Below are positions 1 to 64,000 of a DNA stretch of 64,000 nt, one piece after another; within the stretch, counting starts at the first letter, position 1, and each line of letters opens with the position of its first letter. The stretch spans positions 1 to 64,000 of the forward strand of contig SYLY01000040.1 of the NCBI GenBank assembly GCA_005808475.1, written 5' to 3'. This stretch comes from Acidobacteriota bacterium (lineage in GTDB: Bacteria; Acidobacteriota; Terriglobia; Bryobacterales; Bryobacteraceae). The notes under the pieces were generated by a model. The model was not told the DNA's origin. It searched no databases and saw nothing but the letters and a program-made list of their open reading frames with translations. The position numbers were made by a program, and so were the translations under genes.

Positions 1-97
1 AGGCCGTGTCTACTTCGTTGCGCTTGCTCACCGTGCTCACCATACCGTCAAGTATGCCTCCGCGCGCTGAGCGGCGCGCGCCTCGTATTCACGGCCT
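1..97. repeat. Long imperfect inverted repeat (hairpin)
   Basis: The top strand folds on itself. Bases 1-8 pair perfectly with 90-97 (AGGCCGTG/CACGGCCT), 20-23 with 76-79, 26-30 with 68-72 (GCTCA/TGAGC), 32-36 with 62-66 with one wobble, and 41-45 with 52-56 (CATAC/GTATG) around a six-base loop. The right arm runs through the stop codon of the leftward esterase gene that ends at 89. It could be a dispersed intergenic repeat, a transcription end structure or a structured RNA. There is no T-run. The left end may extend beyond the window. Confidence 0.55.
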
Positions 98-1885
98 TCT
101 CACGCGATTCGCCTCAAACCCCTGTGAGAAGTGCGGGCTAGCCGTCAGCGACATCGCCGACTTCCAGCCTCCGGCGCGTTGAATGGCCGGGACGAAGAAC
201 TTGTCCTCGAACTCCTTGTCCGTGCCCTGGAATGCTGCCGCTCCGCGCACCGCGGAAGGCCGGCCATACACGGCGGCGGCGAACCGGGCCCAGATGGCGG
301 CGTTGCCGGAGCCAACCAGTTCCGGGGCTCCGGTCGCTTTGTCCTCGAGCCAGCGGAGCGCGGTGAGGACGTCCTGGACGCGCGCCTGATCCTCGGTCAC
401 ATTGAACGTGACGAAGTGGCTGCGAGTCCGGTCGCGCGGGGCGGCGGCGCTGCCTGTTTGAAACGCATCGATCGCGAGCACCGGCCGGCCCGACGCGAGG
501 GCGGCCGCCGCTTCCGGAAGCTTCCACGCTTCCGCCGCGCCGCCCGGATGCAGAGCCAGCAGAGGCGCGCCCGCGCCGTCTTTCCAGATCCCCGGCACAC
601 GGTCGTCCACGCTGGGCCGGCTCAGGATCACGCGATCGCCCTGCGCGCTCGATTCGACGCGCTCGGGCCGAGACGCATGCAGCGCGTGGCGTAGCAAACG
701 GCGCTTCTCCTCGGGATCGGCGATGGCCGCCACTTGCGCCGCGGCGCGCATTTTCCACTGTTGGAACAGCGCGTCGTAACTCAGCGCTCCGGCCGGCAGC
801 GCGCGGCCATGCAAGGCGAGCATGTCCTGCGGTTTCTCCAGGCGTATGTTCTGTTCCTTGTAGGATTCCCAGTTGGAGTCCTGCTTCAGGTGCTTGGCGA
901 AGAAGCGGTACATCGCTTCGCGGGAGTCCTTGTTGTAGTTATGCGGCGCGTCGATGCGGACCGCCTCCACCAGGCTCGCGCGGTCGTAGAGTTCGTAGAT
1001 GCCCTTTGTCGCGGGATACTCGTTCTCGAGCGTATTTTTGGTCCAGTCGCCCGTGGCTGAGACCATCAGCATGGGCCGGGGCGCCATCATGCCGCCGAAC
1101 TCGACGTTGAAGGCGCGATCGCGCAGCCCGGGGGCGTTCTCGCAGACCGAGCCGCCCTGCATGATGCCGGAGATCATGTTGACGGGGACGGACACCTTGA
1201 CGCGGTCGTCGAGCGCGGTGAGCAGAAACGTTTGGGTGCCGCCACCCGAGGCGCCGGTCGCGCCGATCTTGTCCGGATCGACATCGGGCAGCGACTGCAG
1301 GAAGTCGACCGCGCGGATCGAATTCCAGGTTTGCAGCCCCAGCGCGTGGAATCCCCACAGTTGCTCGGCCTTGCCGCCGAAGGCGTGGCCGGTCTGGATC
1401 GTGTCGTTATAGCCAACCATGTCGTAGGCGAACACGACGTATCCCTGCCGTGCGAGATTGATGCATCGGGCGGGGATGGATCCAAGGGCGCTGTGCTCGA
1501 TGCGGCCGTAGACCCAGTGGCCGTGGGGCGACGCGATGCCCGGGAACTTGCCCTGCTTGCCCGCCGGGCGGTACAGGTTGCCGCCGAGCCAGTATCCGGG
1601 CAGCGTTTGAATCAGCACTTTCTCGATCGAGTAGTCACGATTGACGATCTTGCCGAAGACCTGCGGTGTGAGCGGCGTTTTGGCGGGCATGGGGTCGAGC
1701 CCGGAGGACATCTGGATCTGCTGGCGCAGGTGCTTCTTGCGCGCTTCCCATTCGGCCAGGTTGCCGAACTTCGGCATGGCGAACACCGTGTTGGTATCGT
1801 TGATCCGCGTGTTGCGCGTGTCGGAGGCGGGGACCTCGGCAAGGGCAAGCGCGGCGGGAATGGCGAGGGCGAAGGCGAACCGCAT
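89..1885 (-). CDS. Acetyl-xylan-esterase-like alpha/beta hydrolase, secreted
   Basis: A 598-residue protein that probably removes ester groups from polysaccharides outside the cytoplasm. It begins with a Sec-type signal peptide (MRFAFALAIPAALALA). The hydrolase core carries the nucleophile elbow GATGASGGG with Ser213, and a plausible catalytic His in DAPHNYN further on. The first ~400 residues match the multidomain esterases common in Acidobacteriota and Planctomycetes. The C-terminal third has a second, weaker alpha/beta-hydrolase look (LLALHPGGAAEAW). The start at 1885 is preferred over an in-frame codon at 1918 because the signal peptide begins there and a -10 box lies 7 bases upstream. 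The exact substrate cannot be read from sequence. Confidence 0.85.
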   Translation of the reverse strand: MRFAFALAIPAALALAEVPASDTRNTRINDTNTVFAMPKFGNLAEWEARKKHLRQQIQMSSGLDPMPAKTPLTPQVFGKIVNRDYSIEKVLIQTLPGYWLGGNLYRPAGKQGKFPGIASPHGHWVYGRIEHSALGSIPARCINLARQGYVVFAYDMVGYNDTIQTGHAFGGKAEQLWGFHALGLQTWNSIRAVDFLQSLPDVDPDKIGATGASGGGTQTFLLTALDDRVKVSVPVNMISGIMQGGSVCENAPGLRDRAFNVEFGGMMAPRPMLMVSATGDWTKNTLENEYPATKGIYELYDRASLVEAVRIDAPHNYNKDSREAMYRFFAKHLKQDSNWESYKEQNIRLEKPQDMLALHGRALPAGALSYDALFQQWKMRAAAQVAAIADPEEKRRLLRHALHASRPERVESSAQGDRVILSRPSVDDRVPGIWKDGAGAPLLALHPGGAAEAWKLPEAAAALASGRPVLAIDAFQTGSAAAPRDRTRSHFVTFNVTEDQARVQDVLTALRWLEDKATGAPELVGSGNAAIWARFAAAVYGRPSAVRGAAAFQGTDKEFEDKFFVPAIQRAGGWKSAMSLTASPHFSQGFEANRVRRP

Positions 1886-1892
1886 AGCGGGA

Positions 1893-1922
1893 ACTATACC
1901 GAGGAAAAGCAATCCCACGCAA
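1893..1922 (-). promoter_or_regulatory. Promoter of the esterase gene, leaderless type
   Basis: On the bottom strand TTGCGT (1922-1917) is followed after 18 bases by TATAGT (1898-1893). Only 7 bases separate the -10 box from the ATG at 1885, so transcription should start at or next to the start codon. No ribosome binding site fits in between. Confidence 0.6.
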
Positions 1923-1975
1923 GTACTAAAGTTCGGCGCGGGAGCCGTCGATAGGCACTGTGAAGCCCAAAGCGG

Positions 1976-2323
1976 ATGCTAAAGCCGATGTCTGATTTCA
2001 CTCCGGATACCGACGCACTGCTCATGCAGTTCAACAAGCTGATGCAGGATCTCCTGCGCGGCACCATGAACCGGAATACGTTCCGGCCCTGGGAGATCGA
2101 CCTGTTGCTCGATATCGAGCATTGCAATCTGAGGGACGGCAATCGCCGCGAGATTTTGCGACGGTATCAGAAGGCCGTGCAACGCAATGTCGACCGGGGT
2201 TCCTCCTCTTTGCTGAGGCTGTCGGAATACCTCGAGCGCAACCGGGTCCGGCGAGAAAAGCGCGCGGCCGATGCCGGCCAAGGCGCGGCGGTTCCGGCCG
2301 GTTCGTTCGACGACCGAGACTAG
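1976..2323 (+). CDS. Small hydrophilic protein of unknown function
   Basis: A 115-residue cytoplasmic protein with no signal peptide or membrane segment. The central part is helical and charged, with the notable stretch FRPWEIDLLLDI followed by a cluster of arginines (RREILRRYQKAVQR). From memory, short proteins of this pattern occur in other Acidobacteriota, but no function is known to me. A second in-frame ATG at 1988 (MSDFTPDTD) is an equally good start. The Arg-rich middle could bind nucleic acid or another protein; that is a guess. It stands alone between the divergent esterase gene and the following propeller gene, which has its own promoter. Confidence 0.7.
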   Translation: MLKPMSDFTPDTDALLMQFNKLMQDLLRGTMNRNTFRPWEIDLLLDIEHCNLRDGNRREILRRYQKAVQRNVDRGSSSLLRLSEYLERNRVRREKRAADAGQGAAVPAGSFDDRD

Positions 2324-2329
2324 CGGCAT

Positions 2330-2359
2330 TTGAAACGCCGGGCGGCCGCGGCGTATGAT
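2330..2359 (+). promoter_or_regulatory. Promoter of the PQQ-type propeller gene
   Basis: TTGAAA (2330-2335), an 18-base spacer, then TATGAT (2354-2359). The GTG at 2367 follows after 7 bases, the same geometry as the promoter at 1893-1922. This decides in favour of GTG 2367 rather than the ATG codons at 2355/2358, which lie inside the -10 box. Confidence 0.6.
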
Positions 2360-2366
2360 GGCCGTC

Positions 2367-3773
2367 GTGACTCGCTCTCTCCTCTCTCTTGCGCTTGCCG
2401 CGATTTCGCTCCCGGCGGCTGAATGGACCCGCTTCCGGGGCCCCAACGGATCGGGCATCGCGGAGGGCTCGGCTCTCCCCGAGGAGATCGGCGCGGGCAA
2501 GAACGTCGTGTGGAAGACGGCGATCCCGATGGGCAAGTCGTCCCCGGTGGTGACGGCGTCGCACATCTACCTGACCGCCCACGACGACGGCAAGCTGTTC
2601 ACGCTGGCGTTGGACCGCAAGACAGGCAAGATCCTGTGGCGGCGCCAGGCTCCGGGGCATCGCGACGAAAAGCGGCACAAGCTCAACGATCCCGCCGCTC
2701 CGACGCCGGTCTCCGACGGGACGAACGTCTACGTCTTCTTCGCCGGGTTCGGAATGGTCTCCTACACCAGCGACGGAGCCGAGCGATGGCGGCTGGCGAT
2801 GGGGCCATTCACCAACTTCCACGGGATGGGCGCGTCGCCCGTGCTCGCCGGCGGCAAGCTGCTGATGATCTGCGATCAGGATCAGCAGGCGTTTCTGACG
2901 GCGATCGACATGAAGACGGGCAAGCCGGCGTGGCGCGCCGAGCGGCCGGACATGGTGCATAGCTTCTCCACGCCCATCGCTCATTCGATGCCGGGCGGGC
3001 GGACGGAACTGATCGTGCCCGGCTCGTATCAGATCACCAGCTACGATGTCGACACGGGCGAACTGCTGTGGACGGTGCGCGGCCTCACCTATCAGGTGAA
3101 GTCGGTGCCGGTGATCAAGGACGGCATCCTCTACTTCAACGGCTGGGCGCCGGGCGGAGAACCGGCCGAGCGCCTGGAACTGCCCTCGTTCGAAGAGATG
3201 ATCAAGCTGCACGATTCGAACAAGGACGGCAAACTGGCGAAAGAGGAGATCCCCAAACCCTGGCAACCCGGCAACTGGGACATGCAGGATCTGGACAAGG
3301 ACGGTCTGTACAACTCGCGTGACTGGCTCTGCTACCAGATGCGGCGCACGTCCACCAACGCCACCATGGCCGTGAGACTCGGCGGCAAGGGCGACGTGAC
3401 CGGGACGCACGTGCTGTGGCGCTACGACAAGTCGCTGCCCGACGTGCCGGGCGTGCTGCTCTACAAGGACGTGCTGTTCCTGGTGCGCAACGGCGGCATC
3501 CTGCAGACGCTGAATCCGGTCACTGGCAAGGCGATCAAACAGGGTCGGCTCACGCACGCGATGGAGGACTACTACGCGTCGCCGGTGGGTGGTGACGGCA
3601 AGATCTACCTCATCGGCATGCAGGGCACGGTTTCCGTGTTGAAGGCGGCGGGCGAATGGGAAATCAGCGGCAAGGGCGAGTTCGGCGAAGAAGTGTTTGC
3701 CACGCCGGCCATCGCCGACGGACACATCTGGGTCCGCACCGCGACCGCTCTTTACGATTTCGCGAAGCAATGA
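2367..3773 (+). CDS. PQQ-type beta-propeller protein with EF-hand insert
   Basis: A 468-residue secreted protein with a signal peptide ending near LPAAEW. It then has WTRFRGPNGSG, the usual opening of PQQ-like (BamB-type) propellers in Planctomycetes and Acidobacteriota. Repeats such as LDRKTGKILWRR and DVDTGELLWTVRG mark the blades. Between blades there are two calcium-binding loops: residues ~283-294 (DSNKDGKLAKEE, a full 12-residue EF-hand) and one from ~308 (DLDKDGLYNSRD). No cytochrome or catalytic dehydrogenase signature is seen, so it may be a binding or scaffold protein rather than an alcohol dehydrogenase. The next gene starts inside its stop codon (ATGA), so the two are probably co-translated. 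Confidence 0.85.
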   Translation: MTRSLLSLALAAISLPAAEWTRFRGPNGSGIAEGSALPEEIGAGKNVVWKTAIPMGKSSPVVTASHIYLTAHDDGKLFTLALDRKTGKILWRRQAPGHRDEKRHKLNDPAAPTPVSDGTNVYVFFAGFGMVSYTSDGAERWRLAMGPFTNFHGMGASPVLAGGKLLMICDQDQQAFLTAIDMKTGKPAWRAERPDMVHSFSTPIAHSMPGGRTELIVPGSYQITSYDVDTGELLWTVRGLTYQVKSVPVIKDGILYFNGWAPGGEPAERLELPSFEEMIKLHDSNKDGKLAKEEIPKPWQPGNWDMQDLDKDGLYNSRDWLCYQMRRTSTNATMAVRLGGKGDVTGTHVLWRYDKSLPDVPGVLLYKDVLFLVRNGGILQTLNPVTGKAIKQGRLTHAMEDYYASPVGGDGKIYLIGMQGTVSVLKAAGEWEISGKGEFGEEVFATPAIADGHIWVRTATALYDFAKQ

Positions 3774-5485
3774 CCATGACCAGACCGGCATTGGCCCTCT
3801 TCGCGGCGCTTGCCTTCGCCGAAGAGTATACGCCCGGACCCGATTCGCGGCGCCAGCCCGGAGTCCCCAAGGGCACAGTCACCAAGCACGAGTGGACCAG
3901 CAAGATCTTCCCTGGCTCGGCTCGCGACTACTGGATCTACGCGCCGGCGCAGTATCGCAAGGGCAAGCCCGCCGCGACGATGGTCTTTCTCGACGGCGGG
4001 GGGTTCGTCAACGAGGCGGGTGCGTTCAAGGCGACGGTGGTCATGGACAACCTGATCCACAAGGGCGAGATCCCGGTGATGATCGGCGTGTTCATCAATC
4101 CGGGCGCGGTGGCGGCGGATGGCGCGGGCCAGGCTCGATTCACGCGCAGCTACGAGTACGACACGATCGGGCCGCGGTTCCCAGACTTCCTGGTGAAGGA
4201 GATCCTGCCCGAGGTGGCCAAGTCGTACGACCTGTCGCCCGACCCTAACGATCGCGGGATCTCGGGATCGAGTTCCGGCGGCAACGGATCGTTCAACGCG
4301 GCCTGGCAGCGGCCGGACGCGTTCCGCCGCGTGCTGAGCTTCATCGGCGGATTCACCAACCTGCGCGGCGACCACACCTATCCGTCGCTGGTGCGCAAGA
4401 TGGAGACCAAGCCGTTGCGCGTCTACCTGCAGGACGGAACCGGAGACGTCAACGTTCACAGCAATCAGGAACTGGCGCTGGCGATGAGGGACACGGGCTA
4501 CGACTACAGGCTGGTCATCGGAACCGAGGCCCACAACAGCAAGCACGGCGCGGCGATTCTGCCGGAAGCGCTCCGCTGGATCTGGCGCGAGCATCCAAAG
4601 CCCATCGAGAAGCCAATGAATGGCGGCCGCCACTTCGTGACCAACAACATCGCGGAGCCGGGCAAAGGTTGGGAGGTAGTGAGCGAAGGGCACGCTTCGG
4701 TGGAAGGGTTGGCGGCGGACGCGGCGGGCAACGTCTACTTCGGCGATCCCTCCGCCCATCGCATCCACAAGGCCGGCGCCGATGGCAGAGTATCGGTGTT
4801 CGCGGAGAAGACCGATGGCGCGCGGCCCGCGGCGTTCGACAAGAGCGGGCGGTTGCACGCGGTCCAGCCGGCCAGGCATCGCCTGGTCGCTTACGACGCG
4901 GCGGGGAAGCTGTCGGTGACCGCCACGGGCATCGACGCGCGCGATCTCGCCGTCACCGCCGGCGGCGCGATCTACGCCACCGATCCGGCCGCGCATCGCC
5001 TATGGTGGATCGGGCCGGGCGGAGCCAAGCGGGTAGTGTTCGAAGGCATCGACTCGCCGGTGACTCCTCGCCTCACTCCCGACCATTCGTTCCTGACCGT
5101 CACCGATTCGGTGGAGCGCTGGGTGTGGAACTTCCAGGTCCGCGCGGATGGATCGCTTTCGAACGGCGTGCCATTCCACCGGCTGGAAAATCCGGACGCG
5201 GTGGGATCGGGCACCTTGCGCAGCGGAGCGGCTGGCATCGCGATGGACATCGACGGGTTCCTGTACGTCGCGAGCAAGGTGGGCATCCAGATTTCGGACC
5301 CGCCGGGCCGGTCGCCGGGGATCTTGAACAACCCCGATCGAGTCGATCCGCGCGACGTGGTGTTCGGCGGCGCGGACCGCCAAACGCTGTACGTCTCGTC
5401 GGGCGGCAAGCTGTACCGGCGCGCGATTCGGAAGAGGGGTGCGACGCCGTGGGAGGTTCTGACTCCTCCCAAGCCTCGCTTGTAG
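3770..5485 (+). CDS. Esterase fused to SMP-30-like beta-propeller
   Basis: A 571-residue secreted protein. After a short signal peptide, residues ~20-285 form an enterochelin-esterase (Fes/esterase D)-type hydrolase with the elbow GSSSGG (Ser168) and a likely catalytic His in NSKHGAA. Residues ~300-571 are an SMP-30/gluconolactonase-like propeller (EGLAADAAGNVYFGDP, ASKVGIQISDPPG). Such a fusion suggests ester cleavage linked to lactone or sugar-acid hydrolysis or binding; this is inference. The ATG at 3770 overlaps the stop of the preceding propeller gene by four bases, and a second ATG lies at 3776. The stop at 5485 overlaps the -35 region of the next promoter. Confidence 0.85.
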   Translation: MTMTRPALALFAALAFAEEYTPGPDSRRQPGVPKGTVTKHEWTSKIFPGSARDYWIYAPAQYRKGKPAATMVFLDGGGFVNEAGAFKATVVMDNLIHKGEIPVMIGVFINPGAVAADGAGQARFTRSYEYDTIGPRFPDFLVKEILPEVAKSYDLSPDPNDRGISGSSSGGNGSFNAAWQRPDAFRRVLSFIGGFTNLRGDHTYPSLVRKMETKPLRVYLQDGTGDVNVHSNQELALAMRDTGYDYRLVIGTEAHNSKHGAAILPEALRWIWREHPKPIEKPMNGGRHFVTNNIAEPGKGWEVVSEGHASVEGLAADAAGNVYFGDPSAHRIHKAGADGRVSVFAEKTDGARPAAFDKSGRLHAVQPARHRLVAYDAAGKLSVTATGIDARDLAVTAGGAIYATDPAAHRLWWIGPGGAKRVVFEGIDSPVTPRLTPDHSFLTVTDSVERWVWNFQVRADGSLSNGVPFHRLENPDAVGSGTLRSGAAGIAMDIDGFLYVASKVGIQISDPPGRSPGILNNPDRVDPRDVVFGGADRQTLYVSSGGKLYRRAIRKRGATPWEVLTPPKPRL

Positions 5486-5507
5486 CCGGGCCGGGCCGCG
5501 TTATAAT
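5480..5507 (+). promoter_or_regulatory. Promoter of the beta-helix gene
   Basis: TTGTAG (5480-5485), 16 bases, then a perfect TATAAT (5502-5507). Eleven bases separate it from the ATG at 5519, so the leader would be about 4-5 nucleotides. The -35 box overlaps the last codons of the esterase-propeller gene. Confidence 0.6.
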
Positions 5508-5518
5508 CGGCCCGATCC

Positions 5519-7462
5519 ATGCTCCATCGAATCTTGATCGCTGTCGCGGCCTCGGCCGCGGCTTTCGCCCAGAACAACGCGACCCAGGCCGGCGAGTTCG
5601 TCGTCGAACATCCCACGTTGCGCAACCTCGGTTTCGAATGGCCCATTTCGGGCGACACCAACCGGAACGCGGCAGTGGCCGTGCGATTCCGCAAGAGCGG
5701 AGATTCCGCCTGGAGGCAAGGCCTGCCGCTGTTGCGGATCGGTGGAGAGAAGATCTACCGCCGGCGTGAGGGGCTCGACTACACCGTTCCCGATGGGTTC
5801 GCGGGAAGCATCCTCAACGTCCAGCCCGGAACCGAGTATGAATGCGAGTTCCGGCTCACCGATCCGGACGGCGTCACCGGAAAAGCCACGCACACTGTGA
5901 AGGTGAAGACGCGCACCGAGCCTCAGCCTTACGCGGGCGGCCGCGTCCTGCACGTGTATCCGCCCGACCACGACGGCGCGAAGCTCGAGCCCAACTTTAG
6001 CAGCATCCTGCACGCCTACTACGGCGCCGGTCTCGGCGACTGGAGCGTCGTGTGGGAGCAGCGCGCCAAACCGGGCGACACGATCCTGGTGCACTCCGGC
6101 ATGTACCGCAACGACCGGCTCAACTACGTCGACCCGATGATGACGCCCTTCGACGGCGTGAATTCGCTGACGCTCAAGGCGACCGCCGATCGTCCGCTCA
6201 CGATCAAGGCGGCGGGCGACGGCGACGTGGTGTTCGACGGCGCGGGCAACCACCGCATCTTCGACGTGATGGCATCGGCGCACCACATCTTCGACGGGCT
6301 CACTATCCGCAACACCGACGTCGGCTTCTTCGCCGGACAGAAAGAGGTCCTGGGCGCGGTGGGTCTGACGGTGAAGAACTGCCGCTTCGACAACGTCGGT
6401 TTCGGCGTCTGGACCGAGTACGCCGGATCGAGCGATTTCTACATCGCCGACAACATCATCCTGGGCCGGGACGACCGTTCGCGGCTGATCGGGTGGACGG
6501 GCTTCATGTGGGCGAGCGCGGGTCCGTTCGGATCGCACAAACTCAGCAGCTATTACGGGGTGAAGGTGTACGGTCCGGGGCACGTGATCGCGCGGAACTC
6601 GATCGCCTATTTCCACGACGCGATCGGCATCTCGACGTATGGGACGCCGGAGAAGGATCCGCACCGCCGCGCGTCGTCGATCGACATCTACGGCAACGAC
6701 ATGCACCTGTCGAACGACGATTTCGTCGAGACCGACGGCGGGGTGCACAACATCCGCGTGTTCGAGAATCGAGGCGTGAACGCGGCACACGGCGGATATA
6801 GCGCGCAGCCGCTGTTCGGCGGTCCGGTCTACTTCTACCGCAACATCCTGTACCATCAGCCGACGGGCGTCGCGTTCAAGCTGTCGGCCAAACCGGCCGG
6901 CATCTTCATCTGGCACAACACGCTGATCGGCGAGCACGGGATCACGGATCCGTATTCGAACGCGCACTATCGGAACAACCTGTTCCTGGGACGGGACACG
7001 CCCGGTAGAGGGATCATGACGTGGGCCAACGCCACGCCGGCGTACAGCAGCGACTACAACGGATTCCGTCCGAACAAGGGCGTGCTTCCGCAGTTCAAGT
7101 GGCTGGCTCCGAAGCCCGGCCAAACCGTATACGAGCCCAAGCCCGAGGACTGGCGGGCGTTCCCCACGCTCGGCGAGATGCGCGCGGCGACCGGCCAGGA
7201 GGCGCACGGCATCGAAGTGGACTACGACATTTTCGAGAATCTGGTTCCGCCCGATGCCAAGCAGCGCCACGCCGTCTATCACGCGATGGATCTGAACTTC
7301 CAACTGAAACCCGGCGGCAAGGCCGTGGACGCCGGCGCGGTCATCCCCACGCTCAATGAGGACTTCGCCGGACGCGCTCCCGATCTGGGAGCGCTCGAGT
7401 CCGGGAAGCCGCCGTTGCGTTACGGTCCGAATTGGTTGAAGAAAGAGCCGTTCTACCGGTAG
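5519..7462 (+). CDS. Right-handed parallel beta-helix protein, secreted
   Basis: A 647-residue protein with an N-terminal signal peptide (MLHRILIAVAASAAAFAQ). The middle (~230-500) has successive beta-helix turns typical of pectate-lyase-like and alginate-lyase-like proteins (FDGLTIRNTDVGFF, VKNCRFDNVGFGVW, YIADNIILGR). A fibronectin-like N-terminal part (~20-130) precedes it, with RLTDPDGVTGKATH. The C-terminus (APDLGALESG) is also typical of secreted polysaccharide-acting beta-helix proteins. No catalytic triad can be assigned with confidence, so lyase or glycosidase activity is inference. It converges on receptor 1 with a gap of three bases. Confidence 0.82.
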   Translation: MLHRILIAVAASAAAFAQNNATQAGEFVVEHPTLRNLGFEWPISGDTNRNAAVAVRFRKSGDSAWRQGLPLLRIGGEKIYRRREGLDYTVPDGFAGSILNVQPGTEYECEFRLTDPDGVTGKATHTVKVKTRTEPQPYAGGRVLHVYPPDHDGAKLEPNFSSILHAYYGAGLGDWSVVWEQRAKPGDTILVHSGMYRNDRLNYVDPMMTPFDGVNSLTLKATADRPLTIKAAGDGDVVFDGAGNHRIFDVMASAHHIFDGLTIRNTDVGFFAGQKEVLGAVGLTVKNCRFDNVGFGVWTEYAGSSDFYIADNIILGRDDRSRLIGWTGFMWASAGPFGSHKLSSYYGVKVYGPGHVIARNSIAYFHDAIGISTYGTPEKDPHRRASSIDIYGNDMHLSNDDFVETDGGVHNIRVFENRGVNAAHGGYSAQPLFGGPVYFYRNILYHQPTGVAFKLSAKPAGIFIWHNTLIGEHGITDPYSNAHYRNNLFLGRDTPGRGIMTWANATPAYSSDYNGFRPNKGVLPQFKWLAPKPGQTVYEPKPEDWRAFPTLGEMRAATGQEAHGIEVDYDIFENLVPPDAKQRHAVYHAMDLNFQLKPGGKAVDAGAVIPTLNEDFAGRAPDLGALESGKPPLRYGPNWLKKEPFYR

Positions 7463-7465
7463 CCG

Positions 7466-10400
7466 CTACCAGGTCAGCTTCAGCGACAACTGAAAGGATC
7501 GCGGGCTGTCCTGGCCCGTGATCGTGCCGAACGCCGTGCTGGTGGGATCGGTGTTCGGATCGGAGAGGTTGGGGTGGTTCAGCGCGTTGAAGGTCTCGGC
7601 GCGGAACTGCATGTTCCAGCGCTCGGCGAAGCGGAAGTTCTTGATGAGGGAGGCGTCCCAGCGGTCCTGCGTGGGGCCGCGCACGCCGCTGAAGCGGAGG
7701 GGGAACCGGCGGAGGTTGCTGGCCAACTGGCGGGCGTTGTTGCGTTCGAAGCCGGCGTCGGCGTTGAACCAGCCATCGACGTTGCGGACGCCTTTCGGCC
7801 GCACGATGTCTTTCAAGTTGCCGTTGAAGATGCGGTTGCCGAAGCCGAGCGGGGCGCCTGTTTGATGTTGATATAAGCCTCCCAGTTGCCAGCCGCCGGC
7901 CACGAAGTCGAGCGCCTTGGGCATGGATCCGCCGAAGCGGCGGGTCCGGCCGACGGGGATCTCCCAGATGCCGGAACTGGTGAAGCGGTGCGTGCGGTCG
8001 AGGCCGGCGACTACCTCCGATGGCATCGGGTCCTGCGGGTTGAGGAGTTCGGTGGCTTCCATCGCTTTCGAGTAGGTGTAGGAGCCCTGGACGGTCCAGC
8101 CGTTTTCCATGCGGCGTTCGATGCGCGTTTGCAGCGAGTGATACCACGAGTAGCCGGCCGGATCGGCCGAAAGCTGCACGCTCGAGAACTGGCTGTAGTT
8201 GCGCAGGATGGAGCCGCGGGTGATGTTGTTGCCGTAGATCGGATTGAGGCCGAAGTAGGGGTTGGGGAAATTGGCGCCCAGGAAGTCGATGGTGGCCTGG
8301 TCGCGCACGGGTGACGTGCTCAGGTACCGCGCGGGCGTGTAGCTGAGTTCGCGGTTGAGCGTCAGGCGGGAAGAGCGGTTGGCGACATAGGAGGCATCGA
8401 TCATCGCCTTCATCGGCAGTTCCTGTTGCAGGCCGAAGCTCCAGCGCTGGGCGTATGGATTCTTGCGGCTGTCGCCAAACACGGTCACGCCCTGGCCGAG
8501 ATTGGTGGAGAGACCCTGGGACGCGCCCGGCGGCCGGATCAGACCCGTGGGGAACGGATTCGCGTTGGTGGCCACGTACGTCAGGCCGTTGTCGAGCGAT
8601 GCCTGGATCGGCGTGGATTGGGAGAATCCGGTCTGATTCGTGTTGGAGTAGTTGACGCCGATGGATGCGTAGTAGATGCCGAAGCCCGTGCGAACGATGG
8701 TCTTGGGCCGCAACTGATAGGCGATTCCCACGCGCGGCATGAAGTTGTTCTTCTCGCCCTTCCAATAGTTGCGGCCGTTCGGCGCGACGTTGGCGAACGT
8801 CAATCCACCGATCGCCTGGAACTGGGACGCGGACAATTCGGGAACCTGCCGTCCGGCGGCGTAGTTGGCCCGCGCGCGGTCGTTGAGCGGATTCGGGGTG
8901 ACCCAGTCGTAGTGGATGGAGGCGCGATTGAAGCGTTCGGTGATCGGGGTTTCGACCTCATACCTTAGGCCCAGGTTGATCGAGAGCTTGCGAGTCAGCT
9001 TCCAGTCGTCCTGGACGTACAGCGCGAAGTACTTGTCCTGCTCGGCGTAGCTGTCGACGACGCTCATGCTGCCGCCGGGGATGCCCAGCAGCATGGCCGC
9101 CACTTCTCCACCCAGCGTCGGGTTCGCGGCGGTGTCGTTGGCGCGAGTGAATCCGGCGCCGAAGGTGAACTGCGGCGAGATCGCCTGGTGGTAGCGATTG
9201 CGGAACTCGCGATAAACACGGAGTTCGGGACCGAAGCGAAGGGTATGGTTGCCTTGGAGCTTGGTGAAGTTGCCCACCAGGGAGTTGGTGACCGACGACG
9301 TGAGCCCGTCTCCCGTCTCCCACCCGGCGATCGACGTGAACGGGTTGACGTTCACGTTGGGCAGCGTGGCGAGCTTGCGATCCGGGATCAGCGACAGCAG
9401 GTTGTTGGAGAATCCGAATTTCGACAGATCGGCGCCTTGGGAGACGCGCCGTTCGGGGAAGTTCTGATAGGTGAGGCCGTAGCGGAAGTTCAATAGCATC
9501 GAGGCGCTGAACAGGTACACGTCGTCGAACGCCAGGCCTTTGTTGTTGCGGTTGAGGATGATTCCGTTCACGTCGTTGTTGAACCAGCGGTTCTTGTCCT
9601 CTTCCCAAAAGTCGCGATGGAGGCGGACGAAAACGCGGTGCTTGTCGCTGAAGGCGTGGTCGATGCGCGTGAGCCACACCCAGTAGTCCTCGAGAGCCTT
9701 GCCGCTGCGGAAGTAGTTGTTGCGGAAGTCGCGTGTGCCGGTTTGATTGGGCTGCGGATAGAGGTCGATGATGGCCTTGCCGACGGGGTCGATCTGGGAC
9801 GCGGGGAGGACGTTGTTCGGGATGGGATTGCGAACGAAGCGGCCGTTTTCCAAGCGGGTCGAGCGGGGATCGAAGACCTGGTATCCGGAGCCGAGGGCGA
9901 GATACTCGGAGAGGTCGCCGCGATGCATCTTGTCGGTGGGGACGGTGGAGGTCGCCGAGCCGCCCGCGTCGGGATTGCCGAATTTGTTGGCTTCGTAGGC
10001 GAAGAACCAGAAGCTCTTGTTCTTCCCGTTGTAAACGCGTGGGATGTAGATGGGAGCGCCGGCGGAGGCTCCATAACGGTTGTCCTGATAGACGGCCAGC
10101 TTTTGGCCGGCGCGATTCTGGAAGATCGTCTTGTTGTCGAGCCGCGAATGGCGAAACCACTCGTGCATTTCGCCGTGCAACTGATTCGTGCCGGACTTGG
10201 TGGATACGTTCACCGTGCTGCCCATGGTGTGGCCGAGCGAAGCGTCATAGGCCGAAGTCTGGACGCGAAACTCGGAGATCGCGGTGGCCGGCGGCGAGAA
10301 GGCGACGCGCGGCGCGGTGCCGTCGGAGAAGGTGTTGGAAACACCGTCGATGGAGAATTCGTTCTGGTTGTTGCCGGTTCCGTCGGTGGAGAACTGGCTT

Positions 10401-10936
10401 GGCGCCGAGTTGAAGCCGGCTTTGCGCAGGCGGAGGTTGGTGCCGTTGACGGTGCCGGGCGCGAGGTGGACGAGGTCCATTGCGTTGCCGGCGAACAGCG
10501 GCAGTTCCTGCACGCGGCGTTCGTCGATGACTTGGCCGAGCGAAGCTTCGGCCGTGGCGAGCAGCGGCGTCGTGTCCCTCACCTCCACCGTTTCGGTGAC
10601 CTGGCCGATCTCGAGACCGGCGTTGACTTCGACGCTATCGTTGATGCGAACCTGAATTCCGCCGCGGCTCCATTTCTTGAAGCCCGCGGTTTCGACCGTC
10701 AGCACGTAGGTTCCGGGAACGAGGTACGGCAGCGTGTAGTTGCCGGATTCGTTCGATTTCACGGCCACGGCGACGCCTGTCTTTTCGTTGGTGATGCGAA
10801 CGTCCGCGTTGGGCACGATGGCTCCGGCGGAGTCGCTTACGCGGCCGAGGACGGCTCCGCGCGCGTCCTGGGCGAAAGAAGAGGCGGCGAACAATAGCGC
10901 CGCCGCGGCCAACCGGGCCGTTTGTCGGGAAAGCAT
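7466..10936 (-). CDS. TonB-dependent receptor, Oar-like (receptor 1)
   Basis: A 1156-residue outer-membrane receptor. A signal peptide (~1-22, ending SSFAQ) is followed by a carboxypeptidase-regulatory-like beta-sandwich (~27-105, GAVLGRVSDSAGAIVPNADV). Next come a plug-type region (~120-240; FSTDGTGNNQNEFSIDGV) and a long beta-barrel. The last residue is Trp, the aromatic end expected for BAM-assembled barrels. This architecture is the Oar-like class that is greatly expanded in Acidobacteriota. Ligands are unknown, probably oligosaccharides or peptides. The start has a good ribosome site (AAGGAG, eight bases before ATG). No SusD-like partner lies beside it. Confidence 0.9.
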   Translation of the reverse strand: MLSRQTARLAAAALLFAASSFAQDARGAVLGRVSDSAGAIVPNADVRITNEKTGVAVAVKSNESGNYTLPYLVPGTYVLTVETAGFKKWSRGGIQVRINDSVEVNAGLEIGQVTETVEVRDTTPLLATAEASLGQVIDERRVQELPLFAGNAMDLVHLAPGTVNGTNLRLRKAGFNSAPSQFSTDGTGNNQNEFSIDGVSNTFSDGTAPRVAFSPPATAISEFRVQTSAYDASLGHTMGSTVNVSTKSGTNQLHGEMHEWFRHSRLDNKTIFQNRAGQKLAVYQDNRYGASAGAPIYIPRVYNGKNKSFWFFAYEANKFGNPDAGGSATSTVPTDKMHRGDLSEYLALGSGYQVFDPRSTRLENGRFVRNPIPNNVLPASQIDPVGKAIIDLYPQPNQTGTRDFRNNYFRSGKALEDYWVWLTRIDHAFSDKHRVFVRLHRDFWEEDKNRWFNNDVNGIILNRNNKGLAFDDVYLFSASMLLNFRYGLTYQNFPERRVSQGADLSKFGFSNNLLSLIPDRKLATLPNVNVNPFTSIAGWETGDGLTSSVTNSLVGNFTKLQGNHTLRFGPELRVYREFRNRYHQAISPQFTFGAGFTRANDTAANPTLGGEVAAMLLGIPGGSMSVVDSYAEQDKYFALYVQDDWKLTRKLSINLGLRYEVETPITERFNRASIHYDWVTPNPLNDRARANYAAGRQVPELSASQFQAIGGLTFANVAPNGRNYWKGEKNNFMPRVGIAYQLRPKTIVRTGFGIYYASIGVNYSNTNQTGFSQSTPIQASLDNGLTYVATNANPFPTGLIRPPGASQGLSTNLGQGVTVFGDSRKNPYAQRWSFGLQQELPMKAMIDASYVANRSSRLTLNRELSYTPARYLSTSPVRDQATIDFLGANFPNPYFGLNPIYGNNITRGSILRNYSQFSSVQLSADPAGYSWYHSLQTRIERRMENGWTVQGSYTYSKAMEATELLNPQDPMPSEVVAGLDRTHRFTSSGIWEIPVGRTRRFGGSMPKALDFVAGGWQLGGLYQHQTGAPLGFGNRIFNGNLKDIVRPKGVRNVDGWFNADAGFERNNARQLASNLRRFPLRFSGVRGPTQDRWDASLIKNFRFAERWNMQFRAETFNALNHPNLSDPNTDPTSTAFGTITGQDSPRSFQLSLKLTW

Positions 10937-10961
10937 GGACAGACTCCTTGAATCGAGACCT

Positions 10962-10977
10962 TGCTTCTATTGAAGCA
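10962..10977. repeat. Small perfect hairpin between two leftward genes
   Basis: TGCTTC, loop TATT, GAAGCA: a 6-bp stem between the end of the CNNM/CBS gene (10992) and the start of receptor 1 (10936). There is no T-run, so it may be a weak terminator, an operator or an mRNA stabiliser. Confidence 0.3.
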
Positions 10978-10991
10978 GAGATGCCGCGGTC

Positions 10992-12329
10992 TCAGGCGCC
11001 CGCCACGCGCTCGACTCCGACGGTGTCGATCCGGTTCCGCTCCCGCTTCATTACGGTGAACCGGAATCCGTTCTCTTCCACCGCTTCGCCGGAATCGGGA
11101 ATCCGGCCGAGGCGGAAAAGCAGGTATCCGGCCAGCGTCTCGAACCCGTCGCCGGCGGGCACTTCGATCTGGTAGTCCGTCTCCAGATCGCGAATGCTGG
11201 TCGCGCCGTCGAGCTCGAGCTTGTCCCAGGTCACCGGCAGCGGAGCCAAGCGGACATCGTGCTCGTCGTCGATCTCGCCGAACACCTGTTCGAGCACATC
11301 CTCGAGGGTGAGCAGCCCCGTCACCGACCCGAACTCGTCCACGACCAGAGCCATGTGCGCGCGGCTGTGCCGGAAGGTGTCGATCAGTTGGACGACGGGT
11401 TTGGTTTCCGGCACCACCGGCGGTTGGCGCAGCAGGCGGCGGAGGTCGAACGAGGGGACCGGCTTGCGCCGCTTGTTGGCGGTGCGGCGCTGCTGCCAGA
11501 CATCGAGCAGGTCCTTGGCGTACACCAAGCCAATGATGTTGTCGGCGTTGCGTTCGTAGATGGGGAGGCGCGAGTACTTCGCTTCGTGGAACAGCCGCAG
11601 CAGGTCGTCGAGAGACGATTCGATGGGCGCGGCGGCGATTCCATTGCGCGGAACCATGATTTCGCGGGCGCTGAGTTCGCGCAGGTCGAGCAGGCGCTGC
11701 ACGGCGTCTTCCTCGAACTGATCGATGATGCCGTGCCGGCGGCTGGCCCCGACCATGAATTTGAGCTCCTCCACGCTGTGCATCGACGATCCCTCGCCGC
11801 CGCCGCGCAGCCCCAGCTTGTGGCTCATCCACGCCGCGGAACGCTCGATCACGGTCACGAAGGGTCCGGCGATGCGGTAGAACACCAGCAGCGCCGGCGC
11901 CACCAGGACGGCCAGACGATCCGCCTTTTCGATGGCGAGGTTCTTCGGAACCACTTCGCCGATCACGACGTGCAGATAGCTGACGATGAGGAAAGCGAGG
12001 CCCGCAACCGCGCCGTGAGCGACTGCTTTCACGCCCTCGCCGACATAGGGCTCGATGATCCTGTCGAGCAGATGTTCGACGCTCTGTTCGCCGGCGATGC
12101 CCATGCCGAGCCCGGCGAAGGTGAGCCCGAGTTGCACCACGGACAACAGGCGCTCGGGGTTGTCGAGCAGGCTGATCGCCGCTTGCGCGCCGGCATGGCC
12201 CTCGTCGGCGAGTTGCCGCAGGCGCGACTTCCGCACCGACAGCAAGGCCACTTCCGCCGCGGAGAAGTATGCGTTCACCGCGAGAATCAGGCCGACCAGC
12301 AGGAACCGATATCCTAGATGAAGATCCAC
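10992..12329 (-). CDS. CNNM/CBS-domain membrane protein (hemolysin C/CorC family)
   Basis: A 445-residue inner-membrane protein. The N-terminal CNNM domain (~1-190) has several hydrophobic segments and the family opening NAYFSAAEVALLSVRKSRL. Two CBS repeats follow (~215-330; REIMVPRNGIAAAPIESS, RAHMALVVDEFGSVTGLL). A C-terminal CorC/HlyC domain (~345-430; YQIEVPAGDGFETLAGYL) completes the usual order. Members are linked to magnesium/cobalt export; the name hemolysin is historical. The best start is a GTG at 12329, with GAGG about 11 bases upstream. That makes its 5' end overlap the divergent amidohydrolase gene if the latter starts at 12318. Confidence 0.88.
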   Translation of the reverse strand: MDLHLGYRFLLVGLILAVNAYFSAAEVALLSVRKSRLRQLADEGHAGAQAAISLLDNPERLLSVVQLGLTFAGLGMGIAGEQSVEHLLDRIIEPYVGEGVKAVAHGAVAGLAFLIVSYLHVVIGEVVPKNLAIEKADRLAVLVAPALLVFYRIAGPFVTVIERSAAWMSHKLGLRGGGEGSSMHSVEELKFMVGASRRHGIIDQFEEDAVQRLLDLRELSAREIMVPRNGIAAAPIESSLDDLLRLFHEAKYSRLPIYERNADNIIGLVYAKDLLDVWQQRRTANKRRKPVPSFDLRRLLRQPPVVPETKPVVQLIDTFRHSRAHMALVVDEFGSVTGLLTLEDVLEQVFGEIDDEHDVRLAPLPVTWDKLELDGATSIRDLETDYQIEVPAGDGFETLAGYLLFRLGRIPDSGEAVEENGFRFTVMKRERNRIDTVGVERVAGA

Positions 12330-14507
12330 TTGAACCGCATCCTCAAGATTATCAACTACATCATCGGCGCCGCTGTACTGGCCGGCGCCGTCTGCGTCTA
12401 CTGGTTCGCATGGCGCGTGTTGCCCCAGTCCTCTGGAACCGTGGAGCTTCCCGTCGCCGCGGCGGCCTCGATCGTTCGCGACAGCCAGGGAGTGCCGCAC
12501 ATCGAAGCGGGCAGCGACGAGGACGCGTGGTTCCTCCAGGGCTACGCCACCGCGCAGGATCGCATGTTTCAGATGGATCTGCTGCGCCGCCAGGCGGCGG
12601 GCGAGTTGGCGGCCGTGCTGGGTCCGGCTGTGCGGGAAAGCGATCTCGAGAACCGGCGCTACCGGCTGAAGAAGCTCGCCGATCAACACGCGAGATCGAT
12701 GAGCGGGCCCGACCGGGCGCCGCTGGCCGCCTACGCGCGCGGAGTCAACGCCTTCCTCGAGCGGAATCGCGGCCGGCTTCCGGTGGAATTCACCTTGTCG
12801 GGCTACGAGCCTTCGCCGTGGACGATCGCGGACTCCCTCTCGATCGCGCTGCAGTTGTTCCGCGCCATGACCGATACCTGGAAAGACGAACTGCTCAAGG
12901 CGAACATGATGGCCGGCGGCGATCGCGAGAAGGTGGAGACCCTGTTTCCGGTGCGCACCGGAGGCGAGATCCAGATCGGGTCGAATGCGTGGGTGATCGC
13001 GGCGAAACGAAGCCAGACGGGCAAGCCGATCCTGGCCAACGATCCGCATCTGCGATTCTCGCTGCCTTCGATTTGGTATCAGGTGCACATGAAGTCGCCG
13101 CTGACCGATGTGGCGGGCATGCAGGTTCCCGGCATGCCGGGAGTGCTGATCGGCCACAACCGGCGGATCGCGTGGGGCATGACGATTCTGCATTTCGACG
13201 CGGCGGATCTGTACGCGGTGCGTGGCGGTCAGGTGGTGCAGGAACCGGAACTGGTGCGGGTGCGCGGGGCGCGTCCGGTGGAATCGCCGGTGTTGACAAC
13301 GCGGCGCGGTCCGGTGGTCGCCACCGATGCCGGCAATGCCTGGGCGATGCGTTGGACGGGCGCCATTCCGGGGATGTTCGAATTTCCGCTCGCCGAGTTG
13401 AACCGCGCCTCGGACTGGTCCGGGTTCCGGCGGGCGTTGGCCCGCTTTCCCGGGCCGGGCGCCAACTTCGTCTACGCCGATGTCGACGGAAATATCGGCT
13501 ATCAGGCGGCCGGAAAACTGCCCGTGCGCACGAACTGGAACGGTGACCTTCCGGTGACCGGCGACGCCGAATGGGACGGCTTCATTCCCTTCGAGGAACT
13601 GCCGTCGGTGTACAATCCGGAGTCCGGCGTGTTGATCACCGCGAATCAGAATCCGTTTCCCGCCGGGTATCCGCGGCGTGTGCATGGCAACTTCGCGGCG
13701 CCGTTCCGCAACCGCCAGATCGCGGCGCGGTTGGCGGTGAAGGAGAAGTGGCGTCCGGACGAGATGGCGGGGATCATGAAGGATGTCTACTCCGAGCCCG
13801 CCCACTTCTTCGCGGGCCAATTGGTGGAGGCGCGGCGGAGACGTGGTGGATCTCCCTCGGAAGACACGCGGGAGGCGGTGAAGATCCTGGCCGAATGGAA
13901 CGGGCAGATGGAGGCGGATCTGCCCGCGCCGTTCCTGGCCACGCTGACGCTCCAGCATTTCCGCAAGGCGATCCTCGAGAGGGCCGCGCCGGGCAAAGGG
14001 GCGGCGTACGACAGCCAGATGGGAATGGCGGTGATGGAGAAGCTGCTGCGGGAACGTCCGCGCGGCTGGTTCGACGATTGGGACGCGGTGCTCGACAAGG
14101 CGCTCGCGGACGCGATCGACGAGGGGAAGCGCGTTCAGGGGCGGACGATGGCATCGTGGAAGTGGGGCGTCCAGAACCGGATGACGCAGGAGCATCCGGT
14201 GGCGTCGCGGCTTCCGTTGGTGGGCTGGTACTTCCGGCTGGGGCCGGTCTCACTGTCCGGCGCGCCGAACACGATCAGCACCACCACGCAGCGTGTCGGA
14301 CCGTCGATGCGGTTCGTGGCCGATGTTTCCGATTGGGATCGGTCGACGATGAACCTCGTCACCGGCCAGTCGGGACACCCGCTGTCGTGGAACTACAAGG
14401 ATCAGTTTTCGAAATGGGCGGCGGGGGAATCCCTGCCGATGCGATTCTCGCGGCCAGACGCCGCCGCCACCCTGGTGGTGACGCCGTCTACGCCCCGGCG
14501 GCCCTGA
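12318..14507 (+). CDS. Penicillin acylase family Ntn-hydrolase
   Basis: A 729-residue precursor, the usual size for this family. It has an N-terminal membrane or signal segment (INYIIGAAVLAGAVCVYW), an alpha-chain region (SIVRDSQGVPHIEAGSDEDAW) and a spacer. The autocatalytic cleavage site lies before Ser222 in GSNAWVIA, which becomes the N-terminal nucleophile of the beta chain. NDPHLRFSLPSIWYQ follows as expected. Substrates could be beta-lactams, acyl-homoserine lactones or other N-acyl compounds. The start may be ATG 12318 or TTG 12330; the latter would remove the overlap with the divergent gene and fits a TATCCT box at 12310-12315. The last 20 bases overlap the 3' end of the convergent sigma gene. 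Confidence 0.87.
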   Translation: MKIHLNRILKIINYIIGAAVLAGAVCVYWFAWRVLPQSSGTVELPVAAAASIVRDSQGVPHIEAGSDEDAWFLQGYATAQDRMFQMDLLRRQAAGELAAVLGPAVRESDLENRRYRLKKLADQHARSMSGPDRAPLAAYARGVNAFLERNRGRLPVEFTLSGYEPSPWTIADSLSIALQLFRAMTDTWKDELLKANMMAGGDREKVETLFPVRTGGEIQIGSNAWVIAAKRSQTGKPILANDPHLRFSLPSIWYQVHMKSPLTDVAGMQVPGMPGVLIGHNRRIAWGMTILHFDAADLYAVRGGQVVQEPELVRVRGARPVESPVLTTRRGPVVATDAGNAWAMRWTGAIPGMFEFPLAELNRASDWSGFRRALARFPGPGANFVYADVDGNIGYQAAGKLPVRTNWNGDLPVTGDAEWDGFIPFEELPSVYNPESGVLITANQNPFPAGYPRRVHGNFAAPFRNRQIAARLAVKEKWRPDEMAGIMKDVYSEPAHFFAGQLVEARRRRGGSPSEDTREAVKILAEWNGQMEADLPAPFLATLTLQHFRKAILERAAPGKGAAYDSQMGMAVMEKLLRERPRGWFDDWDAVLDKALADAIDEGKRVQGRTMASWKWGVQNRMTQEHPVASRLPLVGWYFRLGPVSLSGAPNTISTTTQRVGPSMRFVADVSDWDRSTMNLVTGQSGHPLSWNYKDQFSKWAAGESLPMRFSRPDAAATLVVTPSTPRRP

Positions 14508-15135
14508 CCCTCCGCAAGAGCACCGGCGCCGGACGCGACACGTACAGCCCGGCGCGCTCCCTCATCTTGCGGCGCAGTTCCAGGAACTCGTCCACCGTCA
14601 TTCCGCTTTCACTCACGATGCGCTCGATGCTCCATCCCTCGGCATAGAAGCGCAGCAGCCAAGTCCGCTCCACCGGCGGGAATTGCCGGAGGATTCGTTC
14701 GACCTCGGCCGCGCGCGCCCGGGCTCTGGCTTGATCGCTGGCGCCGGGGCGCGATTCCGGCGACGCATGCCGGTCGATGACGGAGCGTACGAAGGCGGCC
14801 AGATGGCGCGGCTCGCGCAGCCAGCCGCCGCGGATTTCGCGCACCGCGCCCGCCAGTGTCTCGTCGACCAGACTATCGAGGCCGATCGGGCTCAGGTTCA
14901 GCTTCATCAGCAGATGGACGCCCGGCCGGCACATCCGGGCGAACTCCGATTCCGCATCCGCGGCGCTCCGCCGAATGCGGGCCACCAGGCCCGGCCACGC
15001 CGAGCGCGGGTCGTCCGGCATGCCCCGATCGGGCGCCGCGACGGGCGTCCCCTCCGGGGTTTCCGAGTCGATCTCTTCCGCCACCCGCGAATGCGAGTCC
15101 ACGAGGCGTGGAGAATCCGGCTCAAACAGGTACAT
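14488..15135 (-). CDS. ECF-like sigma-70 family factor
   Basis: A 215-residue protein. Residues ~50-125 look like a divergent sigma region 2 (LVDETLAGAVREIRGG, LREPRHLAAFVRSVIDRH). Residues ~145-200 look like a region 4 helix-turn-helix (ILRQFPPVERTWLLRFYAEG, IERIVSESGMTVDEFLELRRK). From memory this matches a group of small sigma factors frequent in Solibacter relatives. No anti-sigma gene is adjacent, so its trigger is unknown. The N-terminal 45 residues are acidic and disordered. The ribosome site GGGAGGGATGA precedes the ATG directly. It converges on the penicillin-acylase gene with a 20-base overlap. Confidence 0.75.
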   Translation of the reverse strand: MYLFEPDSPRLVDSHSRVAEEIDSETPEGTPVAAPDRGMPDDPRSAWPGLVARIRRSAADAESEFARMCRPGVHLLMKLNLSPIGLDSLVDETLAGAVREIRGGWLREPRHLAAFVRSVIDRHASPESRPGASDQARARARAAEVERILRQFPPVERTWLLRFYAEGWSIERIVSESGMTVDEFLELRRKMRERAGLYVSRPAPVLLRRVRAAGA

Positions 15136-15246
15136 TCATCCCTCCCGACCGGCCGCGACGCCGGCTGGTTTGTTTCGTACCCTGGGTGTTCAGGGAGCGG
15201 CTCGAACCAAGGTGCGTTCGAGCTCGCTATTGAATAAGTAGGTTTC

Positions 15247-15276
15247 GGAGCGAAAAATATCACCCGATTTCGCTCC
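15247..15276. repeat. Inverted repeat between GH5 and sigma genes
   Basis: GGAGCGAAA (15247-15255) pairs perfectly with TTTCGCTCC (15268-15276) around a 12-base loop. It lies in the 176-base gap upstream of the sigma gene and downstream of the GH5 gene. It may be an operator or an attenuator; no T-run follows on either strand. Confidence 0.4.
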
Positions 15277-15311
15277 AGACGCCGGCTCTTTTGCGGGTAG
15301 TCCCTGGGGTG

Positions 15312-16283
15312 TTAACCCACGCGGGAACGGACAAGGTCCCCAAAACGCGTAGGCGCGTACCTCGTAACGAGGTGGGGTTTGTCTGCCCAACTCCAGGCGC
15401 ACCAGCCCATCCCCAATTCCTGGAGGTAGGAGGCGAGCCGGCGCCCCCAGTCGAGATCCGCGTCTGGACCTCCCCATTCGGCCGCGAAAACAGGCCGGCC
15501 AAGCGCCAGGCGGCCGAACGCCTCCGCCCATTCGGCGCGGGTCTCGCCCTTGTTCCGGTAGACATGGGTGGAATAGACCAGATTTGGGACATCGTCCATG
15601 GGCACTCCCCGCAGGTCGTATCCCCAGTTGACGCCCGACACCCAGACCAGCGCGGCGGGATGTTCGGCCCGGATCGCGGCGATCAGCTTGCGCGCCCAGG
15701 GTTGCCATTCGAGCGGCGAGACCCGGCGCTGACTGGCGGGATAGAATCCGCCTCCATGATGGGGCAAGGGGTGCGGATCGTTGGGAAGGCGGTCGTGGGG
15801 CTCGTTGAGGATGTCGAACAGGACGGCGGGTTCGTCCCGGTAGCGGCGTGCGAGCAGCGTCCAAAATGCTGGCGAGGAATGATTCGGCAGCGGCGAGACG
15901 AACTGGCGGCCGGAGCCGAAGGCGGTCTCGGCGTCGAGCCATTGAAGGTCGAGGAGGGTGTAGGCTCCGTACGTCGAGGCGAGCAAGATGATCCGGTCGA
16001 TGTCGCGGAGGTAGTCCTCGGCGGGGCGGCCGGCGCGGCCGTTGAGAGCCCAATCCTGGTTGAGCGGGATGCGCAGGATGTTGGCTTTCCACTCCCGGCA
16101 GATCCAGCGGACCTCGTGACGCGAGATCCCGGCGGCGGAGGCGAACCCTTCCTCGTCGGGCTCGGAGTATTCCATGCCGGACCGGTTTACGCCGCGGAGC
16201 AGCACGGGAGCTCCGGTAGCCGTCGAGACGATGCGGTTGGCGGACACGGTCAGCGGAGCCAGTCCATTGGAGAGAACGCCCAT
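15312..16283 (-). CDS. Glycoside hydrolase family 5-type endoglycanase
   Basis: A 323-residue TIM-barrel hydrolase. The acid/base residue is Glu161 in FDILNEPHD and the nucleophile is Glu269 in VFAAEWGGPDAD, both at the positions expected for GH5. LRIPLNQDWALNG and WISGVNWGYD-like strands (VSGVNWGYDLRG) fit the same fold. It is shorter than many secreted cellulases and has no clear signal peptide (MGVLSNGLAPLTV), so it may be cytoplasmic or leave by another route. A TATCCT box at 16298-16293 sits 9 bases before the ATG, suggesting a very short leader. Cellulase, mannanase and glucanase are all possible activities. Confidence 0.85.
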   Translation of the reverse strand: MGVLSNGLAPLTVSANRIVSTATGAPVLLRGVNRSGMEYSEPDEEGFASAAGISRHEVRWICREWKANILRIPLNQDWALNGRAGRPAEDYLRDIDRIILLASTYGAYTLLDLQWLDAETAFGSGRQFVSPLPNHSSPAFWTLLARRYRDEPAVLFDILNEPHDRLPNDPHPLPHHGGGFYPASQRRVSPLEWQPWARKLIAAIRAEHPAALVWVSGVNWGYDLRGVPMDDVPNLVYSTHVYRNKGETRAEWAEAFGRLALGRPVFAAEWGGPDADLDWGRRLASYLQELGMGWCAWSWADKPHLVTRYAPTRFGDLVRSRVG

Positions 16284-16323
16284 GTCGAGATTAGGATATC
16301 GGCGATCGGAGCGGATCGGGCGA

Positions 16324-18861
16324 TCAGTCCTGGCGAAGCGCCGTCATTGGCTGGACGCCGAGGGCGCGGCGAACCGGAATCAGGCAGGCAGCCGCGGCGA
16401 TGACGGCGAGCAGCGCGGGCACTCCCAGGTAGGCCCCTAGGTCGAAGCTCCGAATCCCCAGCACGGACGAGTTCGCCAGAGCCGACAGTCCGAGACAGAA
16501 CGGCAGTCCCACGACGAGTCCCACCAGCAGGCACATCGCGGCTTCGCCCAGGACGCGGCGGACCACGTGAAGCGGCCGGGCTCCGATCGCGACCAGGATG
16601 CCGATCTCGCGGCGGCGCTGTTCCACCGAGTGGCTCACGACGCTGTAGAGTCCGATCGCCGTCAGCAGCAGAGCGGCCAGTCCCAGCAGGCCGGCGATGG
16701 AGGCGGCGGCCTGAAACGGAAACCGCTGCATCGCGCCGATATCGCGGATGCTCTTGGGGTCGCAGCCGGCGCCGCCCGGGGCGCGAGCGCAGATTTCGCC
16801 AAGGTCCGCCAGCACGGCGGGCGAGATATCGTTCAGGCGGATCAGCGCGCCTCCCATCGTGGGCTGGCCCACCGAACCCGGTAGGTACACGACCGGGGCA
16901 TCGGCGGCCTCGAGAATCCAGCCGCTCTGGCTATTCGGAGCGACGCCAATCACCTGGTAGGTGACTTCCGGTCCGTTCTCGCCGCTTCCCGGGACCGCCA
17001 TGGTCAGCGGCCTTCCGATCGCGGAAAGGCCGGGCCACAGAGTCCGCGCCGCCGACTGGCTGACGACGGCGACACGTGCTCCGGCCGCCGCCTCGGAGCG
17101 GTGGAAACCGCGGCCATCCGTCAGCGGTGTGCCGAGCGTTTCGAAGAAGCGCTCATCCACGATGTTGTGGGCGATCCGGGCCGAGACCTCGCCCGCCCGG
17201 ACAGGATTCCGTTCGAGCCTTCCCCACGCGGTCACGCGCTGCACGGCGGACACGCCGGCCACGGCGGGATGCGAGCGGATCCGCTCGAGGAGATCCGCGG
17301 CCGGCCGCTCGACCTGCAGGTCGAACACGCGAGCCGTATCGAAGCCGGCGGCGGCGCCGTCAAGCCGTTGCAGATGGCGGACGAGCACTCCGGCGAGCAT
17401 CGGCAGCACGAACCCAGCGGCCACCTGCCCGCTCAACAGCACTTTCCGCAAACGTCCCTGGCGGCGGCGTTGGATGCCGGTGGCGTTCCACGCGGGGAGG
17501 AGTCCGAAGGCGCCGCCGGCGAACAGGCCGAGCAGTCCGGAGTAAGCGAATACGCGCCAGTCGACGGTTACGGGAAGCATGAGCGCCCCCGAATCCGCCG
17601 CCAGGGAGAACAGCCAGACGTGCGCGCGCGAGACGCCGATCCAGGCGAGCCAGAGTCCCGCTGCGGCGCCGATCAGCGCCAGCAGGATGCTTTCGGTCAA
17701 CAACTGCCTGACGATGCGCCAACGTCCGGCCCCGAGGGAGAACCGCATGCCGATCTCGTGGGACCGGGCGGCGGTTCTCGCCACGAAGAGATTGGCGAGG
17801 TTGGCGCACGCGATCGCCAGGACGAGCAGGAAGGTCGCGAACAGCACCGGGGCCAGTCCCGCGAGGCCGTCCGCGTCCTCGGCCAAGAAGGTATCGCGCG
17901 GTCTGACGCGGACAGCCGCCACGACGTCGTTTTCCGGTCGTTGGAACCGGAGCGCGACGGCAGTCAGCGCCGCGGCGGCGCGTTCCGGCGAGATCTCCGG
18001 GCGCAGGTGGCCGGAGACGGCCATCCGCTCGCCCATGTCTTCGCGCAGCGCCGTTATCATTCCGGATGGGACCCAGAAATCCGGCGTCGCGAGTTGGGTT
18101 CCGGTGAAGGACGGAGGCATCGCGCCGACGATCGTGAACCACGTGGTTCGGACGCGGAATTGGCGTCCGATGGGCGAGGCGGCGCCGGGGAACATCTTTC
18201 TCCAACCCGCGTCGCTCGCCACGGCGACGGGCTCGCGCTCCTCGGTTTCGGCGAAGAGCCGGCCGAGAGCGGGCGTTCCGCCGAGCGCGGAAAAGAAGTC
18301 CGCCGATACGACCACGGTCATGGCATTGCGCTGAGACGGCGCCAGCAGCCGGACTTGAAAGAGTCCGGTCACCGCGTAGAGATCCTCGAACTCGCCGCGG
18401 GCCGCGTCTCGCAGCACCGCGATCTCCCCGGGGCTCCAGCCGCCGGTGCGTTCGCCGCGTTTGCCAGTTCCTTCGAGAAATACGTGGCGCTCCGGGGCGC
18501 GAATCGGCAGCGGCCTCAGGGCGACGTTCGAATAGAGGGTGAAGAACGCGGCGTTGGCGCCAATGGCAAGCGCGAGGATGCCGGTGCAAGCGAGGGCGAA
18601 ACCAGGGCTCTTGCGGAGCACGCGGCCGGCGAAGACCAAGTCCGCGTGGAGTTCGGCGGCGAGGCGGAATCCGAGCGCGGCTCGGGCTTCCTCGCGGTAG
18701 TTTTCCATGCCGCCAAACTCGATCCGCGCGCGGCGGGCGGCTTCGCGAGGACAGAGCCCTTCGACACGCTCGAGATCGGCGGCTCGCGCCTGTTGGTGGA
18801 ACTCCATCTCGTCGCGGACGCCGTCATCGATGGCCGAGCGGCGGATCAGGCGGTTCGCCAA
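16324..18861 (-). CDS. ADOP-family duplicated ABC-type permease
   Basis: An 845-residue inner-membrane protein. The cytosolic N-terminus (RDEMEFHQQARAADLERVEG) is followed by two MacB-like periplasmic core plus FtsX-permease halves (IGANAAFFTLYSNV near 95; CANLANLFVARTAARSHEIG near 350; QRRREIGILVAIGARPLHVV near 760). This is the Acidobacteria duplicated orphan permease layout. Such proteins are usually paired with a PadR regulator, as here, and lack a dedicated ATPase nearby. The start shown is a TTG. A much better-placed ATG at 18869, coupled to the PadR stop with GGAGG upstream, opens a frame of only seven codons (see findings). Confidence 0.85.
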   Translation of the reverse strand: MANRLIRRSAIDDGVRDEMEFHQQARAADLERVEGLCPREAARRARIEFGGMENYREEARAALGFRLAAELHADLVFAGRVLRKSPGFALACTGILALAIGANAAFFTLYSNVALRPLPIRAPERHVFLEGTGKRGERTGGWSPGEIAVLRDAARGEFEDLYAVTGLFQVRLLAPSQRNAMTVVVSADFFSALGGTPALGRLFAETEEREPVAVASDAGWRKMFPGAASPIGRQFRVRTTWFTIVGAMPPSFTGTQLATPDFWVPSGMITALREDMGERMAVSGHLRPEISPERAAAALTAVALRFQRPENDVVAAVRVRPRDTFLAEDADGLAGLAPVLFATFLLVLAIACANLANLFVARTAARSHEIGMRFSLGAGRWRIVRQLLTESILLALIGAAAGLWLAWIGVSRAHVWLFSLAADSGALMLPVTVDWRVFAYSGLLGLFAGGAFGLLPAWNATGIQRRRQGRLRKVLLSGQVAAGFVLPMLAGVLVRHLQRLDGAAAGFDTARVFDLQVERPAADLLERIRSHPAVAGVSAVQRVTAWGRLERNPVRAGEVSARIAHNIVDERFFETLGTPLTDGRGFHRSEAAAGARVAVVSQSAARTLWPGLSAIGRPLTMAVPGSGENGPEVTYQVIGVAPNSQSGWILEAADAPVVYLPGSVGQPTMGGALIRLNDISPAVLADLGEICARAPGGAGCDPKSIRDIGAMQRFPFQAAASIAGLLGLAALLLTAIGLYSVVSHSVEQRRREIGILVAIGARPLHVVRRVLGEAAMCLLVGLVVGLPFCLGLSALANSSVLGIRSFDLGAYLGVPALLAVIAAAACLIPVRRALGVQPMTALRQD

Positions 18862-18865
18862 GCGG

Positions 18866-19201
18866 TCATAGCGAACCTCCGGCCGCCGCGACGGCGAGAT
18901 TCATGCCCGCCGCGAACTCCTCCCATTCGCCGAGCTCCTTGGCGAGCCGCTTGCGTCCCGCGGCCGTCAATGTATAGAACTTCGCCTTGCGGTTGTTATC
19001 GGAGACGCCCCATTCCGAGGCGATCAGGCCCTTGGTCTCGAGCCGGTAAAGAGCCGGATAGAGCGCGCCCTGTTCGATGAGCAGGCGGCCGCCGGAGAGA
19101 TGGCCGATGCGGAGAAGGATGCCATAGCCGTGCTCGGATCCGAGCGAGACGGATTTCAGTATCAACAAGTCCAGGGAACCGGGAAGGATGGGAACGGGCA
19201 C
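18866..19201 (-). CDS. PadR family transcriptional regulator
   Basis: A 111-residue winged-helix protein with the PadR core: LDLLILKSVSLGSEHGYGI at the start, EQGALYPALYRLETKGLI as recognition helix and wing, and the usual RKAKFYTLTAAGRKRL. The C-terminal dimerisation helix is short, as in the ADOP-linked subgroup. It begins with GTG at 19201 with GAGGA ten bases upstream. Its stop overlaps an ATG for the permease by four bases, so the pair form one operon. PadR proteins usually repress their own operon and release on ligand binding. Confidence 0.9.
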   Translation of the reverse strand: MPVPILPGSLDLLILKSVSLGSEHGYGILLRIGHLSGGRLLIEQGALYPALYRLETKGLIASEWGVSDNNRKAKFYTLTAAGRKRLAKELGEWEEFAAGMNLAVAAAGGSL

Positions 19202-19223
19202 GTTTCGCGTTTCCTCAGTCTCG

Positions 19224-19252
19224 ATAGTAGACCCTCTCTCCTAATCTGTCAA
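19224..19252 (-). promoter_or_regulatory. Promoter of the padR-permease operon
   Basis: On the bottom strand TTGACA (19252-19247), a 17-base spacer, then TACTAT (19229-19224). This is the strongest consensus promoter in the window. It leaves a leader of about 16 bases containing GAGGA. Its likely regulator is the PadR protein itself; a matching operator dyad was not obvious. Confidence 0.7.
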
Positions 19253-19302
19253 GGAGAGTCTTGCGCCGAGTTCCGCGTCCCTGTCGAGCTAGAATATCGC
19301 CA

Positions 19303-19491
19303 ATGCCCAGAGATTGGAAACTCGTCGCGGCCGCGCTGGCCCCCGACATCCCCGCCGAGTCTGTCGAACGCTTGCTGCCCACGCTGAACGCGCTGGAAGC
19401 GGCGTTCCGGCCTCTACTCGCCAAGATCCCCGCGGAGGGCGAACCCGCCTACGTCCAACTGGTGGGACGCGACAAGGAGGCCGGCGCGTGA
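19303..19491 (+). CDS. Small protein coupled to the amidase
   Basis: A 62-residue acidic/helical protein (MPRDWKLVAAALAPDIPAES). Its stop overlaps the GTG start of the amidase (GTGA), a strong sign of translational coupling. Size, position and helical character recall GatC, the small partner of the GatA amidase, but no GatC motif is clear, so that is only a suggestion. A TAGAAT box at 19290-19295 lies 7 bases before the ATG, giving the leaderless geometry seen at 1885 and 2367. It is divergent from padR. Confidence 0.65.
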   Translation: MPRDWKLVAAALAPDIPAESVERLLPTLNALEAAFRPLLAKIPAEGEPAYVQLVGRDKEAGA

Positions 19492-20873
19492 CCATCCGGC
19501 AGGCCGCCAATCTGCAGGGTGCGCGCAAGATCTCCTCGGTGGAGCTCACGCGGACCGCGCTCGAATCCATTCACCGGCTCGAGCCGCGCCTCAACGCCTA
19601 TATGACGATTCTCGACGAGGCCGCGCTCGCCCGCGCCACCGCGCTCGACAAGGAGCGCGATGCGGGAACCGTGCGGGGTCCGCTGCACGGCGTTCCGGTC
19701 GCGGTGAAGGACGTGTTCCGCATGAAGGGCGTGCGGACCGCGGTGGGTTCTAAGATCTTCGCCAATCACGTCCCCGATTACGACGCCGCCGGGGTGGAGA
19801 AGCTGGAAGAGGCGGGTGCGGTAATCGTGGGCAAGACGCAGATGCACGAACTGGCATACGGCGTCACGTCGAACAATCCTCACTACGGTCCGGTGCGCAA
19901 TCCCTGGAACACGGACTGCATCCCCGGCGGGTCGAGTGGTGGATCGGGCGCGACGGTGGGTGCGCGTTCGGTGGCGATGGCGATGGGTTCCGATACCGGC
20001 GGTTCGATTCGCATCCCCGCCGCTTATTGCGGCTGCGTGGGGATCAAGCCGTCCACGGGCCGCGCCAGCCGCTACGGCGTGATGCCGCTCGACTTCACGC
20101 TCGACCATATGGGGCCGATCGCCGGCTCGGTGCGCGACGCCGCGGTCTGCATGGAGGCGATCTCCGGTTTCGATCCCCGCGACGATTCGTCGGCGCGCGT
20201 GCCGGTTCCGGCGATGACTCCCGATGCCAATGTAACGCTCGAAGGCCTGCGGATCGGCCTGCCGGAGAACTTCTACTTCGACCGCGTGGACCCGGAAGTG
20301 GCGGCGACCGTGCGGGCGCTGATTCCGGTGCTCGAAAGCGCCGGCGCGCGCGTGGTTCCGGTGCGCGTCCCCGATATCGCGTCGATCAACGCCGTGAGCC
20401 GCGTAATTCTGATGTCGGAAGCGTCGGCGTGCATGTCGCGATTCCTCGGCGACCGGTCGCAATTCGGCGCCGACATTCTGGCGATGTTCGATCAGGGCCG
20501 GTTGCTGGCGGCCACCGACTACATCAACGCGCAGCGGCTGCGGCGGGTGTTCCAGCGCGAGTGGGCCGCGCTGTGGGACCACGCCGATTGCGTGATGACG
20601 CCGGCCGCGCCGATCACGGCTCCGCCGATCGGCGCCACCGAGGTGGAGATAGCCGGCGAGAAGGAGGACACGCGTTTGGCGTCCACCCGCTTCGTGCGCG
20701 CGATCAACCTGCTGAGTCTCCCCGCGTTGACGATGCCGTGCGGGTTGTCGTCGCGGAACATGCCGGTGAGCGTCCAGTTCATCGGGCAACCGTTCGACGA
20801 GCCGCTGCTGTTCCGCGTGGGCGCGGCGGTGGAGGACCGGACGGATTTCCATCTCGCCAAACCGCCGTTGTGA
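19488..20873 (+). CDS. Amidase signature (AS) family amidase
   Basis: A 461-residue amide hydrolase. The Ser-cisSer-Lys triad is Lys74 (VAVKDVF), Ser149 (GGSSGGSG) and Ser173 (DTGGSIRIPA). The spacings of 75 and 24 residues match GatA and other AS enzymes exactly. The rest of the signature is intact, so it should be active. It could be the GatA subunit of a tRNA amidotransferase or, more likely given no gatB nearby, a catabolic amidase. The start is a GTG inside the stop of the small upstream gene. A metallophosphoesterase follows after seven bases, probably in the same operon. Confidence 0.88.
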   Translation: MTIRQAANLQGARKISSVELTRTALESIHRLEPRLNAYMTILDEAALARATALDKERDAGTVRGPLHGVPVAVKDVFRMKGVRTAVGSKIFANHVPDYDAAGVEKLEEAGAVIVGKTQMHELAYGVTSNNPHYGPVRNPWNTDCIPGGSSGGSGATVGARSVAMAMGSDTGGSIRIPAAYCGCVGIKPSTGRASRYGVMPLDFTLDHMGPIAGSVRDAAVCMEAISGFDPRDDSSARVPVPAMTPDANVTLEGLRIGLPENFYFDRVDPEVAATVRALIPVLESAGARVVPVRVPDIASINAVSRVILMSEASACMSRFLGDRSQFGADILAMFDQGRLLAATDYINAQRLRRVFQREWAALWDHADCVMTPAAPITAPPIGATEVEIAGEKEDTRLASTRFVRAINLLSLPALTMPCGLSSRNMPVSVQFIGQPFDEPLLFRVGAAVEDRTDFHLAKPPL

Positions 20874-20880
20874 GGACCAC

Positions 20881-21486
20881 ATGAAGATCCTGGTATTTTC
20901 CGACATTCACGGCGACGTCAAATCGCTCGAGCGCATCATGGCGATCGAAGCCGATCTCTATTTCGCGGCCGGCGATCTGGTGACGTGGGCCCGCGGGTTC
21001 GACAAGGTGGCGGCGGCGATGAAGCCGAAGGCGGATCGCGTGTATGTGATCCCCGGCAATCACGAGTCGCCCGCGATGATCGAGGTGTTCTGCGATAGCT
21101 ACGGGTTCCAGGAACTCCACGGCAAGTCGATCGAAGTGGATGGCGTGTGGCTTGCAGGGCTCGGCTGCTCGTCACCGACGCCGTTCGATACTCCGGGCGA
21201 GTATTCGGAAGCGGAGTTCGAGGAGATGCTCGCGCCGTTCTCTGGACTGAAGCCGCTGGTGGCGATCTGCCACAGTCCGCCGAAGAGGTCGAAGCTGGAT
21301 CGCGCGGGCGAGGGGCAGCATTTCGGATCGGAGGCGATCCGGAAGTTCATCGAACGCGAGCAGCCGGCGTACTTCTTCTGCGGCCATATTCACGAGGCCG
21401 AGGGCGTGGAGGAGCGCTTCGGCGCGACCGTCGGAATCAACGTGGGGAAGAAGGCGTACCTGCTGGATCTGGCGCAGGTGCGGTAA
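20881..21486 (+). CDS. Calcineurin-like metallophosphoesterase
   Basis: A 201-residue single-domain phosphoesterase. The metal ligands are in order: DIH (Asp8, His10), GD (Asp32), GNHE (Asn60, His61), a His in CHSPP and GHIHE near the end. This is the YfcE/small MPE pattern, usually binding two Mn or Fe ions and cleaving phosphodiesters or nucleotides. It is cytoplasmic, with no signal peptide. It lies seven bases after the amidase and is probably the last gene of that operon. The physiological substrate is unknown. Confidence 0.88.
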   Translation: MKILVFSDIHGDVKSLERIMAIEADLYFAAGDLVTWARGFDKVAAAMKPKADRVYVIPGNHESPAMIEVFCDSYGFQELHGKSIEVDGVWLAGLGCSSPTPFDTPGEYSEAEFEEMLAPFSGLKPLVAICHSPPKRSKLDRAGEGQHFGSEAIRKFIEREQPAYFFCGHIHEAEGVEERFGATVGINVGKKAYLLDLAQVR

Positions 21487-21500
21487 CTTTGCCCGAAGGG

Positions 21501-21523
21501 CGGCGGGCTTGCTCTGGCCGCCG
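21501..21523. terminator. Possible bidirectional terminator hairpin
   Basis: CGGCGG (21501-21506) pairs with CCGCCG (21518-21523) in the 51-base gap between two convergent genes. There is no T-run, so the call is tentative. Confidence 0.3.
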
Positions 21524-21537
21524 AAAGCGCCGCGATC

Positions 21538-22497
21538 TTATCGCGCCGCCAGCGCCGCCGGCTGTTCCATCCGTGCCACCCGCGCGGCATAATCGTTCGC
21601 TTGCGCGACAATATCGACGCCGGCCATGGTGCTCCATGCCTCGATCAGTCTCGTCGTGAGCGGGCCCGGCTTGCCGTCGCCGACCGGACGCCCGTTGAGC
21701 TTGGTAACCGGCATGATGGCAAACGATGTGGCGGTGAAGAACGCTTCGTCGGCGTTGGCGGCTTCATAGAGGCCGAAGTCCTGCTCCACGGCGGGCGTAC
21801 CCATCTCCTCCAGCAGTTCCATTACCGCGCCGCGGCTGACGCCGACCAGAATGTTGCGCCCAGGAGGGGTCATGACCCGGCCCTTGCGAACAAGGAAGAA
21901 GTTGAACCCGGTTCCTTCCGTGATTAGCCCTTGATCGTCGGTCAGCAGAGCCCACGCCTTCGGGTCGGCCTTCTGCGCCTGCATGTTGGCCAGTTGATAG
22001 TAGACGCGGCTTCGATTCTTCACCTTGGGGTCGATGAGGTGAGCGGGGACCGAGTGCTGCCCAGGGATCACGGCATGCACACCGTTCCGGTACATGGGGC
22101 CGTACGGCGCCAGGTGCCACCAGTAGGGCCAGCAGTTGATGGTCACGGTCGGCTGGAGGCAGCCATCGAACACGCTCTTGTAGATTCCCAGCGGGCCACG
22201 CGAGACGTTGTGCATGATCTGCGCTTCCGCGCCTTCCAGCGCGTCCAGATTCAAGGCGAGAGTTTGGAGTGTCGCGTCCTCCATTTCATCGATCGTCATC
22301 CCGCAATCGATCTCGTAGTAGCGAAGGCCCGCGTAGATCCGCTCGAGGTGGTGGCGCAGCCGGAACGGCTGCTGGCGGTAGGTCCGCGTCATGTCGAACA
22401 CCATGTCTCCGAACATCAGCGCCGAGTCGAAAATCGATATACGAGCATCCTGCTCGCTCACGTACTGTCCGTTGAAGTAGACTTTCCTTGATTTCAC
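21538..22497 (-). CDS. Class IV PLP aminotransferase (branched-chain/D-amino acid type)
   Basis: A 319-residue fold-type IV aminotransferase. The likely Schiff-base lysine lies in DPKVKNRSRVYYQLAN. The cofactor phosphate loop region LITEGTGFNFFLVRKG and the final TSFAIMPVTKLNGRPVGDG strand fit the family. It could be IlvE-like, D-alanine aminotransferase-like or a 4-amino-4-deoxychorismate lyase relative. The large aromatic insert INCWPYWWHLAPYGP is unusual for IlvE, so a specialised substrate is possible. It starts with GTG at 22497, preceded by AAAGGGAC. It is divergent from module A across a shared control region. Confidence 0.85.
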   Translation of the reverse strand: MKSRKVYFNGQYVSEQDARISIFDSALMFGDMVFDMTRTYRQQPFRLRHHLERIYAGLRYYEIDCGMTIDEMEDATLQTLALNLDALEGAEAQIMHNVSRGPLGIYKSVFDGCLQPTVTINCWPYWWHLAPYGPMYRNGVHAVIPGQHSVPAHLIDPKVKNRSRVYYQLANMQAQKADPKAWALLTDDQGLITEGTGFNFFLVRKGRVMTPPGRNILVGVSRGAVMELLEEMGTPAVEQDFGLYEAANADEAFFTATSFAIMPVTKLNGRPVGDGKPGPLTTRLIEAWSTMAGVDIVAQANDYAARVARMEQPAALAAR

Positions 22498-22544
22498 CGG
22501 TGTCCCTTTTGCGCTCCAATCCTTTGATGGCGGGGCTCCCGTCG

Positions 22545-22573
22545 ATTATACACCACCGCGAATTGTGTATACT
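22545..22573. promoter_or_regulatory. Divergent promoter region with operator-like dyad
   Basis: TATACAC (22547-22553) and GTGTATA (22565-22571) form an inverted repeat with an 11-base centre. The left arm overlaps a bottom-strand TATAAT (22550-22545) facing the aminotransferase gene. The right arm overlaps a top-strand TATACT (22568-22573) facing module A. A regulator bound here could control both genes. The core GTATAC (22567-22572) recurs at 29489 and 40457. Confidence 0.45.
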
Positions 22574-22655
22574 TTATCTCGTACAATTCATGGGCCGGGA
22601 GCATCGAACGCGGGTCTTCGAAGTGTTACGCTCAGGAGTGTACGCGTGGCGGCTC

Positions 22656-24398
22656 ATGAGGCGAACTAGTGTGTTCCTGCTTGCGACCATTGCCATTCTG
22701 CCAGCTCTGCGAGGATGGGATGAGACTACGCCCAGTGAGCCTCGCCTCCTCTCGGTTTTCCCGACGGTTGCGCCGAAGGGGGGCCGGGTCCGCGTCGAAC
22801 TGCGTGGCCATGACTTGGCCGGCGTAACGCAAGCATGGCTGGATGGCGCCGGGATTGCCGGAAAACTGGCCGGGCCCGCCGAGCGGCTGGGCAGCGAGGA
22901 GTCCCCCGCGAGGCCGGAGGGCGACGGAAAGAAGCCCGCTTCCATCTACCGCATCGCGATCGATCTCGACATCGGCGCGCAGGCGCGCCCCGGCGGACAT
23001 TGGCTACGGGTGGTTTCGCCCCGGGGAGTATCGAATGCAGTCCGATTCGATGTGGCCGGTCGCGCGGTCATGATGGAGGACAGCGCCAAGCAAGCCGGCG
23101 ATCTCCCACTCCCGGTCTTGATCAACGGCAAATTGGAACGGCCCGGCGAGACGGACTTGTATTCATTCCAAGCCGGGGAAGGGCGCCGCTACTGGTTCGA
23201 TGTCATCGCCGCCGAGAATTTCGATCCCCGCGTCGGCCTGCTGAGCTCGAAAAAGAGTTGGTTCGACGGATCGCGGCCGCGCCGGGTGCTGCTCGACGAG
23301 GAGCGCTCGTTCGACCTCATGCCTGCGTCGGCCAAGGGTTCGGTGCGGACCTCGGAGCCGGGCCGATACACGGTCGAGGTGTCCTCGCTGTTCGGAAAGG
23401 GATGTGCCGGCTGCAGCTACCAGATCTCCATTTCGGGCGAGGAGGGGCGGTTGCATGCTACCGCTCCCTTGCCGGAGTCCTGGATCGAACGCGATTTTTC
23501 CCGGACGCTCGACGACCGGTGGATTCAGAAGATCGAGTCCCGGCGCGGAGCGAGGGCGGCTATGTCCCCGCTGGCGGCCGTGTTTTCGCGCGAGCGAGCC
23601 GGCGGAGAAGAACCGTCCGCGATCGCCTCTCTGCCCGCGCTGACCCAGGGCGCGATCGATCATCCGGGTGACGTGGACCAGTTCCGTTTCAAAGCCAGCA
23701 CGGGGCAGAAGCTCGTGTTCGAGATCGAGACGCCTGGGACAAAGCCGCCTCACTTCAACCCCAGGCTGGCCGTGCTCGATTCGAACGGGAAGCAGTTGTT
23801 CTCCAATATTCAGCGGCGGATCTCGCTGTTCAACAACAACGCCGAAACCGAGGTCTACCTCAAGGACATCCAGCCAAGAGCGGTCCACACGTTCACCGCC
23901 GGCGGCGAGTACGTGTTGCAGGTACGCGACCTCACTTCCCGCTACGGCAATGAATCGTACTCCTACCGGGTTCTGATTCGCCCTCAGATTCCTCACGTGG
24001 GAGAAGTGTCGAGTTCCGGCCTCGACCACATCAATCTGACTCCGGGCAGAGCCAGAAAGGTGGATGTAAACGCCATGCTCGAAGAGGGCTTTTCCGGCGA
24101 AGTGACCTACCATGCATCCGGACTGCCTCCGGGTGTCAGCATGAGGGCCGCCGGGCGCATCGTCGAAGAGCGAGCCCCGCGCGACCTGCCCGAGAACGCC
24201 GAAACCGTCCTGCCTGTGCAGTACTCGGCGACGCTGGTGTTTTCGGCATCCCGCGATGCTGACCCGAGCCACGAACCGGCGCTGGTGACGCTCGAGTGCC
24301 GCCCGCTGGTGGACGGGGCGGAAGGTCCACCCTTGCAGGTGCGCCGGTTTCCCTTGATGGTGGTGGGCGATTCAGGCGGGAAGGAGAAGCAGCCATGA
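22656..24398 (+). CDS. Secreted protein with TIG-like and pre-peptidase C-terminal-type domains (module A)
   Basis: A 580-residue exported protein with signal peptide MRRTSVFLLATIAILPALRG. Residues ~25-75 resemble an IPT/TIG-type Ig fold (LLSVFPTVAPKGGRVRVELR). Two regions (~145-250 and ~325-450) resemble pre-peptidase C-terminal (PPC) beta-sandwiches (ERPGETDLYSFQAGEGRRYW; DHPGDVDQFRFKASTGQKLV). Such proteins regularly precede DUF1549/DUF1501 genes in Planctomycetes and Acidobacteriota. It probably binds glycans or the partner proteins; catalysis is not evident. GTG 22638 is an alternative start. Its stop overlaps the next start (ATGA), giving a tight operon. Confidence 0.78.
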   Translation: MRRTSVFLLATIAILPALRGWDETTPSEPRLLSVFPTVAPKGGRVRVELRGHDLAGVTQAWLDGAGIAGKLAGPAERLGSEESPARPEGDGKKPASIYRIAIDLDIGAQARPGGHWLRVVSPRGVSNAVRFDVAGRAVMMEDSAKQAGDLPLPVLINGKLERPGETDLYSFQAGEGRRYWFDVIAAENFDPRVGLLSSKKSWFDGSRPRRVLLDEERSFDLMPASAKGSVRTSEPGRYTVEVSSLFGKGCAGCSYQISISGEEGRLHATAPLPESWIERDFSRTLDDRWIQKIESRRGARAAMSPLAAVFSRERAGGEEPSAIASLPALTQGAIDHPGDVDQFRFKASTGQKLVFEIETPGTKPPHFNPRLAVLDSNGKQLFSNIQRRISLFNNNAETEVYLKDIQPRAVHTFTAGGEYVLQVRDLTSRYGNESYSYRVLIRPQIPHVGEVSSSGLDHINLTPGRARKVDVNAMLEEGFSGEVTYHASGLPPGVSMRAAGRIVEERAPRDLPENAETVLPVQYSATLVFSASRDADPSHEPALVTLECRPLVDGAEGPPLQVRRFPLMVVGDSGGKEKQP

Positions 24399-26875
24399 GG
24401 ACATGCGCCATCATTGGCGTTTTGGCCTTCGCGCAAATGGTCCGCGCGCAAGGACCGGCTCCGCGGATCTATCCCGCCCAAGCCACTCTGTGGGGCGCCA
24501 ACACTTCGCAACGCTTTCTTGCGCTCTCGCGCGATGCCGAAGGCGTCGAGCGCGATGTCACCGAGAAGGCCAAGTGGATCGTCTCCGATCCTGGCAAAGC
24601 CAGCGTCGATCCGTCCGGGAAACTGGTTGTCCTTGCCGCCGGCGCCGTGAACCTGCGAGCCGAGTTCGAGGGTCTGCGCGCGGACTCGGCGATTCGCATC
24701 GAAGGCGCGCAAGGACAGCGGCCATTCAGCTTCGGAGCGGACATCGGCGGAATTTTCACCCGCCGCGGCTGCAACAACAGCGACTGCCATGGCGGAGTCA
24801 AGGGCAAGGGCGGATACAAGCTGTCGGCCAACGCGCTCTTCCCCGCCGACGACTACAAGTGGACCGTGGAGGGCGGAACCTTCGACGTCTTGAGCGCGGA
24901 GTCGAAGGGGGCGCACATCCCGCGGGTCGACAAGCGGAATCCAGAAAAGAGCCTGATTCTGGCCAAGGCCGCGGCGCAAGTGGCGCACGGCGGGGGACGC
25001 CGTTTCGCGGTTGGCTCGCCGGACTACCAGACGATCCTCGACTGGGTCAAGGCTGGAGCTCCTATCGGCGCGGAGTCCGGCGACAAGGGCGTGTTCATTC
25101 GGGGCATCGAAGTCTATCCGCGCGAAGTGGTGCTGCGCGCCGGAACGTCACACCGGCTGCTTGTGACAGCCCACCTCTCCAATGGCAGAACCGAGGACCT
25201 CACCGATCAAGTGCTCTTCGTCTCCAACGACAGTGAAGTGGTGGAGGCCGGCGAGGGAGGCGTGCTTCGCGGAAAACAAACCGGAGAGACATCCATCCTC
25301 ATTCGCGCGGCGGGTCACGCCGTCAGCGCGCAGGCGGGCGTGATCGGCGGCCCGGTTTCGAACTACCCGGCCTTCCCGGCGCGCAACTACATCGACGAGC
25401 ACGTTTCGGCGAAGCTGCGCAAGTTCCGGATTGTCCCAGCGGCCCTTTCGGATGACGCGGAGTTTCTGCGCCGGGTCTCGCTCGATCTGACCGGCACACT
25501 GCCACCGCCGGAACGGGTTCGCGAGTTTCTAGCGGACCGCTCGCCCACCAAGCGCGACAACCTCATCGAGACTTTGCTCGACACGCCGGAGTTCGTCGAC
25601 TATTGGGGTTTCCGTTTGGGTGACATGCTGCGGGCCACGTTCGTGACCTCGAACAGCCTGGCGGGTCTCGAGGCCTTCGAGGCCTGGATCCTCACCAGCC
25701 TGATGGCGAACAAGCCGTTCGATCGACTGGCGATGGAACGGATCGCCGGCCAGGGACGCAGCGCACCGGCGCGCAACTTCTATTACGTGTCGGAGAAGGT
25801 CGCGCCCGAGAACCTGATGCCGGAACTGATCCGAGTCTTCATGGGCCGGCGGATCGATTGCGCCCAATGCCACAATCATCCGTTCGAGACATGGAGCCAG
25901 AACCAGTTCTGGGGCTTGACGGCGTTCTTCGGCGGATTGACGGAGGTCCGCGGCGGGCAGTTGATCATCGACACGATGGGTGACCATCCCGACAGGCCGC
26001 GGGAGATGTCCGTGATCCATCCACGGACCAAAGAGAAGGTCCTGCCGGTATTTCTCGACGGGACGGTTCTTCCTCGCGACCGCTGGGAGGACCCGCGTCG
26101 CGAACTGGCGCAATGGGTCGTGTCTCATCCCTATTTCGCCGAAGCGGCGGTGAACCGGATCTGGGGCTATTTCTTCGGCCGCGGCATCGTCGATCCCGTG
26201 GATGACTTTCGCGCCACCAATCCGCCAACCCATCCGGAACTGCTCACGGCGTTGGCCAAGGACTTTCAGGCGCACCGGTTCGATCTGAAGCACCTGATGC
26301 GGACGATCGCGCAGTCGCGGACCTACCAGCTCTCGAGCGTGGCGAACGAGACGAATCGAAACGACCGCATTAACTACTCACGCGCGCAGCCACGTCCTCT
26401 GGAAGCCGCTGTCCTGCTCGACGCGATCTCGGCCGCCACCGGAGTGCCGGAGGAGTTTCGCTATCATCCGATGGCGAACGGCGATCCGGGGGCCGGGGCT
26501 CGCGCGCAGCGGATGCTGCCCGACATGTGCCCGTCGCCGTTCATGGACGCCTACGGAAGGTCGATGCGAAAGACTCCGGGACCGGGGGCTCCACAGCCGG
26601 CGCTCGGTCAGGCGCTGCACATGTTCGCCGGCGCCACCTACACGTCGAAACTCTCCAAGCCGGGCGGGCGCTTGGCGCAACTGCTTGCTCGTGACGCCGC
26701 GTCCGGCGAGGCGATCGACGAGTTGTATCTGGCGTCGCTCACCCGGTTGCCCTTGGCGGCGGAGAAAGAGTCATTGAAGCGGGCGCTCGCCACGCAGCGC
26801 GGCGGGCGCGCCGCCGCGCTTGGGAATCTCTTGTGGGCTCTGGTGAGTTCGCGCGAATTCGCCCATAATCATTGA
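24395..26875 (+). CDS. DUF1549/DUF1553 protein with Ig-like and cytochrome-type motifs (module A)
   Basis: An 826-residue exported protein. A signal peptide (~1-19) is followed by a bacterial Ig-like (Big_2) stretch (~25-100), a haem-type C-x4-CH motif (CNNSDCHGG, ~130) and a second Ig-like part (~230-310). Then come DUF1549 (~330-540, with the CxxCH motif CAQCHNHPFETW) and DUF1553 (~570-820, starting PRRELAQWVVSHPYFAEAAV). The family is widespread in Planctomycetes and Solibacter and is thought to be periplasmic, linked to polysaccharide degradation; its reaction is unproven. It begins within the stop of the upstream gene and is followed after 16 bases by DUF1501. Confidence 0.88.
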   Translation: MRTCAIIGVLAFAQMVRAQGPAPRIYPAQATLWGANTSQRFLALSRDAEGVERDVTEKAKWIVSDPGKASVDPSGKLVVLAAGAVNLRAEFEGLRADSAIRIEGAQGQRPFSFGADIGGIFTRRGCNNSDCHGGVKGKGGYKLSANALFPADDYKWTVEGGTFDVLSAESKGAHIPRVDKRNPEKSLILAKAAAQVAHGGGRRFAVGSPDYQTILDWVKAGAPIGAESGDKGVFIRGIEVYPREVVLRAGTSHRLLVTAHLSNGRTEDLTDQVLFVSNDSEVVEAGEGGVLRGKQTGETSILIRAAGHAVSAQAGVIGGPVSNYPAFPARNYIDEHVSAKLRKFRIVPAALSDDAEFLRRVSLDLTGTLPPPERVREFLADRSPTKRDNLIETLLDTPEFVDYWGFRLGDMLRATFVTSNSLAGLEAFEAWILTSLMANKPFDRLAMERIAGQGRSAPARNFYYVSEKVAPENLMPELIRVFMGRRIDCAQCHNHPFETWSQNQFWGLTAFFGGLTEVRGGQLIIDTMGDHPDRPREMSVIHPRTKEKVLPVFLDGTVLPRDRWEDPRRELAQWVVSHPYFAEAAVNRIWGYFFGRGIVDPVDDFRATNPPTHPELLTALAKDFQAHRFDLKHLMRTIAQSRTYQLSSVANETNRNDRINYSRAQPRPLEAAVLLDAISAATGVPEEFRYHPMANGDPGAGARAQRMLPDMCPSPFMDAYGRSMRKTPGPGAPQPALGQALHMFAGATYTSKLSKPGGRLAQLLARDAASGEAIDELYLASLTRLPLAAEKESLKRALATQRGGRAAALGNLLWALVSSREFAHNH

Positions 26876-26891
26876 TCGAGGTCAGACACCC

Positions 26892-28187
26892 ATGATGACA
26901 CGCGGTTCCTTCATTCGCGCCGGAGCGCTGACGTTCTTCGGCGCATCCCAGGCGGATCTTCTCCGCGCGGCGGCCGCCGCCGGCGCGGCCCCGGCGAAAG
27001 CGAAGGCGTGCATCCTGCTTTGGCTCGAAGGAGGCATCAGCCACCTCGATTCCTGGGACGTCAAGGCCAACAGCGGATTCAAGACGATTCCAACCAAAGC
27101 GGCGGGAATCCGGGTGAGCGAGATCTTTCCGTCCACCGCCAGGCACATGGACAAGCTCTCGATCATCCGTTCCATGCGGACGCAGGAACGGAATCATCCG
27201 CAAGGAACGATCGAAACATTGTGCGGGCATCGCCCCAATCCAGCCTTGAAATTCCCCAGCGTCGGCTCGATCGTCGCCAAGGAACTCGGCGGGCGCGACA
27301 ACATGCCGCCGTTCGCGGTTGTCCCGATGCCCACCGAGGGAGACTTCTTCAACTATGAGGAAGCCTATCGCGGCGGTTTCCTCGGACCTCAATACGACTC
27401 GATGATCCTCCCCGATCCGAGCAAGCCCGATTTCACCGTGCCCGATCTGAGTCTGCCCAAGAACGTCACCGCGGAGATGATCGAGGACCGGAGGTCGCTG
27501 CTCCATGTGGTCGACGGCCAGTATCGCGCGCGGGAATCGTCGGCCGAGTTCGCGAAGATGGACACCTTTCATCAGCAGGCGCTCCAGATGCTGCTGTCGC
27601 CGAAAGTCAAGGAAGCGTTCGATATCTCGAGGGAGCCGGACAAGGTCCGGGGTCGCTACGGCCGCACCAGGGTCGGTCAGAGTGTCCTGATGGCCAGGAG
27701 GCTGGTGGAGGCTGGCTGCCGCTTCGTTACCGCCGCCGGATACAAGCACGGCGAGTGGGACACGCACGGCGACAACGAGAAGCGGCTCCGGGAGACGCTT
27801 GCGCCGCGGCTGGATCAGAGCCTCTCCGCGCTGCTCGAGGACCTTTCCACGAGCGGACTTCTCGAGTCGACCGTCGTTCTGGTGACCGGTGAATTCGGCC
27901 GGACTCCCGCCATCAATCCCAACCGCGGCCGGGACCACTGGCCCGACTGCTGGTCGCTGCTGGTGGGTGGCGGAGGAATCAACGGCGGCCGCATCGTCGG
28001 CGCCAGTGACGAGCGTGGCGCCTACGTCGCGGACCGCCCCGTGTCGACCGGCGACCTCTACGCCACCATCTACAAGGCGATGGGGATCGATTGGACCAAG
28101 ACGTACATGTCTCCCGCCGGCCGGCCCGTCTACATCGCCAACGGATTCGACGACAAGATGGGCGAGCCCATCAAAGAGCTCGCCTGA
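26892..28187 (+). CDS. DUF1501 protein (sulfatase-like fold, module A)
   Basis: A 431-residue exported protein of the DUF1501 family, which shares the alkaline phosphatase/sulfatase superfamily fold. Family landmarks are seen in order: CILLWLEGGISHLDSWDVK, SIIRSMRTQERNHPQGT, the tail VTGEFGRTPAINPNRGRDHW and the terminal GDLYATIYKAMGID. The N-terminus (MMTRGSFIRAGALTFFG) is TAT-like but lacks a full twin arginine. A GAGG site lies upstream. It always travels with DUF1549/DUF1553 partners. It ends six bases before the convergent Gfo/Idh gene. Confidence 0.9.
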   Translation: MMTRGSFIRAGALTFFGASQADLLRAAAAAGAAPAKAKACILLWLEGGISHLDSWDVKANSGFKTIPTKAAGIRVSEIFPSTARHMDKLSIIRSMRTQERNHPQGTIETLCGHRPNPALKFPSVGSIVAKELGGRDNMPPFAVVPMPTEGDFFNYEEAYRGGFLGPQYDSMILPDPSKPDFTVPDLSLPKNVTAEMIEDRRSLLHVVDGQYRARESSAEFAKMDTFHQQALQMLLSPKVKEAFDISREPDKVRGRYGRTRVGQSVLMARRLVEAGCRFVTAAGYKHGEWDTHGDNEKRLRETLAPRLDQSLSALLEDLSTSGLLESTVVLVTGEFGRTPAINPNRGRDHWPDCWSLLVGGGGINGGRIVGASDERGAYVADRPVSTGDLYATIYKAMGIDWTKTYMSPAGRPVYIANGFDDKMGEPIKELA

Positions 28188-28193
28188 TTCCGG

Positions 28194-29396
28194 TCAGACG
28201 ATTACCTTGCCCGCGGCGTCGTCCCAACGCACGCGCTTGCCCGCCTTCCGCGAGATGTTGGCGAGCAACGTGATCAGGCAAGCCTGGAACCCGATGCGTA
28301 CCGGCGCCGTCGGAGTCTTCCGCGTGCGGACGCATTCGAGAAAGTTCTGAACGTGTAGCTCGGCCGCGTGGCCGAAGCCTCGCTCGGAGCGCTTGACGAT
28401 GGCGGGTGTGTCCTCGGCGCCCTGCATGTAGACGCGGCACTCTTCGCGCCCGATGTCCATTCGCGCCTTGTCGCCGTCGAGTTGGCTCAGTTGGTCATTC
28501 TTGCTCTGATACTTCATCGCCGCGTAGTTGATGGTTAAGATGCCGGTGAACTCCTCGGGGTACTCGGCGACGGTGATCATGGATTCCGGCTGGTCGAACT
28601 GCTTGGCTTGGATCTTGTTGCCGGTCGCCGTCACCGCCAGCGGATAGGAGGCATTCATCAGCAGGTGCATTCCGTCGAAGGCATGCGCGCCCTGATCGGC
28701 CGCGATGCCGCCGGCGTATTCCGAAAAATAACGCCAGTGACGGAACCGCAGCGGGTCAACGGGCACGCGCCGCTTCGCCGGTCCCTGCCACTGCTCCCAA
28801 TCGAGAGGACCGTCGAGCTTTCCGGACGGCGGTTGGTTCACGTAGTTGTTCAGCCACCAGGACCGCACCATGCGGACCGGGCCGAGCGTCCCCGCCGCCA
28901 CGATCTTGCGGCCCTCGAGGAACAGGTCGTAGCTCCGGCGCTGCATGCCCACCTGCACAATGCACTTGGACGCCTTCTCGGCGCGAATCAGGTCCACGCC
29001 TTGCTCGGGGGTCTGGCACAGCGGCTTCTCGACGTAGATGTCCTTGCCCGCGGCGATCGCGTCGAGGGTCATCCGGTGGTGCCAGTGCTCCGGCGTGGCA
29101 ATCAACACGGCGGTGATACTCTTGTCGTCGAGGATCTGCTTGTAGTTGCGGATCGCCCGGGGGCTTTGTCCACCCTGCGCCTTGGCGGCGACGGAGAGCG
29201 CCTTCTCGAGGTTGGGCTCATAGACGTCGCACACCGAGGCGACCCGCACGTTGGGGTCCTTTTGGAACACGCCCATGACGTAGGTCCCCCGGCCGCCGCT
29301 GCCGACGACGCCGAGGTTGATCCGATCCGATGGCGCGGCTTGCGCCACCAACATCGTGCTGCCCGCGTAGAGGAAGGTTCTGCGAGTGGGGTTCAT
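28194..29396 (-). CDS. Gfo/Idh/MocA family oxidoreductase, TAT-exported
   Basis: A 400-residue NAD(P)-dependent sugar or inositol oxidoreductase. The N-terminus (NPTRRTFLYAGSTML) is a TAT signal, so it folds in the cytoplasm and acts in the periplasm. The dinucleotide loop is GVVGSGGRG, and the catalytic EKP motif is in YVEKPLCQTPEQG. GIAADQGAHAFDGMHLLM supplies the expected D/H pair region. GAGG lies nine bases before the ATG. A TATACA box overlapping a GTATAC motif is about 95 bases upstream (29483-29500). The substrate is probably a sugar, by family and neighbourhood. Confidence 0.9.
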   Translation of the reverse strand: MNPTRRTFLYAGSTMLVAQAAPSDRINLGVVGSGGRGTYVMGVFQKDPNVRVASVCDVYEPNLEKALSVAAKAQGGQSPRAIRNYKQILDDKSITAVLIATPEHWHHRMTLDAIAAGKDIYVEKPLCQTPEQGVDLIRAEKASKCIVQVGMQRRSYDLFLEGRKIVAAGTLGPVRMVRSWWLNNYVNQPPSGKLDGPLDWEQWQGPAKRRVPVDPLRFRHWRYFSEYAGGIAADQGAHAFDGMHLLMNASYPLAVTATGNKIQAKQFDQPESMITVAEYPEEFTGILTINYAAMKYQSKNDQLSQLDGDKARMDIGREECRVYMQGAEDTPAIVKRSERGFGHAAELHVQNFLECVRTRKTPTAPVRIGFQACLITLLANISRKAGKRVRWDDAAGKVIV

Positions 29397-29482
29397 CGGT
29401 TCGCGCCTCGATTTCCGGCTAATTCCCGCCGGCCGCCACGGCGTACACGCGGCCGTTCGCTTCGGGCCCGGCGGGTGATCAA

Positions 29483-29500
29483 ATCCATGTATACCAAGAT
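29483..29500 (-). promoter_or_regulatory. GTATAC-centred motif over putative Gfo/Idh promoter
   Basis: Bottom strand ATCTTGGTATACATGGAT is a near-palindrome around GTATAC (29489-29494) in the 184-base gap upstream of the Gfo/Idh gene. A -10 candidate TATACA lies within it, with TTTCGG 17 bases further upstream. TTGGTATAC is close to operators of GntR-type hexuronate regulators such as ExuR/UxuR. Confidence 0.4.
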
Positions 29501-29580
29501 ACTCGAAACGCCGAAAGGCCGCTACTGGGTCGATCGTTCACGCCGGAGGGAACGTGCGGCGCGATGCCGCCCGCCGGTTC

Positions 29581-30480
29581 CTATTCCGGTTGCGCGCCGT
29601 AAATCGCTCGCAGCCGTTCGTACTCCGCCAACGTCTCCTTGGCCTTGGCGGCATCCCCGCTGGTTCGATACAGCCGGTGAAGTCGATACCGGAGTGACGC
29701 GTCCTGGGGCGCCGCGCGGCCCGCTTTCCGCAGCGCCTCGATAGCGCTGGCGAGCTGACCCTCCGATTCCAGGATCCGGGACAACAGCCGCCATCCACCG
29801 GCGTCGCCGGGATCGCCATCCATTGCCTTCCGAGCCCACACGAGCGCTTCCCGCGTCCTGCCGGCCGCCAGCTCGAGACGAGCCAGACCGAGTTGCGCCA
29901 ACGGCAGCGGCAGGGCGGTGCGATACGCCCGTTCCGCCTCCGCCGGCTCGCCGAGGCGCTCCAGACAGGATCCGAGATACGCTCGCGCCCGCGCGTACGA
30001 AGGACTCCGCTCGAGCGCGCGCCGGAACCACGCGGCGGCTTGCTGGCAATCGTCCAGGTCGGCGTCGTAGTGGCGGCCGAGAAAATAGTAGGGCCCGAAG
30101 TCCCCCGGCTTCCGCCGGATCGCCTCTTGCATCTGCTCGCGGAACAGCAGATATTGCCTTGCGAGATAATAGGCAACGCCGAGCGCCTTCGGGTCATCGG
30201 CGCCGGAGCGGAGTGTGCGAATCGCCGTGACAGGATCGTTGCTCAGGATGGCCAGCATCCCTTGCCAGAGCTTGCGCTCGGCCGGATCCGCCATCGCATC
30301 CGCGATGTCCGCCGCGCGCCTCCATTCCCCGGCTTTCAACGCGCCGGCGATGACTTGGTTCGATGGCGTAGGCGATGGCAGAAGCGGCGCCAGATCGGGA
30401 GTCTCCGCTTGCAGTAGACAAAGCCCGAGCGCGCAGGCGATCGGATGTCTGGCGCCGTGGATCTTGATCGCCCTCCTCAG
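29581..30480 (-). CDS. TPR-repeat protein, exported (start unusual)
   Basis: A protein of about 299 residues made of tetratricopeptide-like helix pairs (GPYYFLGRHYDADLDDCQQA, ARAYLGSCLERLGEPAEAER, LSRILESEGQLASAIEALRK). No ATG, GTG or TTG lies upstream of a TTG at 30339 in this frame. However, the frame continues upstream and encodes a good signal peptide (RRAIKIHGARHPIACALGL, then CLLQAE). A CTG at 30480 fits as start, six bases after a TATGAT box. If CTG is not used, the protein begins at 30339 without a signal. It probably serves as a scaffold near the receptors. Its 5' end overlaps the divergent TPR gene. Confidence 0.6.
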   Translation of the reverse strand: MRRAIKIHGARHPIACALGLCLLQAETPDLAPLLPSPTPSNQVIAGALKAGEWRRAADIADAMADPAERKLWQGMLAILSNDPVTAIRTLRSGADDPKALGVAYYLARQYLLFREQMQEAIRRKPGDFGPYYFLGRHYDADLDDCQQAAAWFRRALERSPSYARARAYLGSCLERLGEPAEAERAYRTALPLPLAQLGLARLELAAGRTREALVWARKAMDGDPGDAGGWRLLSRILESEGQLASAIEALRKAGRAAPQDASLRYRLHRLYRTSGDAAKAKETLAEYERLRAIYGAQPE

Positions 30481-31138
30481 TCCACCATCATATTCGCAAT
30501 TCCTGCCCGACCTGCAGGCCAGGACCCCAGCCGAGTACGACGCCTATCTGGACGCACTGGACGGCCCCGTGATCGACAAAGGCGCCGCGTTCCTTCGCTC
30601 CTATCCCGAATCCGCGCTGCGGCTGCCGGTGCACGAGTTCATGACACGAGCCTTCCGCCGGCAGGCTGACGCCGCGCGCGCGATAGACGCCGCATCGGCG
30701 GGCCTTGCGATCGCGCCCGACTACATCCCTTTGCTGGTCGAACTCGCGGATCTGCTGGCGAACGGATCCACTGGCCTAACCCGGGCCGAAACGGCGGCGC
30801 GGCGCGCGTTGACGCTGCTCGAAACCGCGAAAGCTCCGCGCCGGATCGCGCCCGGGACCTGGACCGAGGCGCTCGCCGGCCTGCGAGCTCGATCTCACGC
30901 CGCCCTCGGCCTGGTGCACTTCAAGCGCGACGACCTGGCCGGCGCCATCCGGGAGTTCGAAGCCGCGCTCGCCCACCGGTCGAGCGAAAGCCCCGCGGTC
31001 CACTACCGGCTGGGGAGGCTCCATGCCAGCGCCGGACGCCGAGCCGAAGCGCGCCGCCACCTCCGTGAAGCCGAAAGGACGGGAGACCCGGCGCTCCGCG
31101 AACTGGCGGGCATCGCGCTCCGCGAAATCGCCGAGTAG
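30350..31138 (+). CDS. TPR-repeat protein, probably exported
   Basis: A helical-repeat protein of up to 262 residues. Clear TPR units lie near the C-terminus (AALGLVHFKRDDLAGAIREF, VHYRLGRLHASAGRRAEARR). A hydrophobic segment (CLAPWILIALLSPPSYSQ) looks like the end of a signal peptide, after which the mature protein begins at QFLPDL. The only in-frame ATG before it is 30350, which would give an unusually long N-terminus, so the true start is uncertain. The region around 30420-30480 encodes signal peptides on both strands. It precedes receptor 2 after 49 bases. Confidence 0.6.
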   Translation: MTWFDGVGDGRSGARSGVSACSRQSPSAQAIGCLAPWILIALLSPPSYSQFLPDLQARTPAEYDAYLDALDGPVIDKGAAFLRSYPESALRLPVHEFMTRAFRRQADAARAIDAASAGLAIAPDYIPLLVELADLLANGSTGLTRAETAARRALTLLETAKAPRRIAPGTWTEALAGLRARSHAALGLVHFKRDDLAGAIREFEAALAHRSSESPAVHYRLGRLHASAGRRAEARRHLREAERTGDPALRELAGIALREIAE

Positions 31139-31143
31139 CGGCC

Positions 31144-31173
31144 TTGTGAATCCCATCGTCGCTGGGATATGAT
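31144..31173 (+). promoter_or_regulatory. Promoter of receptor 2
   Basis: TTGTGA (31144-31149), an 18-base spacer, then TATGAT (31168-31173). The ATG at 31188 follows after 14 bases, so the predicted leader is 7-8 nucleotides and has no clear Shine-Dalgarno sequence. Confidence 0.55.
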
Positions 31174-31187
31174 AAGCGAACATCAGC

Positions 31188-34100
31188 ATGTGGAAATTCG
31201 CTTCGGCACTCGTTTGCCTCACCGCGCCCGCGTCCCTTCTTCTCGCGCAAGGGAGTCTTGGCGGACTCACCGGCCGCGTAACCGACAACTCCGGCGCCGC
31301 CATCGCCGAAGCCGCAGTCCAGCTCCGCAACGCCGGCACTGGAGCCGAGTTCAATGCCGCTACCAGTTCCGACGGGGCCTATCTCGTCAACAGCCTGCCG
31401 CCCGGCCGCTATCGCACATCCGTGTCGAAGACCGGATTTCGCACAGCCGTACGGGAGTCGGTGGTGGTCAGCACCGCGAGCATTTCGGCGTCGGACTTCA
31501 CGCTCGAAGTAGGTTCGGTCTCGGACTCGATCACCGTCTCCGGCGGCGAAGTCCAGCTCCAGACCACGTCCGCCGAAATCGGAACCGTCATGCCCACCAA
31601 ATCGATCCTCGATCTGCCGATCTCCATGGGCGGCGCGGCTACCACGGGCGCCACGGGCCGCCGCCAGATCGAGAACTTCATGTTCCTCACGCCGGGTGTC
31701 ACCGGTACGCAGTGGAACAAGTCGATCAACGGAGCTCCCGGATTCAGCCAGCAGGTTCTGATCGATGGCGTCGACATGCAGAACATCGGCGCGCCCGGTT
31801 TCATCGCCGAAGCCAGCCCGCCCTACGAGGCGGTGGAAGAGTTCAAGGTCCAGAACACGCTCTATCCAGCCGAGTTCGGCGGAGGCTTCGGCGTCATGAA
31901 TTTCACCATGCGCTCCGGCACGAACAAGTACCATGGCGGCCTGTTCGAGTTCTTCCGCAATGAAGCGATGGACTCGCGCACGTTCTTCGGCGGAAGCCGG
32001 AAAGCGCTGCTGCGCCAGAACGAGTACGGCGGAACGTTCGGTGGGCCCGTCCGGTTGCCGCGATACAACGGCGCGGACAAGACGTTTTTCTTCTTCGCCT
32101 ACTCCGGATTTCAATTGCGCGGCGGCGTGCCCGTGGGCGCCTTCGTCACCTTGCCCACCGCGCAACAGCGGTCGGGCAACTTTTCCGATTATCCGTTCCC
32201 GATATACGATCCCGCAACCACCGCTCCAGATGGCCGCGGGGCGTTCGAACGCCAGGTGTTTCCCGGGAGCCAGATCCCCGCGTCGCGGTTCAGCGGAGTC
32301 GCCCAGCGCGCCCTGCCACTGATTCCCCAGCCCGATCTCCCCGGCTTCTTCAACAACTACCGCAGCCGCCAGAACCAACCGAGCACCGACAACGATTGGA
32401 GCGTCAAGATCGACCATCAGCTCACCAGCAAGCAGCGCCTGTCGGGAGCGTATTGGTCGGTACGCGGCGAGACCACCATCAACGGACAAGTGGCGGGTGA
32501 GTTCAATACGGGGTTTCGAGTCACCCCGACCACCGCGAGCGGCCTACGCCTGAACCACACCCACACCATCAGCCCGACGTTGCTCAACCGTTTGGGCTTC
32601 GGTTACACGCCCACCAGCCCCACCTGGTCGCGCTGGCTGCTCGATCCTCGCGAGGGCAACAAGGTGCTGCGCATCCCGGGCATCTCTGAAAACGCGCGCG
32701 GCTTCGCCCAACTCGCATTCGCCGGACCGACGCCTTATGCCACGCTGGGCAATGCCAACAACAACGGAACCGATCCGCAGTACTTCCAAAACTGGAGCAT
32801 CGCCGACGACATGGCGTGGGTCCGCGGACGCCACCAGATCAAGTTCGGCGGAACCTTCCGCTATCGCCGCATGACCGTGCAGGACCGCCGCAACGAAGGC
32901 GGCTCGTTCAATTTCAACGCTCTGTCGACGTCTCAGCCCAACAGCGCCGACTTCGCCCGCTTCGGCAATCCGTTCGCCTCGTTCCTATTGGGAGAGGTCT
33001 TCTCGGCTTCCGCCGCCGTGCCCGCGCCCACGCGCCAGTACAACGACCAACTCGTTGCCGTCTACGGCGAAGATGTGTTCAAGATCAACTCGCGTCTGAC
33101 CGTCAGCCTCGGCCTGCGCTGGGAGATTCCGCTCTACGTGAAGGAGAAGGACGGCATCATCTCGTTCATGGATCCCGCCCGGCCCAACCCCGCGGCGGCG
33201 AATCGTCCGGGCGCGCTCGTGTTTCTGGGGAATGGGCAAGGACGCGCCGGCACGCGCACCATCATTCCCGCCTATAATCGCGGCTTCTCCCCGCGTCTGG
33301 CGATCACCTACGCGCTGGACCGCCGAACCGTCCTCCGCACCGGCTATGGGATCTTCCGGGTGGAAACCGCCGTGGGCCGCATGAATAGCTGCCAGTTCTG
33401 GTGTTCGGGCTTCGGACTGCAGCCGTTCCACACGAGCACGAACTCCGGCATCACGTCCGCGTTCGGTCTCGATCGCGGCTTCCCGGCGAATCCGCAGGCG
33501 CCGCCGTTCTTCGATCCCGCCATCAACAACAACGGCAGCGTCACCATGATCAACGAGCACGCCAACCGTATGGCGACATCGCAGAGTTGGACCTTGGCTA
33601 TCCAACGCGAACTGCCCTTCGGCATCAATCTCGACGCGGCCTACGTGGGAACGAAGTCGAACGGAACCTGGACCGGCGCTTCGGTGCCCAACCAGCTTCA
33701 CCCGCGCCATCTGAGTCTGGGACAGACGCTCAACGCGAGCGTCACCTCGGCGCAGGCCGTGGCTGCCGGCGTGGGTGTTCCGTATTCCGGCTTCACCGGC
33801 TCGGTGGCTCAGGCGCTTCGGGCGTTTCCGCAATTCACCAACGTCGACGATGTCTACCAGCCCACCGGTTACAACTTCTACAACTCGCTCCAGATGCGCG
33901 TGCAGAAGCGGCACGCCTCCGGAGTTTCTTTCCTCATGTCCTACACGCTGGCCAAGAATATCGGATTCCCCGGCGGCGACATCTTCGGCGACGTAGGCGG
34001 CGCCGGCGGCGCGCGCGGCGTCGATACCTTCAACCGCAAGCTCGAGAAGTCGATCGTTCCATCGGATCAGACGCACGTGTTCATCACGTCCTGGAGCTAC

Positions 34101-34631
34101 GATCTCCCGTTCGGCAAGGGCAAGAAGTTCCTCAATACGTCCAGCCGCGCCGCGGACGCAATCGTCGGCGGATGGGCGCTCAACGCGATCCAGACCTACC
34201 GTTCCGCCACCACGATCGGCGTGGGCGGCGGCCCGGCGCTGCCGCTGTTCGGCGGCGCCAATCGCCCCAACTGGATCGGTTCCGATGTCCGGTCCAACGT
34301 CTCCATGGGTTCGTTCGACCCTGCCCGCGACCGTTATCTCAACCTCGCCGCCTTCAGCCAACCCGCGCTATTCACCATCGGAAACGCTCCGCCCCGAATG
34401 CCGCACGTTCGCGGACCGGCCTTCCTCAACGAGGACTTCTCGATCTTCAAGAACCTTCGTTTCACCGAATCGGTGGCGCTCCAACTTCGGGGCGAATTCT
34501 ATAACGTGATGAATCGCGTCGTGTTCGGCGGTCCGGCCGCGAACATCAACAATCCGGCCACGTTCGGCGTCATCGGCGGACAAGCCAATACGCCGCGGCT
34601 GATCCAACTGGGCGCCAAGATCCTGTTCTGA
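31188..34631 (+). CDS. TonB-dependent receptor, Oar-like (receptor 2)
   Basis: A 1147-residue outer-membrane receptor. The signal peptide ends at SLLLAQ (~21). A carboxypeptidase-regulatory domain follows (~26-105; GGLTGRVTDNSGAAIAEAAV), then a plug (~125-235, INGAPGFSQQVLIDGVDMQN) and the barrel to the terminal Phe (AKILF). Unlike the other receptors it has a Gly/Ala-rich loop near residue 940 (DVGGAGGARGVD). Ligand unknown. It has its own promoter and converges on the CRTAC1 gene, so it is not in that operon. Confidence 0.9.
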   Translation: MWKFASALVCLTAPASLLLAQGSLGGLTGRVTDNSGAAIAEAAVQLRNAGTGAEFNAATSSDGAYLVNSLPPGRYRTSVSKTGFRTAVRESVVVSTASISASDFTLEVGSVSDSITVSGGEVQLQTTSAEIGTVMPTKSILDLPISMGGAATTGATGRRQIENFMFLTPGVTGTQWNKSINGAPGFSQQVLIDGVDMQNIGAPGFIAEASPPYEAVEEFKVQNTLYPAEFGGGFGVMNFTMRSGTNKYHGGLFEFFRNEAMDSRTFFGGSRKALLRQNEYGGTFGGPVRLPRYNGADKTFFFFAYSGFQLRGGVPVGAFVTLPTAQQRSGNFSDYPFPIYDPATTAPDGRGAFERQVFPGSQIPASRFSGVAQRALPLIPQPDLPGFFNNYRSRQNQPSTDNDWSVKIDHQLTSKQRLSGAYWSVRGETTINGQVAGEFNTGFRVTPTTASGLRLNHTHTISPTLLNRLGFGYTPTSPTWSRWLLDPREGNKVLRIPGISENARGFAQLAFAGPTPYATLGNANNNGTDPQYFQNWSIADDMAWVRGRHQIKFGGTFRYRRMTVQDRRNEGGSFNFNALSTSQPNSADFARFGNPFASFLLGEVFSASAAVPAPTRQYNDQLVAVYGEDVFKINSRLTVSLGLRWEIPLYVKEKDGIISFMDPARPNPAAANRPGALVFLGNGQGRAGTRTIIPAYNRGFSPRLAITYALDRRTVLRTGYGIFRVETAVGRMNSCQFWCSGFGLQPFHTSTNSGITSAFGLDRGFPANPQAPPFFDPAINNNGSVTMINEHANRMATSQSWTLAIQRELPFGINLDAAYVGTKSNGTWTGASVPNQLHPRHLSLGQTLNASVTSAQAVAAGVGVPYSGFTGSVAQALRAFPQFTNVDDVYQPTGYNFYNSLQMRVQKRHASGVSFLMSYTLAKNIGFPGGDIFGDVGGAGGARGVDTFNRKLEKSIVPSDQTHVFITSWSYDLPFGKGKKFLNTSSRAADAIVGGWALNAIQTYRSATTIGVGGGPALPLFGGANRPNWIGSDVRSNVSMGSFDPARDRYLNLAAFSQPALFTIGNAPPRMPHVRGPAFLNEDFSIFKNLRFTESVALQLRGEFYNVMNRVVFGGPAANINNPATFGVIGGQANTPRLIQLGAKILF

Positions 34632-34688
34632 AAAAGGGCGCCCCGCGGCCAAGGCGGAGAAGCGCCGCTCGAGAGCGTCCAGGTCTCG

Positions 34689-36302
34689 TCACGGCTCGGT
34701 GACGTCCACGATCCGGTCCGCCTTCACGCGGTCGAGCGTCTGGACCGCGCCGGATGGCCACAGGATCTCGACGCGCTCGGCGGCGCCATACGCGCCGAGA
34801 CCGAAACGCACCAGCGGTTCGCTCGACGAAGCGTAGCCTACGCTCGTCGTGGCATGGTTGAATCGCGCGGTTCCGCCGGGCAACACGATCTTGATCCTCG
34901 CGCCGAGTCCGTCGCGATTGCTCTTCTTACCCCGCAACCGGATCGCGAGCCAATGGGCATTGCCTTCGGAAACGTTGCGCAAGACCGCGGTTGACGAGTT
35001 CAACGCGGTGACCACCGCGTCCACACGGCCGTCGCGATCGAAGTCGGCGAACGCGGATCCGCGGTGGAAGGCACGGCGCGTTGGCATAGGGCCGGGCTCG
35101 AATCGGCCCTTTCCCACTCCCCGGTAGACGGTGTTCGCGAGTTCCGGATCCGCGCCCAATTGCCGCTCGAGGCGCGGAAAGTGCGAGTTGGCGGTGAACA
35201 GATCCTTCCAGCCGTCATTGTCGAAATCGAATAGCCCCATGCTCCATCCGGTCAAGTGAATCGTGGCGCGGGCGAGCCCGGACTGCGCGGTGAACTCCTC
35301 GAACAGCATTCCCTTGCCGAGATTCCGGAACAGGAGAAAGGTATCGTTCACCATGCCGGTGATAGCCAGGTCCGGCAGGCCGTCATTGTCGAAGTCGCGG
35401 AAATCGCATCCCATGCCGGCGATCGCCCGGCCGGAATCCGGATACGCGACTCCGGCCTCCAGCGCCACTTCCTCGAACAGCCCCTGCCGGTTTCGAAAGA
35501 GCTGATTCGGCGCCGAGTCGTTCGCAACGAATACATCGGGCCATCCATCGCCGTCAGCATCGGCGAACGCGACGCCCATGCCTTTTCCGGGCGAGGCCTT
35601 GATCCCCGCCGAAGCGGAAACATCGGCGAACGTCCCGTCCCGCCGGTTTCGAAACAGGCGGTGCGATTGGGGCTGATACCACTTCGGATGGCAGTGGATC
35701 CGGTGCTCGGGCGGGCCGCAGGGAGCTTCCTGGGCCGGATCCCATTGCACGTAGTTGGAGACGAACAGGTCGAGGTGTCCGTCGCGGTCATAGTCGAACC
35801 ATCCCGCCGAGATCGACCAGTCGCGGCTGGCATCCGCGGGCGCGAGTCCCACGCGACGCGTGACGTCCTCGAACGTGCCGTCGCCGCGGTTGCGGTACAG
35901 CGTGTTCCGGTGAACGCCGGCGACGAACAAGTCCGCGAACCCGTCGTTGTCGTAGTCGGCGGCGGCCACGGCCATCGAGTAGCCTTCCCCGGCAAGTCCG
36001 GACTTGGCCGTGACGCCGGTGAACGTGAAGTCGCAGTTGCCGCGATAAAGGCGGTTGTGGAAGGTTGCATCCGCCTTCCGCAACGTAGGCAGGGACGCAC
36101 CATTGGTGAAGAACAGATCGGCGCAGCCATCATTGTCGAAATCGAAGGCAGCCACGCCGCCCGGCATCAGTTCCACCTGATGGAGCTTGCCCGCGGCCCC
36201 GTTGCGCAACTGAAACCCGATTCCGGATTTCGCTGTTACGTCTTCAAAGCGGATCTGCGCCCCCACGGCCAGCGGAACGGCGATGATCGCGAGAAGCCTC
36301 AC
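34689..36302 (-). CDS. CRTAC1 family protein: FG-GAP repeats plus ASPIC/UnbV
   Basis: A 537-residue secreted protein with a signal peptide (MRLLAIIAVPLAVGAQ). Seven FG-GAP/VCBS calcium-binding blades can be read, each with D-x-D-x-DG (FDFDNDGCADLFF, DYDNDGFADLFV, DYDRDGHLDLFV, DADGDGWPDVFV, DFDNDGLPDLAI, DFDNDGWKDLFT, DFDRDGRVDAVV), forming a propeller. An ASPIC/UnbV domain follows (~440-535; GARIKIVLPGGTARF, AERVEILWPSGAVQTL). Such proteins bind ligands or other proteins at the cell surface. It is the last gene of the receptor 3-TPR-CRTAC1 operon; its ATG overlaps the TPR stop. Confidence 0.9.
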   Translation of the reverse strand: MRLLAIIAVPLAVGAQIRFEDVTAKSGIGFQLRNGAAGKLHQVELMPGGVAAFDFDNDGCADLFFTNGASLPTLRKADATFHNRLYRGNCDFTFTGVTAKSGLAGEGYSMAVAAADYDNDGFADLFVAGVHRNTLYRNRGDGTFEDVTRRVGLAPADASRDWSISAGWFDYDRDGHLDLFVSNYVQWDPAQEAPCGPPEHRIHCHPKWYQPQSHRLFRNRRDGTFADVSASAGIKASPGKGMGVAFADADGDGWPDVFVANDSAPNQLFRNRQGLFEEVALEAGVAYPDSGRAIAGMGCDFRDFDNDGLPDLAITGMVNDTFLLFRNLGKGMLFEEFTAQSGLARATIHLTGWSMGLFDFDNDGWKDLFTANSHFPRLERQLGADPELANTVYRGVGKGRFEPGPMPTRRAFHRGSAFADFDRDGRVDAVVTALNSSTAVLRNVSEGNAHWLAIRLRGKKSNRDGLGARIKIVLPGGTARFNHATTSVGYASSSEPLVRFGLGAYGAAERVEILWPSGAVQTLDRVKADRIVDVTEP

Positions 36303-36979
36303 TTCGTTTCCCTGGGCCGCTCACGCAGCCATTGGAGTTGGCGCGCGGCCCGTTCGTCATCCCCGGTCAGGCGATAGAGTTTCAGCAACAGCGAGTGGAC
36401 CTCCACCGAGACTGGCGCGGACTTCTCCGCGGACTCGGCGGACCGCACGGCGTCTTTGCTCCGGCCGAGGCGCATCAGGGCGATTGCCCGCCACCGGTGA
36501 GCCTCGCCGCGGTCAGGCGCAAGTTCGAGAGCCCTGTCGAAAGCCGCCAAGGCCTTCTCCTCGAGACCACGCTGCAGCAGCAATTGCCCGTAGCCGAGAT
36601 GCAGCAACGGCCGCCCAGTGGCCTCGGGCACGGAGACGAGAGCCTCGAGTTCACCTTCGGCTTCCGCGTCCCGCCCGAGCGCATCGAGAGTCGCCGCGCG
36701 AAGAATCCGGACATCGATATTTCCCGCAAGCGAGGGTTCGTCCAGGATCTTCAGAGCGGAACCGAAATAGCCTTCGCGATATTCGAGCACCGCCGCCGTG
36801 AACAGGACAGCCGGATGCTTCGGTTGGTTTTTCCGGAGCGGAGCGAGTATTTGACGCGCTTCAGCCAGTTTCCCCGAGTCGATGAGCGACTGCACGGAGC
36901 CGAGGCTCGCGGGTTGCTTCGGCTGCCCGAAGCAGAGAGCCGATCCCGTGAGGATCAGTCCCGCGAGTCTCGCCCTCAT
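36299..36979 (-). CDS. TPR-repeat protein, exported
   Basis: A 226-residue protein with signal peptide MRARLAGLILTGSALCFGQ, then 4-5 TPR-like helix pairs (LAEARQILAPLRKNQPKHPA, GYGQLLLQRGLEEKALAAFD, LELAPDRGEAHRWRAIALMR). It sits 12 bases after receptor 3 and overlaps the CRTAC1 start by four bases, so the three genes form one leftward transcription unit. TPR proteins usually hold partners together; here the likely partners are the receptor and the CRTAC1 propeller. Confidence 0.82.
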   Translation of the reverse strand: MRARLAGLILTGSALCFGQPKQPASLGSVQSLIDSGKLAEARQILAPLRKNQPKHPAVLFTAAVLEYREGYFGSALKILDEPSLAGNIDVRILRAATLDALGRDAEAEGELEALVSVPEATGRPLLHLGYGQLLLQRGLEEKALAAFDRALELAPDRGEAHRWRAIALMRLGRSKDAVRSAESAEKSAPVSVEVHSLLLKLYRLTGDDERAARQLQWLRERPRETK

Positions 36980-36991
36980 GCATCTCGTATT

Positions 36992-39900
36992 CTAAAACCT
37001 CAACGAAGCCTGGAAGTAGATCTTTCGATTTCCGTTCCCTTCCTGGGTGCGGCGAACCCAGTTGCCGCTAGGCGCCAGCGAATTGATCGCTGGCCGCAAC
37101 ACCAGGCTGCCATCGGCCTGCCGCGCGAAGGCGCCTATGTTGCCGTTGGGCGCGCCCCAGTAGTCGCCGTTGTTGAGCGCGTTGTAGAACGATGCGCCGG
37201 CACGGAGCATCGCCTTCTCGTAGATCTTGAATTCCTTGAACGGCGCGCCGTTGAGGATCCACATGTTCGGGCCCTGCAGCATGTTGATCGGAGCGTTGCC
37301 GAGCGTGCCTGGCGCCGGAGCCTTGAAGCACGCGCCATTCACGGTGGGCTGGTTCGAGATCAGCCGGCTGGGGTTGGTGTAGAGGTTGCACCCCGGCACG
37401 AGATCGGGCCGTCCGCTGAACTGGTTGAGATTCGCGGAATCGTAGCCGGTGTAGGTCGGCGTGGAATAGTTGCCCGTATGCCAGTTGAAGTTGGTGGTCA
37501 GGGACCAGCCTCCAACGATGGCGTTTAGCAGCTTTCCGCCCGGTCCCGAACCCACCGCCAGGAACCGCTTGCCACGCCCGAAGGGCAACTCGTAGTAGGC
37601 GTTTATCAGAAAGTCGTGGGTGGGCCACCAGGCGTCAATCTGCGAGTCGCGGGCGCGATTATAGGCATAATCCACGTTTCCGCCGATACCGCCTTGCCCT
37701 CCGGTGGCGTTCGGGCCGTCGCGCCTGGCGCGCTGCGCGGTGTGCGTGATGTCGAGGTGGAGTCCGTTCTGGAAGGAGTGATTCAAACTCATCATCAGCG
37801 AGTTATAACGGCTGTTCACTCCGTTCTCGATCGAAGTGATGTTCTGGAAGGCGGGATACGGGCGGCGCGCCTGGTTGAATGCCGTCGTGCTGGCGAGCGG
37901 TGTGTTCAGATTGAACTGGAACATTTGCTGCACCGTCCGGTTGGCGTTGTATGTTGCACGCGCTACCCACCCGGGGAGAACCGACTTCTCCACCGTGAAG
38001 TTCCAGGTCATGATGTACTCCGGGCGTAGGTTGCGGCTCACGCTCGATCCGGTGGCAACGCCTCGGGCGACACCCGCCGCCGCGCCGAACGGATTCGGCA
38101 GGGAAAAGCGGGGCCCGGACGGATCGAGAGCGTTCTGAATCTCCTCGGTCAGCGCGAACGGCCCTTCGGTTTGCAACCCTTCGAAACGCAGAATCGAGTT
38201 GTAGATTCCGAAGCCGCCGCGGAACGTCAGATCGGACGCGGTGCTCGGCCGGTAGGCGAAGCCGAACCGGGGCAGCATCCGCTGGTTTGCGTTCCGGAGA
38301 TGATCCGAAAATCCGGCGGTCTTGCCAACCACGACGGGAATCGAACTGATCGGCCAAAGCTTGGACACGCGGTCCACGGCGGACTGGTTCGGGACGACGA
38401 TCTTGCCCGATGGAGCATCGAAGTTGAAGAACAGATCGTTGGTTTCCCTCGGCGCCGAATAGCGGTCCCATCGCAATCCGAGCGACAGCGTGAGGTTTGG
38501 CTTGACGCGCCAGTCGTCCTGAATGTAGCCGCCCAGTTCCGTCACGGCCACATCGGCCGGCGCACGGGTTTCAGCGCGCTGAGAGACATCGGGAGTCCCA
38601 ATGAGAAAGTCCGCGAACGGAACGCCCGTGAAACGGCCGTTGAACGTGAATCGTCCGAAAGACTGGGAGAGGTTGGACAACGTGCGCTGGCGGTGCGCAA
38701 CCATCAGGAAGCCGCCCTTGACGGTGTGGCGCCCGGTGGAGTACGAGATGTTTTCGTAAACCTGATGGCGGCGGTCATTGCGAAGCTGTTCCTCGGTGTT
38801 GTGATCCAGGAAAACGCCAACGCCATCGGTAATGGCGAACTTCGGCGCGCCCGACAGCCCGTTGTCGGTGACGCCTTGGATGCCCCATCTCTTCAGCATT
38901 TCACCACCCGGCATGCGCGTTCGGTCACTGAACGACCGCGCCGTGAACTGCTCCGGTTCAACGCGGGCAAACGCGACTCGCAACTGGTTCACGATCTTCG
39001 GGCTGGCCACCCACGTGTGTCCGGCGTTGATTCGCCGTTGCGGCGTTCTCGAGAAGCGGCTCCAACCCGGCATGGCGATTCCGTCCTTGAAAAACGTGTT
39101 GACGTAAGAGTTCCACGAGCCCGAAATCACATGCTTGCCGCCGATGTTCTGATCGATCTTGGCGACCCAGGTTTCGTTGGTTCGTTGGTCACGGAAGGCG
39201 TATTGAGCATTCTGAAAATACGAGTCGGCGTCGCCGATGTATTGGCGCTTTCCGAAGCCGGTGATGCTGTCGACGATCATGTCCTGAATCACTTTCGTGG
39301 ACACGGAATTCACGCGAGTCGTGGGCACGACGTTGCCGGCGAAGGGCTGGCGGGTGGTGGGGTCGGTGATCGCGATCAGGTTTCCGTTGCGATCGCGGTA
39401 CCGCGAGAAGTCGCCGCGCAGCATTCGGTCCGATGGAATGCTGGTGATGTAGGCGCCGGACGTGACCAAGGATGGCGTATTGTAATAGTCGAAGAGGAAG
39501 AACGTCTTGTTGCGGCCGTCATAGAGTTTCGGGATGTACACCGGACCGCTCAACGCCCACTCGTGCCGCCACTGATTGAGGCCGGCCGGGCGCACCCCCG
39601 GGCTTTGCGGCGTGTTGACCGCGTTCGTTCGGGGATTCACCAAATTGGGCGAGTACTCGCCGTGCAACTGGTTCGTTCCCGTCCTGTATACAGCGTTGGC
39701 GGTCACCGGGCGCCCATACTCCGCCGACGGCGTTCCTGTAATCAGCGAAACCTGCTGAATCGACTGCGGGGGAAGGAAGAGTTCGCGATCCTGCTGAGAG
39801 CCGTCGGACTGGTACTCCATGTGCGGAAGCGGCACGCCTCCGAACGAACCCCAGCCCACGCCGCCGCCGGACGAACCGGGGAACCACATTGCCTGCTCGA

Positions 39901-40366
39901 GAGCCCATCCATCGCGGCTCGGATTGACCGCCTTCTTCTCCACGAAGATCTGTGGAAGCGTGATGTCGACGGTGGAGCCTTCGGTCTTGATGAACGGGGC
40001 ATCCACCGTTACTTCAGACGCGACTTCGCCGACGCTTAGCGGAATGTCGAGCCTGACGCGAGCCTGGGGCTCCACCCGGACGTTTTCGACGATGGCCTTT
40101 TGAAAGCCCGTGACCGTCACTTCGACTTTGTAAACACCGGGGAAGAACCCGAGAGCGAGGTAGTCCCCGGTCTCGTTCGAGGAAATGGTCCTGACCGCCC
40201 CCGTGGTCCGATTCGTAATCTTGACTTCGGCGTTGGGCACACCCGCCGACTGGGAGTCGCGGACCGTGCCGAGGATGTCGCCCTGCTGCGTTTGGGCGGC
40301 GAGCGAACCGGCGAACAGGAGGGCGGCGAAAGCCGCCGCAACACGGTTCCATCTGATGCCGAACAT
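36992..40366 (-). CDS. TonB-dependent receptor, Oar-like (receptor 3)
   Basis: A 1124-residue outer-membrane receptor with signal peptide (FGIRWNRVAAAFAALLFAGS), carboxypeptidase-regulatory domain (~27-105; GDILGTVRDSQSAGVPNAEV), plug and barrel ending in Phe (QASLRF). The start at ATG 40366 is chosen because GAGG lies eight bases upstream; an ATG at 40372 would be too close to it. It is transcribed from a promoter whose -35 box lies inside an 18-bp palindrome, and it heads an operon with a TPR and a CRTAC1 protein. The ligand may be linked to the divergent unknown pair and the sialidase-like gene; that is inference. Confidence 0.9.
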   Translation of the reverse strand: MFGIRWNRVAAAFAALLFAGSLAAQTQQGDILGTVRDSQSAGVPNAEVKITNRTTGAVRTISSNETGDYLALGFFPGVYKVEVTVTGFQKAIVENVRVEPQARVRLDIPLSVGEVASEVTVDAPFIKTEGSTVDITLPQIFVEKKAVNPSRDGWALEQAMWFPGSSGGGVGWGSFGGVPLPHMEYQSDGSQQDRELFLPPQSIQQVSLITGTPSAEYGRPVTANAVYRTGTNQLHGEYSPNLVNPRTNAVNTPQSPGVRPAGLNQWRHEWALSGPVYIPKLYDGRNKTFFLFDYYNTPSLVTSGAYITSIPSDRMLRGDFSRYRDRNGNLIAITDPTTRQPFAGNVVPTTRVNSVSTKVIQDMIVDSITGFGKRQYIGDADSYFQNAQYAFRDQRTNETWVAKIDQNIGGKHVISGSWNSYVNTFFKDGIAMPGWSRFSRTPQRRINAGHTWVASPKIVNQLRVAFARVEPEQFTARSFSDRTRMPGGEMLKRWGIQGVTDNGLSGAPKFAITDGVGVFLDHNTEEQLRNDRRHQVYENISYSTGRHTVKGGFLMVAHRQRTLSNLSQSFGRFTFNGRFTGVPFADFLIGTPDVSQRAETRAPADVAVTELGGYIQDDWRVKPNLTLSLGLRWDRYSAPRETNDLFFNFDAPSGKIVVPNQSAVDRVSKLWPISSIPVVVGKTAGFSDHLRNANQRMLPRFGFAYRPSTASDLTFRGGFGIYNSILRFEGLQTEGPFALTEEIQNALDPSGPRFSLPNPFGAAAGVARGVATGSSVSRNLRPEYIMTWNFTVEKSVLPGWVARATYNANRTVQQMFQFNLNTPLASTTAFNQARRPYPAFQNITSIENGVNSRYNSLMMSLNHSFQNGLHLDITHTAQRARRDGPNATGGQGGIGGNVDYAYNRARDSQIDAWWPTHDFLINAYYELPFGRGKRFLAVGSGPGGKLLNAIVGGWSLTTNFNWHTGNYSTPTYTGYDSANLNQFSGRPDLVPGCNLYTNPSRLISNQPTVNGACFKAPAPGTLGNAPINMLQGPNMWILNGAPFKEFKIYEKAMLRAGASFYNALNNGDYWGAPNGNIGAFARQADGSLVLRPAINSLAPSGNWVRRTQEGNGNRKIYFQASLRF

Positions 40367-40434
40367 AAACATCACCTCACTATTCGGGACGAGCCTCCAG
40401 CCCGGAACTCGCTCCCGGCTGGGGCAATCTGCGA

Positions 40435-40464
40435 AGCATACCAGATTCGTCCGCTTGTATACAA
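40435..40464 (-). promoter_or_regulatory. Promoter of the receptor 3 operon
   Basis: Bottom strand TTGTAT (40464-40459), an 18-base spacer, then TATGCT (40440-40435). The leader would be about 60 bases and carries GAGG before the ATG at 40366. The -35 box is embedded in the palindrome at 40451-40468, so a bound regulator would block it. Confidence 0.5.
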
Positions 40465-40468
40465 GCGG
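40451..40468. promoter_or_regulatory. Perfect 18-bp palindrome, GntR-like operator candidate
   Basis: CCGCTTGTATACAAGCGG is identical to its reverse complement. It sits in the 205-base region between the divergent receptor 3 operon and the unknown-pair operon. The inner TTGTATACAA fits the nGTnnACn pattern of FadR/UxuR-type GntR regulators. No such regulator gene is in the window. Confidence 0.65.
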
Positions 40469-40470
40469 CG

Positions 40471-40488
40471 CGCCGTTGGCGCCGTTGG
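40471..40488. repeat. Tandem 9-bp repeat beside the palindrome
   Basis: CGCCGTTGG occurs twice without a gap (40471-40479 and 40480-40488), directly after the palindrome and followed by CGTTCG. It may be a chance repeat or a second protein-binding site. Confidence 0.35.
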
Positions 40489-40571
40489 CGTTCGACCCAG
40501 CACGGAACGTGAGGCATCCCCGGGCCAGCACCGCCGAGGACGAGTCGGATACAATCGCCTATTCCGCTACC

Positions 40572-41849
40572 ATGAGCCAACGCACACTCACCCGGCGCCA
40601 GATGATCGGCGCCGCTACCGCGCCAACGCTGCTGGCGGCCGCGCAACGGCCCCCTGAGCGCCAGCCTCGAATCGCGGCAATCGCCAGCATCTATCACAAG
40701 TTCGCCCACGCCCAGCATATTTGCGACCGCTTCCTGATCGGCTACGGCTGGAACGGCGCGCATCACAAGCCGGCGATCGATCTGGTTTCGCTCTGGGTGG
40801 ATCAGGTGAAGCCAAACGACCTGAGCCGTTCACGCGCCAAAGAGTTCCCCGTGATGAAGATCTACCCCACCATCGCCGAGGCGCTCACCCTCGGAACCGG
40901 CGAATTGGCCGTCGATGGTGTGTTGCTCATTGGTGAGCACGGCGACTATCCGGACAACGAGAAGGGCCAGAAGCTCTACCCGCGCTACGAGTTCTTCCGC
41001 GAGATCGTCAAGGTCTTCGAAGCCTCCGGCCGGGGCGTGCCGCTGTTCAACGACAAGCATCTTTCCTGGAACTGGGAGTGGGCGCGGGAAATGTACGACA
41101 CCAGCCGGCGCATCGGGTTTCCTTTCATGGCCGGTTCGAGCTTGCCGGTTACCTGGCGCACGCCATCGATCGACATGCCATACGGGGCGCCCGTGAGGGA
41201 AGCGCTGTGCGTGTTCGGAGGCTGGATCGACGGCGGCGATATCCACGCCTTCGAGACGCTGCAGTGCATGAGCGAGCGGCGCAAGGGCGGCGAAAGCGGA
41301 GTGCGGAGCGTGCGGGCCTACCGCGGCGAGAACTTCTGGAAGGCGCTCGGCGAAGGCGCGTGGTCACGGGAACTCATGGAGGCGGCCATGTGCCGCAGCC
41401 ACGAACTGAAGCCCTCACGCGAAGGGTTCAACAACGATTTCCCCTCGCTCGACGCGATGAAGCGGATGTCGAAAAACCCGTACGCCTACGTGGTGGAACA
41501 TACGGACGGGCTGCGGTCGGCCATCGTCGCGCTGGGTGGCGTGGTGGGCGATTTCTGCTTCGCGGCGCGGATCGACGGGCGGAAGGAGCCTCTCTCGACC
41601 CAAATGTACCTGCCCATGCCGCCGGCGCACACGACGCTCGCCAACTTCTTTTCGCCGCAGGTGAACAACGTCGAGAAGATGTTCCTCACTGGCAAGCCGT
41701 CGTATCCGGTGGAACGAACGTTGCTGACCACCGGTCTCACCGCGGCCGGGGTCGAAAGCCTCTACCAGCGCGAGAAACCGATTCTCACGCCGCACCTCGA
41801 AAAGGTGGCGTACGCCGCGCCGAGAGAGTCTACCTTTTGGAGGACGTAG
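40572..41849 (+). CDS. Unknown protein, divergent Gfo/Idh-like fold, TAT signal (paralog 1)
   Basis: A 425-residue protein of no family I can name. The N-terminus (SQRTLTRRQMIGAATAPTL) is a TAT-type signal. It shares long identical stretches with the next gene: GEHGDYPDNE, QKLYPRYEFF, ERRKGGESGV, AGSS-PVTWR. The order of elements resembles Gfo/Idh/MocA enzymes: a first strand (RIAAIASIY), a YPTIAEAL element before VDGVLLIG, a strand plus NDKHLS where EKP would be, SRRIGFPFMAGSS, and a GGDIHAFE site. GxGxxG is absent, so dinucleotide binding is doubtful. A TACAAT box is at 40550-40555. It precedes its paralog with no gap. Confidence 0.8.
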   Translation: MSQRTLTRRQMIGAATAPTLLAAAQRPPERQPRIAAIASIYHKFAHAQHICDRFLIGYGWNGAHHKPAIDLVSLWVDQVKPNDLSRSRAKEFPVMKIYPTIAEALTLGTGELAVDGVLLIGEHGDYPDNEKGQKLYPRYEFFREIVKVFEASGRGVPLFNDKHLSWNWEWAREMYDTSRRIGFPFMAGSSLPVTWRTPSIDMPYGAPVREALCVFGGWIDGGDIHAFETLQCMSERRKGGESGVRSVRAYRGENFWKALGEGAWSRELMEAAMCRSHELKPSREGFNNDFPSLDAMKRMSKNPYAYVVEHTDGLRSAIVALGGVVGDFCFAARIDGRKEPLSTQMYLPMPPAHTTLANFFSPQVNNVEKMFLTGKPSYPVERTLLTTGLTAAGVESLYQREKPILTPHLEKVAYAAPRESTFWRT

Positions 41850-43019
41850 ATGCCGAAACGCGTTGCCGTCGTCGCCACCATCTACGAATACCTGTCGCAC
41901 GGCCAGCATATCGGCGACCGATTTCTCGTGGGCTACCCGTGGGAAGGCCGCTGGCGCAAGCCGGACCTCCAAGTGGTCTCCCTCTACGTCGACCAGAAAC
42001 CGAAGGGCGACCTCAGCGCGGCGCGCGCGAGCGAGTTCGGCTTCACTGTGTACCCGTCTATCGCCGAGGCTCTGCGCCAGGGCGGCGACAAGCTGGCGGT
42101 GGACGCCGTGCTGATCATCGGCGAGCATGGCGACTATCCGGACAACGAGATCGGCCAGAAGCTCTATCCGCGCTACGAATTCTTCAAGCAGTGCGTGGAT
42201 GTCTTTGAAAAGGACGGCCGTGCCGTTCCCGTCTACAACGACAAGCACCTCTCCTACAGCTTCGATAAAGCCAAGTGGATGGTGGACCAGTCGCGCCGCC
42301 TGGGCTTCCCCATGTTGGCCGGCTCGTCGATCCCCGTGACGTGGCGCCTGCCCGACGTGGACATGCCCTTCGGCGCCGAAGTGCGGGAAGCGCTCGCGGT
42401 GGGCTTTGGCAAGTACGATCACACCGACTTCCACGCGCTCGAAGGGATGCAATGCATGATCGAACGCCGCAAGGGCGGCGAATCCGGCGTGCGGCGCGTG
42501 GAGTTGCTCGAGGGCGACGCCGTGTGGAAAGCCGCCGATGCCGGCGCCTGGTCGAACGATCTGCTCGTTGCCGCGCTTTCGCGCAGCGACACGCCGGGCG
42601 GCCTGAGCCGCGAAGACGGGCGCCCCCAGGATCTGGTGGGCTCCGGCCAACTCAGGATTATCACCAGGAACCCATCGGCTTGGCTCATCGAGCGGAACGA
42701 CGGACTGAAGACCACGCTGCTGATGCTGCCCGGCACGGTGAAGGACTTCACCTTCGCCGCCCGAATCAAGGGCCGCGCGGGTATCCTTTCGACGCAGTTC
42801 TTCGCTTCGCCGGAACCGAACGTCACCTATTCGGCGTGCCTCGCGCACAAGATCTCGGAAATGTTCGAAACCGGCAAGGCGCCGTATCCGGTGGAGCGCA
42901 CACTGCTGGTCAGCGGAATCATGGAGGCGGGAATCCGTTCGCGGGGCCGCTCGGTTGAAACACCCCACTTGTCCGTCCGGTACCGCGGCCCCGCCGCCTC
43001 CCAGCACGCGCGCGGCTAG
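41850..43019 (+). CDS. Unknown protein, divergent Gfo/Idh-like fold (paralog 2)
   Basis: A 389-residue paralog of the preceding gene, but without an export signal (MPKRVAVVATIYEYLSHG), so one copy is predicted cytoplasmic and the other exported. It shares GEHGDYPDNE, NDKHLSYSF, AGSSIPVTWR, ERRKGGESGV and PYPVERTLLVSG. Both copies have no GxGxxG loop, and both keep Lys within DKH. The region TDFHALEGMQCM corresponds to the catalytic D/H segment of Gfo/Idh enzymes. The ATG follows directly after the upstream TAG, with GGAGGA nine bases upstream. The next gene, sialidase-like, starts 33 bases later. Function unknown. Confidence 0.82.
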   Translation: MPKRVAVVATIYEYLSHGQHIGDRFLVGYPWEGRWRKPDLQVVSLYVDQKPKGDLSAARASEFGFTVYPSIAEALRQGGDKLAVDAVLIIGEHGDYPDNEIGQKLYPRYEFFKQCVDVFEKDGRAVPVYNDKHLSYSFDKAKWMVDQSRRLGFPMLAGSSIPVTWRLPDVDMPFGAEVREALAVGFGKYDHTDFHALEGMQCMIERRKGGESGVRRVELLEGDAVWKAADAGAWSNDLLVAALSRSDTPGGLSREDGRPQDLVGSGQLRIITRNPSAWLIERNDGLKTTLLMLPGTVKDFTFAARIKGRAGILSTQFFASPEPNVTYSACLAHKISEMFETGKAPYPVERTLLVSGIMEAGIRSRGRSVETPHLSVRYRGPAASQHARG

Positions 43020-43052
43020 CGTTCTCCACGCATCTCAGGAGGCTTCGTCCAA

Positions 43053-44216
43053 GTGCTTGCTTTCAGACTCCATCCCATCATCCTCGCCCTCGTCCCGCTG
43101 TCCTGCCTTGCGCAAACATCGCCCCGGTTGGGCGTCACCGGTCTCACGACCAAGACGATCTACCATTCACCCGAGACTCCCGGCTACACCAGTTGGGTGG
43201 GCTGCTGGCTGATGCCCGGTGGCAAGCCGATGATCTCGTTCCATCAGGCCACTGGTCCGGCGAAGGGCCGTTACCGCGCATCGAAGGAGGTGCTTCACCG
43301 CCTCTCCTGGCCGCCGAAGGGCAAGCCCGAGTATGTGGACTACGACATGACGGGTCTCGACATGGAGGCAATCCACCTGATCTCGAACGACAACATGGCG
43401 AGTTGGGAGCAGGTCGGCACCGAGCACGTCTCGACACCAATGAACGGTTGGACCTGCGAGGCGGAAGAGGCTGGCAAGGATGGCACGATCTATCGCGGTG
43501 TCTGGGGTCAATACCTTCCTTTCCACGACGTGCCTCAGACTGGCTACTGGCAGCGTTCGACCGACGGATCGAAAAGCTGGAGCGAGCCGGCCGTCTTCTT
43601 CGATCCGAAAAAGTGGAGTTCGCTACCGAAGCGGATGCGTTTTCTGCGCGACGGGCGCATCGTGGTGACCGGCGCGGTCCTTCGCCAGCAGCCCGGCCTG
43701 GTCACGCGGGACGATTGGGCCAAACTGCTCGAGCCTGCTGTCTGGTTCTCCGATGACGCGGGCAAGACGTGGTCCGATCCGCTGTTGCTCTGGGATGACA
43801 AGAGCGTGCGTCCGTCCGAGGAGTTGGATGTGGCCGAACTGGCCAACGGCGATCTGCTCGCGGTGATCCGCGTGGACGCGGCCAAATCGCGCTATCAGAC
43901 GGTCATTCGCAGGCAGGGAAAGTCATGGCGCGCCGAGCCCGTGCGCAAGCTGTGGATTCCGCATAGCGGCCATCCGGAACTGCTCGCCACGCGAGAGGGA
44001 GTGGTGCTCCATCTGGCCAAGAACGGCATCGCCGGGACACGCGATGAAGGAAAGACCTGGACCTATTTGGAGGGGCTCCCTCGCACCGGTCACTACCCGC
44101 GGAGCGTGCAGCTTCCCGATGGCCGAATCTTCTGCGTCTACCATACCGGCGCCGACGACTACTACGGACAGCGCGATCAGAGGATCGAAGCCATCACGTT
44201 CCGGCTCGATCCGTAA
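43053..44216 (+). CDS. Sialidase-like BNR-repeat protein, secreted
   Basis: A 387-residue exported six-blade-propeller protein of the sialidase superfamily. The start is GTG 43053 with AGGAGG ten bases upstream, and a signal peptide ends at LSCLAQ. Three Asp boxes (S-x-D-x-G-x-x-W) are seen: STDGSKSWSEP, SDDAGKTWSDP and TRDEGKTWTYL. An N-terminal arginine triad of true sialidases was not confirmed, so exo-glycosidase activity on sialic acid or another sugar acid is inference. It is the third gene of the operon led by the palindrome region. Confidence 0.82.
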   Translation: MLAFRLHPIILALVPLSCLAQTSPRLGVTGLTTKTIYHSPETPGYTSWVGCWLMPGGKPMISFHQATGPAKGRYRASKEVLHRLSWPPKGKPEYVDYDMTGLDMEAIHLISNDNMASWEQVGTEHVSTPMNGWTCEAEEAGKDGTIYRGVWGQYLPFHDVPQTGYWQRSTDGSKSWSEPAVFFDPKKWSSLPKRMRFLRDGRIVVTGAVLRQQPGLVTRDDWAKLLEPAVWFSDDAGKTWSDPLLLWDDKSVRPSEELDVAELANGDLLAVIRVDAAKSRYQTVIRRQGKSWRAEPVRKLWIPHSGHPELLATREGVVLHLAKNGIAGTRDEGKTWTYLEGLPRTGHYPRSVQLPDGRIFCVYHTGADDYYGQRDQRIEAITFRLDP

Positions 44217-44439
44217 CCGGATTCGTCCGCCTTTTGGACAGGCTGTCTTCGAGCACCCATGTCCGCTCCACGCCGCCATGCCGGTGGGCCGGTAATCGCG
44301 CGCCGGGCGCCAGCCGGAAGAGCGCGGTGGAAGATGGCGGGCTTTCGCATCCTCGCTCCATCACTGTGACCGCGCGCCGGCGCTGGCATTCGATAAGCGG
44401 GGTCCGGCGCGCTCCACGCGATTCCTGAACATACTCTAA

Positions 44440-45618
44440 CTAACGAGTCAAGGCGAACACTTCAAGAAATCGATGCCTCTTGGGCGGCTCCACGGCGGCC
44501 GAATCTTGGGGCAGCGCTTCAGCTAGGGCTGCAATCTGGCGGCCGAGCGGCCGCGAGAGGGGCAGGCGGTCACCGGTGATAATCGCCTGCTGCACCTCTT
44601 CATAGTCGTTCGCGAAAACCGCGTGGATCGGCAGGCCTACGGTCGACGGGATCTGCTCCATCGAGATCGCGCCCTTTTGCTTCTTGTCCACGCGGCTAAC
44701 CAGCAGGCGAACATGGTGCCCAAGTTGAAGGTCCTGGAGTGTACGCCATCTCCGGCGGGCCATCTGGAGCGAAGCCAATTCGGGCGTGGTGACCAGGAAC
44801 ACGGCTTTGCTTTGCTGCATGATCTCGGTTGTCAGCCGATTGAACGACGCCGGGAGATCGACCAGGATCGCGCTGTACTGCGTTCGGGCGAAGGCCAACA
44901 GACTCTGCAATCGCCGAAGGTCGGGATGATAGTCGCCGCCGAAATCGCTAGTCTGCATCACATCCAGATTCCCGCGCGTGGCAACCAATTGCGGCCAGAG
45001 GCGCCCGTCAAGTTGGTCAACCTGCTCCAAGGCTTCGATCAGCGAGTACGGGCATTGCACCTTGAGCAGAAAATGGAGCATGCCTGCGTCCAGATCGGCA
45101 TCGATCAGCAGGCTCCGATGGGTGGCGTCACCAGGCAAGCTGAGCGCCGTCTGCGCGGCCAAAATGCTCGCCCCCGATCCTCCGCACACGGGAAAGAACG
45201 AATACATGCAGTTGGCGCCAACTCCGTTGATCGAAGCCCTCCCGCGCCTGGCCATGCTGCGTTCGATAACCCCGCGTAGGTTCCCGCTACTGAATGGGAT
45301 GGTGAGGCATTCGCGCACACCCATTTGCATCGCCCGCTTGAGCGTGGTGGAAGTCAACTCTGAATCCACCAGCACAATCTGCACGTTGGCCCAAGCCTGC
45401 GTGGCTTGGGTCACCGTACGTTCCATCTCCGCCGGTACGGAGGTGGAGACAAATAAGAGATCCGGCTCGGCCGCCCGAAGAAATCGCCCCAACTCATCGG
45501 GCTCGGGGTAGCCGGAAAACAGGCGGCTGATGGTGACTCCACCCAGCCGGTCCAACATTGCTTCCATTCGGAGCAGGTCGGCCTCGGGAAGCCCGATCAA
45601 CGCGGCACAGGCTTTCAT
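44440..45618 (-). CDS. CpaE-like ParA/MinD-type ATPase with receiver-like N-terminus
   Basis: A 392-residue protein. Residues ~1-125 resemble a response-regulator receiver (DLLFVSTSVPAEMERTV, MQMGVRECLTIPFSSGNL) that lacks a clear phospho-acceptor. Residues ~135-375 form a MinD/ParA-type domain, with CGGSGASILAAQTA in place of KGGxGKT, LLIDADLDAG as A' motif and AILVDLPASF as Walker B. This is the CpaE layout, used to position pili or secretion systems. The P-loop lacks its usual lysines. Its start overlaps the stop of the GAF gene by four bases. No pilus genes are nearby. Confidence 0.8.
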   Translation of the reverse strand: MKACAALIGLPEADLLRMEAMLDRLGGVTISRLFSGYPEPDELGRFLRAAEPDLLFVSTSVPAEMERTVTQATQAWANVQIVLVDSELTSTTLKRAMQMGVRECLTIPFSSGNLRGVIERSMARRGRASINGVGANCMYSFFPVCGGSGASILAAQTALSLPGDATHRSLLIDADLDAGMLHFLLKVQCPYSLIEALEQVDQLDGRLWPQLVATRGNLDVMQTSDFGGDYHPDLRRLQSLLAFARTQYSAILVDLPASFNRLTTEIMQQSKAVFLVTTPELASLQMARRRWRTLQDLQLGHHVRLLVSRVDKKQKGAISMEQIPSTVGLPIHAVFANDYEEVQQAIITGDRLPLSRPLGRQIAALAEALPQDSAAVEPPKRHRFLEVFALTR

Positions 45619-46148
45619 CGCGTCGCCTCCGAACGGTCGTGACCACCCGCAACCCGGAGTTGCTTGAGCGCGACCCGCAGTTCCATCTCATTCACAACCA
45701 TGGCTGCAAGGTCCGCCAAGATCTGCTCCTCCGTCTCACGGAACGCGCGGCGAGGAATTCTATCGATCACACAGAGAGTGCCCACCGCTATACCCTCCGG
45801 CGTTTCGAGGGGCGCACCGGCGTAGAAGCGAATGCCGGGATCGTCGGTGACCAGGGTGTTGGTTGAAAACCGGGAGTCTCGCGTGGCGTCAAGAACCGTG
45901 AGGACGCCTTCCCTTGCGATCGCGTGCCTGCAAAACGAAACGTGCATCGGTGTCTCGGTTGCCTCTAACCCGTAGTGGGACTTGAACCACTGGCGATCTT
46001 CGTCCAATAAGGAGATCAACGCGATGGGCGTACCAAAAATGTTGGCGGCCAGCCGCGTAAAGCGCTCAAAGGAGGCTTCGGGGAAGGTGTCCAGGATCTT
46101 GTATCGCAAGAGCGCTTGTAGCCGTTGCTGGTCCGTTGAGGGAGTCAT
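45615..46148 (-). CDS. GAF-domain sensor protein
   Basis: A 177-residue cytoplasmic protein formed by one GAF domain with a short leading helix (QQRLQALLRYKILDTFPEAS). The core has the pattern of light- or redox-type GAF domains in signalling proteins: LISLLDEDRQWFKSHYGL, SFCRHAIAREGVLTVLDATR, RFYAGAPLETPEGIAVGTLC. A chromophore cysteine cannot be assigned. It has no output domain, so the co-translated CpaE-like ATPase is the likely partner. A possible 51-residue ORF overlaps its start (ATGA). Confidence 0.88.
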   Translation of the reverse strand: MTPSTDQQRLQALLRYKILDTFPEASFERFTRLAANIFGTPIALISLLDEDRQWFKSHYGLEATETPMHVSFCRHAIAREGVLTVLDATRDSRFSTNTLVTDDPGIRFYAGAPLETPEGIAVGTLCVIDRIPRRAFRETEEQILADLAAMVVNEMELRVALKQLRVAGGHDRSEATR

Positions 46149-46300
46149 CGTCTGTTGAGGCTAATCGGCTCCGATCCCCGGAACGTGAAGCGCTCTGCAT
46201 CTCGATCTGACGAGATCTTGACCTGCGCGCGGTTCGTATTCCGCCGCGGCGGCTTGTGGCAGCCAAGGTAGGCGTCTTCGGGAACCGCATCTGATTCCAT
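46145..46300 (-). CDS. Possible small protein upstream of the GAF gene
   Basis: A 51-codon frame (MESDAVPEDAYLGCHKPPRR...) ends four bases inside the GAF start (ATGA overlap), which would allow translational coupling. It is hydrophilic and has no recognisable domain. The ribosome site is weak (GGCGGAATCCA). It could equally be non-coding leader sequence of the GAF gene. Confidence 0.35.
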   Translation of the reverse strand: MESDAVPEDAYLGCHKPPRRNTNRAQVKISSDRDAERFTFRGSEPISLNRR

Positions 46301-46553
46301 TGGATTCCGCCCGCGGCAACCTACCGGCCGCGTGCCGGCCGAGCCCGCCCGCAGTGACCCGGGCCGGGGCCGGCCGGATGGAGCGCGCGGCGCGGGAGTG
46401 CCCGGCGGGGATCGATTACTCTTCGTCAATGACGGTCGCGCGGGGTTACGAAACCGGGCCATCCGCGGAACGGGTTCCGATTCCTGGTTCCGAGCCGCGA
46501 GCGCCGGCGGCCGGCGGAGCCACCGAGGCCGGACGTGGTCGCGCACCCGAGTC
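46301..46553. other. Intergenic region, very GC-rich, no gene seen
   Basis: With the uncertain small ORF, this is part of a 405-base gap between the GAF gene and receptor 4. It holds GC-rich imperfect repeats of GGCCGG around 46330-46380. Both strands can be read for ~85-130 codons, but the compositions look random. No promoter, tRNA or terminator was convincing. Confidence 0.4.
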
Positions 46554-49500
46554 CTAGAAGATGAATTTCAGCGCCAACTGTATGTTGCGCGGCGCGTTGC
46601 CCTGGCTGCTGATCACGCCGAACTGAGGATTGCCGAACGACATGTTCGGGTAACCGAATCGAACATGGTTCAGCGCGTTGAACAGCTCGGCGCGGAACTG
46701 CACGTTGAAGCGTCCCTCCGCTCCGAACGTGTTGTTCTTGAACAACCCGAAGTCGAGGTTGTTGATGGCGTGGTGCCGGGTGTCTGGCAGCGTCCGGCCG
46801 GTGGTGCCATAGGTGAAGGCGGGCGGCTGGCTGAACACGCCGGTGTCGAACCAGCGCTGCAGGCGGTCGTGCGGACGGCTCGTCAGTCGCGCGGTGGTTC
46901 CGTTGTTGTTCGGACGCGACCCGCCCCCGAACGTGCCGGTCAGATTGTTCACCGCTTCAAGCCCGAGCGGCGTGCCCGACTGCGCCGTGTAGACTCCGGA
47001 GAATTGCCAACCCGAGATCGCCCGGCCCGCGGGTCCGGGATTGCGCAGGAACCGTTGCCCGGAGCCGAACGGAAGATCGATCGAATAGCTCACCACCAGC
47101 CGTTGCGGGTTGTCGAACAGGTTCAGCGAACGGTCCAGCGCGCGATTGTTGTTGTTCAGGAAGCGCATGCTCGCGTTTTGCGCGCCGCCCTCGAGCCAGT
47201 CGCTGCGGCTCTCCGTGTTCCCGATTCCCTTGCTGACCGTGTAGGCGACGCCGATGAGCGAGGTTGAAAACCGCTTGTTGAACTGCATCTGGAAGGAGTG
47301 ATAGACCGAGTGTCCGATCGGATAGCCTTCGAGCGTGAGGCTGGTGAACTGCGGATAGGGCCGCAGCAGTTGTCCGCGCTGGACCGTCGGCTGCGCGAGC
47401 GTGCCTACTTGGACGGAGCCGGCGAACGGATTCGGAATCAACTCCTGCAGGCGATTGCCGAGCGCCAGATTGGCGTCGGCGAGTTGATTGAGTTGCGAAC
47501 CATACTGCGCCGGAAGTCCGGTGCCCTTGCTCCCGGCGTAAGCCACCTCCACCATCATGCCGCGTCCCAACTCACGCTGGATGTCGAAGTTCCATTGCTG
47601 CATGTAGCCGGTGCGGAAGTCGCGCAGGTTCGCGGCGCCCCCCTGGCCCACCAGCGTGTTCAATCCCGCCGAAGCGCCGGTTGGATTCTGGATTCCGTTC
47701 GGGAACGGATTGTCGAGGGTGTGAAAGGGGGTGAGCCCGCCGTCGATCGAGCCAAGCATGCCGGTGGTGATCGACCACGCGGGCGCGCGAACATCGCCCG
47801 TCACTTCCGTGATCGCGGCCGGAAGCCAGAACAGTCCGTATCCTCCGCGCACCACCATGCGCGGCGTCAACTGATACGCGATCCCCGCGCGCGGCGAAAT
47901 CTGGCGCCGGAACAGATCGTAGGGCGAGCGCGTGTTGTTGTCCGCGAAGCGATAGCCGCCCCGCAGGTCGAGCCCCACCTGCTGGCTGATGGGGAGCCGC
48001 GCCGAAGGGTCGAACCACATCTTGCGGTTGTAGCGTTCGTTGATCGGAAACTCGAGTCCGTATTCCACGCCGAGGTTCAACGTCAACTTCCGCCCGACCT
48101 TCCAGTCGTCCTGGAAGAACGTGGAAAGGTAGCGCCGCTGATTGGCCAGCCGTTCGCTCCTGGCCACCGTGCCTCCGCCGTAGCCAAGCAGGAACGAGGC
48201 CATCGGCACGCCACTGTTGGCATCGAGCCGCTGCGGGTTGATCGCGGTCATCTGGTTGCCGAAGCTGTACTGCCCGCCGAAGAAGTTCGACTGGAACTGG
48301 TTCAACTGCTGCACGCGATAGTCCGATCCGAACTTCATCGAGTGCGATCCCTTGATCCAGGTGACCGAGCCGCGCTGGCTCCAGCTATTGAGGGTAGCCA
48401 GGATCAGGCTGTGGGAAGACTGGCTGCCCACGCTCGACATGCCGGTGATGTCCATGCCGGGGAAGCCCTTGTATTGCACCGCGTCGTAGTAGGCCTGCGG
48501 GAATCCGAGCGTCCGCATGTCGAACCCCTGCTGCACCGCGTACGGGATCGAATCCGACACGCTGCGCGCGAAGCCCGAATGGAACTCGGCCACCAAGGCC
48601 GGACTGAAGACCGCGTTCGCCGCGACAGTCGCGTTGTAAAGACGATTCTCGTTCGGACGCGTCAGGTTCACCTTGTACTGGAACGGGTCCCGGCTGAAGC
48701 TGTCTCCCCGGATCTGCGCCAGGGTGCCGTAGAACTTCCAGCGCGAGTTCATGTTGTGGTCGAACTTGGTGACGTATTGATGTTCGTTGTTTCCGCCCGC
48801 GCCGAACGTCGAGAAGTTGTTGAGGTTCGTGAAGGGCGCGCCCGCGGCGTTGGGCATCGGCCAGACCGGAAGGTAGTTCGACGCGATTTTGCTGAAGCGC
48901 GACGCCGGAACGCGGTTGCCGGGGAACACGTCGCGGATGAAGGTGGCGCCGTCGGGGCGGGTGGTCAACGCATCGGCGGCGGTCACCACGCTGCCGGCCG
49001 CGTTGAAGGTCTGGGAAAAGTCGCCGGCGCGCTGCAAAGCGGTGGGCACGGTCGTGATCGACGGCGAGCCCGCGCGCCGCTTGTAGCCTTCGTAGTTGCC
49101 GAAGAAGAATGTCTTGTCCTTGCGAATCGGGCCGCCCACCGAAGCGCCGAACTGGTTCTGCGTGAGCGCCGCGCGCTTGTTCCCGGCGCGATTCTGGAAG
49201 AAGTTGTTGGCGTCGAGCGACTTGTTGCGCAGAAAATCGTAGGCCGTGCCGTGCAGCCGGTTGGTCCCCGACTTTATGCTGAAGTTCACCACCGCGCCCG
49301 CGCTGCGGCCGTATTCGGCCGAGAAGTTGTTGGTCTGGATCCGGAACTCCTGCGTCGCGTCCACCGGCGGCACGTACGCCGGAGCGTTCATCTGAGCGTA
49401 GTCCAACGCCAGGCCTTCCACCAGCACCGTGTTCGCGTTGGAGAGGCCGCCGTTCACGGAGAAGTTGGCCCACTGGCCCTTGCCCCCGAATCCGCCTTGA

Positions 49501-49982
49501 ATCCGCACGCCCGGCGTCAAGGCCACCAGCGCGATCGGATTCCGCCCGCTCAAGGGCAACTCGGTGATCTGGCGGTTCTCGACCACCGTGGCGATCGTGC
49601 TCGTTGCCGCGTCGAGCAGCACGCCCGTGGCCTGGACGCTCACCGATTCCACAACGCCGCCCACCTCCATCGCGAAATCGACGCGCGCCACTTGATCGAT
49701 CGCGAGCGTCACCGGCCCGCGCCTGGCTTGCCGGAAGCCCGCGGCCTCGGCCGTCACCTCATAGCGGCCCGGAAGTAGCGCGGTGACAAGGTAGTTCCCC
49801 CGGTCGTTCGCCGTGGACTCGCGCCCGACGCCCGTCGCGGTGTTTGTAACCACGACCTTGGCCGACGCGACCACGGCCCCGCTGGAATCGGTTACGGTTC
49901 CGGTGACTTGCGCGGTTTGCCCGAAACTGGCGGCGCAGACCAGCAAGGCGGGGACGATTTGGCGGAACATCGAGGTTCGCAT
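46554..49982 (-). CDS. TonB-dependent receptor, Oar-like (receptor 4)
   Basis: A 1142-residue outer-membrane receptor with signal peptide (MFRQIVPALLVCAASFGQ), carboxypeptidase-regulatory domain (GTVTDSSGAVVASAKVVVTN), plug (ITELPLSGRNPIALVALTPG) and barrel ending in Phe (LKFIF). ITELPLSGRN is the usual plug sequence of this class. Starts at 49991 (GTG), 49982 (ATG) or 49970 (ATG) are possible. TATATA lies directly upstream in the 39-base gap to receptor 5, so it may have its own promoter. The close pairing with receptor 5 suggests a duplicated uptake unit. Confidence 0.9.
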   Translation of the reverse strand: MRTSMFRQIVPALLVCAASFGQTAQVTGTVTDSSGAVVASAKVVVTNTATGVGRESTANDRGNYLVTALLPGRYEVTAEAAGFRQARRGPVTLAIDQVARVDFAMEVGGVVESVSVQATGVLLDAATSTIATVVENRQITELPLSGRNPIALVALTPGVRIQGGFGGKGQWANFSVNGGLSNANTVLVEGLALDYAQMNAPAYVPPVDATQEFRIQTNNFSAEYGRSAGAVVNFSIKSGTNRLHGTAYDFLRNKSLDANNFFQNRAGNKRAALTQNQFGASVGGPIRKDKTFFFGNYEGYKRRAGSPSITTVPTALQRAGDFSQTFNAAGSVVTAADALTTRPDGATFIRDVFPGNRVPASRFSKIASNYLPVWPMPNAAGAPFTNLNNFSTFGAGGNNEHQYVTKFDHNMNSRWKFYGTLAQIRGDSFSRDPFQYKVNLTRPNENRLYNATVAANAVFSPALVAEFHSGFARSVSDSIPYAVQQGFDMRTLGFPQAYYDAVQYKGFPGMDITGMSSVGSQSSHSLILATLNSWSQRGSVTWIKGSHSMKFGSDYRVQQLNQFQSNFFGGQYSFGNQMTAINPQRLDANSGVPMASFLLGYGGGTVARSERLANQRRYLSTFFQDDWKVGRKLTLNLGVEYGLEFPINERYNRKMWFDPSARLPISQQVGLDLRGGYRFADNNTRSPYDLFRRQISPRAGIAYQLTPRMVVRGGYGLFWLPAAITEVTGDVRAPAWSITTGMLGSIDGGLTPFHTLDNPFPNGIQNPTGASAGLNTLVGQGGAANLRDFRTGYMQQWNFDIQRELGRGMMVEVAYAGSKGTGLPAQYGSQLNQLADANLALGNRLQELIPNPFAGSVQVGTLAQPTVQRGQLLRPYPQFTSLTLEGYPIGHSVYHSFQMQFNKRFSTSLIGVAYTVSKGIGNTESRSDWLEGGAQNASMRFLNNNNRALDRSLNLFDNPQRLVVSYSIDLPFGSGQRFLRNPGPAGRAISGWQFSGVYTAQSGTPLGLEAVNNLTGTFGGGSRPNNNGTTARLTSRPHDRLQRWFDTGVFSQPPAFTYGTTGRTLPDTRHHAINNLDFGLFKNNTFGAEGRFNVQFRAELFNALNHVRFGYPNMSFGNPQFGVISSQGNAPRNIQLALKFIF

Positions 49983-50021
49983 TCCGCCCACTATATAACA
50001 CGGGGCGCGGGCCGTGGCTGG

Positions 50022-53000
50022 CTACCAAACCAGCCGGCTGGAAACTTGCACCGTTCTCTGGAGCCGGGCGCTGGAGATGACGCCGAAATTCGACACCCCG
50101 CGGTTGTCCGCCGGCATGTCGAAGAAGGGCGTGTTCGCCGCGTTGTACGCTTCGGCGCGGAGCCGGAACTTGAAGCGCTCGGTAATCCGGAAATCTTTGT
50201 GTAGCGTCAGGTCGACATGCGCGCGGCCGGGTCCGCGAGTGTCGGGAAGGGTCCGGGCGGTATTGCCGAAAGTGAACGGTTCCGGGATGCGGAACGCCTG
50301 TGTGTCGAAGTACTCGTTCAAGCGCGATTGAGTGGATCCGGTCTTGTTGCCCGAGCGGCCAACGTTGTTCGGGCGAGTCACCGCGTTGAAGACGCCCGTG
50401 GAGCCCGACGAAATCAGCCCGATCGGAAACCCGGTATTGAATGTGCCCCAAGCGCTGAGCGACCATCCGCCGATCACCCGGTTTCGCCGCGCCCACGGCA
50501 CATCCCAGGAGCCGAACAGCACCAGACGCTGGGATACATCGCCTTCCGAGATGGACCGCTCCGAGCGCAAGTCATACGCATTCTGAAGGGGCGGGACGAA
50601 GTCCGTGATGTTCACCACCCGGCCCGACCCATTGTCGATGAGTTTGCCGTTCGTGTAGGCGATCTGCCCGAGGAAACCGCGGGAAAGGCGTTTCTCGATC
50701 TTCAACGTGAACGAATGGTAGGTGGACGAGCCCATGTTCTGCATATAGCTTTGGACTCCGCCGTAGTGCGGATAGGGCCGGAGCAGTTGGCCGCGCGTGA
50801 TGGTTGGCAGCGCGAGCGAGCCCTCGCGGACGATTCCGAAAAACGGGTTCGGAAGCAGGTCGGCCAGCGAGGACCCGAGGGCCTGATGTTTCGGGTCCAG
50901 TTGATTCCAGTTGATTCCCACCGGCAGCCGCACGCCTTTGTTGCCCGCGTAAGCAGCCTCGATCAATACATTGCCGGGCAGTTCGCGCTGGATGTTGAAG
51001 TTCCACTGCTGTGTGTAGATGTTGTTGAGGTTCCGGCGGTCCATTGCGATCACGCCGAGCCCCATTTGGGTAACATCCACCGGATCGTTGGACTTGCGCA
51101 GGGCGCCGCCGGGAAAGGGGTTGCTCAGGTAGTTCAACGGGCGCAGTCCATCGAGACTGGCGACCCAGGGCGTGGTGATGAGCGCGCCACTGGTTCCGAA
51201 GCTGTTCGGCGCCGTGTAACCGAACACGGGCGAATAGAAGATGCCGTAGCCGCCGCGAACCACCAGACGGGGAGCAATCCGGAAAGCGAAGCCGGCGCGC
51301 GGGCCGAAATTCGTCCATGCGTTGTCCATGTTGCCGCGCGGCTCGCCATCCTGACCCGGGTGCGTCATGGTTCCGGTCAAGCCAGGCCTTCCGGGCACGG
51401 GAATCGGAAACGGCCGGCGAAAATCGAACGTCGCAAAGCGGTTGTAGCGCTCCGTGCGCGCGGTCTCCACCTCCCACCGCAGGCCCAGATTGAGCGTGAG
51501 GCGGCTGGACACCTTCCAATCGTCATTCACGAACGCCCCCCAGTAGAAGTTCCTCACCGCCAGGCGCGGTGTGCTGGTGATGCTGCCGCCTCCCGTGCCG
51601 AGAAGGAACGACGCGATTCCATCGCCCGCGGTGAGCGTGGCGCGCTGCGGATCGGGCCCCTGTGTCCACGACACGGGTAAGGAGAACTGCGCGTTCTCGG
51701 AACCCGCCTGGTAAGCGTTCTGGTTGTAGAGGCGGCCCTCGCCGCCCGTTTTGATGGTGTGTGTTCCGCGGATCACGGTGAGGTCGGAGTTGAGATGCCA
51801 GATGTCGTTGGCGAGCCGAATCCGGTCCCCGCCCTGCGGTCCGAGTCCCCCGTATCCGGCGGGCCGAAATCCGGGGAGGCTGTTCTCCTCGCGGATCGCG
51901 TCGAGCGCCGGATTGAAGCCGAACTGCGCCAGGTTGATGCCTTCGTGCAAGGGGGTGCGAGCGCTGAAGTCGCGCGCGAATCCGAGCCGTGCGTTCAACA
52001 GAATCGTGGGACTGAAGGTGTAGGTGTCGTTGACCGTCATGCTCTGTGAAACGGATCCTGGGTTGAACCCCAGGACGGAATCGCCAAGCGTACCGTAATC
52101 GCCGAGCGCCGTGCTGGTCCCGGTCGAACGCGTATAACGGCCGAAGATGCGATGGAAGCTGGAGAATTCGTGGTCGAGCCTGCCGGTGTATTGATAGGAT
52201 CGCGACTGGGACGGCTGCTGGAATACGAAGTTGTCCACGCGCGCCGGACCGACTCCTGGGCGGTTCGGCTCCGGATACAGCTTCATCAGATTCCGCGCCG
52301 CCTGGTCCTGGCGGCTGGAGGGGATCGCGTTCCCGGGAAACGGCATGCGCGCGAATCCGGCGCCGGACGATGTTGTCGTCACCGGATCGAAGATCGTCAT
52401 CGGTTGTCCGTTCCGGTTCACGAGGTTCCGGAAATCGCCTTGGCGGAACTCAGCGAGCGGAAGCGTGGCCGCGCCCGTGCTTCCCGCCGACGACGCGCGG
52501 GTGTCCTGGTAGTCGCCGTAGTAGAAAGTCTTGTTGGCGCGCACCGGACCTCCGATCGCGCCTCCAAACTGATTCCGGCGGAAGTTGCCCTTCGGCTGTC
52601 CGCGCGTGTTGGCGAACCACGCGTTGGCGTCGAGGTTGTCATTCTGATGGAACAGAAACACGCTTCCGTGGATCTCGTTCGACCCGCCGCGGGTGATCAC
52701 GTTGAAAACGCCGCCACCGGTGCGTCCGAACTCGGCGCTGTAGGCGTTGGTGTGGATCTTCATTTCGACGACGCCTTCGGGCAACGGCATGACGCCGAAG
52801 TCGTTGTTCTTCGGCATCGAGGACGAGACGCCGTCGACGAGCAAGTCGTTGGTCCGGTAACGGCCGCCATTGACGGAGAAATCCGCGTTCGTGAGCCCGC
52901 CGCCGCCCGCGTTCACGGCCTGCGGATTCACCTGGACACCCGGCGTGAGCGCGGCGAACTGCAGCACGTACCGCCCCTTCAGCGGCAACTCCTCGATCGC

Positions 53001-53441
53001 GCGAGAGCCCAACGACGCCGACAGGGCCGCCGATCCGGACTCGACCATCTCCGCGCGGCCGGTTACCACGATCGATTCGGACGTGGTTCCGATCTGGAGG
53101 GTGAGGTTGACTTGGACGCGTCCGCCCACGCTCAGTTCGATGCCGCGCCGTTCCAGGGTCTGGAATCCCGCCGCGCCGGTGACGATCTTGTACGCTCCCG
53201 GGCGGAGCAGCGGAAGTTCGTAGTTCCCCCGGCTGTCCGTTTTCGTTTCGCTGCCGGTGTTGGTCGATTCTTGCACGGCGCGGACTTGGGCGCCGGGAAT
53301 CGGCGCGCCCGAGGGATCGCTGACGGTCCCGAGCAGCGATCCGGTAATCGATTGCGCGGAAGCCACGGAGCTGAGAAGCAGCGGCAGCACCCGGTAAAGC
53401 CGGGTCCGAACAAACAAGGCCGAAGTGTGTGTTGAATGCAC
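50022..53441 (-). CDS. TonB-dependent receptor, Oar-like (receptor 5)
   Basis: A 1139-residue outer-membrane receptor: signal peptide (VRTRLYRVLPLLLSSVASAQ), carboxypeptidase-regulatory domain (GTVSDPSGAPIPGAQVRAV), plug (IEELPLKGRYVLQFAALTPG) and barrel ending in Trp (SSRLVW). The GTG at 53441 is preferred because GGAGAAGG lies eight bases upstream; an in-frame ATG at 53519 is far outside the signal peptide and inside the promoter. It is followed by receptor 4 on the same strand. Ligand unknown. Confidence 0.9.
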   Translation of the reverse strand: MHSTHTSALFVRTRLYRVLPLLLSSVASAQSITGSLLGTVSDPSGAPIPGAQVRAVQESTNTGSETKTDSRGNYELPLLRPGAYKIVTGAAGFQTLERRGIELSVGGRVQVNLTLQIGTTSESIVVTGRAEMVESGSAALSASLGSRAIEELPLKGRYVLQFAALTPGVQVNPQAVNAGGGGLTNADFSVNGGRYRTNDLLVDGVSSSMPKNNDFGVMPLPEGVVEMKIHTNAYSAEFGRTGGGVFNVITRGGSNEIHGSVFLFHQNDNLDANAWFANTRGQPKGNFRRNQFGGAIGGPVRANKTFYYGDYQDTRASSAGSTGAATLPLAEFRQGDFRNLVNRNGQPMTIFDPVTTTSSGAGFARMPFPGNAIPSSRQDQAARNLMKLYPEPNRPGVGPARVDNFVFQQPSQSRSYQYTGRLDHEFSSFHRIFGRYTRSTGTSTALGDYGTLGDSVLGFNPGSVSQSMTVNDTYTFSPTILLNARLGFARDFSARTPLHEGINLAQFGFNPALDAIREENSLPGFRPAGYGGLGPQGGDRIRLANDIWHLNSDLTVIRGTHTIKTGGEGRLYNQNAYQAGSENAQFSLPVSWTQGPDPQRATLTAGDGIASFLLGTGGGSITSTPRLAVRNFYWGAFVNDDWKVSSRLTLNLGLRWEVETARTERYNRFATFDFRRPFPIPVPGRPGLTGTMTHPGQDGEPRGNMDNAWTNFGPRAGFAFRIAPRLVVRGGYGIFYSPVFGYTAPNSFGTSGALITTPWVASLDGLRPLNYLSNPFPGGALRKSNDPVDVTQMGLGVIAMDRRNLNNIYTQQWNFNIQRELPGNVLIEAAYAGNKGVRLPVGINWNQLDPKHQALGSSLADLLPNPFFGIVREGSLALPTITRGQLLRPYPHYGGVQSYMQNMGSSTYHSFTLKIEKRLSRGFLGQIAYTNGKLIDNGSGRVVNITDFVPPLQNAYDLRSERSISEGDVSQRLVLFGSWDVPWARRNRVIGGWSLSAWGTFNTGFPIGLISSGSTGVFNAVTRPNNVGRSGNKTGSTQSRLNEYFDTQAFRIPEPFTFGNTARTLPDTRGPGRAHVDLTLHKDFRITERFKFRLRAEAYNAANTPFFDMPADNRGVSNFGVISSARLQRTVQVSSRLVW

Positions 53442-53493
53442 TGGATCCACCTTCTCCGAACGAGAATTCCGGTCCGAGACGGAGGCCTCGGTG

Positions 53494-53521
53494 AAATTAC
53501 GATACCAGTTTCGAGGCACAA
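53494..53521 (-). promoter_or_regulatory. Promoter of receptor 5
   Basis: Bottom strand TTGTGC (53521-53516), 16 bases, then TAATTT (53499-53494). It leaves a leader of about 45 bases before the GTG at 53441, with GGAGAAGG as ribosome site. Confidence 0.45.
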
Positions 53522-53555
53522 CGGCAAGGCGCGCCGCCGCGCCCCCGGGCGGAAC

Positions 53556-55271
53556 TCACGCCCGCGAGGTGGGCCCCGTCGCCGTCGCGCGCCAGACCAG
53601 TTCGATGCGCCGGACCCGGAGCGGCTTTTCGAGGCCCGGTCCCCGTTTGTTGAGCCGGATCGCGATCCGGTTGCGGCCCGGGCGCACCAGTTGCGGCGGA
53701 ACGCTGAGCCGGATCGCGTCGAATCGCATGTCCCAGGCTTGGTCTGGCGGGAAACCGATCATCCCGTTTCCCGGCAGCGGCCGCACCTCGTAGCCAACCT
53801 TCTTCCAGCTCGAGGCCGTGTCGATCTCGGCGGGTTCGAGCAACGTCTCGCCGAACTTGACGCTCAACTTGTCTCCGGGCTGCGAGTAGTCGAACCCGAT
53901 CCACAAGTCGACTGACGCCGGCCGCGAAATCCGTCCATCGTCCGGCACGGCGAGAAAGACCGCGCGATCGCCGTCGGCGGGAACGATCTCGAACGGAACG
54001 GCGGCATCCTTCACGGCCGTGTTGTAGCGGAGGAAGTCCGCGCCCGGTTGGCGGCCGGCGGAGAGAAATCCCTCCACCGCGGTGTAGTGTTTGTCCTTGC
54101 CTCGCATCTTCGCCGGATCTGCGATTTCGTCGAGCATGTGTTTCCGCCACCCGCCGAATAGATACCAGTTGGACGCGTAAATGCCGTCGGCGCCATCGCG
54201 CCAAAGGTTGGACGCACTGCCGCGGATCACTTCGTCCGGGCTGATCCGGTAATGATTGCCGTAGCAGCCCAAGCTGGCGTAGACAGGCAGCGGCTTCGCC
54301 TTGGCGAGCGCGCGAAAGTCCTTCACGCCGGGCGCCTCCGTCAAGCCTTGGCCGAGGATGAGCGAGTCGGCGAGATCGTCCGAGATCCACGTGTCGATCT
54401 CGAAGCCGCCTTCGCGGCACCACTCGACACGCTCCGGAATCCGCACGGCGAGTTCGATCGGCCGGCCTCGCTTGGCCGCCTTCGCGCGCAGGCTCTTGCG
54501 GACCTCGCGCAGGAACATCGTCAGAAACTTGCCGTTTTCCTTCTCCGTGCCTCGGCGGAAGTAGAGCGAATGACGAAGGAAGTCGAGCTCGATGCCATCG
54601 AAATCCCAGCGGTCGAAGTACTCTTCCACCACGCGCAGCTTGAGCGCCCGCACGCGCGGATGTTCGAAATCGAGCGCGCTCCACCAATCGAGATCCTCCA
54701 CCAGCCAGTCGGGATTGATGCGCTTGAACGAAGGCAGTTCCGGATTGGGGAGCGCGCCGCGGGGATGCTGCCCGTCATGAATGTCGTTGATGCGCAGAGA
54801 CACGAAGGCGTCGAGTCCGCGCTTGTGACACTCCTCGACGATGACGGCCGGCGGGTTGTGTCCGGCATCGGCCATGGCCTTGGGATTGAGGTACTGATCC
54901 TTGGGATCGACCGGAATCCCTCCGTGCCATTCCTTCTCCTTGGGGAACTCGAAGCGGTCGGCCTGGCCGGGCCATTCGAGGACGTTGCTTTGAAATTCGG
55001 CGACGTTGCCGCTGCCGAAGCTGAACAGCACCGTGTCGACCGCGGAGTTCTCGATCGGCGTGAACACTAGCGAAGTGAACTGTTCGCGCGTCAACGGACC
55101 ATAGGAGCCGGACAGCACCGTCCGCCCCCAGGTGTGGATCGCCGATCCGTCCCAGTTGAACAGCAGCCGGCGTTTGCCGGGGGAAGCTTTACGAGGGACG
55201 GTTTTCGTCCGCGAAAGCGCGGTCTCCGCCGCGCCGGCGGCGAGAAATCCTCTGCGCGTGATGGGCCGCAT
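53556..55271 (-). CDS. TIM-barrel glycosidase-like protein, TAT-exported (module B)
   Basis: A 571-residue protein with TAT signal RPITRRGFLAAGAAET. Residues ~100-360 look like a GHL10-type TIM barrel: ECHKRGLDAFVSLRINDIHD, then WDFDGIELDFLRH, where the acidic residues are candidate catalytic groups, and EIDTWISDDLADSLILGQG. The C-terminal ~150 residues form a beta-sandwich (WIGFDYSQPGDKLSVKFGET). It probably acts on polysaccharides in the periplasm. It starts three bases after the DUF1501 gene of module B, so it belongs to that operon. The exact glycoside hydrolase family is not certain. Confidence 0.78.
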   Translation of the reverse strand: MRPITRRGFLAAGAAETALSRTKTVPRKASPGKRRLLFNWDGSAIHTWGRTVLSGSYGPLTREQFTSLVFTPIENSAVDTVLFSFGSGNVAEFQSNVLEWPGQADRFEFPKEKEWHGGIPVDPKDQYLNPKAMADAGHNPPAVIVEECHKRGLDAFVSLRINDIHDGQHPRGALPNPELPSFKRINPDWLVEDLDWWSALDFEHPRVRALKLRVVEEYFDRWDFDGIELDFLRHSLYFRRGTEKENGKFLTMFLREVRKSLRAKAAKRGRPIELAVRIPERVEWCREGGFEIDTWISDDLADSLILGQGLTEAPGVKDFRALAKAKPLPVYASLGCYGNHYRISPDEVIRGSASNLWRDGADGIYASNWYLFGGWRKHMLDEIADPAKMRGKDKHYTAVEGFLSAGRQPGADFLRYNTAVKDAAVPFEIVPADGDRAVFLAVPDDGRISRPASVDLWIGFDYSQPGDKLSVKFGETLLEPAEIDTASSWKKVGYEVRPLPGNGMIGFPPDQAWDMRFDAIRLSVPPQLVRPGRNRIAIRLNKRGPGLEKPLRVRRIELVWRATATGPTSRA

Positions 55272-55274
55272 CCG

Positions 55275-56729
55275 TCAGACCATGACTTCCTTGATCAGCT
55301 TGCCGCCCAGGTCCGTCAGCCGTTTGAAGCGCCCCGAGTGATAGTAGGTGAGCCGCATGTCGTCCAGACCCATGAGACGCAGGATCGTGGCGTGCATGTC
55401 GTGCGTGTGATAGACGTTCTCGACGCAGGTGATGCCGAGTTCATCCGTCTGGCCCACGACCGTACCGCCCTTGATCCCGGCGCCCGCCATCCACATCACC
55501 ATCGCGTTCTGATTGTGATCGCGTCCCGGGCCGGACCGGAAGAAATCCATGCTGTTGTCGGCGGTGCGCCCGAACTCGCCGCCCCAAACCACCAAGGTCT
55601 GATCGAGCAGTCCGCGCTGCTCGAGATCGGCCAGCAGCGCCGCCACGGGCTTGTCGGTTTCGAGTCCCCGGTTGCGATGCTCGCGCGCGATGTTCTCATG
55701 CGAGTCCCATCCGTCGGAGTAGATCTGCACGAAGCGCACGCCGCGCTCCACCAGACGCCGGGCCATCAGGCATTTCCGGGCCATGGGCTCGGTCTGCTTG
55801 TCGTCCAGACCGTAGAGTTCCCGGGTCGCTTCGGACTCTTTGCCCAGATCGAGGCACTCGGGAACGGCGGTCTGCATCCGGAACGCGAGTTCGTAATTCT
55901 TCATTCGCGTCAGCAGGTGCGGATTGCGCGGTTGGGAGTTGAGCTGCGAGGCGTTGAGTTCGTTGAGAAGGGTGAGGTCGCGCCGCTGTTGCTCCTTGGT
56001 GACGCCTTCCGGCGGCTGCAGATCGACGATCGGGTCGCCCACGGAGTTGATCAGCGTGCCCTGATAATACGCCGGCAAGTAGCCGCTGGACCAGTTGATG
56101 CTACCGCCGAAGATGCCGCCGCGAAGGTCGGGCAGCACCACGAAAGCCGGCAGGTTCTGATTCTCCGTGCCCAGCCCGAACACCGTCCACGCGCCCATCG
56201 AAGGGCTTCCCGGAATCGTCACGCCGGTGTTCATATAGAACGTCGCCGTCGTGTGCGCCTCCGAACTGGTGTGCATGGCCCGGACGACGGCGATCTTGTC
56301 GGCCCGCTTGGCCAAATGCGGAAAGATCTCGGAGATCTCCATGCCGCTCTTGCCGTGCCGCGCGAACTTGAACGGACTTCCGACGTAGATGCGCTTCTCG
56401 AGGCTCCCGTATTTGCGCGTGATCGGCTTGCCGTGGAGTTCGAGGAGCTTGGGCTTGGGGTCGAAGGTGTCCATCTGTCCGGGCGCGCCGGACATGAAGA
56501 GGAAGATGACCGACTTGGCCTTCGCGGGGAGGTGCGGCTTCTTCGGAGCCAGCGGATCGGCGCCGCCGGACTCGGCCGCCAGCAGTCCGTCCTGGGCCAG
56601 CAGCGATGTGAACGCGATGCTGCCGATGCCTTGGCCGAAGCGGTGGAAGAAATCGCGGCGGCCGATTTCACCCGCTCGCGGGTCCGGCCGGCTGGTCTTT
56701 CCACAAAATTGAAACTCGCTCTTGGGCAT
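55275..56729 (-). CDS. DUF1501 protein (module B)
   Basis: A 484-residue DUF1501 protein with a TAT-type signal displaced inward (GEIGRRDFFHRFGQGIGSIA). Family landmarks are VIFLFMSGAPGQMDTFDPKP, VVRAMHTSSEAHTTATFYMN, VVWGGEFGRTADNS and YHTHDMHATILRLMGLDD. The start at 56729 has GGAAGG eight bases upstream; an earlier in-frame codon at 56762 would overlap the upstream gene. It differs clearly from the module A copy (431 residues), so the two modules are not a recent duplication. Confidence 0.9.
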   Translation of the reverse strand: MPKSEFQFCGKTSRPDPRAGEIGRRDFFHRFGQGIGSIAFTSLLAQDGLLAAESGGADPLAPKKPHLPAKAKSVIFLFMSGAPGQMDTFDPKPKLLELHGKPITRKYGSLEKRIYVGSPFKFARHGKSGMEISEIFPHLAKRADKIAVVRAMHTSSEAHTTATFYMNTGVTIPGSPSMGAWTVFGLGTENQNLPAFVVLPDLRGGIFGGSINWSSGYLPAYYQGTLINSVGDPIVDLQPPEGVTKEQQRRDLTLLNELNASQLNSQPRNPHLLTRMKNYELAFRMQTAVPECLDLGKESEATRELYGLDDKQTEPMARKCLMARRLVERGVRFVQIYSDGWDSHENIAREHRNRGLETDKPVAALLADLEQRGLLDQTLVVWGGEFGRTADNSMDFFRSGPGRDHNQNAMVMWMAGAGIKGGTVVGQTDELGITCVENVYHTHDMHATILRLMGLDDMRLTYYHSGRFKRLTDLGGKLIKEVMV

Positions 56730-56745
56730 TCGCTGGTCCTTCCTT

Positions 56746-59175
56746 CTAGTCCAGGAAAACAAACTCGTTCATGTTGAACAGCACCAGGCACAGTTCGGTG
56801 AGATTCCCTTGGGGCTTGGCTTCCGGCCGCCGGAGAAACTTCAGCGCCATCTCTCGTTCGGTTTCCGAAGGCGCGCGCTGGAACGTCAACTGAAACGCCC
56901 GGTCCACTTGCTTGTCCGGTTCGGCGCCGGCTTCGCTCCCGATTCTCTTTGCCATTTCCGCGCTCTGCTCGTGCGAGAACTGGCTGTTGAACAGCGCGAA
57001 GACTTGCGGCGTGACGGACGTGACTCCGCGGGTCACGCAGGTCTGATCCATGTTGGCGCCGTCGAACACCTTGATGAACGGCAACTGGAACGAACGGGAC
57101 TGCAGCATATAAACCGTGCGACGGCTACGTTCCTTGACTTCGGAGGGTTCCCACCAGGTGGGAGCGCGAGCCATTTGCTCGTCGTTGGCCACTGGGAAAA
57201 ACGGAGGTCCGCCCATCGCCGGGTTCAACTGTCCGCTGACCGCCAACATGCTGTCGCGGATCGATTCCACCTCGACGCGAATCGGGTCTCGCATCCAGAA
57301 GAACTTGTTCTCGGAATCGATCTTTTCGGCGGCCTCCTCCCGGGGATGATTCATGCCCAAGTGATAGACGTTCGAGTTCACGATCAGCCGTTGGATTTCC
57401 TTGATGCTCCAGCCGCTCTCGACGAATCGCCAGGCCAGCCAGTCGAGCAGTTCCTTGTGCTCCGTGCCCGATCCGTTCTTGCCGAAGTCGCTCGGAGTGG
57501 CCACCAGTCCCTTGCCGAAATGATATTGCCAGATCCGGTTCACCATCACACGCGCGGTCAGCGGATTCTCCGGCGAGGCGATCCACTTGGCGAGCAACTG
57601 CCGCCGCGTCCCCCCCAGTCCGTCGAGATTGACCGGATCCGAGTTGCCGGTGACCGCGCTGAGGAAGCCGGGCTTCACCTCCTCGCCGGCCAGTTTGTAG
57701 TTCCCGCCCGCCAATACCTTCGTTGAGACGACGTCGAGCAGTTCGCCGTTGTCAGCCACGATGTGGGCTTTCGGCAGATGGTAGTCGGGCGAGTTCGGAT
57801 TCGCGAAGCGGGCGGTCTGCCGGCCAATCAGCTTCTGCCGGGCCTTCTCTTCCTTGTTCTGAAGCATGTCGCCCGGCACGGCATACTTACGCTGGCCCGC
57901 ATCCGCCCAGTCCTTCAGATCCTGGCCGGCGAAGAGGATCCTGTGCTGGTCCTGGCGCTCCTGCATCTGCTTCCGGAACTCGGCGATCGCCTTGTCGCGC
58001 TTGTCCAGAGTCTCTTTCCATTCCTTGGACGACTTCTCCCAGCGCGCGGGATCGATCTTCGGCGCCTCGTACTGATGAAACGGCAGATCGGCCACGTCGA
58101 CGGTGATTGGCGTGAAGAAACTCTCGATGCGATAGTAGTCCTTCGTGGGCAGCGGATCGAATTTGTGGTCATGGCAGCGGGCGCAACCCAGCGTCATCCC
58201 GAGAAACACCGATGCCGTGGTGTCCACCAGATCCACCATGAAGTCGCGGCGGATCATCTCGCGTTCCACCTGCTCCACCTGAACCCACTGGCTCAGAAAC
58301 GCAAGCCCCAGCCTGGCCTCGGCGCCGTAGTTCGGAAACGCATCGCCAGCCAGTTGTTCCTTGATGAACCGGTCGTAGGGACGATCCTGATTGAAGGCGC
58401 GAATGACGTAGTCGCGATAGCGCCACATGTGCGGACGCGAGTAGTCGATCGCGCCGCCTTTCGTGTCGGAATACCGGGCGAGGTCCAGCCAATGGCGTCC
58501 CCACTTCTCGCCGTAACGCCGATCCTCGAGCAGCCTCTCGACTTCCTTCTTATAGGCATCGGGCGAAGGATCGTCCAGGAACCGTTTCATCTCCTCGGGA
58601 GTGGGCGGAACGCCGAGGAGAGAGAAGTACAGCCGTCGGTAGGCGCCGCGGCGGGATACCGGAGGCGCGGGCGCGAGGTCCTTCTCCTCGAGCTTCGCGA
58701 GCACGAAGGCGTCGATCGGATTGCGCACCCATTCCGTGTTCTTCACGGCGGGAACGGAGGGTTGCGCCACCGGCGTCCACGGCCAGCCCGGCTTCTTCTT
58801 CGTCTGGGTGACTGGCCCGCCGGCGGAAGCCTTCATCGTATCGATCCACTTGGCGATGCGATCGATTTCGGCGCCGGCCAGCGGCTTGCCGCCCATCGGC
58901 ATGCGCGGCTGCACGGCGCCGCGAAGCCGGTGAATCAGGGGGCTGCGATCGCTGTGTCCGGGAACGATCGAAGGACCGTGCTTCGATCCGCCGCGAAGCA
59001 GTCCCTCCAGCGTATCCACCGCAAGGCCGCTCTGATCCTTGCTGGCGCTGTGGCAAGAAACGCACTGGCCGCGCAGGACAGGACGGATGTCTCTTTCGAA
59101 ATCGGGGCCGGTTTGCGCAAGACCGGCGCCGGTTGCCGCCAGCAGCGGCACGACGCGCAGTATCGGATACCTCAT
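56746..59175 (-). CDS. Cytochrome-type DUF1549/DUF1553 protein (module B)
   Basis: An 809-residue exported protein with signal peptide (MRYPILRVVPLLAATGAGLA). The N-terminal planctomycete-type cytochrome C domain (~22-110) has the CxxCH motif CVSCHS and a possible Met ligand in RMPMGG. DUF1549 (~150-350) carries a second CxxCH (GCARCHDHKFDPL). DUF1553 fills ~540-790 (RRQLLAKWIASPENPLTARV). It probably binds haem and passes electrons during oxidation of sugars; the reaction is unproven. GAGGA lies five bases before the ATG. It heads the module B operon. Confidence 0.9.
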   Translation of the reverse strand: MRYPILRVVPLLAATGAGLAQTGPDFERDIRPVLRGQCVSCHSASKDQSGLAVDTLEGLLRGGSKHGPSIVPGHSDRSPLIHRLRGAVQPRMPMGGKPLAGAEIDRIAKWIDTMKASAGGPVTQTKKKPGWPWTPVAQPSVPAVKNTEWVRNPIDAFVLAKLEEKDLAPAPPVSRRGAYRRLYFSLLGVPPTPEEMKRFLDDPSPDAYKKEVERLLEDRRYGEKWGRHWLDLARYSDTKGGAIDYSRPHMWRYRDYVIRAFNQDRPYDRFIKEQLAGDAFPNYGAEARLGLAFLSQWVQVEQVEREMIRRDFMVDLVDTTASVFLGMTLGCARCHDHKFDPLPTKDYYRIESFFTPITVDVADLPFHQYEAPKIDPARWEKSSKEWKETLDKRDKAIAEFRKQMQERQDQHRILFAGQDLKDWADAGQRKYAVPGDMLQNKEEKARQKLIGRQTARFANPNSPDYHLPKAHIVADNGELLDVVSTKVLAGGNYKLAGEEVKPGFLSAVTGNSDPVNLDGLGGTRRQLLAKWIASPENPLTARVMVNRIWQYHFGKGLVATPSDFGKNGSGTEHKELLDWLAWRFVESGWSIKEIQRLIVNSNVYHLGMNHPREEAAEKIDSENKFFWMRDPIRVEVESIRDSMLAVSGQLNPAMGGPPFFPVANDEQMARAPTWWEPSEVKERSRRTVYMLQSRSFQLPFIKVFDGANMDQTCVTRGVTSVTPQVFALFNSQFSHEQSAEMAKRIGSEAGAEPDKQVDRAFQLTFQRAPSETEREMALKFLRRPEAKPQGNLTELCLVLFNMNEFVFLD

Positions 59176-59290
59176 TGTATTCCTCGTTGTTTCCGCCAAT
59201 TGAGCCAATCCTATCATGAGCGCGGCCGCGAAAATCCGCCGGCCCGGCAACCGCGACAGGGCATCCAGGCGTATAGCGGACCAACCATGA

Positions 59291-60946
59291 CTAGGCCACG
59301 TCGCGGACCAGGCGCTCGCAACCGCGGACGGTCAGCGCCATCATCGTCAAGGTGGGATGATACGATCCCGTGGTGACGAACGGTCCACCGCCGAAGACGT
59401 AGACGTTTTTCACGTCGTGCATCCGGCAGAACGAGTCCACCACGCTCGACTTCGGATCATTCCCCATGCGGCAGGTTCCGACCTCGTGGATCAGGCCGCC
59501 CGGCGTCGTGATCTGGCTGCCCACCGACGTGATCTCTCCGCCGGCTTCGGTGAAGATCTCCTTCATCTTCTCGGAGCCGTCCCGCCAGATCGCGCGATCG
59601 TTGTCTCCGTGAGTGCAGGTGATTTTCAGCACCGGAATCCCCCAGGCATCCTTGCGATCCTTGTCGGCCTCCACGCGGTTTTCGAAGCGCGGCAGCATTT
59701 CGCCGGCCGACATGTAGATCCGCGCCCACGCCGGGTAGCGGTCGCGAATCCGTTCTTTCAGGGAGGCCCCATAACCGGGCGTGGTAAGCGCGAATCCGGG
59801 GCTCGATGTTTGTCCGCCATTCATGCTCATGCAGTAACCGCGGATGAACTTCGGATGCCGCTCTTTCAGATTCCGGAAGTTGGCGATGAAGGCGCCGGCG
59901 GACTTGCCATCGTCGTTCCGCGGTCCCGATCCTCGTAACTGGGGCAGGAATCCGGTCACGCTCGCGCCGGCGATCTGATCCATCAGGTAGTGGCCGAGCA
60001 CGCCGCTGGAATTGCCGAGGCCGCCGGGCGCGGAGTTCAGCAGAATCCGCGTGGATTCGAGCGTCGACGCCGCGACGATCACGTACTTGCCCTTGGCTTC
60101 GAATTCGCGGCGCGTGGCGCGATCGATGTAGGAGACTCCCCGCGCCTTGCCGTCCTTGCCCATGAGTACGGCGCGCACGATCGAATCGGGCCGGAGCGTC
60201 ATCCGTCCGGTCGCCTCAGCGGGAGGCAGCGTTGAGACCAGCGAGTTGAACATCGCGCCGATGTCGCAACCTTGTCCGCAAGCGCCGCAGTAGTGGCACG
60301 CGGGGCGGCCCTTGTGGGGACGAGTGAGTTGCGCCAGACGGCGGTGAGTCGCCGGCAGTCCCATTCGTAGCGCCGTGTCGCGCATGATCTTTTCGGCGCA
60401 GTTGTACGGCATCCCGGGGAGGAATTTGCCGTCTGGCAGTTGCGGATATCCTTCGGCGTAGCCGCTGACGCCGATGTGTTCCTCCACGCGGTCGTAGTAA
60501 GGAGCGAGGCCGGCGTAGTCTACCGGCCAGTCCTCGCCGTAGCCGTCGCGCGACGCGGCCTTGAAGTCGAAGTCGCTCAGACGGTGGGACGCGCGCGACC
60601 AGTGCAACGACCGTCCTCCGATCACGCGCGAGCGGATCCACGTGAACGGCGTGTCTTTCTCCGTGGTGAACGGATGGTCCGGATGCCGCGCCCACATCAG
60701 GGGCACGCGATCCGGCGGCCGCTCCGCGCGGCGGCGTTCGGCGGCGAGACCCCGGGAAGGCTGCTGCCACGGCCATTCGTGCCGGGCGAAGTCGCGGCCG
60801 GGCACGGGCATCGGACCCGCGTCGAGCACCAGCACCGTGAGTCCGCTTTCGGTAAGCTCCTTTGCGGCGAACCCTCCGCACGGGCCCGTTCCCACGATGA
60901 CGGCGTCGAATTCTCGCGTGGGCGTATCGGGTGTGACCTGAAGCAT
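59291..60946 (-). CDS. GMC family oxidoreductase with Cys cluster
   Basis: A 551-residue FAD enzyme. The dinucleotide loop is VIVGTGPCGGFAAKELTESG. IRSRVIGGRSLHWSRASHRL and the C-terminal GGGPFVTTGSYHPTLTMMAL, with a likely catalytic His, complete the GMC pattern. At ~213-225 it has C-x2-C-x2-C-x3-C (CHYCGACGQGC), an arrangement that could bind an iron-sulfur cluster. It is probably a membrane-linked sugar or gluconate-type dehydrogenase. The small subunit gene lies three bases upstream. No cytochrome subunit follows directly, but the DUF1549 cytochrome gene is next on the same strand, 115 bases on. Confidence 0.88.
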   Translation of the reverse strand: MLQVTPDTPTREFDAVIVGTGPCGGFAAKELTESGLTVLVLDAGPMPVPGRDFARHEWPWQQPSRGLAAERRRAERPPDRVPLMWARHPDHPFTTEKDTPFTWIRSRVIGGRSLHWSRASHRLSDFDFKAASRDGYGEDWPVDYAGLAPYYDRVEEHIGVSGYAEGYPQLPDGKFLPGMPYNCAEKIMRDTALRMGLPATHRRLAQLTRPHKGRPACHYCGACGQGCDIGAMFNSLVSTLPPAEATGRMTLRPDSIVRAVLMGKDGKARGVSYIDRATRREFEAKGKYVIVAASTLESTRILLNSAPGGLGNSSGVLGHYLMDQIAGASVTGFLPQLRGSGPRNDDGKSAGAFIANFRNLKERHPKFIRGYCMSMNGGQTSSPGFALTTPGYGASLKERIRDRYPAWARIYMSAGEMLPRFENRVEADKDRKDAWGIPVLKITCTHGDNDRAIWRDGSEKMKEIFTEAGGEITSVGSQITTPGGLIHEVGTCRMGNDPKSSVVDSFCRMHDVKNVYVFGGGPFVTTGSYHPTLTMMALTVRGCERLVRDVA

Positions 60947-60949
60947 GTC

Positions 60950-61498
60950 CTACCTTCTCTTCACGGGATGCTCTTGGTGCTCGCAGGACGGGAACGCGGC
61001 CAGCGGCACGATGCCTTTGTACTGGAGATCCTTCAAGAGGCCGGTGCTCGACGTGTAGTAGCCGGAGATCGTCCGCGCCTTCAGCAGAACGAAGAAGCGG
61101 TGCAACGCGGTCTTCGGATTGTCCTCGCCGGCGGCCATCGCGGCGAGAATTCCGTCGCGTTGCGCCGGCGAGCAGGCGGCGAACGCCTTGCCGTGGAGCC
61201 TCGCCGCCTCGGCGTCCACCGCGTCGAGACCGCGCGTCCATTCCGACTGGTGTTGCGGAGTGGAGTCCGCGGCCGTTTCATCGATGAATGCGGCTACACC
61301 CGCCTCGCGCGCGCCCGGCGAATGCGCGTCGGAGGGGACGATCATCTCGGCCAGCAATTCGACGAGTTGGAACCGCGCGCGGGACAAGAAGCGCGGCGCG
61401 GCGGGCGGCGTCCCCGCGGGATCGTGGCGATGCTGCTGAGCCATCACCGGCGCGGCCGAGCCGATTACAACGAGTCCGATCGCGTTTCTTCTCTTCAT
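60950..61498 (-). CDS. Gluconate 2-dehydrogenase subunit 3 family protein
   Basis: A 182-residue protein with an N-terminal signal (MKRRNAIGLVVIGSAAPVMA). Family landmarks are FQLVELLAEMIVPSDAHSPG, AREAGVAAFIDETAADS and the later RFFVLLKARTISGYYTSSTG. It is the small subunit that usually exports or stabilises the FAD subunit encoded next. The ATG at 61498 has GGAG five bases upstream; longer frames (to 61735) have no signal peptide at their start. The two genes form an operon. Confidence 0.87.
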   Translation of the reverse strand: MKRRNAIGLVVIGSAAPVMAQQHRHDPAGTPPAAPRFLSRARFQLVELLAEMIVPSDAHSPGAREAGVAAFIDETAADSTPQHQSEWTRGLDAVDAEAARLHGKAFAACSPAQRDGILAAMAAGEDNPKTALHRFFVLLKARTISGYYTSSTGLLKDLQYKGIVPLAAFPSCEHQEHPVKRR

Positions 61499-61703
61499 CC
61501 GGTCTCCCATTTTAGCCGCCGCCGTGACCGAGCGTCGCGCGGACCTTTGGAGAATCGCGCTTGCGATACGAACGTTCGAGCCTCCCGTGGCCGATCCGAT
61601 GCTCCAGCATGTTCGCTGACGCCTTTCGAACCGCGCTATCCTCGAATCTCGCCGCGGTCCGTCGATCGCGGGGACGAGTTCAACCAGAGCGAATGAGGCG
61701 AAC

Positions 61704-62741
61704 ATGACGCCACCACTTCTTTCCCGTCTCGGCATCGAACGGCCGATTGTCCAGGGACCTTTTGGTGGCGCCTATTCCACCGTGCGGCTGGCCGCCGCGG
61801 TCTCGAACGCCGGAGGCCTCGGGTCCTTCGGAGCACACCGCCTGACGCACTCCGAGATCCTCGACACCGCCGCGGCCATCCGCCACGTCACGACGCGGCC
61901 GTTCGCGCTCAACCTTTGGGTCTCGAATCGCGACGAAGGAGGCGCGCACCCTTCGCGCGAAGCTGTGCTGCGCATGCATGAGGCCCTGCGGCCCTACTAC
62001 GCCGAACTGGGTATCGACCCTCCTCCGCCCGAAACCAAGGCCGTCCACGACTTCGAAGATCAGGCGCGCGCCGTGATCGAAGCCCGGCCCGCGGTGTTCA
62101 GTTTCATCTTCGGAATCCCCTCCCGTGAAATCATCGCCGAGTGCAAACGCAGCGGGATCGTCCTGGCCGGCGGGGCGACCACGGTGGACGAAGCGCGCGC
62201 CCTCGAGCAGGCCGGCGCCGACGTCGTCGTTGCATCCGGTTTCGAGGCGGGCGGTCACCGTCCCTCGTTCCTGGCCGCCGCGGAGGACTCGCTCATGGGA
62301 ACGATGTCGCTGGTCCCGCAAGCCGCCAGCGCGGTGCGTATCCCCGTCATCGCGGCCGGCGGCATCTCGGACGCCCGGGGGGCCGCCGCCGCGTTGCTGC
62401 TGGGCGCGCAGGCCGCCCAGATCGGGACGGCATTCCTCGCCTGCGAGGAGTCCGGCGCTCCCACGCTCCATCGCGACCTTCTCTTCGATCGCGCCGCGGG
62501 CCGCACGGTCCTATCGCGGGTATACACCGGGCGCCTGGCGCGCGCCATTCGGAATCGCCTGCCCGATGAACTCCGCGGCGCCCGGTTGCTTGCGTACCCG
62601 GCGCAACTATGGGTCATGTCCGCGCTGCACGAAGCCGCGCTGAAACGGAGCCGCGCGGATTTGATGTCGCTGTGGTCCGGCCAATCCAGCGGTCTGCTGC
62701 GCTGGCGGAACGTCGAATCGCTCATGGCCGCTCTTCCTTAA
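61704..62741 (+). CDS. Nitronate monooxygenase / 2-nitropropane dioxygenase-like FMN enzyme
   Basis: A 345-residue TIM-barrel flavoprotein. It opens with LGIERPIVQGPFGGAYSTVR, then SNAGGLGSFGAH. FMN-binding parts are LAGGATTVDEARALEQAGAD, VASGFEAGGHRPSF and VIAAGGISDARGAAAALLLG. GAQAAQIGTAFLACEE completes the family pattern. It may oxidise nitronates; some relatives are enoyl reductases or of unknown role. GAGG precedes the ATG by five bases. It stands alone, with the monooxygenase-fold gene 37 bases on. Confidence 0.88.
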   Translation: MTPPLLSRLGIERPIVQGPFGGAYSTVRLAAAVSNAGGLGSFGAHRLTHSEILDTAAAIRHVTTRPFALNLWVSNRDEGGAHPSREAVLRMHEALRPYYAELGIDPPPPETKAVHDFEDQARAVIEARPAVFSFIFGIPSREIIAECKRSGIVLAGGATTVDEARALEQAGADVVVASGFEAGGHRPSFLAAAEDSLMGTMSLVPQAASAVRIPVIAAGGISDARGAAAALLLGAQAAQIGTAFLACEESGAPTLHRDLLFDRAAGRTVLSRVYTGRLARAIRNRLPDELRGARLLAYPAQLWVMSALHEAALKRSRADLMSLWSGQSSGLLRWRNVESLMAALP

Positions 62742-62778
62742 GAACAGCGAACCCGGCTCGCATGAGCTAGTCTGAATC

Positions 62779-63147
62779 GTGGTCACACTCAAATCACTGG
62801 ATGAGAATTTCCCGATCCAACGCCAACTCGGCGTGGACGCGTCTCCCGTCGTGCTGCTCAACATCTTCGCGGTCGCCGCGGGAGATGTGGCCGCCCTCCT
62901 CGAGGCCTGGGAGCACGATGCCAATTGGATGAAGAAGCAGCCAGGCTACATTTCCACTCAGCTTCATCGGGCGGTCGGCGAAAGTTATGTCTTCATGAAC
63001 TACGCGGTTCGGGAGTCGGTTGCCCACTTCCGAAACGCCTTCAGTCATCCCGATTTCAGAGCTGCGCTCGCCGCCTATCCTTCCAGCGCTGTAGCGAGTC
63101 CGCATCTTTTCGAAAAAGTTGCGATTCCCAACCTCTGCACCCGATAG
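62779..63147 (+). CDS. Antibiotic biosynthesis monooxygenase-fold (ABM) protein
   Basis: A 122-residue protein of the dimeric alpha/beta-barrel (ABM) type: VVLLNIFAVAAGDVAALLEA, QPGYISTQLHRAVGESYVFM, then FRNAFSHPDFRAAL. These cofactor-free proteins oxidise or break down small aromatic or reactive compounds. The start is GTG 62779. It has no clear ribosome site; a TAGTCT box lies five bases upstream. It may be co-expressed with the preceding flavin enzyme, 37 bases away. Confidence 0.78.
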   Translation: MVTLKSLDENFPIQRQLGVDASPVVLLNIFAVAAGDVAALLEAWEHDANWMKKQPGYISTQLHRAVGESYVFMNYAVRESVAHFRNAFSHPDFRAALAAYPSSAVASPHLFEKVAIPNLCTR

Positions 63148-63429
63148 CAGGGCGGATGGTCCGCCGTTCGTGTTGGCGGGCAACCATGCCGATGTTTCCC
63201 TGTCCGCACGTGGGCCGGTAGCTTTGTTCGATGGCCTTTCCCGCGACTGGCCGCCGCTGTTCCACGGTTCGCCGATTGCACCTCCTGCGCTGGCATGCGG
63301 ACCGCGTTCTGACGCGCGCGGCTCCTGAGAAGCAATGGATTATCCGGCAGGCTCCGCTCGGTCAAGAGCGGGCGCGGTGGGCGAACCCAACCGGAATCGC
63401 CGGTCCTTCGCATTCGAGCTACGGTTGCG
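63148..63429. other. Intergenic region, nothing recognised
   Basis: A 282-base gap between the ABM gene and the convergent SEC-C gene. It can be read in one frame as a ~70-codon extension of the previous region, but it has no start, ribosome site or motif. No tRNA or convincing terminator seen. Confidence 0.5.
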
Positions 63430-63897
63430 TTAGCCGCCGCAGCATCGTTTGAACTTCATCGCGGAGCCGCATGGGCAGGGCTCGTTGCGGCCGACTTTCG
63501 GCGCGGGGCGGCGAAAGGGGAGTACGCGCGGAGGTTCTTCGGCTCTCGTGTGCTGTTCGGCCTCTGGCTCGGGATCGCTGGCAACGGCTTCCCGTGTTTT
63601 CAGCGACTTATCGGGTTCGTTTCCCAATTTAATATTTTTTTCGTCAGCGGGCTCCGGCCGATTTCGCTGGATGGCGCGGAGTTCCCGGACGGCTCGGAAG
63701 AAGGCGCGCGCGGTGCGATCGCGTTCGGTGAATGAGGCTTCCGAGCCCACGGCGTCGATCTGACGCAGAGCGGCCGCAGTTATCAGGAGATGGGCGAAGA
63801 TGAGCTCCTCGAGGGCTCCTTGGGGATGGAGGTCGAGCCGCAGCCCGTCAGCCAATAGGTCGTGCGCGGATGCGGCGCGGTTGGTTGCGAATGTCAT
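63430..63897 (-). CDS. SEC-C zinc-motif protein
   Basis: A 155-residue protein. Its C-terminal end is a SEC-C motif ([20 protein letters not shown]) with the C-x-C-x8-CC zinc ligands complete. This motif ends SecA and many small proteins that bind SecB, the ribosome or other partners. The first ~90 residues are helical ([40 protein letters not shown]) and the middle ~40 are disordered and acidic. AAGGAG lies nine bases before the ATG. Such short proteins occur beside transposon remnants or stress genes, but none is visible here. Confidence 0.85.
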
Positions 63898-63919
63898 GTT
63901 TGGGAACTCCTTTTCGAGG

Positions 63920-64000
63920 TTATGAGGTCAGCAGAGCGTGCTCCGCCGCCACCCAAAGAATGGCGCCCCCGCCGGGCGGCGCGTCCCGGCAATGGCGCCT
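63920..64000 (-). CDS. Possible C-terminal end of a gene cut by the window edge
   Basis: On the bottom strand the frame entering at 64000 runs for 26 codons (ending [17 protein letters not shown]) to a TAA at 63922-63920, 22 bases before the SEC-C gene start. Third positions are G/C rich, as in real genes here. The stretch is too short to identify. A top-strand frame from 63922 is also open, but has no ribosome site. Confidence 0.3.

Follow-up and report, generated by a model that had tools for sequence, protein, structure and literature searches.

Tandem Gfo/Idh/MocA-fold paralogues without the canonical NAD loop, carrying one Tat signal per pair in Acidobacteriota

Two adjacent genes, A and B, in a 64,000-nucleotide stretch of Acidobacteriota DNA (the window) encode paralogous proteins, and structural and sequence comparisons support their family as a distinct, unrecognised branch of the Gfo/Idh/MocA fold. 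The family lacks the glycine-rich NAD motif, its A and B genes are paired across phyla and occasionally fused, and each Acidobacteriota pair carries exactly one twin-arginine (Tat) signal. Taken together, these features lead us to an explanation that we consider probable, in which A and B would form a heteromeric enzyme that is exported by Tat hitchhiking in Acidobacteriota and performs a sugar-type step.

Gene layout and fold of A and B

The two open reading frames lie in the same frame, with the boundaries that an earlier note on this DNA had given them (Table 1). The proteins share 52% identity over 394 columns (BLASTP E 2e-135), a likeness far beyond chance, and all four long sequence blocks that the note had quoted as common to both are present. 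The TAG stop of A (41847-41849) abuts the ATG of B, which, together with the GGAGG within the end of A, implies coupled translation of the two genes. The pair is flanked by a TonB-dependent receptor and a BNR protein. The GTG start of the BNR gene lies 33 bases downstream of B and is preceded by AGGAGG (43037-43042); gene-context comparison showed that it is not conserved beside the A-B pair at other loci.

Table 1. Features of the A-B gene pair and its downstream neighbour in the window
Feature	Position	Strand	Basis
Subunit A (P0001), 425 aa, Gfo/Idh-fold, N-terminal Tat signal	40572..41849	+	ORF, alignment A1, Tat scan
Tat (twin-arginine) signal region of A, MSQRTLTRRQMIGAATAPTLLAAAQRPPER	40572..40661	+	RR motif and hydrophobic stretch read from sequence; Tat scan
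K162 of A, matching K132 of B and the EKP lysine in Gfo/Idh	41055..41057	+	BLASTP and profile alignments
H225 of A, counterpart of B H195 (domain-2 active-site histidine)	41244..41246	+	A1 and BLASTP alignments
Ribosome-binding site of B (GGAGG), within the final codons of A	41839..41843	+	Sequence
Subunit B (P0002), 389 aa, Gfo/Idh-fold, without signal peptide	41850..43019	+	AlphaFold2 model, Foldseek/VIA
K132 of B (DKHLS), opposite the catalytic EKP lysine in the alignments; invariant, 27/27 (A1)	42243..42245	+	Alignments
H195 of B (DFHALE), histidine opening the second domain; 25/27 (A1)	42432..42434	+	Alignment A1
BNR/sialidase-like beta-propeller (PF13088), possible third operon gene	43053..44216	+	Pfam and sequence

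The earlier note had guessed a Gfo/Idh fold from the order of sequence elements, and the guess proved right because structural matches and an independent sequence-profile match agree on it. The AlphaFold2 model of P0002, built from an alignment of 50 relatives, is confident (mean pLDDT 92.8, pTM 0.92). Among the matches listed, all 50 Foldseek chains and all 50 VIA-align PDB entries are Gfo/Idh/MocA proteins, and the listed structures align over residues 1-379 of the model with Z 21.4-24.8, the best of those listed being 6nor (Z 24.8, 277 residues, rmsd 3.3). At the profile level, hhalign of the family alignment A1 against 24 canonical Gfo/Idh proteins of the same genome gave a full-length match (Prob 92.6, E 4.5e-7, 310 columns), in which DKH of A/B falls over EKP of the canonical proteins. 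The narrower, A/B-only alignment A2 gave a much weaker match confined to the N-terminal part (E 0.0016, Prob 16); full-length homology needed the broader A1 rather than A2.

Direct searches place the family at a distance from recognised members of the fold. Neither P0001 nor P0002 has a Pfam or NCBIfam match at E<=1, as expected of the unrecognised branch that the earlier note had proposed, and 27 relatives have no match to the Gfo/Idh families PF01408, PF02894 or PF22725 at the same threshold. P0002 by itself matched no solved structure in a sequence search; with the family profile, the Gfo/Idh protein 6z3b came top but at E 0.7, which we take as a lead only. Since GxGxxG and the Pfam profiles were both sought and neither was found, we set A/B apart as a separate branch of the fold rather than as standard Gfo/Idh proteins. 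With Gfo/Idh/MocA (PF01408 with PF02894/PF22725; GenD2 6nor, Bacillus subtilis myo-inositol dehydrogenase 3nt2, RgNanOx 6z3b), A/B have in common a two-domain fold over the whole length, the order of elements, the EKP lysine (in DKH), the histidine starting domain 2 and remote sequence homology. They differ in lacking GxGxxG and a library match, in conserving GEHGxYP and ERRxGGExGV, and in occurring as a pair rather than as a single protein. A canonical Gfo/Idh protein (PF01408) is encoded elsewhere in the window (28197-29396, - strand), and the window's genome holds about 70 matches to that family.

NAD loop and conserved site residues

Members of the Gfo/Idh superfamily are usually taken to depend on NAD(P). 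The absence of GxGxxG from A and B, already remarked in the earlier note, holds on the sequences and extends to the family: across 153 A/B domains, a search of residues 1-25 for GxGxx[GAS] found no case, and alignment A1 places TxYxxxSH where the glycine-rich NAD loop would follow strand 1. Two further counts were discarded, one of GxGxxG in canonical Gfo/Idh proteins (24/24) as circular, the sequences having been trimmed on that motif, and one in A1 (5/27) as uninformative, having been scored over a 60-residue stretch.

The DKH and D(I/F)HA elements are both present as the earlier note described. K132, E92, Y96, R166, Q201, R207 and E211 are invariant in 27/27 sequences of A1, across subfamilies. 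The domain-2 acid (D/E190) lies five residues ahead of H195, versus four in the DxxxH of Gfo/Idh, and the strand-4 loop carries a new invariant motif, GEHGxYP. Relatives have D, E or H at position 48 of P0002, a candidate for the strand-2 acid that binds the adenosine ribose. The invariant K132 and near-invariant H195, together with the family-specific invariant set, argue for a functional active site in which cofactor handling has changed, and by these residues both A and B look like working enzymes. We propose that TxYxxxSH replaces the NAD loop in this branch, while the interdomain cleft would keep K132 and H195 alongside E92, Y96, R166, Q201, R207 and E211. A branch that retains the catalytic Lys/His but has lost the NAD loop offers a natural test of how the Gfo/Idh scaffold can be re-used. 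In two class relatives (L018 and L019, from G195 and G036), the B copies have H195 replaced by Asp and DKH by HKQ, and their N-terminal stretch is out of register; these pairs have probably diverged or decayed.

Two alternatives bear on this site. One is that the fold has been reused as a non-catalytic, exported sugar-binding or scaffold pair, which would fit the lost NAD motif and the setting of the window pair, with a TonB-dependent receptor on one side and a BNR protein on the other. We consider it very unlikely, because many polar residues of the putative cleft, including the catalytic lysine, are invariant across subfamilies that are 36-50% identical. The other is an enzyme that works without a cofactor or without redox chemistry, such as an isomerase, a dehydratase or a hydrolase acting on a sugar derivative, in which Lys and His would perform acid-base chemistry after the loss of NAD binding. 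The replacement of GxGxxG in every A/B domain checked, the D/E/H variation at the possible ribose-holding position 48 and the new strand-4 motif all speak for this reading; yet variant loops can still bind dinucleotides, and export in the folded state by Tat, together with the lactonase and dehydratase neighbours of single-gene relatives (see below), suits a dehydrogenase slot. We regard it as a serious possibility, but one that we would sooner doubt than adopt.

Pairing, fusion and the Tat signal

At most of the 80 loci examined, which come from Acidobacteria, Poribacteria, Latescibacterota, Planctomycetota, Gemmatimonadetes and Chloroflexi, gene A lies directly upstream of B, mostly 5-100 nt away. 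The A-then-B tandem is ancient and conserved across at least six phyla. In two lineages, a Chloroflexi record (L102, with a proline-rich linker) and the window's genus, the two genes are fused. An AlphaFold2 model of the natural L102 fusion (809 residues; pLDDT 86.4, pTM 0.84) was made from an alignment in which A-B rows were read through stop codons, keeping partners paired, and it suggests a two-lobed particle whose halves are confidently placed relative to each other, although the pTM of a fused chain bears only indirectly on whether the subunits share an interface. The window's own genome carries a fused A-B gene of 836 aa with one N-terminal Tat signal on contig C111 (L112, 9917-12424, + strand), and L207 and L225, from further genomes of the genus, carry the same fusion.

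The earlier note had recorded a Tat signal on A (MSQRTLTRRQMIGAATAPTLLAAAQ) and none on B. Both observations are real, and what it did not record is the strictness of this arrangement across the family. Tat signals were called by a pattern scan and reading by eye, in 68 pairs and then in 44 more, and the count was restricted to separately encoded Acidobacteriota pairs with near-duplicates removed (n=60). The signal is on A only in 39 of these pairs and on B only in 21, with no pair having both or neither; L188 and L204 were missed by the pattern and accepted by eye. Three pattern matches were rejected as spurious, those in L098 and L110 and one at an internal site of the fused L225. The fused copies of the window's genus have a single, N-terminal signal, and in 36 pairs from outside Acidobacteriota neither the scan nor the eye found any. 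In a tree built on the concatenated pair, well-supported branches require three or more switches of the signal from one subunit to the other, so the one-signal rule has persisted through several such moves. In the window's genome, each of the eight single-gene relatives has a Tat signal of its own.

The Tat hitchhiker mechanism predicts one signal per exported complex (PMC10924467, PMC4273604), and the single signal per pair is the signature of a complex co-exported in this way. Judged from their sequences, A and B of Acidobacteriota are apparently exported together on one Tat signal. We propose that they are the subunits of an obligate heterodimer, or of a dimer of dimers, which would fold and assemble in the cytoplasm before the Tat translocon exports it on the signal peptide of whichever subunit, A or B, bears one, its partner hitchhiking; in the sampled phyla outside Acidobacteriota, the pair would remain cytoplasmic. 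As in known hitchhiker complexes, only one subunit bears a signal peptide. Unlike in those systems, A and B are close paralogues between which the signal has moved several times, and a Tat signal that hops between paralogous subunits without ever being on both or neither makes a clean evolutionary case for hitchhiker export.

It could instead be argued that A and B are independent homomeric neighbours, with B cytoplasmic and A periplasmic, given that both keep the same conserved residues and that single-gene relatives exist and must function alone. Independent proteins would at times show both signals or neither, so the exact rule in 60/60 Acidobacteriota pairs despite the side switches counts against independence, as do the A-B order kept across phyla and the gene fusions. 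We give this alternative little credence and prefer a hitchhiking A-B complex.

Gene context, possible function and distribution

The neighbours of A-B pairs vary widely and include M19 dipeptidase, amidohydrolase, creatininase, PhyH, PEP hydrolase and aldo-keto reductase genes. Single-gene relatives adjoin genes for SGL gluconolactonase, MR_MLE (mandelate-racemase-type) dehydratase, UxuA-like proteins and SSF sodium:solute symporters, as well as canonical Gfo/Idh and heparinase-like genes, and these sugar-type neighbours point to sugar or sugar-acid breakdown. Because the pair's own neighbours vary so widely, its substrate is a guess borrowed from the single-gene relatives. When a conserved partner of the pair was sought in gene context, only Poribacteria were found to share a local set (for example L106, 1318-9170), with MBL-fold, VOC and PhyH genes upstream of the pair and a PEP-hydrolase-like protein downstream; as the set is spread over several kb, we draw no function from it.

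Most likely, the pair would carry out one periplasmic step of a pathway that degrades a sugar or sugar-acid derivative. We favour a redox step, for which the protein would bind a nucleotide or some other cofactor ahead of export, over cofactor-free chemistry, a non-redox role being nearly as likely. A parallel is the glucose-fructose oxidoreductase (GFOR) of Zymomonas mobilis, which is exported by Tat. GFOR has a GxGxxG loop and tightly bound NADP, and it is among the listed Foldseek matches of the P0002 model. Like A/B, GFOR and the aldose-aldose oxidoreductase of Caulobacter have the Gfo/Idh fold, and both are described with Tat signals, GFOR being periplasmic (PMC4628093). In contrast to the A-B pair, GFOR carries its own signal and has no partner subunit.

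One scan of a genome collection gave at least 581 confirmed places for a family that is nameless in the libraries searched and now gains a fold, a partner and probable cell locations. Hundreds of uncultured bacteria carry it, and the places lie in Acidobacteria, Poribacteria, Latescibacterota, Handelsmanbacteria, Planctomycetota, Gemmatimonadetes and Chloroflexi. The family occurs in 79/85 sampled genomes of one Poribacteria phylum, 79/150 of the window's family, 9/199 of the window's phylum and 8/149 of Planctomycetota. Of the 14 copies in the window's genome alone, eight are single-gene relatives and the rest form three A-B pairs, one of which is fused. No account of the A/B family emerged from literature searches that joined Gfo/Idh/MocA to Poribacteria, Acidobacteria or Tat. 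The broader proposal, a large unnamed class of heteromeric enzymes with the Gfo/Idh fold that has abandoned the canonical NAD site, in favour of another cofactor or of non-redox chemistry, and is exported by Tat as a paralogue pair with the signal on either subunit but only one, is put forward tentatively, its chances falling somewhat short of even.

Several minor observations concern relatives and neighbours. A single-gene relative in the window's genome (L012, G000:C125:19037-20131) contains an in-frame TGA, from decay of the copy or a sequencing error. A plasmid search yielded one relative, 33% identical to P0002 and annotated as "conserved hypothetical protein", on the conjugative plasmid pHiyo8-1 of Arthrobacter sp. 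Hiyo8 (L241, 8419-10269); it is the lone actinobacterial relative. In the window, 53559-55271 (- strand) encodes a Tat-signalled protein with an NWDG motif near its N-terminus and no Pfam match, a homologue of which (L112, 12503-14134, + strand) follows the fused A-B gene. At 14144-15181 (- strand) of the same locus lies a gene for a 346-aa protein (KLRIGAMAVGEYTFWGIWADVL...) without a Pfam match, which by eye looks Gfo/Idh-like without GxGxxG.
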